DNA from: Gymnogyps californianus | Taxonomy: Eukaryota; Chordata; Aves; Accipitriformes; Cathartidae | Assembly (NCBI RefSeq): GCF_018139145.2 | Contig: NC_059481.1 | Span: forward strand, 9,908,368-9,972,367 | Direction: 5' to 3' | DNA: 64,000 nt | Shown: one piece after another, positions 1 through 64,000 of the stretch | Layout of the letters: every line of letters begins with the position of its first letter | Numbering within the stretch: position 1 is the stretch's first letter | Translations under genes and position numbers: made by a program | The notes under the pieces: model-generated | What the model was told of the DNA's origin: nothing | Database searches by the model: none | Seen by the model: only the letters and a program-made list of their open reading frames with translations

Positions 1-2488
1 GAGATAAAGTTCTAAACCTTCCCATGAAAGATGATCCACTGTCTTCATACCCACTTAAACTTTGTGTACTTTTATTCCAGACTACTTCTAAAGCTGACTT
101 AGCACGTTGAAGAGTAGATCCAAATTTAGGAAAGCTGAAAGTCTTATCAGAAAGATCAATGCTTAATCGGCTATGCCACGATTTAGGGGCTGTTTCTTCC
201 GAGTCATCGCTTTGTAGTTCACTCTGACTTCGGTACATCATAGGCAATCTGTTTTGATTCTGATAAGAGGAGATAGAATTTGTTTCCTGATAATCATCAT
301 ATTGACCAGTCCACTGACTTTGTGATTCGCTATCAAGGCCTGGACATGATGGAGAAGTACCATCAAGGGTAAAATCGTAGCTTTCAGTATCATACTGGAG
401 GTCAGAACTTTGGCACTTTCCAAAATCTGTCTGTTGATCTGAAGGGCTGCTCATATCATACACAAAAACTTCCTGTGTGGATGAGTCTAGGCCCAAATCT
501 GCCCCTTGTTCCAACTGATTCCAGTCTTTCCATGGGGAAAGATCGTCGTGTAAAGAAAGCTGAGAATCACTATAGTGACTTCTGTCTCCAGATGCACATA
601 TTATTCCATTGCTTACTCCACTGTCAACAGTTTCTGTGTTCTCTACTTCATTTTGCTCTGGATACCGCTGCATATCTTGGACAAAAGTCTGTTCCTGGCA
701 ACTGCCATACCAGTTTGTAGAATCATCTTGCCTTCGCTGCCAAAGTTCTCTATCAGAGGAAGACAATAGTGAACTGCCATTTGTTCTGCTAAAATACTGA
801 TTTTCTGAAAAATCCTCAGAGTAAGACTGACACAATTTTGAGAAATCTGACTCTGAACGGCTAAGTTTTGGTGTTGCAAAGTCATTCTGTAAATGCCATA
901 GAGGAGTCATGTCTGAATAATAGGTCTTCGATTGTTTTTCCATGTTGTCAAATTCTGGTGACTGATTACCGTAATCTCTTCTGTTTGAAAAGGTGCTATT
1001 ATCAGCAGTTCTATTAAGGTCTTTAGTACTTGGGGACTCGATACTCCCCTTTGTAGTGCTTGTTTTTATTTGAAGTGCTGATTTAGATATCTTTGCATAA
1101 CTGTTCTTATTTATATCTGATTCCAAGTCTTTATCACTGTCAGGTGACTCCCAGTCATGCATTTTAGGTTTTGTCTCCACCGTTAAAAGCTTCATATCCA
1201 TACTCTCATATGTCTGAGAGGAAGGTAGTCCTCTTTCTTTTTTGTCTTTTATGTCATGGGAAAATATATCTGTAGAAATTCCTATGCCAGTTCCCTTAAG
1301 TTTATAAGACTTTTTTAAAATCAAATCTCTCTGTTGTGATGACTCAAAGTAAACAAGAATGGGTCTTGGCTTTGCATTTGGACAGTCTCTTTGTTGCCCC
1401 AGTCTTTGGGCAAACTCAATTTTAATAGTGCTTTGTGCCTCTGAGAACCCCATTTTATCTATTAACATTTTGTAAACTATGCTTTCAGTTTTTTCAAGCC
1501 TCTCTTCAGGCACATTTAGAAACCTAAGACTTGCTTTGTTTCCTGGATGGCCTATTTGCTTAATGTAGTCGTGTATGTCCCGAGTTTCTCTTCTGGACTG
1601 TACAAATCCAGTTCGCAATTGTTCAATTTCATTTTGTACAACTTCTACACTACTAGAAATTTCATCAATTGATTGTTTCAGAGCATTAACATGCCCTCTT
1701 AATTCAGAGAGTTCTGTTTCTATTTGACTTATTCCCTGAAGCTCTTTAAAGATCATTTCCATAACATCATGGGTTTGACTAATACAACCTGTTGAACTAA
1801 AGCCAGGTTCAAGAGTATTTGATTTCTGGTGACGGCCAGTTCTGTCTAGAGATTTACTTCTTAAGCCCCATGTTTTCTTCCATGTACTTAGTTCTGAGTC
1901 TGACGAGACACATTCTTGGCTCTTCTTCCATTTCCTTAGTTTTCGTAAAGCTCCCAGCTTCAGTGTGTGTAAAGTGCGTTCTCCATCCGAACTTCCATCA
2001 GACGGTGCAAGGCTGCTTGAGCTTTTTCTGTTGCGTCTCACAGGCATTGTGTGTGATAAGTATTCGTTTTTCTTGCTATTACTTTTTACTTCACTTAACG
2101 ACTCAGAATATGAACTACCATTTGAAGACAGATCTTGAACTATATCTTCATTATTATTGTTTGTTACAAAAATATGCTTTTGCAGTCCATTGGCAATAGC
2201 AACTCTGTAACTGAATGTTGGAGAAAGCGAAAATTCTCTATTACTTTCCTCTTCTTCAGTTGATAAGTTGCGAGCAGATGGACACTTGGCAATCTTTTTA
2301 ACAGTGCTTTTTAAAGTATTCGAAAATTTTGGATTCTTTGTTTGTCCAATCTGAGTTAAGTCTTGTTCCTTTTTGCTCTGACAACTCTCTTTCCTTTTTG
2401 TACTATTTCCCGATTTCTTTGTAAACATTCCTTTGCAAATCTTATATATGTAGGATGAGATCAGGCTCTTTAAGAGGGCAGAAACCAT
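1..2488 (-). CDS. UNC13C: UNC13C (Munc13-3) giant first coding exon, partial (runs off left edge)
   Basis: Munc13-3 is a presynaptic vesicle-priming factor; its C1, C2B, MUN and C2C domains lie beyond the window. From the ATG at 2488-2486 the frame is open for 829 complete codons plus one base. The protein begins [20 protein letters not shown] and contains [23 protein letters not shown], the stretch ending LSEL (about residues 240-263), [20 protein letters not shown] and [21 protein letters not shown] recognise these as the UNC13C N-terminus, very close to the human protein. Residues 1-240 and 421-829 are low-complexity, Ser/Asp-rich and probably disordered; 241-312 is a coiled coil; 319-420 is a folded segment listed separately. 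An in-frame TAA at 2506-2504 fixes the start. The start context has G at +4 but T at -3, so it is only moderate. No frameshift or stop is seen. The last base (position 1) is the first base of codon 830. Confidence 0.97.
1229..1768 (-). other. Coiled coil plus LINE-1 ORF1-like RRM segment within UNC13C giant exon
   Basis: Residues about 241-312 form a heptad-like coiled coil ([20 protein letters not shown] onward). It leads into residues 319-420: LRFLNVPEE, then an amphipathic helix ([14 protein letters not shown]), [21 protein letters not shown], a second helix ([15 protein letters not shown]), [14 protein letters not shown] and a basic tail. This order (coiled coil; beta-strand ending xGLPE-like; helix; IExAHRxG-like strand; RPRPIxVxF; helix ending KLKGTxI; acidic-Phe-Ser; Arg/Lys-rich end) is that of LINE-1 type ORF1 proteins (Transposase_22 family) and many related retroelement proteins. 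The reading is intact. The similarity is by eye to the family pattern; the origin by domestication is inference. Confidence 0.6.
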
Positions 2489-2503
2489 GGAGTGTAATTT
2501 ATA

Positions 2504-2602
2504 TTAAGCTGTTTCCACAAAACACAATTTTTGATCCAGACAAATATTTGTATCTCCAACAGGATCATCAGCAAATATTTCATCAACAGAGACTATAGAC
2601 AT
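2504..2602 (-). promoter_or_regulatory. 32-codon upstream ORF ending six codons before the UNC13C start
   Basis: A frame starting ATG at 2602 encodes MSIVSVDEIFADDPVGDTNI and ends at the TAA at 2506-2504, in the same frame as the UNC13C start codon. Its acidic composition looks like coding sequence. If the mRNA contains this leader, the frame could reduce or gate initiation at the main ATG. The frame also stays open upstream to the candidate splice acceptor at 2618. It could equally be chance leader sequence. Confidence 0.35.
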
Positions 2603-2618
2603 GTAAACTACTGATGCT

Positions 2619-2651
2619 CTGGTATCATTTGACAGGAGAAAAAAAAAAAAT
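2619..2651 (-). other. Candidate 3' splice site upstream of the giant exon
   Basis: Read on the minus strand, a run of about 12 T followed by CTCC lies some 15-30 bases before CCAG, which ends at 2619. An exon would therefore start at 2618, 130 bases before the UNC13C ATG. This would join an upstream noncoding exon, for example from the CpG island at 15.5 kb, to the giant exon. It is a motif-level call only. Confidence 0.4.
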
Positions 2652-5600
2652 CACCCATCTGCTTGTTCGAAACCAAATCCTGAAGGGGTTTTGTATGTCT
2701 TGCAAAATCTCACTCTGTCACGCATGGCTTTTTGAAGTGTCTAAAAAGGAGGGAATGACATTACAATGGCTGCCAAACAAACTTATCATTCAATAATACT
2801 GATGTTGTTTTAACTGGGTTACAATGGAAACACAGAAGAGTTAAGTATTTATTTATACTTTCCCCATAATGGTCTGAATAGAATTTTTCATGAACAATTG
2901 AAGCTGAAAGCAGTTCTAGGCAAATATTTTTAACATAAACGAATAAGCTATACTTATTTACAGGCTTCTTTGTCCAGTTTAATTCTCTGAATTTAACTGA
3001 GGTATTTGGTATTAATGCTGTCTGCTTTCTTTCAGAGTAATGACATTTCAATTTAGATCCATATGATATACAGCAGTGGTCAAAAAACCGACAAGGGAAC
3101 AAGTTGTTACTAGCTAGTAAAACAGAAGTTAGAAAGGTCTCTCTTGGTTCATCTTTTGGAGCAAGGTAGGATTCTGTGCAACAAATCAGTATTGTATCCA
3201 TGCAGTACTGTTCTATCTTCAGATTGAATTATGCACATTACTGTGGTTTGAGAAATAGATGCTTTCTTTTTATACCAGACTGTTACACATGTTATGGTAA
3301 ACCAGGACTTAAAACAGGCATACCTTCTTGGTTTCTCTTCTTTAAGAAGAAAAAAAAAAAACCTATAGAAAATAACAGAAAATCATAATGACAACTGGTG
3401 GAACATTCTCATCCAGGTTACTAAGTTTTACATTGTTCTGGTCACAGAAAAAAAAAAAAAGCTACACAAAATGAGAGGAAGAGGGAGAAACAAATAGGAT
3501 TTGCAAGTCTCAGGACAAAAACAGGTGCCATTACAACAGGAAAGCAATTTGATCTAAAATATGGAAGAGTAAGAAAAGATTTCATGAGGTATCTGAAAGC
3601 TTCTATTCCATTAAAAAAGCTTGTATTCTGCAGAAATGTAGTTAATGCATTTTAAACATATAAATGTACTTTTTTGTACAGCATATCATTCACCTCCCAG
3701 TCTCATAGCTGCAGAATAGAAACAAGACAAACAGCTCAGAAAAATCCAACGAAGTAGTAGCACTTAAAATGGCCATTTCCGTTTCTAATCCAGCTAAAAA
3801 TTCTTTGGCAGAATAAGAAGTTTATTTAGATACAGGCTATATGAAGGTTTAAAATTTGCTCTGTGGTGTCTTAAGAGGAGTAAAGGATATGAACTGTCCT
3901 CCTTGTCTGCAAACAGCATGGCACTGTATGAAACATTATGGTTCGCTCACACACCTCAAGATCTGGTCTTTTCATTACAGAGTTTGTCTTCACTGACCTT
4001 ACTATTATACTCACTTATGGTCAATAATAAACACTAACTACTGATTCATACTGCAGCAGCAAAATGCACTACATTGAATAGAGCCCAAGCAAAGCTGGTA
4101 AAAGCCTGATTGGCTTCTAGAATCCCGGAACAGAGGATATAAACAGACTTATTTCTTTTCCTGTTACAACAAAATTGGGATGCAGCCCAAGAGCAAGCAG
4201 AACAAGAATAGACAACATTCTTCATCCTTCCCAAAGTTGCTGCCTGTTATTTTATAAAAGGTGAAATATTTGTGGAACGTGAATCACATTTTTAACGTAT
4301 ATATGCATCAGCATAGCCCTTGTGACTTCTTTTTCTTCCAGGCTTATGCCTGAAGTCAGAGTATTAAGAGTGAATTGAGAGCAAGCAATGTTTGGAAGCA
4401 AAAGAATGCTCAGTGAGACTGCATGCAATTTTCAAGGCATGCAAATGGCTTTTCTCAGAATATTACAAAGCTCTCACTAGAGCCAAGGCTGCCTTGTTTT
4501 CACATACTATTAGTAGAGGAAGGAACCATCCTGGGACACTTTTCAATATCAAAGGCATGTTTCTAGATGTAGAAACTCTTGTTAACCATTCAGCTCTTAC
4601 ACTGAATGTTTGTAACCATTTATTGAACAAAATTTGAAGTGTGAATGCCTGCTTCTGCCCACACAACCACGGCTTTTTAAGTGCCCTTAAACTTCACTCA
4701 AATGACTTGGACATTCTTCTCATTGAAAAGACTTCAAACCAACAAAGTATAAACAAGCTAGAAGGCTTGTTTACTGGCTCAATCTACAAAACATCAAGAA
4801 ATAACGAGGTTATCACTGGAATCTGAAACATTTTCATTCATTTTAAATAAGGTTTAATTCTTCTCTGTAGAAGAACCTTGATTTCACAGCCAGTCATATA
4901 TATGTTTTATCCAATGCCTAGCCTATGCTTTTTATCACAGATAACTGAAAGTATTATAAATAGCTACAAATCCAGTACTCAATTTACTTAAACCCAGTTT
5001 CTGATGCCATAGTAAAAACTTGTACTGTTACAAACACACAGAGATCTGCTAAATGGAGCAGATTTATGTTCTCTCATGCGAGTTCCGTTCCATCTCAGCT
5101 ATATTAGTCATATGATCTGTTCATCAGTTTACAGCCTACCGTTGCTCTGTCAAATACTCATTTTCTAAAACTGTATATCTACAAACGGAATCAAGTTTGA
5201 GTCATTATAGGTCTCACCCATTTCTTTTTGTAAAGATTTGCATAGGGTTGTTCCTACCATTTTAAATCAGTGTAGGTTAAAACTCTAGGAAATAAGGAAC
5301 AGTCTTTTGACAAGCACATTGGACTAAGTCAATTATTTGGATGAGCTGCAAGTTGTCATTCAGTGATGTTCCGGTTTTATCCAGGTCTCCCAATAAACCA
5401 TCATGACCGCATTTTTTATTTTCACTTTGCTTGTTTATTAACTTAAATAAATTATATGATAAAGTTGAACACAGATGGGTTAACCCATTCTAAGCACAAG
5501 GAATCAAGTTGAAATGTTACAGCAGTGAAGTATAGACTTTATGCTAGATGGTTATAGAGTAGGAAACTGGTGAGCGTTACGGATTGTGAGATTAGAAATA

Positions 5601-8600
5601 AAAGAAATTGTTGATGCGGTCCTTCTGTAAAGAAAGGACACAACGACACTTCCTTCAACTTTTTACCCATAGGAAGTCTGAATATAGACTTTTGTCAATC
5701 AACTTGATGGTGAACAGGTAATTTGGATTGATTTCAAGGATACTGTTGATAACAAAGCATTGTCAAAATAAAACTTGTCAGTTGGAAGCATCACGTATAA
5801 AGGATCTTATTCCCAAGTCTAAAACTAACATGTCAGGTAGAAGGGGGGCGGAGTGGGCCAGGTTAAGAATGACAGCTTTTTAAATAATGCAAGCGGTGTA
5901 TTTTAGTCACATGTCTGAACATCAGATCCTCATAGAGTCCCAATTTTTTTTTCATTTTATCAAATCCAGCCCTCTGTTTTTATAAAGAAAGAAATTGAAT
6001 CATCTTAAAGAAATAATTTCAGTATTTAAAAAGAATAGCTAGATTGCTGCTGACGTTCTGTTCGGATCCCAGTGAATGAAGCTGTAGAGCAGCAGCCCTC
6101 TCCATTCAGAGATAGCTTTGCAGATGCAGACTGTCCCCTCAAAACAGCAAGAAACAGGCAGAACCATAGCCCTGCTTAACCTTTACACTATTAATCAACT
6201 ACAAGGCGCCTGTGTGTATTGAAGGGGACAGGGAAGAAGATGAGACTAAAGTGCAGTCTCCCTCTATAAAAAGGCATACGGCACTTTGTGTTCACAACAC
6301 CAACACAGTAGGCGAAAACAAAACAAAACAAACCCAAAAAGTCTTTTTCTGCAGCAATACCACTCTGCATTACTGCCAAAGTAGTCACTACTGCCTATAG
6401 GCAAGTAACATCTATTTGTGATATGCAAAATACTTCACAGAAATTAATTAACCACACATGACAAACAAAATGTAAACAATCTACTTTGCAGCCACAGAAA
6501 CTGAGGTTGAGAGGTTCTCTTACTATCAGGAACATAAGGAATCAATAACAGAATAACGAGAATTCAGACCTACAGATTTCTCAAGTATGGTCTTTTACGA
6601 GTCTTATGGTCGCCTGGGAATAAGGTTATCCTGACATAACTGTACCTACCATCAGTGTATGTGTGCTGGGCGAAATCTACGCTACCTTTCTTTAGACAAG
6701 CATAACTGTGCATACTCCAGGTTGCTTCATTAGTTTACTATAACAGTACCATTATACTGACAATCATCTCAGATGACCTAATTCAGAAGAACTTAATTTG
6801 GAACAATTATGTGCTCCTTTATATTCTTCTTAAGTTCTCCTCATATTCTTGAATACTGACATTTTAAATCTGTGTTATTGGTGAGCCTCTCAAGGTAAAG
6901 TGATACTCATCTTAATACTGCACATGCTACATAGATGACCTGCCTGCAGACCCTGGCAAAAACAGGGACAACAGCAAGAAAGTAGTCCTGCTTTCTCTTG
7001 TGGATAATTACTCTTTGTTCCAGGAATTCTTCAGGTTTTCACCAGCAGAGTTTTGCCCTATCCTATCAGCCCTTCCAACATTCATATGAGAGCATGGAGT
7101 GCTATCAGCACTCTCTCCTTTTGGCTAGAAAGCTATTCCTATTGTCTGTCAATATCATTTGCAAAGTTCATTATATCTGCTTATTTATCTGGTGATATTT
7201 CTTTATGAATCCTGCTATTAATGTATCTAACCACCATTAAACATGTTGACTTTCTATTTATGGGGACTGTTACCAATACAACTGGTGACCAAACTGCTGT
7301 TTCAAACTCCAGTCTAAAGAGACTACAATTTGCTTATTTTTTAACCCACAAGGCCTACTGCTGTCCTGAAGAGCTTGCACGTATGCTCATCAAGTACACT
7401 ATGAAATCCAATCTAAATATTTAACAGTCATACTGCAAGACTGGTCATTCATAGCTGTTACTTGACTTATCTGTTCTTTCAGCACACAACTTAATCGAGT
7501 TTAAGGATAACAACAGATGCAAGTAGCACATGCTTAAAACTGACTTTGGCTCGTGATTTAGAACAGCTTCTGAAACAGAAACCGTATATAGAACTTTGTA
7601 TATTAGTGAATTAACTCAGTGGTTTAACAGTTATTTGCAATTAAACTACTTGTTAATATGCAGAAGCATATTGTCTTCAGAACAGCTTAGGAGAAAATGT
7701 AAATTCCCAGCTAGCTAGGATGAGTAATTATTCTGGAGAGAAAAGTCATCTTCACCGCTCCCCTACTGCTATGACCACTATGGGAAAAGAGAGGATTTTT
7801 TTTGAAGTCAAAGATGTTTTTTCATCAATTACTCTTGAAGACAGATATGAGTTGAAAAAAAAAAACCACTCTTACTTTGCAATAATTTTTCTTACTTTTC
7901 AGTTACACTATCCTCCACACCTTTGTGTGTATTCATATTTGCATTTCTCTCTGAGAAATCTTGTTACAGCAACTGTGAGGCTAAAGTTGCCGATCAATTA
8001 TTTATGAACTACTAATAAAACTGTTGAAGACATTTAAAACACTATTTATTTCTTTAGAAACAAATGTGTAGTATGGTATTTATATTACAAATATGAAAAT
8101 TATATTTGAAGCTATTGTCCTTAAAGGACAATAGCCTTGACTAGAACTAAAAACAAAAGGAAGAGATTTGCCAAATAGTAGATTAACACTTAAATGTAAA
8201 AAGCTATTGAACAGTTCCTAAAGTTAACAGTTCCTACAGTTAAAATGTGCTCCATTTGGAGAGCAGCAGATAGCTTAGTATAGTGTAGCTGAATATATTA
8301 ATGCACACAAGGGTGAAGAGACTGCAGATGATTGGAACACAGCTTCATTATTATTTGGCTAAATGTACTAACCTTTTTTTCTTTAATGTTTCTAGTTGTT
8401 TCCTCAACTTTTTAAATGAAAAGAAGGAAAAAAAAAAAAAAAGAGAGACTGTACTGTATAAAGAAGGAGGCAATAGTGAACCTGAGAGTCATTTTCCCCT
8501 TTACAGCTGTATACTTGATGTATGCTGTCCTACATAAACTTATTTTTAGTCAATACTCTCACTTCAAAAGCTGCTAAGATCTAGAGATAATTCCACTTAA

Positions 8601-11177
8601 TAGTCCATTCCTATTTAAATGCAGGCTACAAAAGCAATGGAAAACCTGGAGAGGGAAAACTTATTTGCTGACAATATGGGGATAATTGTATTACTAAGTA
8701 TCAGGCATATGAGCTTCTAAGTATGAGTTAGACTATTACATGCATGCTATTACGTCAGATTAACACAAATATACAAAAGACTTACTGTATAGAGTACAGA
8801 ATAATCAGAACCTATTTAATGCCTTTAAAAATAGAAAGCATCAACATGCATTTGACCAAATCTCAGCTCTGTCCTTAATTTTGTCTGTGTTTTTAATAAG
8901 TTTTCTTTAAAGCATTATACCCTGAGAGCTCAAGTGATTTAATTTACACTGAAGCATAACACATATGCAGAGGATATATTTACAGTGTACTGAGTGTACG
9001 TTCAAAGTCTCATATAATACTAACATTTCAAACTTTTCAGCAAGTTTAAACAATCTCTATAATAATTCCATCAGAAAATATATTTTAAAAAATCCCTCAA
9101 TTTTCTTCCAGGTATAGAATTTTAATCTGATTTTACTGGCCTGAGCCTTGGGATGGGCAATTCTCTGCCCTGAATTAGATCTCTTTTGGACAGAGACTGC
9201 CTTGGAGTCTGTGACCATGTGTGCACTACATCGCTCTGTATAACACAGATTTTAGAGACCTGTGATTTTTTTGTTTATTTGTTTTTTTGGGGGGATTTTT
9301 TTTTTAAACTGCTTACAAAAATTCTCTGCGAAATGTTTAGATTAAGGGAACAACTTTAAATGGGCAAAATGTTACTCATAAGCCCTCTGGATTCCATCCT
9401 TCCCCCACAAAAAGGTTTTAAATATTTTCTAAAATGTAGTTAACTAATAATTCCATTAAATTTTTAGAACACAAAAGTATGAAATGCACAGTTTTTGATA
9501 GAGGTCTTTCATTTGATAAACGGTAGCAATCATCTGTGACATTTACATTTGAAAAACACCACAAGCACAAACCACTACAACTACTGTTGACAGCAACATA
9601 CACTAGGATGAGTAGGCACACGCAGACAGGAGCCATGCTTGCTAAACACCTGAAATGACATCCATGATAAAAATGGTAGATATTAAACATAATTCTAAAT
9701 TTGCTGCAAAAATTTTATAAGAAAAAATTCTCTGCTTTCTTTGCTTCAATATACTGACAACTATGGAGTGATACTTAGATTTCCACCTGAAAGTAAGAAC
9801 CTCTGCTTTAGAGCTATCAACCTAATTGAATGACACAGGTAATATAAGAAAAACAAAACCTGTACAAGAACCTTCTTAGGTGCCAAAGAATTTTTATGCT
9901 TCAGAGCTTCTGTTTTACTGTAATGGTCTCACAAGGCAGAATCTAGTATACTACTTCATTCTCCCTAGATTTTCACAACACTACAGTTAAAAGAAAATTT
10001 GGAATTTTCAGTCCTCCTTGATACTTTAATGAATTGGGAGATATTCTGAGCTATCAGTCTTCTCCTCCTTGACAATACTCTGGAATCCCAGTACTTCACC
10101 TGTGATTTCCTAAGTGTTTCCACAGCAATATATAGTCAGTATGATAATGTTGTGCTGACATCACTGCAGGATCAAGCAAATGGTATAGTGACAGAAAACC
10201 TTTATACAACTCTCTTTAGGTTGTGTAAATTCCATTGAAAAACCCTCATTTATCTTGCATCATGACTTCTTTCTATGCGAAAGGTCTTTGAGATGACAGT
10301 TAACCATAATTTGTCATAACATCCTTTACAAAAGTAATTTCTGATGAACAAAAGATGTTTTAACCTTAAATACTACTTTTCACTCTTCTTAACACTTTTA
10401 GACTCAACAGCGTTCTCTCAATGCTTTTCTCAGTATGTTGATTTATATGGTAAGAATTAGCACTGATTTTTAGAACACTCAAATATGTCAAGTAACCTTA
10501 CATTTTCCATTGCCAAATCATAGCTGTGTATTACACTAAATAAAGGCATCTATTTTATATAATCACCGACAGCTTCGTTCAGGAAACAAGCATTATATCA
10601 CCTCCTCTGTGAAAAATAACTACAACTTTATGATCAGAGGGTTTTTTTCACATCAGAAAGCATTTAAATAATGTTACACCAATGAATGCTTGTAAGGCAC
10701 AAGAATTCCTGTTAGCCAAGGGTTAACATCAGTATTAAGACGCTGGAACTGATATTAACCCTTTATGTATCAACATGTTTTAAAAAAAGATCTTACTTAA
10801 AACTGGGCTGCATTCAAATTAGACATGCAACAGAATGTTTTAAGAGATTTCAGGACTACTGAACAATCAGATGAGCATTATTTTTAGTGTCTTAAATGTT
10901 TTTAATACATTTTTACTAGACATGCCCATTATAAGACAACTATTAGTGTCCTTAGTTTAAGGGCACATAGCTTTACGTTCTATTTCACTTATTACACACA
11001 ATCAGTAGTCACTTGAAAGAAAATAGTATTAATAAGACAAAAAATGCAATAGGACCCAGGTGACTAAAGAAAGTTGGGGGTTAATGAATACAGTCAGATA
11101 TAAAAATCTGCATAATTCTTCCTCTTAAAGCAAAATGAACCATCAATCTCATAGTAAGAAATTAGTTTCAGCTACTA
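2652..11177. other. Intron-like region, no gene seen
   Basis: AT-rich sequence between the giant exon and the candidate exon at 11.2 kb. It holds poly-A/T tracts (for example near 3350, 3447, 8430 and 9290) and a perfect palindrome at 8111-8135. A 146-codon minus-strand frame (3201-2761) has no recognisable domain or splice context, so I take it as chance. No transposon family was recognised. Confidence 0.6.
8111..8135. repeat. Perfect 25-bp palindrome (12-bp arms, 1-nt centre)
   Basis: GCTATTGTCCTT is followed by a single A and then its exact reverse complement. The loop is too small for a microRNA hairpin. It could be the footprint of a small inverted-repeat element or a replication-slippage product. 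Confidence 0.85.
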
Positions 11178-11231
11178 TTACTTGGCCTCTGGAATTGCAG
11201 AAGGCAAAATACTAATGTTATCTTCTTGAAC
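11178..11231 (-). CDS. UNC13C: Candidate exon 8 of the C2A-type UNC13C transcript (possible terminal exon)
   Basis: The acceptor is excellent: a T-rich tract, then CATCCTTTTAG, ending at 11232. Entering in phase 0, which matches the end of exon 7, the frame reads VQEDNISILPSAIPEAK and then meets TAA TAG TAG. The initial Val would supply the third hydrophobic position of the calmodulin motif begun in exon 7 (W-I-V, spacing 1-5-8). Two readings are possible. Either this is a last exon ending a protein of about 216 residues, or a weak donor (CCAA then GTAATA at 11181) truncates the exon to 11182-11231 in phase 2 and the transcript continues to shared exons. I found no strong similarity to the Munc13-1 segment at this place. 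Confidence 0.35.
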   Translation of the reverse strand, partial: VQEDNISILPSAIPEAK

Positions 11232-14200
11232 CTAAAAGGATGAACAAAAAAGTATTAAATAGCTACGGGGGTTTTTTAGGTTGTGGATTGGGGGAGGTAC
11301 ATGAGAGAGGGTATTCTAACACATAGGTTTAGCTGTGGAACAGAATCAAGCATGTATTCCAAGCAAGCTGCCTCTTCGAAAGAAAGCTGCAGGGTGTTCA
11401 TCTTGAAGATTAGTCAAGACCCAGAAATACATAAGCATCTGTAAAGCTCAATTTATTACTAATCCTATCATGAACTAGGAAAAAAGTACTGGCAGATATA
11501 AGCAAAACATACTATATATTCACCACGTATTCATATATCTAAATTATTTATCTTTTTATACCAATTAAAATGTTCCAACTCATTGTGGAATCAAATACTA
11601 TACTATCTTACTCAACTTATATTGTGAACTTAGCAACATTACAAAATAACCCCCCCACTTTTTAATGAAGTGTTGATTCTTAAGTCCACAAGCCCAGACA
11701 GTTTCATCAACATTATAGCATTAGAAAGCAAATCAGTTACAAATCAATGGATTGCATTAGCTAGAACAGTGGGAGGTACATTCAGAATGAAAACAAGGAA
11801 AGGAAACAAAGGAAATGGAAAAATATATGTAGACTAGATACAAAAATACAAAGAGGATACATACCTGGATTAAATTCTTCTTAAAAATAAAGTACAAATT
11901 ACATACCACCATCTTTATATTATTTTCCATTTACGCAGAAATACTGTACACAACTCCATTACTATTTTGCCATTCTTCCTTCAGCCTTAAAAACAGTACA
12001 ATACAACATGAGGCTGCTTCTCACTGATTCAACTCAAGTGCAATCAGGCATGCTGTTAGTCCGCAACGGTATCCGTTCTAAATTCCACTGTATTCCCTAG
12101 GCAGCACTAAATGTTTTTTTTTTCCTCCCTCTCCCGTTTTTTTCCCCTCTCCTACAACTTGTGCTAACAGCTAAGATTAATCATGGTGTTAGCTACTAAT
12201 TAATTCTGCAGCCTAGCTTTATTTCTCCTCTATAATAGCAAAACAGGAGTCAGTGTCCTACTCCTGCTCAAATACAACATCAACATGAGAGAACAGTAAT
12301 CATCCTGGTGTTTTATGTGCTGGTAGCTTCACCCCTTGCTGTTTTCTCCTGCTACCGCTTCTGAATGCAGTATTCGCTGCAATAGCCACAGCCCTCCTGC
12401 ATGGAAGACAGCCCCTCTGCTTCACAGATAGAGTAAAATAGGCTTATTGAGAAACCTTGCTCACAGAAACAACACATGCAGTGCATCGTGAGAGCTAGCA
12501 GGTGCATCAGTGGCCACAAGGATAACAGTGTGAGATAGTATCTCTTGCTCGGTAGGGCCATGTTTCACCTAACCTTTTATTTATCAGTCTGACATGACCC
12601 AAAGAAACAATTGTATAGCTATTTCTTTCAGCAGTGCTTTCATCAACAGCTGATCATTTTTGGTAATGAATTTGCTGAATAGATTTGTAACTATTACCAT
12701 TCCATGATTATTTAAGGATGCCTCAGATAAGAAGCATATCGCTCTGTTTTCCATGAAAAGTATTTTGTATGTTCCCAATTAATACCTAGACAATAGGACT
12801 CAGTCATTTGTTTACTGGTATTCAAATAGCAGAATGGATTATTATTGTGCATGCAGTGAGTAAATTATCCTGTACAGAATACAATTGGTGTTTTTTCAAA
12901 TGTTAACTGATTTAATAGTGTAAGGCCACATTCAGCCTTACATATATTGAAGATATATTTAAAAAACTCTGACACATGAAGAACTACAGAAATACATCCA
13001 GAACAATCCTATATAAAACCATTCTACATACAAAATATACACATAATCCAAGTGTAAAAGTTTCATAAAACATGTACATGCATAAAACCACAGGTATACA
13101 ATTACCCCCTTTAATCTTGGGAGATAGCAGCACTGAAATGCCATATAAAATACTAAGTTTTCAGCTAGTAAATTATGTATGTTTCCTGTATAAAAATAAA
13201 AAAAAAACTTTGGACTTTCCGGTAATAGCTGACACATTTGTAACAGAGAAGCGTGTAATTCAGTTATTTACTTCAAATATATATTAAGGATACCTTAAAT
13301 AAGAGGCAGCACTTAAAAGTATTTAACAATTTCTAGTAACACTTATTTAAAGCTTATTAGCTGTAGCTTTCACTTTCTGCAATCCTTGTATTATTGTTAG
13401 TAATGTGATCTTGGGATACAATGTACAGTTTTAAGTACAATTTATAAATGGAGCAGTTCTAGTATAAAATCCTCTTACATACAGTGGTAAAATTAATATT
13501 TTTGATTTTTTTATATAATTGTAAAAATAATTATGGACAATGATATTTATTATGTCCTGCTGAAATGAATACAACCTATAAATACTCCATTAATTAGATT
13601 TACAGTTAAGAACCAGATGAATGCTTTATTATTTAAATCTTACTGTAGTTATTAGCCTGTGGCAATTTCTTAATATTCTGTCTAAACTTAAACAAACTGA
13701 TTCTTCAAATCTGCCACGTTGCATGCCAACAAAGAATACAATAAAACTTTTATATAAGTGCACAATAGGAAATATTCCACTGATATCAATACGCAGTGAT
13801 ATAGTCCTAATTACATGAGATGTAACAATAATGCCTCTCAAAATCAACAGGACTACTCATGTAAGGATTAAAAAAAAAAGAAAAATCAGGCAGCCTAATC
13901 AAGCATGGCCACCCACAGTAGATACACACGACAGAAATAAATTGGGTTTTTATCAAGATTAAGCAAATGGTCTTGAGACTACAGATGCTAAAACCAGTAA
14001 ATATTGGAAATGTTTTGCAAAAATATAAGGTTTTGTCATTTAATAAAAAACTGTTTGCAAATAATGTTAACTCATAACACTTAGATTAATGTTGTCATCT
14101 TCAAGCAAGTTCCTAAGTATTGACCCTGTTTACACTAATCTGTTACATTAGAATGTTTCAGTTTGAAGACACTTACTTGATAGCCCAGCATAAGCAGGGA

Positions 14201-15479
14201 ATTTTGCTCTGCCAAATGTATCATTCAATTAATATTTAAGAAGGAAAGCGAAAAATCAAACCAAAAATCAATCCAAAGACCTTCAGAACTAATTATGACT
14301 TATCTACCCTGGAAATAAAATTCCATGTAGAACTTGCCCAAGCCAGCAAAATGCTGACTTCGCTTGTAATGACACCGACCAATCAAGAATCTAGTTTCAT
14401 GTATAAATACATACTAATTACTTGCAACTGGAGTTACCCAATTCATCTTCACAACAAAGTTGTATCTCTGTTCACGTGATCCTCACATAGATATGACGTT
14501 AAGAACTTTCTATAGTAAATATATGAGCAGAGGTTTTCATTCTGTACGGTAGCTGAAATTCTCACAGTTCTGGTAGCCCAGATACTTGTAAGCCAAAGAC
14601 TGGAATGAAACTACTGTGCACCTTGAAAAGGCATCCATGTCAGCCTCCAATAAACTAACACATAGAGCAGTTCGCACGCATGGGCCATTTGTGTTTTTGT
14701 GGTTACTTGCCAGTAACCTCACATGTTGATGAGGCTGGCCTTAAAGAATCACACCTTTAAGGGTTCATACTGATTTACTGTACTTCACAAACACAGCGTT
14801 GAAGATATAACTCCCACGTGTAGAAGGAACAGGAGAAATACAGACTATGTACAGAGATGTTGCAATTTGTTACACAATTCTAGTGAATCCCTGTATCTTA
14901 ATGGAGAAAAAGAACAAAACCCCACCAAAACCAAACACCACCACGCTGCCCAAACCCCCCCCAAACCTCAATAGGCAGCTATAAGCCTTCATGGAGAGAA
15001 CAGCTATTCTGTGTGCCAATTTCCAGGATTGTGTGACCATGACTTTTCAGAGGTGATTCTTGGAATTCTTGGGAATAAAAGTCTGTCCAGTGAAAATATT
15101 TCACTAATTTTTAAGTAATAAAACCGGTGTTAAATAACACATAACTATTATAGATGTTATTTGACTATTTCTGTTGTTAAATACTCATATTGAAATGGTG
15201 ACAATTATAAACTGATGGAACAACTTAGAATTAATTTATATTTCATGATGGATTTCAGCCTGGAATTTGGAAGAGCTGTCACAGAATTAAGCTATCTTTC
15301 TCCCACCCTCCACCTCCCTGGTCTGCTTAAGGGATGGATATTTCTTCCCTTTCGTTAAAGAAAGGCAACAACCGTGTCAATTCTTAAATCTAATCAACCA
15401 ACTAAAAATAATCAATCAGTTCTTACATCGTAATGTTCTGACCTAATCAGACTGGGGGGGTGAAGCCGAGAAGACTAGA
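11232..15479. other. Intron-like region, no gene seen
   Basis: AT-rich unique-looking sequence. It contains an A/C-rich stretch at about 14905-14970. I saw no exon with a supported acceptor, donor and compatible phase, and no recognisable repeat family. Confidence 0.6.
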
Positions 15480-15760
15480 AAGGACGTTTCTCTGCTCGGT
15501 CTCTCACTGAAACCCCGCCAGCCGCTGTTACCGCAGAGGCGCACGGCAGCACGCGGCTCCCCCGCGAGGACCTCACTTGCGGGGAGGCAGCGCGTGCTGC
15601 GCCCCGGCAGCCGGCGGAGGGGAGGAGCGCGGCCGCCATGCCGCTCCCAGCGCGCCCCCTGCTGGCGGCTTTGCGGCCCCGGCCGAGCAGGGAACTGCTG
15701 CGCGCAGCTATGGCCCGTGCCGCTGACTGCAAGTCGGGCCGTTCTGCCATCTAAGGCAGC
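15480..15760. promoter_or_regulatory. CpG island, candidate promoter of the classical UNC13C transcript
   Basis: About 280 bases of high GC with many CpGs sit abruptly in AT-rich flanks, the only such non-repeat block in the window. It lies 13 kb upstream of the giant exon on the minus strand. Candidate minus-strand 5' splice sites within it are GCAA followed by GTGAGG (15576) and TTCA followed by GTGAGA (15507). Either could pair with the acceptor at 2618. Promoter identity is inferred from composition and position. An enhancer or boundary element, or a bidirectional promoter, is also possible. Confidence 0.6.
15652..15665. promoter_or_regulatory. CTCF-like binding motif in the CpG island
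   Basis: GCGCCCCCTGCTGG matches the core of the vertebrate CTCF consensus (CCCCCTGCTGG type). Its place inside the CpG island fits a promoter-proximal or boundary CTCF site. Occupancy cannot be judged from sequence. Confidence 0.55.
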
Positions 15761-18700
15761 GACACTGAATTAAAGGAGGTGATCGCGCTGCTTTTACCGA
15801 ATTTTGTTTTAACCCATGGAAAGCTCTCATGTCTACAGCTCTTAATAGAATTTCTAGTCTATTCACAATACAGCGAAATGTATAGAATATAGCATCTCCA
15901 CCCCCTTTTTTTTGGAAGCACACACATAGTTTTAAAGGTATTCTTCTCCATACAAGCCATTTTTTTCTATACAATGATTATTTTCTTTACTGTAAAGCTC
16001 AGCGTTTTCTTCTAAAAAGAAGACTTGATCATAAAAGGGGGAGAGAGAAAATAACTATTCATGAGATACAAATCTTGATATTTCATAAGTGCATGGAATC
16101 CACCCATGAGCTGTTTTAGATTTTACTTCAGATTACTATGATAAGTGTTTTGGAGTTCCTGAAGTTATGAAGGCTAAGGCCATTTCTTATTCCACACTAA
16201 ACCTTTTCCAAACTGTTTCCTTAAATCAATTGGTAGGTTTATAAAACTACGCAGTTAGAATTCCCTTAAGTGAAGTAAAAACACTTTTGAGATTTTTTTT
16301 TAATAGCAATTAACAGGGAACAGGCAAACAATTTAAAAACATAACAACAGCTTCTTGCCAGCTGCAATTTAAACAAAAGTTGGCCCTGATTTCAGAAGGA
16401 ATCACAAGAAGGGATCACAGTGAAAAGCAAATGGGGGGCAAAGCCCAACAACAACTAAAAGAAAAAAGGTCAAGAAAGGCCAATAACTAAGCATATTTCA
16501 GGAGGAAAAAGGGAGCTTTCTCCCCATCCAGATATATCAAGCACCCAAAGACATAATGTTACACATTTGAAGTGGTAACTTAAGAACAACATATGTTACT
16601 CCTGAAATTTAACCCTCCCATTGTGTTCTTTATGACTATTTTGTTCACTGTTGCCCTCTAGGAATGTGTTCATTCTAGAGACTACTTGATTTTCTTGTCT
16701 AGGAAAGTAGAAAGTTTGCTAAAGAATTTTTTAAAATCAAGAGTCTGACTCAGTTGCCACTTTTCATGTACGGAACTGTTTTTAGTTTGATGCTTTGCTT
16801 TCTATTATTGTGTCTCTTTATGTTTTGCCATAATTATAACGTTTTCTGCAGTAACCGACCTCTTACAGATACTACTATTAAAGCATTAAACTCTTCATTA
16901 ATCACAAAAAAGACAGTATTTCTGTTTCTAAATATTAAATCAGACTATTGTTCTACTAAACTGTTTCAGATTCTGGAAAAAAACACCAAAAGTTTCAGCA
17001 GAATATGTATCTTCATTATTCTTCCACAACCACAATATAACTAATTGTGCAGCTTTGTACTTCATGCAGAAGAATATGCCAATCTTTACAGAAATTAATG
17101 TAAAATCATCAAGGATTCAGATAAGCATTATCTTTCGGGAATATTCTTACTTTTTTTTTCTTTTATCCTAAAATTGTCAATTATCAGCTGCATTATGCAA
17201 ATACTTATTTTTACTCTCTTCAAATTACATATAAACTTATTACTGGTGCTATTGACAGGAAAGTATAATGAACTCAAGAGTAACATAATTTGCCTGCTTT
17301 TTCACATTTGCCCCATTATACAAGTAAATTTTTATTATTCCCTCTTAAAAGTAATTTGCTTCTATTGATTTTTTTACGCCTTGGTTCCAGATAAAATAAC
17401 TCTTACAATATGCAAGTGCTGCCTCAGATCTAACTATATGCATTAGACTTTCCTGGACCTTTCCTCTCTCGGGTCTATCAGTGCATGCATTCTAGTCCCA
17501 GCTGAGGAACTGATTGTTACCTTCAGCCTGGTGGTTAAAGTTTCTTTGATCTAAGGTCTCCTCAAATACAGTACAGGTGTATGACCTTGGGTGAGCTTTA
17601 CTGAGAAAGCTGTAATTAGGATGGGAGCAAGACAGGGGCGGGGTGGGGGGGAGACCAAACCAAAAACAATGGGGGAAAAAAGTTAGCAGCTCAAGGATTT
17701 CAGAGGTAACATACTGATATGAAAAGCTATAAAAGGGGAGAGGGGGGAGGAAAGAGCATCTGAGGATGGCAATTCAATATCAGCAAGGATCAGCCCATTT
17801 CAAGGAGTGACAGAGGGACCCTTTCCCTGCTTTTCCAGCCCAGTGGAACATGAAAATAGAACAGAAACACTTGGTCTTATCAGGGTGATGCACATATCAA
17901 TGATTAGCCTAGTAACTTCCTAATCCTAGCTTTCTGTTGTTCATATTAAGAAATAAATAGTTGCTCTGGACTCTTAAGTCAAATTTATCCTGCTTGCAGA
18001 GTCTCTTTGCCTATGGTAAATCTCATTGGAACAAAAGTGACCTAGAGTGGGATAGTTACAGCATCTCCATTCCACACAACCCTCAGTCATATACTCAAAT
18101 TCAAGCATATACTTAATGGCACTAATTAAGAGTGATCTCGAGACTTGCCATGAGTGACAGCAGCATGGAAAGATTCAGCAATAAAGAGCACACCACCAAA
18201 CCGGAAAAGAAAAATTTCTTTAGTAGTCAATTAAAACAACCAACCCCACTAATTTGAAAATGGGTAAGGAGGGTAGATCACAAGAAAGATCCATAATGAT
18301 GAAGTAGGAACTCTAAGGCAGATGCTGCAAGGATTCTAGAAGCTGAATGCTTGCAACAATCCTGCTCAAAGTGCTAGGATTGCCAGAGCAAAGGGTTACA
18401 TCATTTATCATAAACCTGGAAGCAAGGTAATTTGCTCTCCTGCATCTCTTTTTTCCCTGAGCCCTCTCTCTCTAGCCACTGCTTAGATTCCATCAATATC
18501 GTTCGTTAGCTTTTCAGTGTATGACCTGTCATTCTCTTTGCCAGGATTCTGAGTTCATCAGTGCTCCATTCTTGGCTGCTCTCAGCTCTCTTTCCTATCC
18601 TAGATCTCCCACTGATACAATTGCTGGTCATCCCAGTATTTCTCTCTCCTCACCCTGGAACTTCTTTCCCTTTCTTGCCATCATGAGAGATACTCTGCTA

Positions 18701-19282
18701 ATCCTTATAATTAACAACCCCAACTTTCTCTAACATAATGGATTCTTCCCTTCACAATCCTAACTATTCACCTTCAGTACCTTCACTGCACGCCAAAAGC
18801 CAGCTTTTGCCTCCACAGAATGGTGCCCTTAAAGTACGGCCCAGCTGATTCATACTAACTGGCTTATTTTTCCTGTTTTATGTGAAGCACACATTCCCAC
18901 TTGTAAACTTTCTCTGATAAGAACCCTGTTGAGTTTCACAGTCTTCCAAGCATTGCCTCAAATGTTCACAAAACACTAATTCAATTATAAATATGCTCCA
19001 GGAGCTATATAATTCTATAGCACATTGACTTAGCCACAGGCTACCAATAAAACCAGTAATAAATCATTTAACATGAGTCCAAAGCAACCTGCAAAACTCT
19101 ATAACTTGGTTACTAGAAATAGGTACTGAAACAGGAGGAAGGGAAAGAATGTTACAATGGTCCCTTTTTGAACTCTGAAGCAAAGGAGAGAATTGAAGTT
19201 TAATTGTGGAAGAGAGTATGTTACATTCCTGTTTGTTGATTTTCTTCTATGACAGTCAAAAGAGAAAGCTTAGGTTTCTTAC
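15761..19282. other. Intron-like region, no gene seen
   Basis: AT-rich sequence with purine-rich patches near 17630-17750 and pyrimidine-rich stretches near 18450-18740. No exon, RNA gene or transposon was recognised. Confidence 0.6.
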
Positions 19283-19346
19283 CCTCTATTGTGAATCTTA
19301 TCTCACTTTTTGAAGAGGAAAGCAAAGTGATAATTCTTTCTCTGAC
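19283..19346 (-). CDS. Alternative candidate exon 8 (weak)
   Basis: On the minus strand GAGG followed by GTAAGA at 19282 is a strong donor. From a weak acceptor (GGCAAG ending at 19347) a phase-0 frame reads VRERIITLLSSSKSEIRFTI and ends in phase 1. The VR start and the SKS motif recall the Munc13-1 sequence that follows its calmodulin-binding Trp (KVRMQLQ... SKSLW), so it competes with the 11.2-kb exon. The acceptor has little polypyrimidine tract, and the similarity is short enough to be chance. Confidence 0.18.
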
Positions 19347-19465
19347 CTTGCCTAACAGAACCCTCAAATATTGGTGCAGCAGCTCATAAAGTTTTCTCCC
19401 AGGGTCTATCATTCTTAATACCTTCAATTAACTGAAGAAAGCAATTTTTAACTTTCACATCGATT

Positions 19466-19489
19466 GGGGGGGGGGGGAGGGGGGAGGGG
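19466..19489 (+). repeat. G-rich tract with G-quadruplex potential
   Basis: Runs of 12, 6 and 4 G are separated by single A residues. Such a tract can fold as a G-quadruplex on the plus (non-template) strand. It is intronic and its function is unknown. Confidence 0.8.
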
Positions 19490-21565
19490 AATAAATCGTA
19501 AAATACCTAAACTCACAATACCATAGGAAGATTTAAGTTAAAATAAGCCTTCAAATAAGTTAACTGTAGGTTTATTTAGATAAAAGACATCTCAATTTTC
19601 TTTTCTTCAAAATTCTATTGATTTTTTATATATTTTCCCCCCGAGAAAGTGTCAGAGGAAGTCATTCCATAAAAAAACAAATATGCTAGTAAGTTTACTT
19701 AAAAGATAGGAAATAAAAGATACAAAAGCAGTTCTTTGGTCAAAGTTGAGGTAAGTATGATTTTATCTTTTTACATATTATATATCCTGCACAAAAGCCA
19801 TGAGACATGGAAGACAAGGTGGTGGAATAAATTTTAACTTAAAACATAATCCAATTATAATTAGTCTGTGCTAGATAATTTACCAACAGGGCAGCATAAA
19901 ACTTGCAACTGCTTCTGTACAACTAGCAGCTATATTTATTGCTTTTTATGACTTTCCTTCATGCCTCTGATAGGAGAGTTGTTATCCTGACCTATTAGCT
20001 GAATTTCTAATCCATTATCTTTACTTAGAACCATGTATTCCAGGCTGCAATCAGGATGAAGTCATGCATGATTTTCGAAGCCATGACTGAAGACGAATCA
20101 ATCTCACATGATCTCTTTGAGGAAATAATTGATATTATTTGCAAACATTGTACTCCTTGTTGTGTGTTCAGTGGCCACAACACAAGTGAGATACATTCTT
20201 GAACTCCTGCCTTTATCAGTGAATCACCTTTTGTCAAAGTAAATTTCCCATACACCACTTTTTGAAAGCCTCAAGGGCAACTATGAAGTGATCTTAGAAC
20301 TGTTAGTCCAATCTCCCCACGCTGACCTTTTTACCTTCTTCATGTAAAGTGAAACAGTTCAGACACAAGGTAGTCAAGATAATTTCTACCATAGAAGTAG
20401 AACTGCTTGATATAACCAGTCAATAATTTTCTTCACATACCTAATAACAAAAAAGAGTGATCCATAAAGAAAAGACATCCTGAAAAGTCCTTTAACTCCT
20501 CAGGTATTTTGAGCTTCCTCGTAACATCAATTAACATTCTAAGCCATTGTCAAAATGTCTTAAAGTTGACAAACTTGCAGTGATACTAAATTCACTTAAT
20601 TGAAAAGAAAGTGCACTTCATTTCTTTGTTTTCAAATTGTTAGTTCATCACTGTTGTTTAAATATTTCACCTTTGAAATAATTTCACAAAACTAAGAAAT
20701 GTAGCTTGTTTGCTGACAATCATTTAGCCCACTCAATATGCTGATTGTCACTTGAATGCTATGATTACTTTTGAATTGCATCAGGATACAAAATACCTAT
20801 TATTAACACTTCATGAAAAGGAAATACCTGTTTATTCCCACTTCAAGACACACTTGCATACAAAATATTACTTGGAATGCAAGGTTAAAAAATTGTTCAA
20901 CTGAAAGATTGATTTTTTTAAAATTTGCAATTTCTTTGGGCCTATTGAAATCTTTTAAAGGGAAGCTTTGCATTAATCTTATAGCCCCACGGCTCCTAAG
21001 CAAAGAATGATTTCTGCTTACCCAGTCCTAAATTCCCATTGCTGTCACTGTGTAATATTTGCTTTAGTATTAGTTTATCAAGTTTTGTTTCTGAATAAGA
21101 CAGTAAATCAATAGTACTGACAGAACTAAGCTACTGATAACTTCTCTATTAGTGAGCATTCTCATACTGAGCATCACTGCATCCATCATATAGTTAACCA
21201 TGAATCACAATGAACAGCAGAAAAACAATCCACAGTGAATATTTAATTCTATACCATCTTTTTTTTAATATTGGCACACACCCCAATATTTTTTTATTTA
21301 ATGGCATAAACTGTGACATACGGATGTGCTATCCTCATTTTGCAAACTAAGAAATAAGGCATGTAGGGAAGATTCACCTAGGCAAATCTGTGTCACTATC
21401 ATTGTTGATTTCCAGGTTATAAGACGAGTCAATATAGTGCCACTATTTCACTATTTTTGTTTCCAGTACTCACTATTGTCACTAAACACCGTTGTGGAAT
21501 GATACAAGGGGTAACTCACATGAGTAGCCTCTTGCTTAATGTTAGCCTTAGGAATCAATTACTAG

Positions 21566-21591
21566 GATATGCTTTTTATAAAAAGCATATC
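21566..21591. repeat. Perfect 26-bp palindrome
   Basis: GATATGCTTTTTA is followed immediately by its exact reverse complement with no loop. It could extrude as a cruciform. No known element was recognised. Confidence 0.85.
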
Positions 21592-22628
21592 TGTCTCAGA
21601 GGTGACAACTATTTGTTCAAGTGATTATATTTCAGCAGGAAAACAGTCTCTACTACACATAGGATTAGTAGCTAAAGATATAATCAGTGACATACACAAC
21701 TGGGGTGGGAGGGAGGAAAGGGGAAAATCCATTTGATTGCACTCAAGGCTGACACTGAGTTAAAAGAAAACCACCGTCTAAATGCATCTTTTCATAATTA
21801 TTGCCAACACTTCACAGCACTCGTTTCAAATCTGTTAGAGAACTAAGGCAAACAAACAGAACCCCACCTGTTCACTGTTCCTACCAGTACAATGATCATG
21901 AAACTGAAAAACAGATACTAGGATTGGATTATTGCAAAAGAATTCTGGTTTGGATTTTTGTTTTTAGTTAATAAGCAGAGCAGCTATTAAAGGACCCTAT
22001 CTAGTCCTGCATTGTCTTTTTAAAAGCTATTAATTCTGATACGCAGTTTTCCTTCAAATGCTTAACTCCTCTCCTCTCCCAAATACGGGAAGGATTTCCC
22101 TAATACTTTTATCTTAGCATTGCTATATCCTATATGATTGCAAGAAGGCCTAACTATTACTGTTTAAAACAGACACCGAGGCCATTTATTATATAAAAAG
22201 ATACATTCTCCAAAACAACAGTTTGCACTTTTGCTATCTGGTCAATATTTGAGTAAATATTCATTAGCTACAAGGCCTCTGATGAACCACTAGATGTCAT
22301 CTCATATTTGGTCAGAACTGTCTAATTCAATTTCTTATTTCCTTAGGTTAGCATTAAAAGCATATATTCCACATATTCTTACTGGAACTTAAGCCACCTA
22401 TATATTTTCTAGTGCAGTAAGAATTCATGTTTGTTTCACCTGTGAGGAAATACCTGAAGCAATAGCACTCCACTTCTCCTTTATGGGCAGGTATTTTGTA
22501 GTTGTCTATTTTAAGACCATCCACCTGAGAAATCTTCCCACACACACTCATCTCTCTTCCAAGCTAAACCCACTTCCCTAAGCCTCCAAGAATAGTTAAA
22601 AAAAACCAAAAAATTGTTACTCCTCCGT

Positions 22629-22720
22629 TCTTAAAGACCTCCAGTGATGGATACCCTACCTACAGCCTGCTCCAATGCCTAAAAACCTTCCTTGCAGTTA
22701 CTAAGTGTTGTTATTTCTTT
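22629..22720 (+). mobile_element. Degenerate CR1 LINE 3'-region fragment
   Basis: The phrases GACCTCCAGTGATGGA, CAGCCTGCTCCAATGCCT and AACCTTCCTTGCAG occur in the order found in the conserved CR1/L3 3' segment (CCTCCAGTGATGG ... CCTGTTCCAATGCC ... ACCCTT). It is short and diverged, so it is an old insertion. The outer limits are uncertain. Confidence 0.7.
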
Positions 22721-23286
22721 TTCCAGTTCCTTATGGATAGTGACAGTTTCCTTCTTGTGGAAGCAGGATCTTACAGTATAAATACCTACATATAGAGATT
22801 ACTTTCTGTGGAAAGCTACTTATTTTGCTTTATCTGTTTGCTTGCCTCCATTATAAGGCTCTGTGAATATTATATCTTCTGTAAAATACATCAGGATTGT
22901 TTAGTTTTCTGATCTTGTGCTGCATGTTCTTTTTGGCGATGGCCCTTTTTTAGCCACAAGAATACTTGCAAGTGCAAAGCTTATTTTGATTAGGCATTGG
23001 CAGAGATTCATCCTTCATGCCTCTCAGTTTTTCTGAGCAGAGAATGGCACTTAATGTCACATCAATTGTACTAAATCAATGATGGGATGATACCAGTGCA
23101 CTGTTTCTGAAAGCCAGTTTATCTTCAGGAGGAAAAGACAAAGCCAAAAGATCAAGGCAACCCACAACCTAAGCCACTGAAGCTATAAAGTACTAAAGAC
23201 AAGTGTATCTCAGGCAAAATAACTTTATCAGGAGAAAAATCTTATTCAAATTAATTTGTAGATAGAAAAGAAACGTAAAGAACGTA

Positions 23287-23309
23287 AATGTAAAGAAATT
23301 CTTTACATT
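23287..23309. repeat. Perfect 23-bp palindrome (11-bp arms, 1-nt centre)
   Basis: AATGTAAAGAA, A, then its exact reverse complement. Just upstream, AACGTAAAG and ACGTAAATG are partial direct repeats of one arm, suggesting slippage. Confidence 0.85.
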
Positions 23310-24639
23310 GAAGCAAACTACAAATCTGATGTAACAAGTGATCAGATCATACATTTCATTTTGCTTTGTGCAATATATCTTAATGTGTGCATAGGTGCAG
23401 GAAAATCAAAAGCTTAGTTGAATAAAACGCTAGCATGTAACTTCGCATTATATACACATCTACTTTTCAATAAAAAAGGTTATTTATTAAGAATAGGTTT
23501 AGAACTGAGTTCTGACTAATCTTCAGCATTAGGCACATGCTCAGAACAGGCAACGTGATAAGAACATAAGCTACCCAATTGAGAATACAAAAGGTGTCCA
23601 TTTCCCCTTATTACTATTTCCATTACCATGGAAAAATCCTAATACAATGTTCAGTTATATAGCATTAGAATGATTTAAATACTTTTTAGATTAAGGTTTC
23701 CTCCCCTTTGATATCTATATCTCTCCCTGCAAGAGAACTCAGCCCTTCAAGAGCTGTGTTTTCATAGCCTCCAATGTCCCAGATTTCTACTAAATGTAGA
23801 ATTAGAAGCATATGAAGACCAAAGTTTAACACATAGCTTACAATGAAACAGCAACTCAAGATTTAAATGACCCTATAAATATTTATAAAAATTTTCCACT
23901 TCTTTTCAAGAAGAGTTCCACATGAGGTATTTGCTTACATCTCCCACCCACCTGATCTTCAAATTCTTTAAAGACTTACAATAACTTTGACACCATCTTT
24001 CAGCCTCAACCTGATCCTAGATTAACTGTGGAGCAATCTGTCCTTATTTCAGTGCAGTGAGATATTTTGACTACTTTGCTACAGAAAACAATTCAATGGC
24101 ACAGTGACAACCCAAGATTCCAGCTCACGCATATCACTTGTTTACTTAACCATCTTCTAACCACCCACCTCAAAATTACTTTGAAGAATGGTAGTGGGAA
24201 GAAGCGCAGTATTAACATTCCTTTATTCAAACACTACTTTTAACATCTGAATGAAATGCAGATGATTCATCAAATCATAAAGTAAAGTTACTACCACATG
24301 ACATTAGTTATTTGGTTTTAAACTCGGAAATAAATTTATCCCACTGACTAGGCAATCAGACAAGCACTGAAAGGTGACTGTTCACAGAAGAAATTCTGAA
24401 AAAGCATCTTAAGACTATTGTAATCTCTGTCTACAAGACAAAACTCGATTCTTTGGCATATCTGAGTGTTGTGTTTGATGTCAGTTAGATCAAGATTTGT
24501 CCTGCCCGCCTCTTCTAGTGAGCTAACATTTGGCATAATAAAAAGAAAAGATCAAACCAGTGACAGAGTAGGATGCAGAAACTGAGATCATGTGAATCAG
24601 AAAAGCACTCTTCCCACGAGACCCCAGTATAAACAGATT

Positions 24640-24655
24640 CCCCCCCCCCCCCCCC
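24640..24655 (+). repeat. Poly-C tract (16 C)
   Basis: An uninterrupted run of 16 C in intronic sequence. Its length is probably polymorphic and liable to sequencing error. Confidence 0.9.
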
Positions 24656-25606
24656 ACTATTTTTACACAGGCTCAGTCTATGAATTATCACAAAAGCAAC
24701 AGAACTCAGTAAAAAAGAAATAGGAATTGGTCCCCAAAAGAGCAGGAAAAAAAAATAGCTCAAAAGAAACTGATGAAGGGGCATCTTGGATGGGATTTGA
24801 CTAGTATTTACGACTAAACAGGTTTGGCTTTGCCATAGAAGCGGCATTGTACAGCACGCTACCCGAGAATAAGCAGTATTTCCAAAAGGCCTACACACAA
24901 ATGAAACAGGAAGTCCATAACTTTTCAGGTTTTTGGTAGGTCACTGTACACGCTAAAGACACAACTGTTGTGTTTCTCAGAAGTTATCAGCAGTAGTTTC
25001 GCAGCACAGTCAAGGCTGGAAGGCAACGGATAGCATTCTTTTTCCGTATTTCTACTTTCTAATTCAAGACACAACTCCCCTGTATATGCTAGTTTTCTCC
25101 TGTATAACACACTGTGTGAGTAGTGAGCAGGAACAGTTTTTAATGCACAAAATATTTATTAGACCTTGGGAAGTTAAGATCCAAAGTCTCACACAACTTA
25201 TCTCAAGCTTCTTCCAAAACACCAATCTGAAAAAGCTGTGTGAAATAATTTCCACTCAAACACTGTATAGTGGAGACAGCTGCTTTATAAGCATTGCTTC
25301 AAAAGGGCCTGGTTGCTTTAAAAGAATTGAGGTATTTAAAAGGAATTACAGAAAAGCAAAAAACCCAAGAAAACACAAAACAAACCACCCAACACCACAC
25401 CTAAAAAAGCCCGTTCAGTCAATGACAACAGATAATGATACATTAGTGCTTTCAACACTTCCCCCCCGCCCGAAACACAGAATTTTTTTTTTTTTTTTCC
25501 CAAATACGGGCATTGCCTCATGAAGAGCTCTGGGAGCGCTTCTCTAGCGTACATTCTCTTAGATGGCTGGTTACCTCAGCTTAGGCACATGACTTCTTCC
25601 TGCTCC

Positions 25607-25627
25607 GACCAGTGATATTCACTGGTC
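25607..25627. repeat. Inverted repeat, 9-bp arms, 3-nt loop
   Basis: GACCAGTGA, TAT, TCACTGGTC. It is a short perfect hairpin with no recognised role. Confidence 0.75.
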
Positions 25628-26645
25628 TCTTTTCCTTTTCATGGGAAAGAAAAAACATTTACTTAAGGCAGCGATGCCAAACTTACAGCAATTGGATTCA
25701 GTTCCTACTAGGTGTACAACCTCCCTGCCACATACAGCCCCCTCGGAGAGACTGAGGACACTGATCGAGGCTGCCAGGGTGGGGAGAACAACTTTATTCT
25801 ATGGAGAGTTATAACTGCACTGCAAGAAAGAGCCATGTGGAGCGACTCCACAGCTGTGCTTGCCTGCACACACCAAACATTACCAGCAGCCAAAGTTGAA
25901 CAGTTTAATGCAAAAAATGGGATTTTAAGAGTTGAATTATTAGTTCCTTTCCTTTAACCAGAAGCGGCACACAACTGACACAACAGATAGTACTACTGAG
26001 CAACCTGGGTAAAAACTGATGGTGTCTGAATTCCCAACTGTTCTTGTGAGGCAATGGTTTGTACAGTTTAGGAGCAACAGTGAGAAAGAAAATACTTGGT
26101 ACCATTATCGACCACATAAACAGAGCAAGTGATGATAATAATTTCCCTTAATTATCACATCTAATAAACAAATGCCTGTTTAGGCAGTGATATCATCAGT
26201 AGAACTTACAAAATTTTTCTAGGAAAAATATTAAAATAATATTCTTAAAACCATTTTTATTAAATATTACTGAAGTACTGATGTTTCTCAATATAAAAAA
26301 TTATTCAGAAATAGATGTTTGAAGTTATGGTTTCTGGATTAATATGCAACACAGATAAAATGGCCAAACTACAATCATTCCTCATGCATCTAAACAAAGT
26401 TTCAGAATCTCATCCTCTTTCTGTTTCAGAAGAAAAAAATCCTGAGGTGAAGAAACCACACAGATTTAAGAACCAATGGAAGGAATTGTCTCTACTGTCA
26501 GAAACTCAGCAGTCACATCCTCAGATCCTGCTGTAACGGAATAGCAGTTTACATGCGCTAGAAACCTTATACTAAATTCTCCTTCCACCTGAGAAAATTC
26601 TTTAAATTACAGTAACACATCAGCAGTTTTAAGAGCAGCTCTTAC

Positions 26646-26712
26646 CTTCTGAATAGCCCTGGCCCATCTTGCTTTTGCAAAATTACTTCCATCAGCTTGA
26701 TCTTTATTTCTC
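26646..26712 (-). CDS. UNC13C: C2A-type UNC13C transcript, exon 7: calmodulin-binding motif
   Basis: A 67-nt exon with a strong acceptor (CCCCCTTTCTCCAG ending at 26713) and a strong donor (GAAG then GTAAGA at 26645). Phase 2 entry matches the end of exon 6; the join gives AG+G (Arg), then RNKDQADGSNFAKARWARAI and QK, leaving in phase 0. FAKARWARAIQK aligns with the Munc13 calmodulin-binding site (RAKANWLRAFNK in Munc13-1, QARAHWIRAVTK in ubMunc13-2), with the anchor Trp and the Trp-x3-hydrophobic spacing kept. In the family this site mediates Ca2+/calmodulin control of priming. The motif lies only about 60 residues after the C2A domain, against several hundred in Munc13-1, so linker exons may be missing from my model or lost in the gene. 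Confidence 0.82.
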
Positions 26713-26759
26713 CTGGAGAAAGGGGGAAAAAAAAAAAGTACTCAGAACAGCCAAGTATG

Positions 26760-26783
26760 AAAAAAAAAAAAAAAAAAAAAAAA
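26760..26783 (+). repeat. Poly-A tract (24 A) upstream of exon 7
   Basis: An uninterrupted A-run. On the transcribed minus strand it is a T-run about 50 bases before the exon 7 acceptor, where it may add to the polypyrimidine signal. Confidence 0.9.
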
Positions 26784-29700
26784 GAAGAGAGCTCTGATAA
26801 GTCTATGGATAAGTGGATCAAAGTCAGCTAGAACCATCACCCATTTCCTCTGTATATAGTATCTTCTATATACTAGAAAATATTAGCTCTGTGGAAGTTA
26901 TTCTTAATATAAAGTTATGAAAACTTATCCTGGTAAGTTAGCATAAGGGTAACTTTACACTTAGCAAGAAAAGAGCTGATCCAAAGTCACACACACTCAT
27001 CCTCCTACTCAATATGATAAGCTGTTCAGTAAGTACTGTTTCAGTGAGTGGATGCACAAGTGGCTTTGCTTTGTCAATATTAAATCCAAAAAAGCTATGG
27101 AAAATAATGGAAGAAAACAGTTCATTATGATCTATTTAGCCCTCAACATGGAAGATTTATTCATATCTGATGAATGACATGATACTGTGAGCTAGATCAA
27201 CATTTGTTGCAGGGGATGACCAGGTTAAAGACAATTATCTAATGTATTTTTCCATTATTTACATCTGTTTTCAACTCCAGCCCGTTTTCCAAAAGGCAAA
27301 TAAAAGCGATAATCTGAAATAGGAATATCAGGTTTTCTTAAACAGCTTTGTTTCTCTCCTAGGATTTGAATGTTAAAAATCAAATATAACAAGTTGAAAA
27401 TATTTTTTTTAAGTTTTAATAATTAATATTTCATCTTATTTTCATTACAGTTGAAGATAAGGGTAGAGAAACACATTTCTCTCCCATCTTTTCCCCATTC
27501 ATTTCCAACTACCCTGCCACTCTCTATTTGGGCTATTAGTTGATAAAATAAAACAGAATGTTTACAGTGAAGAGTCCCCAGACCTGATGGTGATTTGACT
27601 GTAAAGTTAGAACACAACATACACATAGTTGATTCAGTATACAGGGAAAAATAAGCAGGCACTAGACAGTAACTATAGTAAAACACATGGCAGTATCTCC
27701 ATATGCTGATTTTCTCTGCTGTAAAGAAATATTAAACTACAGTTCTGAAACAATTCCCATCTATCCAGGCATTCTGAAGCAATTAAGATATATTCAAGCA
27801 GAGAAGACTGGCTCACAGTATCGCTTTTGGATTACAGGGGGTTCCATTAATTCTAAAAGTATACTGGCTTGAAAAGACATGATCCCTGCCCCTTAATATA
27901 TACCTATTAACAGGGTATAAAAGAGCATTGGTAAAGGAATATATTTCCTGATTATAGTGCTTCATAAATCAGGATTACAAAGTCTTTGACATCAAATGGC
28001 GGGAGGAGAGAAGAAAAAAAAAAAACCACCCAACCAAAAAACCCCGAACCACCATGAGAGGAAAAAAAAGGAAGCCTTTGAATCTCCTCAGTAAATGCAT
28101 GTCCTTGTGAGACACAGAGCTAGCACTCTCACCAAGTCTTTACAAACTGTGCTAAAGGAGTTACTGAGAAGACATCCTGGAACCATTTATACCTCTCAAT
28201 GCCTGCAATAAAGCTCCACAAGGGAAGAAAAAAAAAAACCAAAACAAAACCAACCCACACCCAAAACAACACCCCCTCACAAAAAAGCCACCACAACAAA
28301 AACTTACATTTGATCAGATAAGCATCATTAACAGAAATCTAACAAATCTTTGAAATAAGACTCCGTTATGCAATTGGTTGCCCCCACACAGAAGTTGTAC
28401 AGTTACACAGGCCAATTATAATGAGGTTTCATTATTCAGCTATTTCACCACACCTGTGAAGAATGTTGGTTCAAGCTGAAAAATGCTAATTCAGTTCATG
28501 GCTGTTAAGCACAGGTTAAAATAATTAGTATAGACTCTACCACTATTGCAAGAATCTAAGTAGTTCAAAAGGTACTGCCTTGTACAATAACAAGTAGCAA
28601 AATAAAAGTATACAGTAAAATTCTATAGGTACAATCTACAGAGGACAGTAGCAGCCTGTCTACTAAGTAAAGTTGCAGCATATTTATATTATACTTCAGT
28701 GATATCCCTAGGTCCACACATTACTACTTAATTATCTTGGACTTTTGGAATAGTGCTCTTTTATTTGAGGAGAAAAATATTCTCTCTGATATGCACAGCT
28801 GAGAGCACATCATGCAAACTAAGTATGAAGAGGCTTGTCTTCCCCTGCCCTCATCTCTGAGGCTGCGTGTTTGCAGGTTCAGCCTTCTTCCTTTTCACAT
28901 CTATTCACTTTTTTTTATTGTAAGGTAAATCAGCCAAGTGATATGAGTAATTAGTCCACCCCATCCTACAGCTGTTAACTAGACTGGAAATACTAGGTAA
29001 TAATTAACCTTAGGAATTATTAGGGCAATTAACCTCAAGGTCAGATGGAGAGTTGGATGTCAATGTTGCTTCAGAAGGAACAGAGAAACAGCTTTCTCTG
29101 CCTTAACAGAAGGTAAGTAGGGTCAAGAATATTTTTAAGTTTTGAGGCGTAATGTACACAGGCCGACAAAAACATTTAACTGGTTTGGAACGCTTTTAGA
29201 AAGTCATTGGTCTGTGATCAGACTGCTGAGCAGTGCAAACAAGTAAGGCAGTTCAATACACTTCTCCTTATTAGGATACACTTCTCCTTACACCACATAA
29301 AAACTCAGCATAGATAGACACAGTGCTGACACAGTGATCGGTCCAGTTTAAACAACAAACGATTGTTAAATTTCTATTCAGATCTATTAAAACTACTTAG
29401 TTACCTGGCAGAAAACAGTTTCTCAATACTGAATAAAGCCTCCAGATGACATGCAGTTTACAGGAATTCTGAGTAGCAAAGACCACCAGATACTGCTGGG
29501 AACGATCTGTACTGCTAACTGAACTATGTACAAGGAACATATTTTGTTCCAGGCAAGTACATTGCTGTAATTTTTTGAAACAAAGAACATAAGCAATAAC
29601 AGCAGATTAGGAGAACTCTACACAAGCACTAAGTCAAAAAATAAGGGAATCATAGCTGATAATTAGAAGAGCATTAATTACCTGTGGTAGAACAACCAAA

Positions 29701-32700
29701 AAGCTTGAAAACAAGACAAATACCTTAAGAGTGCCTGAAAACCATACTGATTCACTGTTCCTACAACATAATGCCCAGCTATAGTCTCTGAACCAGTGCA
29801 GTTCACAAGAACAATGAGAAGGGGAAAACTAGAAGAGAAGCCTCATAATGAAAAGTCCAGCGATATTCAGATAAGACAAGTTGAGCAAGCAGCCTAGGTC
29901 AAAGTTTTGATACACTGTGCATCAAACTTAGCAGGCCTCCACATCTCCTAGCCATAAAGATCAAAATAACCAATCTTGTTGCAGTCAATTTACCAACAGA
30001 AGACATTTATATGCAAAGGAATGCACAGGCTAGATAAACACGAGGGCTGTTCAGTCTGGTTTATCAAAAGCTAAGGATTTTTAATAGAAAACAAAAGTTA
30101 CACTGACAGTTCTATTTAATAGATGTTTTCCCTCTCAGTTATGTTGCCCAAATACTTTAAAATTGGTCTAGTATTTCAATGACGATTTGTATTTTCATGG
30201 CACTTCTTGTAAAATTAAATCTCACTACAGACTTCATTGTAAAGCAGTTAATTATATAGCAGTGGCAGTGTGGCCACATACAGACAAATAAAGACATCCT
30301 CTGAATGCTTATTTGTTTGCAATAGGCAGTCCTGAACATCTGCATTGATTTCTAACTATTCATCATTAATGTCGATTTTGTCAGCTCTGAATATAACTGG
30401 AAATAAACTATGGAAGAAAAATTGAAATGATTACACTCTATTATGACATATTATGATGGTTTTTAATCAGCAATTTCCACTCCCCACTAGCAACAGTCAT
30501 GCTGGAACTAACATCTTGTGCTTAAATCAATCTCTAATGGACAGATCAAGCAGAGTTGTACTTGGGTAGTATACTACCACAAAAATGTGATTTTTTTTTT
30601 GTTGTTGTTTGTTTTCCTTCCTTTAAATATGCTTTTCAGGAAGTTCTGATAATGGTCATTCTTGTAAGTATATGGGATAAGGATGCTGATAATAATTTCT
30701 AGTTTTATTCTGCATTCTTTTACAGTTCAGAAGGAGGATAGGAAAGAATAAAGATAGAGAACAGCTTCTGTGTTCTTTAGAATACCAAGAAGAGTACTTT
30801 CAAGTACTAAACTTCTAATGCTGTAACTTCTGAAACATGCACAATTTAATGTGTGTTCGAAGTATATGATAAGTTCATAAGATACTTGAAACTTTTGGGG
30901 GAGGATTTACACATCTGTTACTCATTTAGATTGCAGCAGCACAAGTTCTTTGGGAATATCTCTGTTGGTGCAGTGAAGCACTAGATGCAGAAGTTGCTAC
31001 CACAGCCTTGCACATCAGGCCAAAGTGACATTAGTAATACTACATACACCTGGGCTACAATAAACTTGTCCTTGTTATAGCACCTGCCAGGAGATTATCT
31101 GAAGCAGACTGCACTGAAATAGTTTTCAGCTGAAAACACGGTGCTTTGCATCACTAGCTTTCAAGTCAACTCACGCACTTAGTAGAAGGGAACACTGTCC
31201 TTATCGGAAAGTATATCTGGGATGTGGAACTATAAAAATGGTATCCCATTAAGGATTATTGTACTATAAAGCTATAATTCAATTTTAACTCATTTCATAG
31301 GCCTCAATTATACAGTACAGATAAAAGAATCAGTATAACATTAAAAAGCTGTGCAATAAGTAGCAGTTCAGTAAAACACTAGGAAGAACTGTAGGCAGTA
31401 CGTGTCCATCTTGGCTATAATCACATTAACAGGAAGTGAATGACTTGAAAAAATTGCGAAGGAGAATTAAGTGAGCTAGGGTTTCCACAGTTGGCTATAG
31501 CACAGTAAGACTTACTTTTTTAAGCCTCACACAGATTCATATAATTTAGTATTACCCAGCTACCTCATAGAGATAATTTTTGTGTGTCTCAGTGACAACA
31601 GAAGGCAGACTTTGCTCCAAGATACCTTTTTTGTAGCATTAAATCTATACCCCTACACAGGTTCCCATTTACAGATGCTCAAGTTGCACTTAAAAATTTA
31701 TTTTCCAAACACTAGAGCAGAGAACAAAACTTGCTTATAGGTCAGCAACCAGTTACTCTCTACAGTATTTTAATTTTAAATTTGCTATATTTTTTTTTCA
31801 TTTGCTTTTATTGTCCACAATCATAAGTTTCAGTAGCTATATTATCTTCAATCATATGTTTACATCAGTTATATTACTGCTGTTTTTCACTTCAAATAGT
31901 TTACAGTTCTGAGTTCTTGGTGGTTTTTGTCTGTTTATTTTAAAACTAAAATTGTGAGGCCTTAGTTTCTTTGGGACAAGGTACTAAATTTTATCAGCTT
32001 GTATTTTGAGAGCAGCTTTATCTACAGTAATGAAAAAGCATTTTCTGATTTCTTTGAGATCACCTTGTGTACCTGCCTAAGACACATAGTACAGCAATAA
32101 CATCCATCTTCTAACCATTCAGATCCAAATGTTTAGTAACACATGAACAGAAACTAAAATACGCTTACGTATATGCTTTAGTTAAGTTCTTAGAGCTTTT
32201 CTTGCCCCACTCTTTTTCAGGTTACTTGCCTAATCATTAAGAACTTAAGTCTTTTATGTAAGACCTACATCTTTCGACTCACCTCTAGAGAAAACAAATG
32301 AAGTTTCAAGGTATGTATTTATCCCCATAGTGGAACTCATTTTTTCCAAGTTCAAATATTTCCTCCACGTTTTCCCGAGATTTTCATAGGCATAATTGAT
32401 ATTGATCTTCATATTTTCCTGAAGGAAGATGCCTATTCCTGCTTGCTTTTAGAAATACCCCTAAGCGAAGTCTGTTGTCTGCACAGCTGCTAAAGATAAC
32501 CCATCAGTAACAGGAGCCTGATTATCCCTCCTCTTCCTGGGCGTAACCATTTGTTGCAAGGGAAGTACTTTCCTTTCCCTAGCTTGTTTTCACCTTCAGA
32601 CTATATATTTATGGGTTGTTGCTGTCTCTGTTAAAGCTGATTCGGGAAGTCACAGCTTGCTTTAACAATTATTTACCAGTTAGGTTACGTTAGTGTTCTG

Positions 32701-32885
32701 ACTTACAATATGACCCAAAAAACTTTTGTTTCATCACAGATAGAGAGATAGTAAACTGTTCTGTGTAGCTGAGAATGGGTACTGGGAAAGGGAGATAACT
32801 ACTACTTAAATTTCTGTATTTGACAAAGTCACTAATTTAATACAGCATGAATTTAGTGCATAAGTTGTGCTTGTCCTCAATTTTA

Positions 32886-32945
32886 CTAACATAATTATAA
32901 TTTAATTAATAACAATTATAATTTATTTAATTATAATTAATTATA
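32886..32945. repeat. AT-only low-complexity block
   Basis: Imperfect repeats of TTATAATT/TAATTA units make a locally self-complementary AT-rich stretch. No gene or signal is evident. Confidence 0.7.
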
Positions 32946-35900
32946 CGTATGTTTCACTGCCTTCTTTTCAGTAAGGCCCATCATAGTAGCACTCAAATCT
33001 CTTGCACAGGCTTTGAGGCATCCTGTGACATACCTATAGACACTAGACCTGAATTTAGTGCTTTAAGCATTTCAAAGGACTGACTGATCTCTAGGTGAAA
33101 TACAAGTTTTGTCATTGACTTGAAAGGAGGCAAAATCTCACTCTAATACAGCTTGAATTAATGGAGCTGGACAAATCACGAGCTCATGATTAAAGATAGT
33201 TTCCATATATGAACAGGACAGCAGCCAGAATAAAGGGTCAAACTAAAATGAAAACAGATAAATTCTCTTTATGATCATACTCTGAAAAATTAAACTGCAC
33301 TGACAGAGGAAGCAGAGATATAAAATCATACATTTTGTTTATTGGGAAACGGAAATTTAAAAGGATTAAATTGGAACAGATAGAGGAATAGGGAAGAACA
33401 AATTTTGAAAAATGTTCTAGAACCGAGTGATCCTGGATTATGAAGTTTGTTTTCTCATCTTTGGGTACTTTTTTTTTTTTCTAATGCAAAAACAAGCAAA
33501 GAGGCATAAAACAAGCTGTCATTCAAGACGTACTGTTAGATCCTCTGTGACATAGCTTCATTTATACTACCATTTACATGTTGTGACAAACCAAACGCTC
33601 TCCAGGGCACAACTCTACAATGCGTTAGAGGAATTCTGTTCTACTCTGACAGCAAAATGCTGAAAGATCTTCTTTTTGTGAATTGTCAATAGTTAGAATT
33701 CCATCAGTGCAGAAGCTAACATACACACATACACAAAAAGGCAAGACGTTTTATATAGAAACTTGAATTCATACTGAGGTCAAATACTTGGACAGGGTTT
33801 ACAGTGACAGCCAAAGGAATGTGACATTTTTTTACACTTCTGAGACAATCACAAAACTATTTAGGAATAAACTTATCAAGTGCATAGATTCCTACTTGTT
33901 TTAGGTCACTTCAAATGTTTAGACTTCAAAAGATGTAGATGCATTTTGGATTCAATATTGTGGGATTTTCTTGTTATTTGATGAACTATTTTTCTCAAAC
34001 ATTAACGTGCACCTTTCTCAAAAGGTTTGGTTTGCAAGACTGGGTAACTTGTTTTCATTATGCTGGAAGAACTTATTCAATTACATTAAACCTTATTCTG
34101 AAGAACCACTTCGACTGCAGGCCTGGTGCTAAAGTGTGTGAAAACAGACATATACGGTAATCCATGCCTAAAATATTTAAATTCCAATTCTTACCACTCA
34201 AAGCTGTGAACTGGACTGAAAGCATTCAGATCGGTCAAAACCACAGCTCGTGATTTTGATCTTAGTACACTTAGTATTGTGCCAGTAAGTAATAGCTCAT
34301 ATTTTTCCCTACATTGCTATAGAACAGTAGCTTTGAAGACAAGATTCTATTTTTTTTTAAAGTGTGCCAAGACAGTAAATCAGCATCTTACAAAGTAACC
34401 TCCAAGCTTTTCTGATGGATACAAGGATACTACAAAGCAGTCTTGCTACCTGAGAAATCCTCTCAAGATATGTTCTCTCTTCAGTGCTGCAATAGCTACA
34501 TTCATTGTTTCCCAAGATATCTATCAGAACAAAAGAACATGCAATTAGGACAGAAACTGATTGACAAGACCAAACGCTATCACAGAAGATGAGTGACAAA
34601 AATCCCCACATGTTGGCATGTATAAGACACTAGCAAGACACTGTTCTGCTGTCCAGTGAAGTGCCAGCTTCTAATCAATCTTGAATCTGTCAGAGTGTCA
34701 TCTTGGACTGTTCCCAGAAAGAAAACAATGTCTAACTGACACTTATAGAAATTTTATGAATTACTCCAGATTTTACCTGGGTTTGTCACTATGCAGCTAT
34801 TTGTTAAGTCACCTGTTTCTCACCTATTTCAATGCCGTATCATTAAAACCATTGTTTTCTTCTAATATGTCCAACTCAAAAAATAATAATGTGGGTAGTT
34901 TTTTTCCAAATTATACTGGAAAGACATTTTTCTTTATTCAACTGAACTCAATCTTTCTTGTACATTATCAAGTCTCTGTATTCATAACCAACGCCTAATC
35001 TTTCAAATTTTTTTAAAAAATTCAAAAACAGTATTATAAAATTCTTTGATTGTATATGCATGCAATAAACAAACAAAATAAATATGTGACCTTTGGAAGT
35101 AGGATGGGCCTATAGAGTGTGTTACATCACACTTCCACATCTAGACGTCTCCCTCCATTTCTAAATCAATCTTAGAAAAAATATCCAACAAGCTTAGTTT
35201 CATGTCAAAGACTGTGTGAAACTCTCACTATTTGTAAGAGAAGTTTCACAGAAGAAGCTGTACTGTGACTATTGCCTGAACTCGGCCTCATGCATGAAAC
35301 TGAGTATTATAAACTTACCTCATACCTCAAATAGATCCTTACATGGATTCAATCTGTCTCTGCTTCTAAACTAAGTGAAGCATAGAAATACATAACTACT
35401 GATAATTCCATCATGTTGAATAGTAGTAAGATTTTTGGCTTATTGTTTTAGCTAATGAAAGGATATAACAATAGTAGGATATACTAATAACTATGTAATA
35501 GTTAAGAAAAAGAAGAACAATTTTTGGAGGAATCTGTTCTTCTTCAGAAACTCTTAAATGGTTTAAGAACATGAAATATCCTTGCCCTTCTTTTGCACCA
35601 GAATGTTGAATGCTTATCTAGTGTCTTACCATAATGCTTACCTGCTGCAGCAAAAAACAGCAGGATTTGCTTGAGGGATCTAATGCTGTTCCTATTTTCT
35701 CCTTCTATCCAGCCTGATTTGCAACAAGTAAGGAATAGGAATAACAGAGGAAGCTCTAGTGCTCTACATAGACCTCTTTAGCTTAAAGCACTGGAAAATT
35801 TTATATGCAAGCAAGTATACTTATCTGCTGTAAATTAGATCTAATCTGCCCATATTTAAGTCATCTTTAAACAGACTCTTGCACTACAAAAAACAGTTGG

Positions 35901-36134
35901 GTTTTAGTCCAAACTTAATCTGTACCTGTAGTGTCTGCACTTAGTGATCAGTGTTTTCCCTGACCTTCAGCAATTGCTGCACCAGGAAGTAAAAAAGCTG
36001 CCTGCCATCTCTCCACATCATAAGCTTATATGGCTTTTCTAACCTTGAATCTCGATATCCAAGTCCGAAAGGAAAGTGTTTCCAAGGGAGATGAGTTTTA
36101 CTGTTTGGGACTACATTTGAGTCTACTGCATAGT

Positions 36135-36155
36135 AACTCATAGTAACTATGAGTT
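36135..36155. repeat. Perfect 21-bp palindrome (10-bp arms, 1-nt centre)
   Basis: AACTCATAGT, A, then its exact reverse complement. Partial copies of TAGTAACT flank it, consistent with local slippage or templated repair. Confidence 0.85.
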
Positions 36156-37879
36156 CAGGAGGACAATTTGTTCAGTGAGTTTGTTTAGTCATATATCAAC
36201 AATTGCTAGTCCATGGACAATATGCTAGAAAAGTCTGCACTGATAATCCACCTCAACAGTTGAAATTCCATTTGAAAAATCCATACAAATAGGTAATCAA
36301 TTAATGAAATGAGGAAAAAAGAGTAAGAAGTAGCTTACTGCTTTCATTGTAAACCAATCAAAATTCAAGCTATGAGTTTGTAACCAAGCAATTGCTATGC
36401 AAATGTAGTAAATTAATTCCAGTGAAGTTTATCCTGCATGTGAACACGTTGGTATCTTTCAGGGAAGCAGCTTAAAGATGAAATATGGCACAGCACTAGG
36501 AGCCTAATGAAATTTTTCATAAACATTTGCTCCTCTTCCCACGGGAGCTCTCTTTTCTCCTCTGTTGTATAGCTCTTTCTGTAGAGTTCTTGTGCCTCTA
36601 ACTGAAATGGCTGCATTTTGATTTTTTGAGATCAAGTCATACAGACAAAGGGAATTTCTCTGCACGTGAACTGATACCCGACTGGACTATTTTAGCTTTT
36701 CTATAAATGAACACCTTTTCTAGTAGTTTCAAGGGAGTACTTGCACAAAGATTGAATATACATCTTTTACACACAGCTGTAAGTATTAATTAGATAAACT
36801 AGTTCCCAGAAGCTGACAAGGCTACTTAAATAAATTACTACTTATGTAAGTAAGGTCTAAGTAAAATGTGTTAAACTTTATAGCACGTAAACCTTTTGGG
36901 AATGAAAGATGAAATAACTGCGTAAGAGTAAAGTGTTTATAGAGTTACATGAGAACAGAAATGCCTAAGAAGGCATAGACCTTAATTAATCTAGGACAAA
37001 AAAAATTCCAAAAGCCTTTCGTATTCCATTCACACCTAAAGAATTCATCATGAATAATGTTATTACACAGAATCTCAGGGGAAGTCAGAATGATTTGTGA
37101 GTTATTATGAAAAGTTGTCACCATAACAAACAATACAAAACCATGAATATTAATAATGAAGTCAAAGCTCAATATCAGGTCATAATAGGATGCAAAACAA
37201 TCACCAGAACACTTCCAATAACCACAAGCAAAACTGACACTTGTGAAAATATTTAAAGAAAGTTATAACATCTGATTACTGGGAGGAGTGAAACAGTATG
37301 GACTGATAGGGATAGATATTGGAAGAAACGAATGGTAATCTCTGCCATGTGACAGATATTTACATTTTATTTTAATCCATAACCTATTCTATAATTAGGT
37401 TTTGTAGGTTATTTTATATATACCACTGGATATCAAACTTGGCTGTATCTTTTGTGCCAGAACTAGACGCTCTACCTCTTCTCCTACTGGAATTTTCTCC
37501 ATGATAATCTCATTCTTAGATTGGAATACAAGGTCATGTTCAAAAACAAGGAGTGACCTGAAAAATGTGTATATTTAAAAATTGTGCTGTATTAAACTAA
37601 TTATCCAAAATACAAAACCTCATTTCTACAAGTTATTCAGAGCACCCCAAGCAAAGCTGCTGAACAGTTTGTCAGATTAATTCCTTTTAATTCTGCAACA
37701 GAATGCCTGTCTTTACAGAGACATAATGTGGATATATAAAACTCTATATTATTTTTTTAATAAGAAATAATTTGGACAAGACTATTAAAATAAAAATTCA
37801 GTTTTATCAATTCCATTTATCATCAGTAACTCAATAACGAAAAAAAATCTGCAGCAGTAATTTTCAATCAATATTTTGT

Positions 37880-38395
37880 GTCTGTCTCTGTCAGGGCCCT
37901 GAGTGTACCGATAGACTATCAGACCAGCCTCACCTGGGGCCTCCCCAGAGGATCCGTGAGCCCCACAGCTCCATTTAAGTTCAGCCCTGGGCTTCCAGTC
38001 CCTGCCTGAGGTTATGTTACAGGAGTGACAGTCTCTAGCTCAAGTACAGCTCTGCCTATGTACCCATTGATCTAGACCCTCACTCTTGGACTGATTTCCT
38101 GGCTTGAGCTTGACCCTGTTTCATTGCTATGGACCTGCCTGGTGAACCCTGGTTGCCATCACTAGACCTGATCCTGACCTGTAAGAGTTGATTTACCAGT
38201 TTGAGCTTGGACCTGTTTCATCACCACAAACTTGTCTGTCACCTGCACTATTGTTTGACCCTGGCTGCTATTCCCAGGCTTGCCTAGGGGTAGTGGGCTG
38301 GGGCACTGGCTGGTGAGGCCCCTGCCCTGCTTGCTGTGTTATCATGCCTGACTGCCCATCCCTTCGGGAGCAGCTGGCTGCACTGGCTCATCTTC
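37880..38395. repeat. GC-rich unclassified interspersed repeat with a 97-bp internal duplication
   Basis: About 500 bases of GC-rich sequence stand out from AT-rich flanks. Two diverged copies of a 97-bp unit are visible: TTGAGCTTGACCCTGTTTCA near 38104 and TTGAGCTTGGACCTGTTTCA near 38201, each preceded by a TGATTT-x-CC/CAG-like phrase and followed by (G/A)ACTTG- or GACCTG-type phrases. The CTGACC/GACCTG-rich texture is like some avian LTR or satellite-derived repeats, but I cannot name the family. No long frame of interest is present. Confidence 0.5.
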
Positions 38396-40004
38396 AGTTA
38401 TCCAAGGCCTTAATTCTGCATTCCATATTTGTAAAAACTCCGCTGAGTATGAAGATTTTTGCTTTCAGAAGTGCCACAAAGATCAGATTCATAGCTGTGC
38501 ACTACATAATTTTACAGCAAACTTTTAAGTAGATCCTACTGAGAACTTCATGATGTCAATTAAAGCATTTAACTTTAAAAACAAACAAACAAAAACAACC
38601 TACCAAATTATATTTGGAATAATTCTAGGAAGGAAAATGTACATCAACATGTCATATCAGCGCACCATCATTTGTTCTAAACTGCAATTTGCCTTGCCAA
38701 AGTAAATCTGTTTTGTTCCCTACTACTCTTAAGAGTTTTATATGTAATTCATTGTTTTTTTTCTGACAGAATCGTCAATTCCCTAAATGTTCATTTTCTC
38801 AGTTCTCTCAGTGTCCTTTTTCTCAGTCTTTCCAGTACAATGTTTTCTCTACATACTGCTAACTGCTAATTTATCTTCTTTTCCATGTTTTTCACTCAAA
38901 ATTATTTAACGTAAGAATAAAACTGGTAACAATTGTAAAGTTGACATAGTTATAAACATAAAGTAGAGGCATATAACAAAACCCATAAAAATCTCTTAAA
39001 CTTCAAATTCACTATATTCATGAGACTTAGTATTCTCCAGCCCTAACTGTAAACTTTGTCTACACTATTCCTGCTGTGGAGAGCTACTGCAACATTCTTT
39101 AAAATTCTTCAGAAGCATGGGTTTTTTTGAAGTAGATTTTGAAAGAACTGCTTTTACTCCAATCAAGAGCAATAGTTCTAGGCCACAGAAGATCTGAAGC
39201 AAAAACACATTTGAGAAAAGCAAGAGGGTGGAACTGAACTCGGAAAGGGCAGCAGAGCAGGAAGGATCATCAATGGGCATGTTAGCTTGAGTGACAGATG
39301 CGAATTAAGCCTGGGGAACAACAGAATGAACTCTTAGCACTACAGTGCTATTCAAAAAGGCTTAATTTTACATAAGACTGTAAGCCACTATTACAACAAT
39401 TTTCTCTTATTGAAAAGATCTGCCTTACTGTAATAAAATAAATTAATAACATCATTTATTTGCAGTTTTAAATGACTGATCTATAACACTAAACCAAACA
39501 TCACCTACAGCAGAATACCTTCCTACCCACACTGCTTTCTATAAATCAAGCAGAAAACAGCTGCCCAAGCAGTCAAAATGCTTAGAGGAATTCTCTTTAA
39601 TACGTGAAAATAGTTCATATTCAGGGAAGTCACTCAGTTGGTGGGTGTTTGATGTAAACAGCCATTTTACCTTCCCTTGGAACACAAAAGTATTACATGA
39701 GTTAAACTGTTACCTAGAGGAAAGATAAAACAGCTCTTTTAGAACAGCAAATCAAAGAAGAAATAGTTGCAGCAGCCACTTATCAAGATTCACATTCTCT
39801 TCTTTTGAACTGTTCCGGACATCAGATGTTTCTTCTTATGTTTTTCTACTCTGAGGGTACTTTCATATAGATGGTGCTTTCAGAAAATGCACCAATGAGT
39901 GTCTAATACTACAATACCAGCTTAAAGAAAGAATGCAAGTTTAAAGTAGATGAGTTTCAGCTGATATATACAACAGCTTTTGCTAATATTAGGTCTTAAT
40001 ATGG
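38396..40004. other. Intron-like region, no gene seen
   Basis: AT-rich unique-looking sequence between two repeats. Minus-strand donor-like sites near 39670 and 39711 have no supporting acceptor and frame. Confidence 0.6.
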
Positions 40005-40932
40005 TGTCATGGTTTAGGCCCAGCCGGCAACAAAGCACCATGTGGCCGCTCGCTCACTCCTCTCCCCCCGTGGGATGGGGAGGGGAAAATATAACGAAAG
40101 GCTTAGGAGTCAAGACAAGGACAGGGAGGGATCACTCACCAATTACGGTCACAGGCAAAACAGACTCGGCCTGGGGAAAAAGAAATCAATTTAATTTGTT
40201 ACCAATCAAATCAGAGTAGGATAATGAGAAATAGAACCATTTCTTAAAAATACACCTTCCCCCCACCCCTCTCTTCTTCCTGGGCTCAGCTTTGCTCCCG
40301 AACCTCTACCTCCTCCCCCCTCAGCGGCACAGGGGCATGGGAATGGGGGTTGCGGTCAATTTATCACATGCTGTTTCTGCTGCTCCTTCCTCCTCGGGGG
40401 GGAGAACTCCTCACACTCTTCTCCTGCTCCAGCGTGGGGTCCCTCCAACACGAATCCTTTCCACGGGGTGCAGTCCTCCACAAACTGCTCCAGCGTGGGC
40501 TTTCCCATGGAGTCAAGGCCTTCTCCGAGCCCAGCCACCTGCTCCAGCGTGGGGTCCTCCAGGGGCTGCAGGGGAATCTCTGCTCCGCCATTAACCTTCC
40601 ATCGGCTGCAGGGGGACAGCCTGCTGTCTCACCACGGGCTGCAGGGGAATCTCTGCTCGGGCGCACCTCCTCCCTCTCCTTCTTCACTGACCTCGGTGTT
40701 TGCATAGCTGTGTCTCTCACATCCCACTCCTCTCCACTGCAGTTTTTCCAGCAGTCTTTTTCCCCTTCTTAAATATGCTATCACAGAGGCGCTACCACCA
40801 TCATTGATGGGCTCGGCCTTGGCCAGAGGCGGGTCCGACTTGGAGCCGGGGAAGCTTCTAGCAGCTTCTCACAGGAGCCACCCCTGTAGCCCCTTCCCCG
40901 CTACCAAAACCCCGCCACAGAAACCCAGCGCA
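40005..40932 (-). mobile_element. Solo LTR of an avian endogenous retrovirus, minus orientation
   Basis: A 928-bp GC-rich block begins TGTCATGGTTTAGGCCCAGC and ends in AAACCCAGCGCA. Flanking pentamers TATGG (40000-40004) and CATGG (40933-40937) form an imperfect target-site duplication. I recognise the sequence type from ERV LTRs common in Neoaves, especially songbirds. Read on the minus strand it has a TATA-like CATATTTAAG near 40770 and, about 570 bases further on, AACAAATTAAA near 40190 where related LTRs carry AATAAA, so the classical poly(A) hexamer looks mutated although ATTAAA remains. No internal retroviral genes flank it, so it is a solo LTR. The 118-codon minus frame inside is not a recognised protein. 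The family assignment is from memory. Confidence 0.8.
40425..40660. repeat. Tandem subrepeats inside the LTR
   Basis: TGCTCCAGCGTGGG recurs at 40425, 40486 and 40540 (spacing 61 and 54 bases). GGCTGCAGGGG recurs at 40564, 40604 and 40638. This is typical of enhancer-type or expandable repeats in the 5' half of such LTRs. Confidence 0.85.
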
Positions 40933-43900
40933 CATGGCCATTTAGTTAAAAAGTTCTGCTAATTGTCTGCTAATATACTTTTTCTATAGCTAAGGAAAAG
41001 TCGGGTTGCTTTACCTACCTTCCCATTAAAATACATAAATAATGTTTACTCAATACTTTTTATTTGCATTTAAAACAAAGACTAGAAACCAGTAATTTGT
41101 GCTGCAGGAAATAACCACATATTGTAAAAGCATTACTCATATTAAGCAGTACACGGATCCCAGATAGAGGTTCTATCACACTACATACTATAGAAATGAG
41201 AAAATGTTGGTTTCCATCTTAAAGACCTGTATATTGTGGTATTTATGTAAACTAGAAGATATCATGAGAAACTCATTTTCTTTTTCTATGTACTGTGAAG
41301 ATTCACAGCTACAATTTCTGCATCTAGGCTCAGTCATTATCCTGAAAATAGATTTGATATAGCTCAATTAATTATAATTGTTTTACCTAGACTATTTTTC
41401 CTCATCAATAAAGGGTTTGAGGAGGAACAGAAGACTAAGTATTTAATATTTTTTTGGATCTGGTAGTTCTATCCTGAAGGAATTACAGGGAAATTTCAAA
41501 TAGCACTGGACACCTATGTCTAGCCAAACTGAATTCTACCCAAGTCCCTGCCTGAAAAGTATTGCTTGGAGGCCCCCCCCCGCCCTACCCCCCAAAAAAG
41601 AAAAAACAAAAACAAAACACCACAGACCCCAGTAAGTACAATATGTCTGAAAGTGCAGTACTGTGTTGACTGGAGCAGCTTAACCACTTAGAAAGAATAC
41701 ACACTTGTACGAAACGTCATACTATCAGATGTTCCTCACAGCTTTCCAGAACAAAGGCAGCTGCTGCCCTGGGAAGTAGTTGCCTTCTTCGAATGTATGG
41801 AAAAGCATAGTATCGGTTATGAGAAAGTAAAGCACAGTGATACAACTGGAGCTCTCTAAAACAACGGCACAGGGACTGCAGTCATGTAACGTGGCTTCAT
41901 TTTAGAGAACAGCCTCAGAATAATAACTAAATGCAAAAACCCACTAATTACAATGTCAAGTGCTTTTTGTATTTCAAAAGTAATATGCCAGTTCTGAAGG
42001 GCTGGGAACCAGTGGACAGTCATAGCCAAAAGGCTTACATGTGACCTACATTTTTTGTTAGCCTGCCTTCTCCTTGTCTTTCTTTTGAACCTTATTTCTT
42101 TTTGGCAGTAAACATGAAAGGAAACAACAACACATCATGAAAGACCAGTTATGCTTAGCTATTCTGTAATATAACTTTGAGGAACAATCCATCATTGAAT
42201 GATCACAACAGAAAACAAACATATATGGACAAACATCTACTTAAACAGCTATGGCTACGTAATGGAAATATGGTTTTAGTTTCAGGAGTTCCTGACCTGT
42301 AGCCAAGCGGCAGAGGTGGAAATTTTCGTGGTTTAGAAATAATTTTATGCCTGCCTATGAATTTTTCTGTTAGCTGGGCATGAATAATTAAACAGATTAC
42401 TGGACAAATGGCTGTAAAGTGATCACTTCAAATGAATTTAGACCTTAGCAAACGTTTGCTTTTCTGTATTTAAAAACCGGCAGGATTAATTACATTTTTA
42501 AGAGGCCATTTAACTCTCAGGATGTTTCAAGTATTAAGAAACTTCTAAGACTATCACATTTAAGCTTTCTTTTCTGTTTTCATCTGTTTGAAAAAATCTG
42601 TATGTTGCTGTCATACCACGTTAATTTACTTTAATTAATATCAGTTTGATGACTATTACATTAAAATCAACATTGCTAGCGGTTGCAGATCATGAAGTCC
42701 AATTTTAGTAAGATATCTCCTTTTAACAGTCAGCAGTTACCATCACCCAAAACATTAGATTGGAGAAAACACTGTCAAAGCCAAACACTTTAGAACAAAA
42801 TACTCAAAACCAACTTTGTCCATAAAATCTATATAGGTCTAGCATGGTTTTGTAGGCAGCATATCCCTCCTTCATTTCCTGTGTGAATACAAGGATGTAT
42901 GATGACATCTACTCATACGGCCTATGTAGGTAGAAATAAATAAACCTGAAGAATGGATATCTTTTTTACCTAAACAAGTCTTTTTCTCCTTGTCCAATGA
43001 TTGATTTACAGCTCTGTAGAGAAGGCAGGTATCACAGGACATTCAATATTCTTTTTAAAAGAAAGATCTTCAACTGTGTTACTGTACTTCCTTAGGTTTT
43101 GAGGGTTTGGGGGGTTGGTTGGGGTTTTTTGTTGTTTTTGTTTTTTAAAAGAAATCTTTTGTTTAATTTTGCATGTTTTGGAAATGCCCCTAATCAATTT
43201 TATGCCATTCAGTTTAGTTTCTGATTGACAGGCCCTTGCATAGTACTTTCTTTAAGGTGATTGACTGTGGACCGCAGTATTAATATTTTCTAATTATTGT
43301 CATTGATATTGTCAATGTATTTGATTGCTGTTTTTAAAATACAGCAAACATTTTTAATACAAGATTTTGAGGGTAACATTTTCAAAAGCTGAGTGACTAA
43401 GTTCCTTTAAAATGGAACATAAGAGTACCCTTTTGATGCATAATTTTTTTCTTTAGTGTACTTTTTCAGCATAATCCTTCTTTTGTTTCAAACAGTAGTT
43501 GTTCAAAACAGTAATTTTACAAAACACTCTTTTTTTATTCTGGTTATTCTGAGATCTAGATTAATGGATTGGTTTCAATCGTGAAGAGTATTTTCCATTT
43601 TAATATTCCAGTTAAGTGAAATGTCTCCAGAAGAAACACTATAAACTTATTGAGAATACAGGCATTGATTGTACTATTTTAGTATCCATGTGTTTCAAGT
43701 TGCAAGTATATGAATTGCATAGATTAATTAATTTTTATGCTAATGTAACTTGACTGTAAATAGAACATATAGTTTTCATTTAGAATTTTTTATCAACTTT
43801 AACATTTCATGTAATATTGTATGTACTTTATTCTGTTATCTGCAGTTCTAATTCAAATCATTGTAGCTTAAGGCAATTATGTCATACCATACTGCTAATA

Positions 43901-46007
43901 CGACAAATGTATATGTTACTTCCTGAGTATGATGACACACAAGAAGTACACATGAAAAGTACGATTTTACTGAGTATAATTCAAGTACTTATATGCATAT
44001 TTTTCCTGAAGAAGCAGCATATAACTATATGAAGAACTCATTCATTGTGTCTTTCTCCATCATTTATATTTTTTTAAATTATAAAGCACTTTGTTTTCAT
44101 TCTGGTGTAAAATCTGTAAATTTCTGGCTATTCTGCATATACAGCAACATATTCGTACCTGAATGGTACCAAAGAGATTAACCATGAAATCCTTATTCTT
44201 GCAAGTAGTAGCATTCAGCACTGGATACTAATAATGCATACAGAATGAACCAATTGATTTATCATATGGTTATTATACACAGCTGGAATGAAGTATATAC
44301 TAAAACAGTTGATTACTGATTTTTAAAAAATTACAGTCATTCATTTATTAATTACATTCATTGGAGCAAAACTCAGATTTTTTTTTTTTTAAACAGTATT
44401 TTCCCCTTCTCTTTTTTTTTTTTTTTTTAAAGACTCTGGGAGAAAATATATTGCTCTAATAAGAAGTCACTTAATCATTTACCACATCCTTCAAATTCTG
44501 ATTTAGTTAATTTATGATTTATGGAAAAAGTTAATCAGTTACACTTAATTAGCTATCAGTCCGCATTTAGAGTCAACTGCCATAAACACCATTTATGTAC
44601 ATAACCAAAGAACTGACAAATAAATATCAGTGTAAAGAACAGATTCATGAAGAAATTTTGTACACAATAATACTTAAATATTTACAGGATAGTTAAATTT
44701 GGTGTTTAATACAGCCATTCAAAACAAATAGTCTAATCTACTTCCCTAACTTCTGAGATTTTTCTTATGGATTTTTCTAGTACATATGCAGTTATTTTGA
44801 ATAAATACACATCTCTATCTTTAATTAAGCTTTAAAATGGTCATCATCTTTCTGCTCATAATCTTTGAAAATACCTATTACTAGATGAAAAAACTTTCAC
44901 TTTAAAAATATTATCTTGTAATTCAGTGGTGACCCTTAATTTAGTAATACAAAAGTTCATTTAAATTCAATAAAATTATCTGGGACAAAGAGGCAAATGA
45001 AAGAATTCCATAGTCAGGTTAGGTTAATTTCTTTTGGTTTAGCTTAACCTGCACAGAGGCTCAGATCTCTGTTGAAAAAGACATGTCAGCCCAGATGATA
45101 TGCTAATGACTGGACATGTGCTTAGAAAAATACAGCGAAATAGCTCTTGAATACTGCCATTACTGACAGCTCTCACCCTAAGGAAGCACTTATACTTCTC
45201 TGTAAATACCCTGCAAGAACTTGCTAGTAAATATAAACAGGCCAAGGATCACAACAGCCAAAAAATATGCTGTAGCACCTTGTATATACACAGCCTACTG
45301 GCTAACTGCATCCATGAGCTTGATGATCTTTTTGCAGACTCATTTATTGCCTAGTAATTTTGTGTTGAAGCTACATGCACTAGGACTCTGTCATTTAAGT
45401 GCATACACAACATGTTATCGCCTCAGAGAATACATAACTTAATAATGTAATAGCTTTTATCATCTTTTCTCTTGTATTTGAGCTATTTTTCTGGTACCAC
45501 TGCTGTTAGACATGGCTTAAACATGAGCCAAGTGCCTGACACTCCATATGTTCTTGCTGCATTTTCCAAGAGCCTATTCTATCCCTCATCAGGACAACAC
45601 ATCTTTTTGAGCGTCAGCTGCTCACAGACTGTGTCTTTCCTGAGTGACTATAGATAGAGGACACCATGAATGAAAAGTAATACAGCCTGCGACAGCTGAT
45701 ATGAAAGCCAAAATTAACAGTAAAGAGAGAGATAGCTTTTTTCCCCCCAGTTTGCCTTTGCAAGCAGAAGGGAAGAGAAGTGATTATACCAAAACATAGG
45801 AAGCTGTCTCTGCTCAGAGACCACTGCTGAGTGATGTTCTTAGAGGCTGACTGGACTCCCTCCTGAGCATTCAACTCCACTCGACAGAAGGTGAGGCAGG
45901 GAACTAATACAATTGCTGCCACTTCATTCCTTGCCCCTTCCACCCATTATGCATCATCATCTTCCACACTCAGTGAAGCAGAAAGACAGCAATTAACTTT
46001 CCCTTAC
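40933..46007. other. Intron-like region, no gene seen
   Basis: AT-rich sequence with homopolymer runs (C-run near 41575, T/G-rich tract at 43095-43146, T-runs near 44380 and 44412). No exon or transposon is supported. Confidence 0.6.
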
Positions 46008-46028
46008 CTTTTTTCTACAGCACTGTTT
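46008..46028 (-). CDS. Candidate 21-nt microexon between C2A exons 6 and 7 (weak)
   Basis: On the minus strand a strong donor (AAAAAG then GTAAGG at 46007) is preceded by 21 nt, entered from an AAG acceptor with a T-rich tract about 12 bases further upstream. Phase 2 in and phase 2 out would insert NSAVEKR in frame between exons 6 and 7. NSAVEKR loosely recalls DSAVDDR in the Munc13-1 linker. Microexons of this size arise easily by chance in AT-rich introns. Confidence 0.2.
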
Positions 46029-49000
46029 CTTGTTCAAAGCAAATAGAAAAAAAAAATTAATTCCCTTCTGGAAAACTTCCAGAAAGTGTGGTAGCCTGCC
46101 TAGGTAAATACATTAACTTCAAATAGGGAATCAAATGCTTTTCCTGCTCTCCAGATGCAATCAATTAGTTACAACACCCAAATTATGTCAGGACTTGCTT
46201 CCCTTCCTTTCTTAAGCTTTCAGAAAGTCACTTTCCAATAGCTGAACCCTGTGTAGACACACGCCTAAGAGTGAGAACAGGACAGACACACAAAGCCTTA
46301 CAGGTCAACACTGTCAATAGGTCCAATTTAATTTAAAAGTAGTAGTATATATTGAGCTGTGAAACACACTACCTTTAAACATCTATTGTTAGAGTTAGAA
46401 AACCCCAAGACCTGTTGGATAAAAGCTTAAGCTCCCCTCCCCCCCCCCCAAAGGGGACATTTGTTTCATTATACATTACCTTTTTGTTCAGACATTCTTT
46501 TGTTCTTCTTACCCTAACCAATAACTGGTGTTTCTCCAGTCCAGCTTTCTTGGCACAGTCTTGGACCAGATTATGCTGATCATCTCACCAAAGCCTTAGG
46601 TTTGAGTATCAAGACTGGTGATTAAGAGCAGCAGCTTCACTGAACTGCTCTCTGGAGTCTCTCTCAGTCTCCTCTCCCGTACAAAGGAAGCAGAGCCAAC
46701 TGTAACCCCACTAGGCAAAACGTTCATCTCCATGTGCATTTATGAATCTATTGTTTTTCATGGCAGGCTATCAGAGATGAGAAATAGTGAATGACCAGAG
46801 AGTGCTCTAAAAGAAGATGATAGTCTGCTGGCTATCATTTTTCACCAGTATCTCTAGTTCCATACTGTTTACTCTCTACCTCAAAAAAGCAATTACTAAA
46901 CATTTCATTGCTCCAGTGTTTTAGAAAAACAACAAACAATTAATGTGGTTAGCTTCTAAATATGGGTGATAGCTCAGTTATTCCACTTAGATGAGAGGCA
47001 AGCACTCATGTTACAAGCACTCTTCTGTCTCCTCCAAATCTGCAGTTCCACAATACAAAGCTGTTAGCAACAATTCTAACCTTTTCTTCCCGTCACCTGC
47101 CCCTTGTATCTATACCTTTTCAATGGCATACTAGAACAACTATTTGCACTAGCCACTGCCAAATCTGTAAAATGATTCAGGTAAAAGATTTGCCTTTAAA
47201 ATAACCAACCTTACAAAATTTTTCTTTTTTTAAATAGGATGAGGACAAAGATTTGTACTACCGTACTCAAGAGGACAGTGAGCTGAGATCAGGGTCAAGC
47301 CATAGAAATTAAGCTAGTTCTGCTTTTAAATACACTGCATTGTAAAATCATGGCCTAAGAACATACAGGGGAAAGAAAGGATGCAGTGAAACCTGTCTCC
47401 ACAGAAGCAACTATCCACTGGTGTAGGATCCATTAAGAAACCAAAACCACTTATGAAACTTGCAGCATACCAAGGAGTCCAAGGAACTGAATGTAACAGT
47501 TAAACTCCATTATCCCAACACTTCCCTCCTTATACACCCATTCACATATCTGAACCAGGAAGGCATTTTAGTGTCTCAACACAAACAAGGCACACAGAAA
47601 ATCTTTGCAACACTTAAACAGCAATATGTACTGCAAAGGTATCTAAGACCTCGGGATTTGTAAAAAGTAGCTGGAAATTGATAGATATTATCTAAACAAT
47701 AACATAACCACAAGTCTGCATCAAGTATCATTTCATTATGCAAATCCCCAAGATCAATTGTAGTCCAAACAAACAGGTTAGAACAAATTTGTGTGCTTCT
47801 GCTCTTTTGTGCTACTTTTAAATCAAACAAGATTCTTGATTTCTGAAAATATGTAGGAATATAAATCCATCACTGTTCCATTTGTGCTTTTCAATTTTAT
47901 GCTGCTCTGGGTATTATAATTTAGTGTCATTAGTACTCCTAATATAAACTGCTGTCACATACAGTACAGTGTTTACAGAATATATAGCCATGCAACAAAC
48001 CTTTTCACATCTCACTGCTCCTATCAAGAATTTTCCTTTGATGGGTTGGTGTATAGTTTTCAGTTTGCGGCAGGGTCCTTGACTTCTTTACCTTATTTTT
48101 GGTTGTAAGCAGTTCTTCACATTTTGTATAGCCTTTATTTTAACTTTGGGTGAACTGGGTTTTGTTGCACCATGGCACATGATCTACGCAGGGAAGAAGG
48201 AGCCTTCCTGCTCCACCTTGTGAGACATGGTTGAAGGCTGACTATTAGGGAAAAGCATGGCTCCCAATGAGCTGCTGAAGTGACTCTTGTACATCTCAGC
48301 TGTGCAGACTTTCCAGAGATGATTGTTTAAAAAGTAAAACAACATAGACCCTCACAGTCACAGTTGTAGATAGTGAACACTGCAATTCTTTGCATTTTTA
48401 ATACCACTGAAGTGTTCTCAATGCTTAGCCACATAGAACTTACTGTACTTTCAGAAAGACAGTAATGAGGAATCTTACAGACCACTCATCTGTCAATTTT
48501 GCTGACCCACAGAGCACTCTAAGAAATGTTATTTGTTCTTCCTATTGGTCTCAGTTCTAATTTCTTTAATGTCTTGTGGACATTAAAATTAAAGTGTCAT
48601 GCAGGCAGCACACTGCTTGTGAACTACAACCTGGAAAGTCATTGTTAAAGGTAATGCAAGTAGCAGTAACATCAGACTTTCTAATGCCTCCTGTTGCAAG
48701 ATGGAGTTCTGTTTTTTGGAGCTCTGTCAAAAACTTTACCTGTTCCATGCTTCAGTATGTGTCTCGTTATTTAGACTGTTGATCCACTAACACTTTAAAC
48801 TGGAATAAGCTAGAACTGCCCCTGCTCATTTCTGCTCTTCCTTTATGCTGACACAAAATATTTGAGCATCTGCTAAGTTAAATGGACCACAAAGCTGAGC
48901 TAACCTGGCAAAATGTTTCAGTTTTTAATCCAGATCAGTTCCCAGACTGGTTCATCGAATGGCGAGAAAAACTCTTATGATGACCCAGGGAGGTGGACAG

Positions 49001-49909
49001 CACAGGGAAAGCAGTGATCAGCTGACAGTGGGAGGAGTACTGCTTCTTTCAATGTCCTCCATTCATCCCCGAACCTATCCAATTAACTAAAAACACAGAA
49101 AACTAATCAAGCCAAAAAGCAGGGCTTCTTGTTTCTCAGTTCAACACAGGGTTCAAGACAGCCTATTTCAACAAAGTACAGTTCCAGAAGAGATGGAAAA
49201 GAGGAGATGAGAGCAGTCCCACTGTTACAACAGGGGCCTGGAGATGAAGGAGTAGGAAGGGTTAGAGACAAGGATGGATGGAAAGACTGACTTTCAGTTC
49301 TGGTGAGATGTTCCTTTTATTTGAAAGAAACTTGCTTTACCATGTATCTGCCATTAAAGAACACAGAAAAGCTACTAAATACCTGCGTTATCTTTAATTA
49401 TTCTTTAAAACATCACCTTAAATGAAGGCAAATCAACCAACACGTTTGCACTTCTGAAGCCATCTGTATATACATAACAACCTGCTGCAAAAGATTCTAG
49501 AACGTTATTTACCCCTTCTGCATCACTAATAGATTATATTCTTGTTTTGTAGGAATTTGCCAAAGATATTTCTGGTTACCTTTAATATCTACATTTTTTG
49601 TAGGCTAAAATCCTCTTTTCTGACCACCAATGATTCATTGAGAAGTCACACATATTTGCAAACTGGTTTGGCATGATATAGTGTTCTTCGTGTTTTTTCT
49701 TTCAATAGAATATGAAGATTTATCATGCTCTGTCCCACCATAATAATGGAAACATATGCCTTATGGTTTTATATATTTATAAAACTTCCAGTCACATTCT
49801 TGCTTAAAATAATTGTATATCTATCACAATGTCATTCAGAAATTAAAAAGAAAAATTAAAAAAATCAATAAACGTTATGATACTTGTCTGATATGACAAA
49901 TTAAAATAC
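46029..49909. other. Intron-like region, no gene seen
   Basis: AT-rich sequence. A donor-like site at 48740 and another near 49383 on the minus strand lack a supported acceptor with an open compatible frame. Confidence 0.6.
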
Positions 49910-50045
49910 CTTTGTTTGCTTTCTTGTATGCTGAGATCACTTTCCATGGATGACAGACTATCATATGTATCTTGATGTGAATGTCTTGTACCTTGGAGAG
50001 GTCTCCTTCTGTGCCAGCCTCTGCAATCTAAATCTTTGTGGGCAT
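49910..50045 (-). CDS. UNC13C: C2A-type UNC13C transcript, exon 6: end of C2A and linker
   Basis: A 136-nt exon. The acceptor is TTTTTCATTCTCTACAG ending at 50046; the donor is AAAG then GTATTT at 49909. Only one frame is open; it enters in phase 1 (completing GAT, Asp, with exon 5) and leaves in phase 2. It encodes AHKDLDCRGWHRRRPLQGTR, then a hydrophilic HSHQDTYDSLSSMESDLS and IQESKQ. Trp142 aligns within one residue of the Trp in Munc13-1's EEEARYW, just after the C2A core. The rest corresponds to the poorly conserved linker, so this exon rests on splice sites, phase and length more than on identity. Confidence 0.85.
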
Positions 50046-53000
50046 CTGTAGAGAATGAAAAAGCTGCTAGAAATCTTTCAGTCCATTTTCCAGAAGGAAC
50101 TTCTAAAAGAGGAAGTACATGCTAAATTAATGAAATTAATTCACTAAATTCATAGTAATAGGGAATTAATCAAGTCAATTACAAAACATTATTATAATAA
50201 AATCACTTTTTACAACAACAGCAGAAACAGAGTTCCAAAATCACCTTCTGATTGTTGCACTGAAAACTTCAAAAGGCCAGTTACCTTTTTGTTACACAAA
50301 CTTGGAAACAGTTCATTTTACAATTGAAAAATGAGCTATTGCTGGATTGGGAAGAAAACAGATCTTTTAATTTTCCAGTCCAACTTCAGTTCTTAACTGG
50401 CCATATATTTCTTATGTGTCCATGCACAACATTCCAAGATGTGGGGGATTTTTGTTTTGAGTTTTTTGTTTGTTTTGGTTTTTTGTTGGTTTTTTTTGTG
50501 TTTTAAGTAAGGAATCAGGTTTTACTTTAATTTCACATGTTATTGGCCTAGAACAGACCTTTTTTCAAGTTCTTGTCTCTTTGGAGAAATCTGGCGAGTC
50601 TCATCTGCAATTGGAGGTACAAACTGATTTCCTGCAGAACATTTTACTCTATAAATCATCCTATTAGCTTTACTGAGAGGAAAGAGTTCATGATCTGGCC
50701 CTAAGTGTGAGGAAGTATACTATATATTCAGTATAACTGAATGTTAAGGAACATGATATGTCTCTAATGCTGGATTTAAGAAAAAATAAGTGATGTCCTT
50801 TAAATTTTCTTCTGTCTTCTCTTACAAGAATGACCTAATAAATTTGAAGCAAAATTATTGTATTTCATAACAACACTTGATTATCCTTTAAAAAACTAGA
50901 CTTTTAGAAACATTAAAACTGTTTGCAATTCAGCTGTAGTATTTATCTACAGTCTGTATTTTATTATTGTGAATTTGCTCGCACAATTGTAAATATATGA
51001 GATCCTCATTTTACTTAGCAGCCTTTTAATGGAGCTCAGTCTAGATGGCAACAGTGAAACAACAACTTTGTTGCTACCACAACTAACATTAGATGATACT
51101 TCTAGAAAAAAGCACTCATGAATGAACTAATGATGTTTAAACACTTCCGTGTTACTACATGCAGTGCTTCAAGTCCAAATGAAGCCATATTGTTAAAGCA
51201 GCGTGGAAGGCTCTTATATTTCTACCAAGTATCTGGCATTCTCAAATGGACATCTTTCAGGAATTGTGAAAAATAAATTACATTGGAAAGGTACAAGACT
51301 GCAGTTGTCATAACAAAGAGGCTGTACCGATTCCAATAGTCAAAGACAGATTCTCAGCTGGTCACAGCTGAGCTGAGAGTCATTCAACAGAATAAGCAAT
51401 CAAAATGTAATGCTTTAGTCAAACTCCAGGTAGAGGGTAAAGATAAACGTGGCTTTCTCAATACCCGAGACGTAATGCTTTTGAATACTGCCCTCTGCAC
51501 AGAAAACTATAGTGTAAGAGTGACCTCTGCAGGATATCCACAGTGCTCCATCATTACAGTCCCAGGGACTGTCTTTAAAACACTCTCTCAAATATGTTTA
51601 TTTGGAAACAGAATACAGGCATCAACCTACAAACTGACACTCCCTCCAAGTAGCAGCCTGAGATCAGTAACAACCTGAATTTACAGCTTGTAAACACACA
51701 GTTAGAGTTTCTACAACAGACTTGCACCAGGTTTCTAGATATCAAAACTATGTAAGGACACACTTAAAACATTCTGCTGATTCAAAGGAGGTTTCAAGAA
51801 GAATTTATGGCACATGGAATAAATACAATTTGTACCAATTTTTCTCCTTTTATAATGGGTATTCCACTGTTACTGCACAAACTGTTGTCCTTTTCTGTCA
51901 TCTTCTTTATAAACCGCTCCTTCTTTGTACTATTATTCCCTTTTTATACTTAAGGACTCAGTCCACTCGACATATGTACACTTTCCATCATGCTTAAAGG
52001 AAATAAAATTATCTCATAAGTGAGAATAATCTAGATAGAGGCACATGTGAATAGCAAGAAAAAAGTTCTCCTCTATGAATTTTTACTCAGACAACTGAAA
52101 ATTGCTTGTGGCTGCTGGGGAAAATATAGCAACCAAACAAAACAAACAAAAATCAGAATGTGATTAGGGCTTAGGTTATCTTTTAAAATGTTTTATTGGC
52201 TAAAAAGTACTAAATAAAGAGCAATTTTTGTAAAAAAAAAAGATGTAGGCCCTGTTGTGACGCTCAAGAATCCACAACAGTCCACAATTACTCTGTGAAA
52301 AGGTATACATTCTACCACATGTATTAACAGGAGTGTAGTCATGTAGTCTACATCCAGAAATATCAGAAATAACTAGTCTGCTCTAATCAGCATTAGCTAT
52401 ATTGCCAAGTTCAGTTTCAGACAACGCATTTGAAAAAGAACATTAAACAGCTGAAGAGCATATTTTTGGTATGACTTCTATTCCTCCCTTTCAAAAGGTA
52501 AATAATGTTTCTCATTCACATTTCTTCACATTTTTTACTTTTATTCTTGTATAAATTTTAGGATTAGTCTTTTTAGCCATAGTTCATTAGACTGTTTAAA
52601 GAGTAAAATATTAAGCTAATTTATCTTTGTGAACTTATTTGGCATATTGGACCATGTCATACAGATGGACTGATAATCTTGATAAAGTCAATCTGTTTGT
52701 ATTATATCTGGAAATAATGTGAGGTGATGCATTATTTGATGTTCGGTTTCCATTTCTACCTTCATACACACTGTTTTCATACACATATATGCAGTTTCCG
52801 TCGCCATACGCACTATTCATAAAGGCAGACAGCCTTTGCTAATAAGATAAAAAATGCTGTGAAGCCCTAGATTTTAGTAAAACTTACATTGTGCAAACAG
52901 CTGGTCAAAGCTGGTGTGATACACAGCCATAACACACAGGCTCTAGTAGACTGAGCCTTAAGGAAGTACTTCCTTCTTTAGCTCTACAATCCACATGTGG

Positions 53001-53215
53001 ATGAACATTAGCCAGTGAAATGGTTCATCCAGCTCCTTGTGGGAAGTGGCTCTCAGTGATTCTATTACTTACTAGTACCAATTATACAAAAGCTCCAGTG
53101 ATGAATAAGCATTTAAGATTCCATAAAAAAGTTACTATTTGCCACTGTATTTCAGGAACTTAAAGTTGAATAGAATGGTTGGAAAGCTGGAGCGAGACCT
53201 CAATCTGTAACTCAC
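50046..53215. other. Intron between C2A exons 5 and 6
   Basis: AT-rich sequence with T/G-rich runs near 50445-50500. A 61-codon minus frame (52820-52635) sits after an acceptor-like TTATTAG, but the phase needed from exon 5 meets a stop at once, so it is not joined to the transcript. Confidence 0.7.
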
Positions 53216-53339
53216 CAAATGGTAATGCAAAGTAGACATCCAGTAAGATCTCATGTGAAGTTGGTGTTTTTGTGCCTTGAATCTCACTCCCATTTTTTAT
53301 TACTTCAGAATGTAATGTCCACCAGGAACCGGGACCTTC
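53216..53339 (-). CDS. UNC13C: C2A-type UNC13C transcript, exon 5: C-terminal half of C2A
   Basis: A 124-nt exon. The acceptor is TTTTTTCCTAG ending at 53340; the donor is TTTG then GTGAGT at 53215. It enters in phase 0 and leaves in phase 1. It encodes [37 protein letters not shown] and ALPF (residues 91-131). This matches Munc13-1 and ubMunc13-2 residue for residue in order (EGPGEWLTL, EICGT, HRILLDTRFELP), including the EGPGxW turn and the final ILLD-x-xF strand of the C2 fold. Confidence 0.93.
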
Positions 53340-55059
53340 CTAGGAAAAAACGTTCTGAAAGTTACCTGGGTACGATTTATAGCATTATCCACTTTTTCCT
53401 GAATGAAGGTTCCCCTAAGTCAATAGGAGTTTCTTTATGACACCAATAGGCTTAGGATCTATTCTAAACTCTTCCAACTTTTGTTTATTTAAGTAGTAGT
53501 TAGGACTTCATCAAGTTTTCTCACAGGCACGAAGCTCGAAAGAATAAAATATTTGTTCTACAACATAGACAAATACACATTAAGATGGTCAGATAATTAA
53601 GATGCAAGAAATATGAACGTTGAAAAATACTCCTATGAACTGAGATTTTTCCAGTTCCCCTGTGAACTGGTGCCAAACAAGTACATTCTAGCACAACTGA
53701 AGCAATCAATGTAAGCTAATAACGAAGCCAAAAAAGAGCTTCTGAAGCAATGCTGCCTTATAGGTTATTTCTGAGTTATAAAGCCCAGAGCAGAGCTGCA
53801 GGGTTAAGATGAGCAGGATAAATAACTAGAAAAGTTCCACAGTGGTCTAATTATAAATGAAGGCTTAGAGGGTCTGAAGAAATTAAGAAACAATCTCTAC
53901 TCTTGCATCTTCGTTTGTTTAAAGTTTCAGTATGTACTGTTAAGCCACAACCTCTGTGTCAGCAAGCTGTAACTCAACAACAGCTAGAGTAGCAGAGAAA
54001 AACAACTTGCCTCGGGGCCTGAAACGGCACTTGGCAGCTGTGATAGAGCAACTTCTAATTTAAGCAGGATTTACTTTCTTTCCCTGCTTCCATTCTCTCA
54101 GTAGAATCATTGAAATGTCAGTTCAATGTATATATGAATATTTATTAGTTCCTATAAAGAAATGGCTATAGAGACTGATGGGAGATGCTGTAGGAAGAAT
54201 AAGTTTTCTGATTCTCTCTCCCTTACCTCATCATCAATTGCCTTTTTTATTTTTTTAGAAAATTTAAAGAAGGCAAACTTAATTTTATTTGCAAAGATTA
54301 AATTCATCTGCTCTAATTCAGAGTTACTTTTTAAAAAATAGACTCCATGGACTATGTGTAGGAAAGCATATTTATGAATGGGAGAATCGTGGAGTATCAG
54401 AATAAGGTACCTCTTTCTTCTTGTGATTTCAGATAATTTTGCAGCACTTGCAGATTGCTTCAGTATTTCCACACTCCCAGAAACCTTTTTTCTTTATTTT
54501 CTAGCCTACTGAGGGCAAGCATGCTCATTCTGGTGGCTAACTATGACTATGCTGGATACATGATAATTCTTTGATTGACCCATTTTCTCCACTCATCCTT
54601 CTCTATGTGCCCATTGTACCAGTAATTTCTTCCATAGTAACACAGGGCAAATTTCTGTTTTCCTCTGAGACAATGGCCAGTTCCCTTGAGAGACAGTATT
54701 TTGCCCATTTTAATAGAGACTTACGCAAGGTCACACAAAGAAGAGCCAGGCCAGGAACCTCAATCTGAAATTCCCTCACTCTAATCACATAAACCAAACT
54801 GTCCCTGCCTCCCTGATAATTTGTGAGTGCAGATGAACTCTAACCCACTTACTGAATTATACCTGACTCAGTATGTGGCTAACGCATATCAGTTGTCACT
54901 GAGAGTCACACGTGCATTATGCCTCAATATTACAGACTGAAACAAATGAGAGAAATATACATCGATCATAAATATCATTACAGTATTTGGGGAGGCTCAG
55001 AATGAGAAATTAATTGGATTTTACTCAGTGCTTTATATTTCCACAGAAAGTCAACTTAC
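53340..55059. other. Intron between C2A exons 4 and 5
   Basis: Holds the MIR-like relic at 54.7 kb. A 106-codon minus frame (54472-54152) has no recognisable domain and is taken as chance. Otherwise nothing was recognised. Confidence 0.7.
54699..54816 (+). mobile_element. Degenerate MIR-like (CORE-type) SINE relic
   Basis: TTTTGCCCATTTTAATAGAGAC, GCAAGGTCACACAAAGAAGAG, CCAGGAACCTCAATCTG and a final CTGCCTCCCTG follow the order of the 3' half of MIR elements (CCCATTTTACAGA, CAAGGTCACACAG, AGCCAGGATT-GAACC, CTGCCTCC). It is short and heavily diverged. Confidence 0.5.
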
Positions 55060-55177
55060 ATCTGTTGCATGTTCCACAGTTGCAAGCGGAATCCACAAAA
55101 CTCCTAAAATGCTATCCCAGAGCAAGCCTTTCTTCCACAGCTCTATAATGAAGCCCTTTCCATCAGCACAGATTTCA
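55060..55177 (-). CDS. UNC13C: C2A-type UNC13C transcript, exon 4: central strands of C2A
   Basis: A 118-nt exon. The acceptor is CATTGTTTTTAG ending at 55178; the donor is AGAT then GTAAGT at 55059. It enters in phase 2 (completing Phe51) and leaves in phase 0. It encodes EICADGKGFIIELWKKGLLW, DSILGVLWIPL and ATVEHATD (residues 52-90). The pattern [21 protein letters not shown] of Munc13-1 is matched position by position as IELWKKGLLWDSILGVLWIPL, with both Trp residues, the KGL turn, Gly and WIPL kept. No stop or frameshift is present. Confidence 0.96.
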
Positions 55178-58100
55178 CTAAAAACAATGAATACACAAAC
55201 CATTAAACTGAAAACACAGTCTCAACTGCTCAGTAACGTATCATAAGAACTTGAGTTAGTGACTTACAGCAGATACGGAGGTGTTTTGTTTTCAGTATAC
55301 TCATAAAACACAAGATAGCAGGCATGATACAAAGGTTAGACTGGACAAGCCAAGTCTCAAGTCTTATTGTTCAGGATTGCTCTTACAAACTGATGAGAAC
55401 AACTCTGCTGGAAATGTGGCACAGAAGTCCCAGTTGTCATTAGCTTTATTTTGCTACAAGACTTGGCCCTATTGCATATAACCCAAGAAGAAACCAGGAT
55501 CAGGAAATGCCTTTATTTCCGCTTCAGCTTCTTCTGAGCAGCTTCTGCATATGGAATTCCTCAGTTGCCTCCACAGGACAATGGTGTCCTCAGGACAGCC
55601 CTGAAGAACCTGCATTCTCAGGTTCCACTGTAGCTAACTTGTTAGGTGTAGGAGTAGTATGATATAGCTAGCTTTTTGTCAGGTGAGTTCTTTTAGGTGA
55701 AACTGGGATCCACAAAAATGATCAGTCTTTTGAACATAAAACTCAGAGGAACATTTTCAATGAAACAGTAAGAGCTGGCAATGTCAGCTATGATGGCACA
55801 CACTATCAATCAACATGGACCGTCAGCTAAGAATGATTTATAATGGCATGGGAAAAATTCCATCTTCCCTCAAAAAATCTAGAAGAAGGAAGTGCCAGAC
55901 CATTTCCTACAGGGAACTGAACCAGTTTCTTGTTCTCATTGTAAAGGAGACCAGGTATAAAAGACATTTGGAGCTTGTTCCCTTCATTAGAATTGAGAAG
56001 TTGCAGTACACAACAAAAATACAATGGGAAAACAGCTCTCAGTTTCAAAAGCTGCAGATCCAGGCTCTATTTTAGTTCTATTAATAGGATGCACACATTT
56101 TATTACTAGCTGGTTTTGACCAAAAAAATACCATACCACAACCTTATTTTGCAAGAATTTAAAATAAAATTTTGCCAGGCCATATGACTCACCCATGACA
56201 TTGAACTAAAATTAAGAGAGAAGTTACTTCCTCATGGAATGTCTGGCATTCCTTTATATATTGCTATAAGCAGTTACAGACCAGTTCTGTAAATATGAAC
56301 AATATAATAAAGTAGACATTGGTGTCTCTGCTGTGACTGATTGTATGTAATCTCCATTTGACTGAACTAATTTTAAGTACTAAAACTAATCTTCAACTGA
56401 TTTGTGTGGTGTACCACAGTGAATTAGCGTGTACTTAAAGTTACCAGGAAAAGGACAAGTGAAATCTGAGAAGGGCAAAGGGTGCCACCCCTGCGGCAGG
56501 TACTGAACTCATCACGTTGCTCTCAAAAAACATTATGTTGGCTGCCTTAATGTCTAATTTTCCGCTGTACTCATGCAGTTGAATAGATATAGTGAATTTT
56601 TGGTTTGTTCAGCTTCTCCCTTTTCAAATACGTAATGGAAGACAGACTGTAAATTCTTATCTTCTGGTATTTTTGGACCCCAACTTTAAAACTGTTGCAC
56701 TGGTAACTGAACAGTGAAACTGCATATTGAAAGCTTAAACAATACATAATTTTTAAAATGCAAGCTGGTAATATCTGTGTGTAACAGAACAGGTTTTTTA
56801 CAGGCAGAGATGGAGAGAGCGCCCTTAAGGAAATGAACTACAGTATGACTTTACAAAGTCTATAAAATGTATTTGTAAATGCCTATTTATAATGCCTTTT
56901 AAAAGTCTGCTGTGTTGTATAGTTGAGTAGGCAGTAGATGGAGCTATAGCAACTTCATAACATATTTGCTAGAAAAGTCGTTTAGTATTCTTTGGTAACA
57001 TTTAAATTGCAAACTAAGAAAATAATCCTAATAAATTGCTCACTCTCATTTACGTACAATATGATTAAAAGCAAAGCATTTATACAACAGAAAAGCAAAT
57101 GTATTAAATAATATTTTAACACATTCCTCAGGAAAATTTAGAGGATAAGTTACACACGCCCACTTTAAAATATTTTAATTGCTTCCTGCTCTAAAGGTAA
57201 CAGATAGGGCAAATGCTGAAATTTAATTGATCTACTTCCTGATATACCATTACATTGTCATCCAATCCACGCCCAATGTGTTATAGAACTATTACGTCTA
57301 GATCAGTAAAGTGCCAAAAAAATCATGTTAACACGGTATTATCATACAGCAATGATTCCTCTACACTGAAACATGACAATCTTTTCTACAAGTCAAAGCT
57401 GCAATATGAGAATGGTATTTAAAAAGGCTAGCTATTGATATTAATTTTCCTTAGCATTTTCAAAGACAGATACGATCCTCCTGTTTGGATAATTTAGGCT
57501 ATGGCTCTGAACAGTCTGCTAGAGAACCTTGATGACTGGGGAGTGGTGGAAGAATTAGCCTCAGATTAAGATTAGTTTTATATGGTCAGAAGTCAGAATT
57601 TTGAACGACTTCTTTGATATGTCACTACATCTAGCCATAAAATAGCATGTAAAGAAGGTATAGATGTTGGCTTAGCATAACAGGCCCTTGAGTCACTCAG
57701 TCTTCAGTTAAGCAAGCTAGTAGTCTGCTACAGTTGTCTAAGAAATCAGTTGCATGACATCAAAAAAAATTCCAAATTCAATTAATAACTTTAAGAAAAA
57801 TTTGTGATGAAGATGAAGCCCTTAAGTGAGATTAAAAGCACTGTGAAATAAAATTAATTTCTGTAAAATATCTGTGAAGAAAAAAACGGAGAAGATTTTA
57901 GAAATGCTGCTTTTAATACAGAATAAAATTAAATTTGGGGGGTTATTTCAATCACTTTCAGCATATGTAGAGCTTGTCAAAAGATATTTATAGGTTTTGA
58001 TAACCAGAAAGTATGGAAAAATTATTCAAAACAACTCATTCTTCTGATAAAATATTAAAATACTTGGATTAGAAAAAAACCCAAAATTGTAAAAAGGACA

Positions 58101-58907
58101 TTTTTCATAAACATAACTAAAGCCAATTAAATGTTTAATTCTGTAAAAATATTTCAACCAACTCTAGACCTCAGGAATAAAATCCATGTTTCCACAAAGA
58201 GGATCTGGTGACAGAGAAAGATTTGTGCAGGGAGAAAGGAGGGACCAAAAATAGTAGAGATTAACATCTCAGCATTTTATGAGGTTACATATTTATTGGA
58301 TTTAACTGCTTTGAAATTGACAGTTGAAAGCAGGTTTCCTCAGAATGTCAGTCAGTATATAAGTGTTTGGACCTTCCTGACCAGTGAGGTATATATAAGG
58401 CTCTAGAGAAAAGAGGAGAACAAAGACTGAATAACAAGATGGAGAGATGAGGGAAGCGGACAAAGATCTACAGACAGAAATGAGAAACAGTACGGGTCAA
58501 TAACAAAGAAACTACCTAAACTGGCAGTTAAGTAGATAAATGGATGTACAAAATATGAGTCATACAGAAAGTAAATTGCGTAAAATAAAAATCAAGTTGC
58601 ATAAGGATCAATTTGAGCTCTCTTTCTTCTCATTCCTGTATTCCTAAAACATTACATGAAATTAAAGATACTGGAGACAAATATTTTCTTCCCCTTGTTG
58701 ACTGCTGGCCTTGATCTGCAATGTGGCTTGCAAAATTAACTTTTGTTCTGTTCCCTAGAACTAGCCTGGCACCTTTTCTCTGAGCTGGATACTTTTTCTT
58801 TGCTTTTGCAGTCTGTACGTGGTGTTAGATGTTATTAATTGCTCTAAACAACCCAAATACAGCAAAGATGCAACAAAACCAATTGATAAGCATTCCCTGT
58901 TACTTAC
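55178..58907. other. Intron between C2A exons 3 and 4
   Basis: AT-rich sequence. Frames of 60-86 codons near 55.8-56.2 kb have no homology I recognise and no splice-site support. No repeats were identified. Confidence 0.7.
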
Positions 58908-59007
58908 AACATGAAGTCTTGTTCCCAGCAAGGTTCACTTCCCCTTCTGTCTATTGTAGTGCTTTTTAAATTTTGGACTTTTAAAACAACATAGGTTTTG
59001 AATGTAT
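58908..59007 (-). CDS. UNC13C: C2A-type UNC13C transcript, exon 3: first strands of C2A
   Basis: A 100-nt exon. The acceptor is TTATTTCTTTTTCAG ending at 59008; the donor is TGTT then GTAAGT at 58907. It enters in phase 1 (completing Asp18) and leaves in phase 2. It encodes [32 protein letters not shown] (residues 19-50). Munc13-1 has KFNTYVTLKVQNVKSTTI and RGSQPSWEQDFMF at the same positions. Lys32, the residue whose mutation in Munc13-1 disrupts C2A homodimerisation and RIM binding, is present. This exon alone identifies the domain as Munc13 C2A. Confidence 0.97.
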
Positions 59008-62000
59008 CTGAAAAAGAAATAACCAGCACGTTAAAACCCACTTAGTTTCCTCCTAGAAGGTGGAAACATTCAACCCCATGGTAGTAGGGCTTTCACTCTT
59101 ACTCCATACAAAACATTCAGAGGTGTGGTTCAAATATGTGGATTTGAACAAGGAAGCTCTTATTAATTCTAATGGGATTATGACAGGAAAATCTCTGCCC
59201 ATCACAGGTGAGAGAAAACATAATCCTAAGTGTGAGCAAGTATTTTAAGGATCAGCTTCCAGACATGGCTTCCCAGATTATTTATCAATCTCCCTGACAG
59301 ATCCTGCATGAAACCAGTACGCACTCCCTTTCTGCAAATTAGGATTTTCTTTGCCTTTCAATTGGTATGATAATATTGGTGACTGGCTAATGAGCTTTCA
59401 TGTCCAATTAAGGCAAGGCCACAGACTTGTAATGTAGTTCAGTCTTGTCTTTGTGTGTGAACCTAGTTCTGTCTACAGATGCAGCAGCAAAATTGGTTTC
59501 AGATGCAGTCCCAAATGAACTCATTTTCGTAAATGTCTTTGTAAATGCACAGTATGAGTATTCATAAAATTGGACCTAATCAGCAAAAAGAAGAAAATTT
59601 AAAAAATTTCCAAGTGCTTGAAAATATCACTGACAGAAAAAAGCAAAAGAACTAAGGGAAAGCTCTACTCTTTAAGGCCTCACAGAAGAATCTAAGGCAG
59701 CAAAGGGCATATTATATCATCTCAATGAATGTGGCTGTTCAGAAAAGATTCTCAGCTTGCATGCATGTAACACATCCTTCATTAGCCTCCAGCATCCTAC
59801 ATAAGAAGCAACATTGACATATGGTTAAAAAAAGACTTTTTTTTTTTTTTAAATAGAACTACTGCCAAAATATACATATGAGACATAGCCAAGAACAGAG
59901 GTCATTTTTGAGCTGTCTGTTTTACCACAGGTCAATCAACCAGTCTGAGTTGGAGGGAAGCTGTCACTGTCTACGATAGGCTATTGAATGGGTTGCATCA
60001 AATTACACTGCAGTTAAAAAGTGTGAAGGAGAAGAGTTAGCTCTGTACATGCTGTATGTAGATCTTATCGATTAGGACTGACGATAATGTTTGACAAAAG
60101 AACTAAAGGATGTTATGTAATGGGAACTATTTTTTTTCAATAAACAAAATGAACAGTGATCAATGTTATCTATTTATTTTCTATAATTCAGTGCACCAGT
60201 CTTCTCAAACATGTCTTTGTTCTTACACTGAAAAAACCTGACAGAGTCAATACAGATTGAGAAGTGTGGTGACTTATTTGTGAGAAATGGTGTCAACAAT
60301 GCGTGATTCACATACCATCCTATTGCTCATTCTGTGTAACTGAGGCAAACAAAACAAAATCTGCAAAATGTTTTGTAGTTGCACAATTTGTTTGTAGTTT
60401 GGAGACCTGCAAGTCAAGGTTTGAGAAATTTTCAAAAGAACTCTCCATTATATCACTTGGCTGAAGAATAGCAACCTACAATGTTTAACTCCAGCCATTT
60501 TGAGCACCACATCTATATCTATGTTTAAATAAAAAATACAACAAACAACCTCCCCCCAAATTAACACTTATATCCTTTAAATGAAGCCGTAACTGACAAG
60601 ATGGAGACTTTAAGATATATTTTTAGGGGTAGTCTGTTTCATTGTTCTATTATCTTCATATTCATCTCTATAATTTCTTCCCCATTTGAAAATTTCATGT
60701 TCCTATGTATCATGCCATGTGATCAAACCTAACCACCTTCTATCTTTCCCCAGCTCCTTTTCTAGCACAAAAACTGAAGAAATTTCAGACTGCCTGCATT
60801 ATCATTTTCTTGCCTGGAACCTTATCTTCTGCCTTTTAAAATAGCTGTTTCTCCAGTACTTCCTTGACCTCTTTGGCTCTTCTCCGGATCTAAATGTTAC
60901 CTTTCAGCACTTTACCACTAATCACCTTCCTCAGATTTCATGAGTTATGTCAAGTAAGAAAATGTAGAAACTCTGTCTTCTAAATAACTGCAAATATGTA
61001 ACCTCCTTGAAGAATAACAGTGTTAAGACTGAATATTATTACAATACCCTGGTAGTGGAAAGGAGCTGTAAATTTTGCTTAATGACAAGAAGCTTTGTTT
61101 CCACAAAGCCATTATTGCAGCTCCCAGCCCTTTGGCTGTCAAAAATGGAGGGACCTAGTGCAACTTTTTGTGAAAAGAAAAAGGGAGGCTATCCCCTTGC
61201 TTATATCTTCAGCTTTCAACCCAAAACAGAGCACAGCAACTTCATGGCAGCTTACACAAAGTAGTAAATTAACCACAGGAGAATCCCAGATTTTTGAGAA
61301 ACAAGCAGGTATCTCAATACTGCTCTCAGTCATACCTACATAATTTTTCTGCCCAAGAAAACAGAGCCAATTATCAGAGAATACACCATTCGAACTTTAT
61401 TGCCATTACTTATGGCATTAGCAAGTCTTCAACAGCATTCAAAGGAAAATTAAAATTACTTAACTTTTATCAAATAATTATTTTTGATAATCATCTTTTG
61501 TAAATTATCACCTCTTTTGAGTACCAGCAAAATACAGGATTTGCTGAAGCTTGCAGAACATTTTTCTGATTGCATTAGAATTTCATTGAAAGATGATTCT
61601 TCAGTCTATACTTCATACGCATACTTCACAGCCTACTGTGAAGAATGACTACTTCACAGCGAGTTAGAAGAATCATGTTCCCAGAAAGCAGCTTAACCTG
61701 TGCTAGTTCATGTTACCTTTCTTTAGTCCAGATAACTTTAAACGATTTGCAGAGCTTGCTTAAATGTATTAGCCAGACACCTACTGGCAAATTTTGCTGC
61801 ATCGATTAGGTTGTATACCAACTTCTCCTGAGAACTAGTAATTACAAAGATCTTGAAGGCTATAATTTATAGTCTACCTATGTGTGAGAAATCTCTGGCT
61901 GAGTTTGGACTTTCTTTTCCACTCTGGCTAAACTTTGGTCCTGGAGGCAGACTTACAGAGTTCTGGGCAGCTTGATTTTGCTCATATTTATTGCCTAGGG

Positions 62001-62456
62001 CCTATACCTGATCTCTATAACTGTCCATCAGTACCGCCCATCTGTATTTCCTCACTGGGAAAATTCAGACACCATCTCCTCCCTGCCCTGGTGAAGCTAA
62101 AATCCTGCACTCTCTTTATATGAAAAATAGTTTCTCTTGACTGATGACCTATTTAGGTCATCAAATTATGTAAAAATTCTTTCTAGTGGAAATATCTTTT
62201 AAATACCACTAGTTTGAGAGACAATAACTATTAATAACTGAAAATTACAGATTGTCTGAGGCCACAATCTTGTTTGTTAATTTGATCTTTAAAATATACG
62301 TTTATTTTTTAACTCTTTCCTCATTCATTTGTGCTGAACTGTTGATGAAATGCATGCAAGTAGTCCCAGGCTTAAATGATTCTTTAGTGTGATACGCACA
62401 TGCATGCCCAAGAAATAAAAGTGTAAAGCATAAATTAAAAGGGAAATCAGACTTAC
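59008..62456. other. Intron between C2A exons 2 and 3
   Basis: AT-rich sequence with a T-run near 59840. No exon, RNA gene or transposon was recognised; short frames at 61.0-61.5 kb on both strands lack support. Confidence 0.7.
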
Positions 62457-62486
62457 CAGCTGCTTTATGCAACCTTCCTTTTTTCA
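62457..62486 (-). CDS. UNC13C: C2A-type UNC13C transcript, exon 2 (30 nt)
   Basis: A 30-nt exon. The acceptor is a T-run then AATAG ending at 62487; the donor is GCTG then GTAAGT at 62456. It enters and leaves in phase 1. It encodes VKKGRLHKAA (residues 8-17), with Val8 split across the junction with exon 1, and aligns with VKKAKFDGAQ of Munc13-1. It is too short to call alone, but its splice sites, phase and position between exons 1 and 3 make it convincing. Confidence 0.92.
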
Positions 62487-63809
62487 CTATTAAAAAAAAA
62501 AAATTATTATCAGATAATACCTTAACAATACTTGCCAATAAATTTCATGAAAAAAAAAAATCTAAGGGATTTCTATGGTATAAAAAACCTCAATCAAAAA
62601 TGAAAACAAGTACTCTTAAAAAAAACGTAAGCACCATTGCGATAAGCTAATATGATTACTCGGAATTCTTTGGGAAAGAAAACATGTGGAAAGTCTTTGC
62701 AGCTTACAGAAACCTAGCAAATACATGGATACAACACAAAGGGCAGAATGGAGACCAGGTGACCAGGAAGGGTAGTATACTATCCATCACCTCACAATGC
62801 TAGTTCAAAATTCTTCTCAATAATAGTCACAGAAGGCTCACAGACTTCATATAATCTAAAGTAGCTTCTATCATCTTACAAAGAATCCTTTATTAAATTT
62901 TATTTACTCTGTCTATCAGAAAAGACATATTGCAATAAACACCTTACCAATTAAAGAGTGAACATTTCAAATCCTGACTTTGTTCAACAGGCTTAAGTTC
63001 CATGCTATGGTATCACTTGATTAATGAAAAATGCCCTGAAGCTAGTAGGATTGTGATTCAGATAGTCATCATAATTATGAAAAATCTAACCTGGTCATCA
63101 TTTTGTATCAAGTGTCTGACTACTAAAGTTCATTGAATTTAGACTTTTAAACAACGTAATTAAATATTTCTAAATTTTCCTGCCATATCAATGCACGTAA
63201 GACAGTTCAGTTCAATTTCAATGAAACATCACTGCAGTCCTACAAAAATTAAACCTGCTGTAAGAATATACTTATGTATATCATATATTTCACTACTATA
63301 CTTAGGACCTAGTAATTGCAATAAAAAGCTAAATATTGAATCCACAACTTTACACTGAAAAGGTTCCCAAAATCTTGTCATTGTTTCCCAATTCCCTTCC
63401 CACTTGCCTAACTTCACCTACCTTCCTTTTCCTTGCTTTCATCTATCCCTTAACATCCCTAAGCATTCTATAGAATTGCATCATATTTGCAGAATGTCTA
63501 TCTGACAACCTGAATAATTCCATCATGTCTCACTGAGAAAGCTTTCACTTTCAACCCAAATGGGAAGAGACCAAACTGTCGCTGAGCCGCAAGCAGAGTC
63601 CAAACACTGCAGCAGTTCAACTGCACTGCAAGAGTGCAGAATTTACACACTGCACTTACTTGTCTTCCCTTGAAGGCAGTACTGCAAGAAATATTCTCAT
63701 CTACTTAAATGAGCAATGCACATCTGCAGTCTATGAAGTTGCTTTTTATAGCCACCTACTAAATAATTGTCACATTGGTGAAGGAGCTTGCATGATAAGA
63801 AAAACTTAC
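62487..63809. other. Intron between C2A exons 1 and 2
   Basis: AT-rich sequence without recognisable repeats or other exons. Confidence 0.7.
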
Positions 63810-63831
63810 CTTTTACAGAGAGAAGTTCCAT
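63810..63831 (-). CDS. UNC13C: C2A-type UNC13C transcript, exon 1 coding part (start codon)
   Basis: ATG at 63831-63829 with G at -3 and G at +4 is a strong start context. The frame encodes MELLSVK plus the first base of Val8, ending at a consensus donor (AAAG then GTAAGT at 63809). Munc13-1 and ubMunc13-2 begin MSLLCV(G/R) and are also cut after seven codons plus one base before the VKK motif. An in-frame TAA at 63882-63880 closes the frame upstream, so this is the true N-terminus. The transcript is a different first exon from the giant-exon form 61 kb downstream. Confidence 0.93.
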
Positions 63832-64000
63832 TCCAGTAGAAAAATATTTTAAAGAACATAAATTGAAATTAAGCTTTTTTTAGAAACGAGAAAAAATTAG
63901 TTTGGCTTGAAGACTAAATTACTCTTTTCCTCCTGTTTCCTCACTGCAAGTGTGTTTCGCTTTTCCTGCATGCTCCTCCCATGTTTCACATGGAGGAAAG
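63832..64000 (-). promoter_or_regulatory. 5' leader / possible promoter-proximal region of the C2A-type transcript
   Basis: Sequence immediately upstream of exon 1 on the minus strand, with an in-frame stop at 63882-63880. There is no CpG island, and no clear TATA box or initiator that I would commit to. A weak acceptor-like TTTCT-A7-G near 63875 means a further noncoding exon beyond the right edge is possible. Confidence 0.35.

Follow-up and report, generated by a model that had tools for sequence, protein, structure and literature searches.

Like UNC13B, with its ubMunc13-2 and bMunc13-2 forms, UNC13C of Gymnogyps californianus can probably be made with either of two N-termini, and the second of them would define a conserved Munc13-3 isoform of the ub type, with a RIM switch that has been lost or altered in birds (a reading that we put at a probability of roughly 0.65). 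Beginning upstream, this form would be read from seven exons, for a C2A domain followed by a short linker and then a calmodulin-site-like helix. Splicing would pass over the large Munc13-3 exon and join exon 7 to the exons for the shared C1, C2B, MUN and C2C domains, giving a protein of about 1,400 residues. The window, the whole stretch of 64,000 nucleotides that we analysed, itself shows the exons, their frame and the locus, and the splice pattern comes from bird database sequences.

Seven upstream exons encode a C2A N-terminus

A sequence-only reading had described a C2A N-terminus made of six minus-strand exons with consensus splice sites. All six are real and lie where they had been placed (Table 1), with GT donors in 6/6 and AG acceptors in 5/5 cases, the phases 1,1,2,0,1 that had been read at the exon ends (exon 6 itself ends in phase 2) and a joined product of 176 residues with zero stops. 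The ATG is well placed, as had been claimed, with G at -3 and +4 and an in-frame stop 17 codons upstream, and the motifs picked out in the translation are present (Lys32, Trp45-EQDFMF, WKKGLLWD from residue 65, WIPL from 79 and EGPG from 91). The set was incomplete, however: a seventh coding exon had been overlooked, which follows exon 6 in frame and thereby brings the N-terminus to 199 residues.

The likeness to the Munc13-1 C2A that had been noted from the letters was borne out by database searches. The best PDB match is 2cjs, the C2A of UNC-13 homolog A (phmmer E=2.6e-46), and a Pfam search of the spliced protein returned a C2 match (E=1e-8); these two results rule out chance exons. The domain aligns end to end with the Munc13-1 C2A (PDB 2cjs, 2cjt) and keeps Lys32, and it matches human Munc13-1 (model-supplied sequence) at 78 of 149 aligned positions; it differs in having Ala for Glu128, a replaced next helix and one inserted residue. 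An Rfam search of the window gave zero matches.

Table 1 Coding exons of the two UNC13C N-termini in the window
Feature	Positions	Strand	Content
Exon 1	63810..63831	-	ATG and residues 1-7 (MELLSVK)
Exon 2 of C2A N-terminus	62457..62486	-	
Exon 3, C2A	58908..59007	-	Lys32 and WEQDFMF
Exon 4, C2A	55060..55177	-	WKKGLLWD and WIPL
Exon 5, C2A	53216..53339	-	EGPGSW and the Glu128-to-Ala position (YFALP)
Exon 6	49910..50045	-	Linker in place of the Munc13-1 post-C2A helix
Exon 7	26646..26712	-	Calmodulin-site-like helix NFAKARWARAIQK; end phase 0; also in P0001-P0005
Classical UNC13C first coding exon	1..2488	-	Alternative N-terminus (MVSALLKSL...), cut by the window edge

The helix encoded by exon 7 appears to resemble the calmodulin helix of Munc13-1, and we call it calmodulin-site-like. 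Measured against the Trp-anchored 1-5-8(-26) calmodulin pattern, it has Trp at position 1 and Ile at 5, but Ala at 8. Shuffled templates scored below the end of exon 7 in 500/500 cases; the first tblastn match of the calmodulin segment was weak (E=0.98), and the segment alone had zero matches in the PDB up to E=10. Through this helix, the action of Ca/calmodulin on the isoform would persist.

Bird database sequences supply the splice pattern

Whether the exons are part of existing bird gene models had been left open; they are. Five bird sequences (P0001-P0005), four of them NCBI UNC13C models, align over all 199 residues, with identities of 84-92%. Outside the window, they show the C2A exons running into the shared UNC13C exons without the large exon, with WARAIQK joined to ARIVSG/AQLVSA... 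of the shared part. Domain matches in P0001, P0004 and the shark sequence P0087 comprise three C2, one C1 and one MUN domain each. P0004 encodes 1403 residues (4212 coding bases with the stop) on a contig of 5,241 bases, and in the window the seven exons are spread over 37 kb; the contig is too short for introns, and we therefore infer an assembled transcript. The contig is labelled 'lgn', its origin is not stated, and a retrocopy would look the same as an assembled transcript.

The support for mutual exclusion of the two N-termini consists of these five full rows and of stops in the window. All three AG sites that lie upstream of the large-exon ATG run into a stop first when read in frame from exon 7 (3/3), which rejects a transcript combining the C2A exons with the entire large exon; the test covered sites upstream of that ATG, and some automatic models use sites inside the exon. 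The full N-terminus is missing from 35 of the 40 bird rows, and many automatic bird models lack exons 1-2 and 6-7, their C2A exons continuing into intron or into parts of the large exon.

The exons belong to UNC13C

We identify the locus as UNC13C because the classical first coding exon of that gene lies downstream on the same strand; it is open, with no stop, and 73% identical to human UNC13C (model-supplied sequence) over 841 columns. The C2A tree groups the bird copies with cartilaginous-fish UNC13C (support 99/95; 100/99 without outgroups), so the earlier assignment to UNC13C stands. Cartilaginous fish, human UNC13C (model-supplied sequence) and birds also fall together in the C-terminal tree, with a support of 100. 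That the exons are a separate copy derived from UNC13A or UNC13B and inserted near UNC13C is hardly credible, even though the available text of PMC5436228 and PMC8762327 describes a C2A for UNC13A and UNC13B only. Such a copy is contradicted by the shared strand, the upstream place, the splicing to UNC13C shared exons in P0001-P0005 and the same arrangement in cartilaginous-fish UNC13C, and it is rejected by the classical exon, both trees and AU tests in which the bird C2A was forced together with tetrapod UNC13B (p-AU 0.002) or UNC13A (p-AU 0.016).

In cartilaginous fish, too, UNC13C carries this C2A, and its N-terminus meets the shared exon at the same junction. The Mustelus ortholog, named 'unc-13 homolog C isoform X3' (P0087), combines both with a calmodulin helix, SRSRWKRVIEK. 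Cartilaginous fish differ from birds in keeping Glu128 and the acidic helix and in a longer linker (some 250 residues from C2A to calmodulin helix in P0087 versus ~53 in bird UNC13C), and Mustelus has Arg32, not Lys32. These orthologs rule out the C2A as a bird-only gain, and the trees, within the sequences sampled, show common descent of the bird and cartilaginous-fish domains. Three protein lists (195, 60 and 237 candidates, picked by shared words and length) contained no UNC13C with a C2A from a mammal, non-avian reptile, amphibian or bony fish; with lists limited in this way, a C2A form may nonetheless occur in any of these groups. Mammalian UNC13A or UNC13B was not seen among the named rows of these lists.

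RIM-binding residues are changed in birds

In Munc13-1, reversing E128 and E137 together leaves RIM zinc-finger binding no longer measurable, and K32E leaves it intact (PMC5436228). The E128/E137 change is a joint charge reversal, whereas the bird change at 128 is to Ala or Val. Lys32, which the sequence-only reading had cited, is the homodimer residue. It is present in the window and in 38/40 bird rows (two rows lack that column), and the bird C2A can probably still dimerise through it; because 6 of the 11 cartilaginous-fish rows carry Arg, Lys32 is not strictly fixed in UNC13C.

Our comparison of the RIM interface covered residue 128, the E137 position and the post-C2A helix. Glu128 is absent from the window, where Ala stands instead, and none of the 40 bird rows has Glu (Ala in 36, Val in 4), whereas Glu is found in 10 of the 11 cartilaginous-fish rows (the remaining row lacks the domain) and in 98 of 99 other rows (Asp in one). 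In the E137 region, the window has one inserted residue, Gly and Pro where Munc13-1 is helical, and Asp138 near the E137 position; mean helix propensity after C2A, a crude measure, is below 1 in 3/3 bird sequences and above 1 in 6/6 others. Of the proposed RIM-binding form of Munc13-3, then, the intact C2A and its place in UNC13C hold up, but with Glu128 replaced in 40/40 bird rows and the helix replaced, RIM zinc-finger binding has presumably been lost or altered. The bird isoform would sit nearer the homodimer-favouring Munc13-1 E128K/E137K mutant than the RIM-recruited form.

The bird C2A might still bind RIM, other residues compensating for Glu128 and the changed helix to give a RIM-recruited Munc13-3. 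The fold is well conserved by the identity to human Munc13-1 given above, Asp138 lies close to the E137 position, and the worm UNC-13L C2A, only 50% identical to its mouse counterpart, is described as binding RIM (PMC6389284). We nonetheless regard this as unlikely in view of the residue-128 counts (an acidic residue in 99/99 other rows) and the lower helix propensity. A stronger form of the lost-or-altered reading, which we advance tentatively, is that birds keep a natural RIM-uncoupled Munc13, whose C2A could pair with a second copy or with another Munc13 but would give no response to RIM.

Constraint on the bird C2A

Across six bird rows, 104/131 C2A residues are invariant versus 20/53 in the linker (Fisher p=1.9e-7), with protein residue conservation standing in for dN/dS and the other birds represented by proteins only. 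The bird C2A appears to be maintained by selection. The domain evolves faster in birds, however, with a bird stem branch of 0.52 in the C2A tree (0.07 for cartilaginous fish), a pace that partial relaxation would likewise yield. Taken further, the exons could be a fading relic under relaxing constraint, still included in some transcripts of certain birds but giving a protein of little use at low abundance of the splice form. That branch fits such decay, as do the listed duck-goose and pheasant-quail models without exons 1-2 and 6-7 and the lack of other tetrapod or bony-fish counterparts in the candidate lists; the excess conservation over the linker, and an open C2A in emu, owl, parrot, gull and passerine rows, make it unlikely.

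Implications

UNC13B is described as giving proteins that share the C1-C2B-MUN-C2C part but begin differently, either with C2A and a Trp-anchored calmodulin site or with the product of a large exon (PMC7017353). The layout proposed here is alike, one gene with two N-termini; the differences are that the gene is UNC13C and that birds lack Glu128. Mammalian Munc13-3 is the product of the same gene, and its large-exon N-terminus is also in the window, but it is described as lacking a C2A (PMC5436228), unlike bird UNC13C. Papers sort Munc13 isoforms by the presence of C2A, with Munc13-3 as lacking one, and we found no report of a C2A in UNC13C among titles and abstract openings. Bird gene lists already carry the C2A form, and sharks have the C2A too, which indicates that UNC13C already had the two-N-terminus layout of UNC13B in the ancestor of jawed vertebrates and that birds and cartilaginous fish have kept it. 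Bird UNC13C amounts to a natural experiment on the RIM switch: the domain is conserved, but the RIM-binding glutamate is replaced in 40/40 bird rows. If RIM-uncoupled, it would give birds a mode of release that is constitutively restrained or does not depend on RIM, and sharks would retain the ancestral RIM-switchable form.

A C2A N-terminus in bird UNC13C

The sequence-only reading had proposed that six exons upstream of UNC13C (Munc13-3) encode a C2A domain, and its exons, splice sites, phases and 176-residue frame were all confirmed in the window. The ATG has a good context, with an in-frame stop 17 codons upstream. When the spliced protein was compared with known C2A structures and Pfam, as that reading had suggested, the domain matched 2cjs (E = 2.6e-46) and 2cjt (E = 9.4e-44), the sole PDB sequences up to E = 0.001, as well as Pfam C2 (E = 1e-8). 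On these matches, we identify it as a true Munc13 C2A.

Downstream on the same strand, tblastn with a human UNC13C query gave a match from the first methionine (73% over 841 columns), identified on this alignment as the classical Munc13-3 first coding exon (the large exon). In the same search, 26714-26622 weakly matched the calmodulin-site region of Munc13-1 (E = 0.98); there we placed exon 7, on the basis of an acceptor tract of 17/17 pyrimidines and a strong donor. Exon 7 supplies the rest of the codon begun in exon 6, ends in phase 0 and brings the spliced N-terminus to 199 residues. Its end scored 35. Between 49909 and 2489, 23 candidate exons have the right phase (18 distinct ends), and the best other end among them scored 16; the best score in 500 shuffles of the templates was 34. 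Exon 7 is preceded by two acceptors (CAGGAG) at 26712 and 26709, 3 nt apart, and the protein may gain or lose one residue there.

Features of the UNC13C locus, in window coordinates
Feature	Position	Strand	Remark
Exon 1	63831-63810	minus	
Exon 2	62486-62457	minus	
Exon 3	59007-58908	minus	
Exon 4	55177-55060	minus	
Exon 5	53339-53216	minus	
Exon 6	50045-49910	minus	
Overlapping long open frames	40292-40772	both	500-base stretch; perhaps a repeat
Exon 7	26712-26646	minus	
Large exon	2488-2	minus	24 kb downstream of exon 7

Bird models and constraint

The 199-residue query matched 84 proteins among 195 candidates. Bird UNC13C accounts for 40 of them (P0001-P0039, with P0004 unnamed, and P0084), a count that includes those whose N-terminus is shortened or chimeric. 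All 199 residues are covered by five: Rissa tridactyla isoform X3 (92%), Corvus moneduloides X2, Ara ararauna, the unnamed 'lgn' row and Prinia subflava X2 (a cluster of 132 members). This settles the earlier doubt as to whether bird gene models contain the C2A N-terminus. These five omit the large exon and continue into the shared exon (ARIVSG; AQLVSA in Prinia). At 5,241 bases for 1403 encoded residues, the 'lgn' row is too short to contain the 37 kb over which the seven exons are spread in the window; we therefore take it to be a spliced transcript. Coverage of the C2A N-terminus is partial in the other 35 rows. Among P0016, P0022, P0026, P0032 and P0084, several automatic models read C2A exons into the intron and splice them to large-exon pieces; exons 1-2 and 6-7 are missing from fowl and goose models, apart from most of exon 2 in P0022.

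Across the window and the five full rows, 104/131 residues of C2A are invariant, compared with 20/53 in the linker (p = 1.9e-7) and 13/15 in the exon 7 helix. The excess over the linker argues for selection on the bird domain; counting against it is the long bird stem branch in the C2A tree (0.52, versus 0.07 for cartilaginous fish).

Origin of the C2A N-terminus

Querying with emu C2A brought up 39 bird rows plus a single shark row (66%), which is labelled UNC13B-like. With that shark row as the query, 79 proteins matched among 237 candidates, and 11 cartilaginous-fish rows were alike (labelled B-like in 6, C or C-like in 4 and unnamed in 1), 10 of them with C2A. A quick tree of the shared C-terminal part (35 rows, lamprey P0076 left out) put human UNC13C in one group with 8 birds and the 8 cartilaginous-fish rows that were included (support 100); UNC13A, UNC13B and lamprey rows fell outside it. 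Six cartilaginous-fish models that carry the label 'unc-13 homolog B-like' resemble UNC13C; five (P0085, P0086, P0088, P0090 and P0091; the sixth is P0092) are in this tree, all within the UNC13C group.

The 40-row C2A tree grouped birds with cartilaginous fish (99/95), with lamprey P0076 adjoining them (95/94); support was 100/99 once outgroups and P0076 were removed. P0076 (Petromyzon marinus, 'unc-13 homolog B-like') may be a lamprey UNC13C. Holding birds with tetrapod UNC13B (p-AU 0.002) or with UNC13A (p-AU 0.016) was rejected; together with the same-strand large exon, this bears out the initial assignment to UNC13C over a separate UNC13A- or UNC13B-derived locus. Of the 10 cartilaginous-fish rows with C2A, 8 share the exon 7 helix and junction, as does the row that lacks C2A; the two Callorhinchus rows gave no match. 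From the trees and the recurring junction, we infer that the C2A N-terminus is ancestral to jawed-vertebrate UNC13C.

Dimerization and RIM contact

In Munc13-1, according to excerpts of PMC5436228, K32E breaks the C2A homodimer and spares RIM binding, whereas E128K plus E137K makes RIM zinc-finger binding undetectable, favours homodimers, impairs priming and lowers the number of docked vesicles by 40%. Lys32 is present in the window and in 38/40 bird rows, the column being absent from the other 2. Residue 128 is Ala in 36 and Val in 4 of the 40 bird rows; it is Glu in 10/11 cartilaginous-fish rows (the remaining row lacks the domain) and, in 99 other rows, Glu in 98 and Asp in 1. In birds, the helix after C2A gives way to a segment that carries a one-residue insertion as well as Gly and Pro; near the E137 position, the window has Asp and Prinia Asn. 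With Lys32 kept and residue 128 and the following helix changed, bird C2A probably dimerizes and probably lacks Munc13-1-like RIM binding, although the published mutant is a double charge reversal and not E128A alone. The same changes cast doubt on the RIM-binding form of Munc13-3 that had been proposed at the outset.

In the excerpts seen, Munc13-3 is stated to lack C2A (PMC5436228), and C2A is named only in Munc13-1 and ubMunc13-2 (PMC8762327). A literature search of titles and abstract openings found no paper on C2A in UNC13C. UNC13B has the same layout as bird UNC13C, so the kind is already known; what would be new to specialists is that bird and cartilaginous-fish UNC13C carries a C2A N-terminus, and that its RIM contact is changed in birds.
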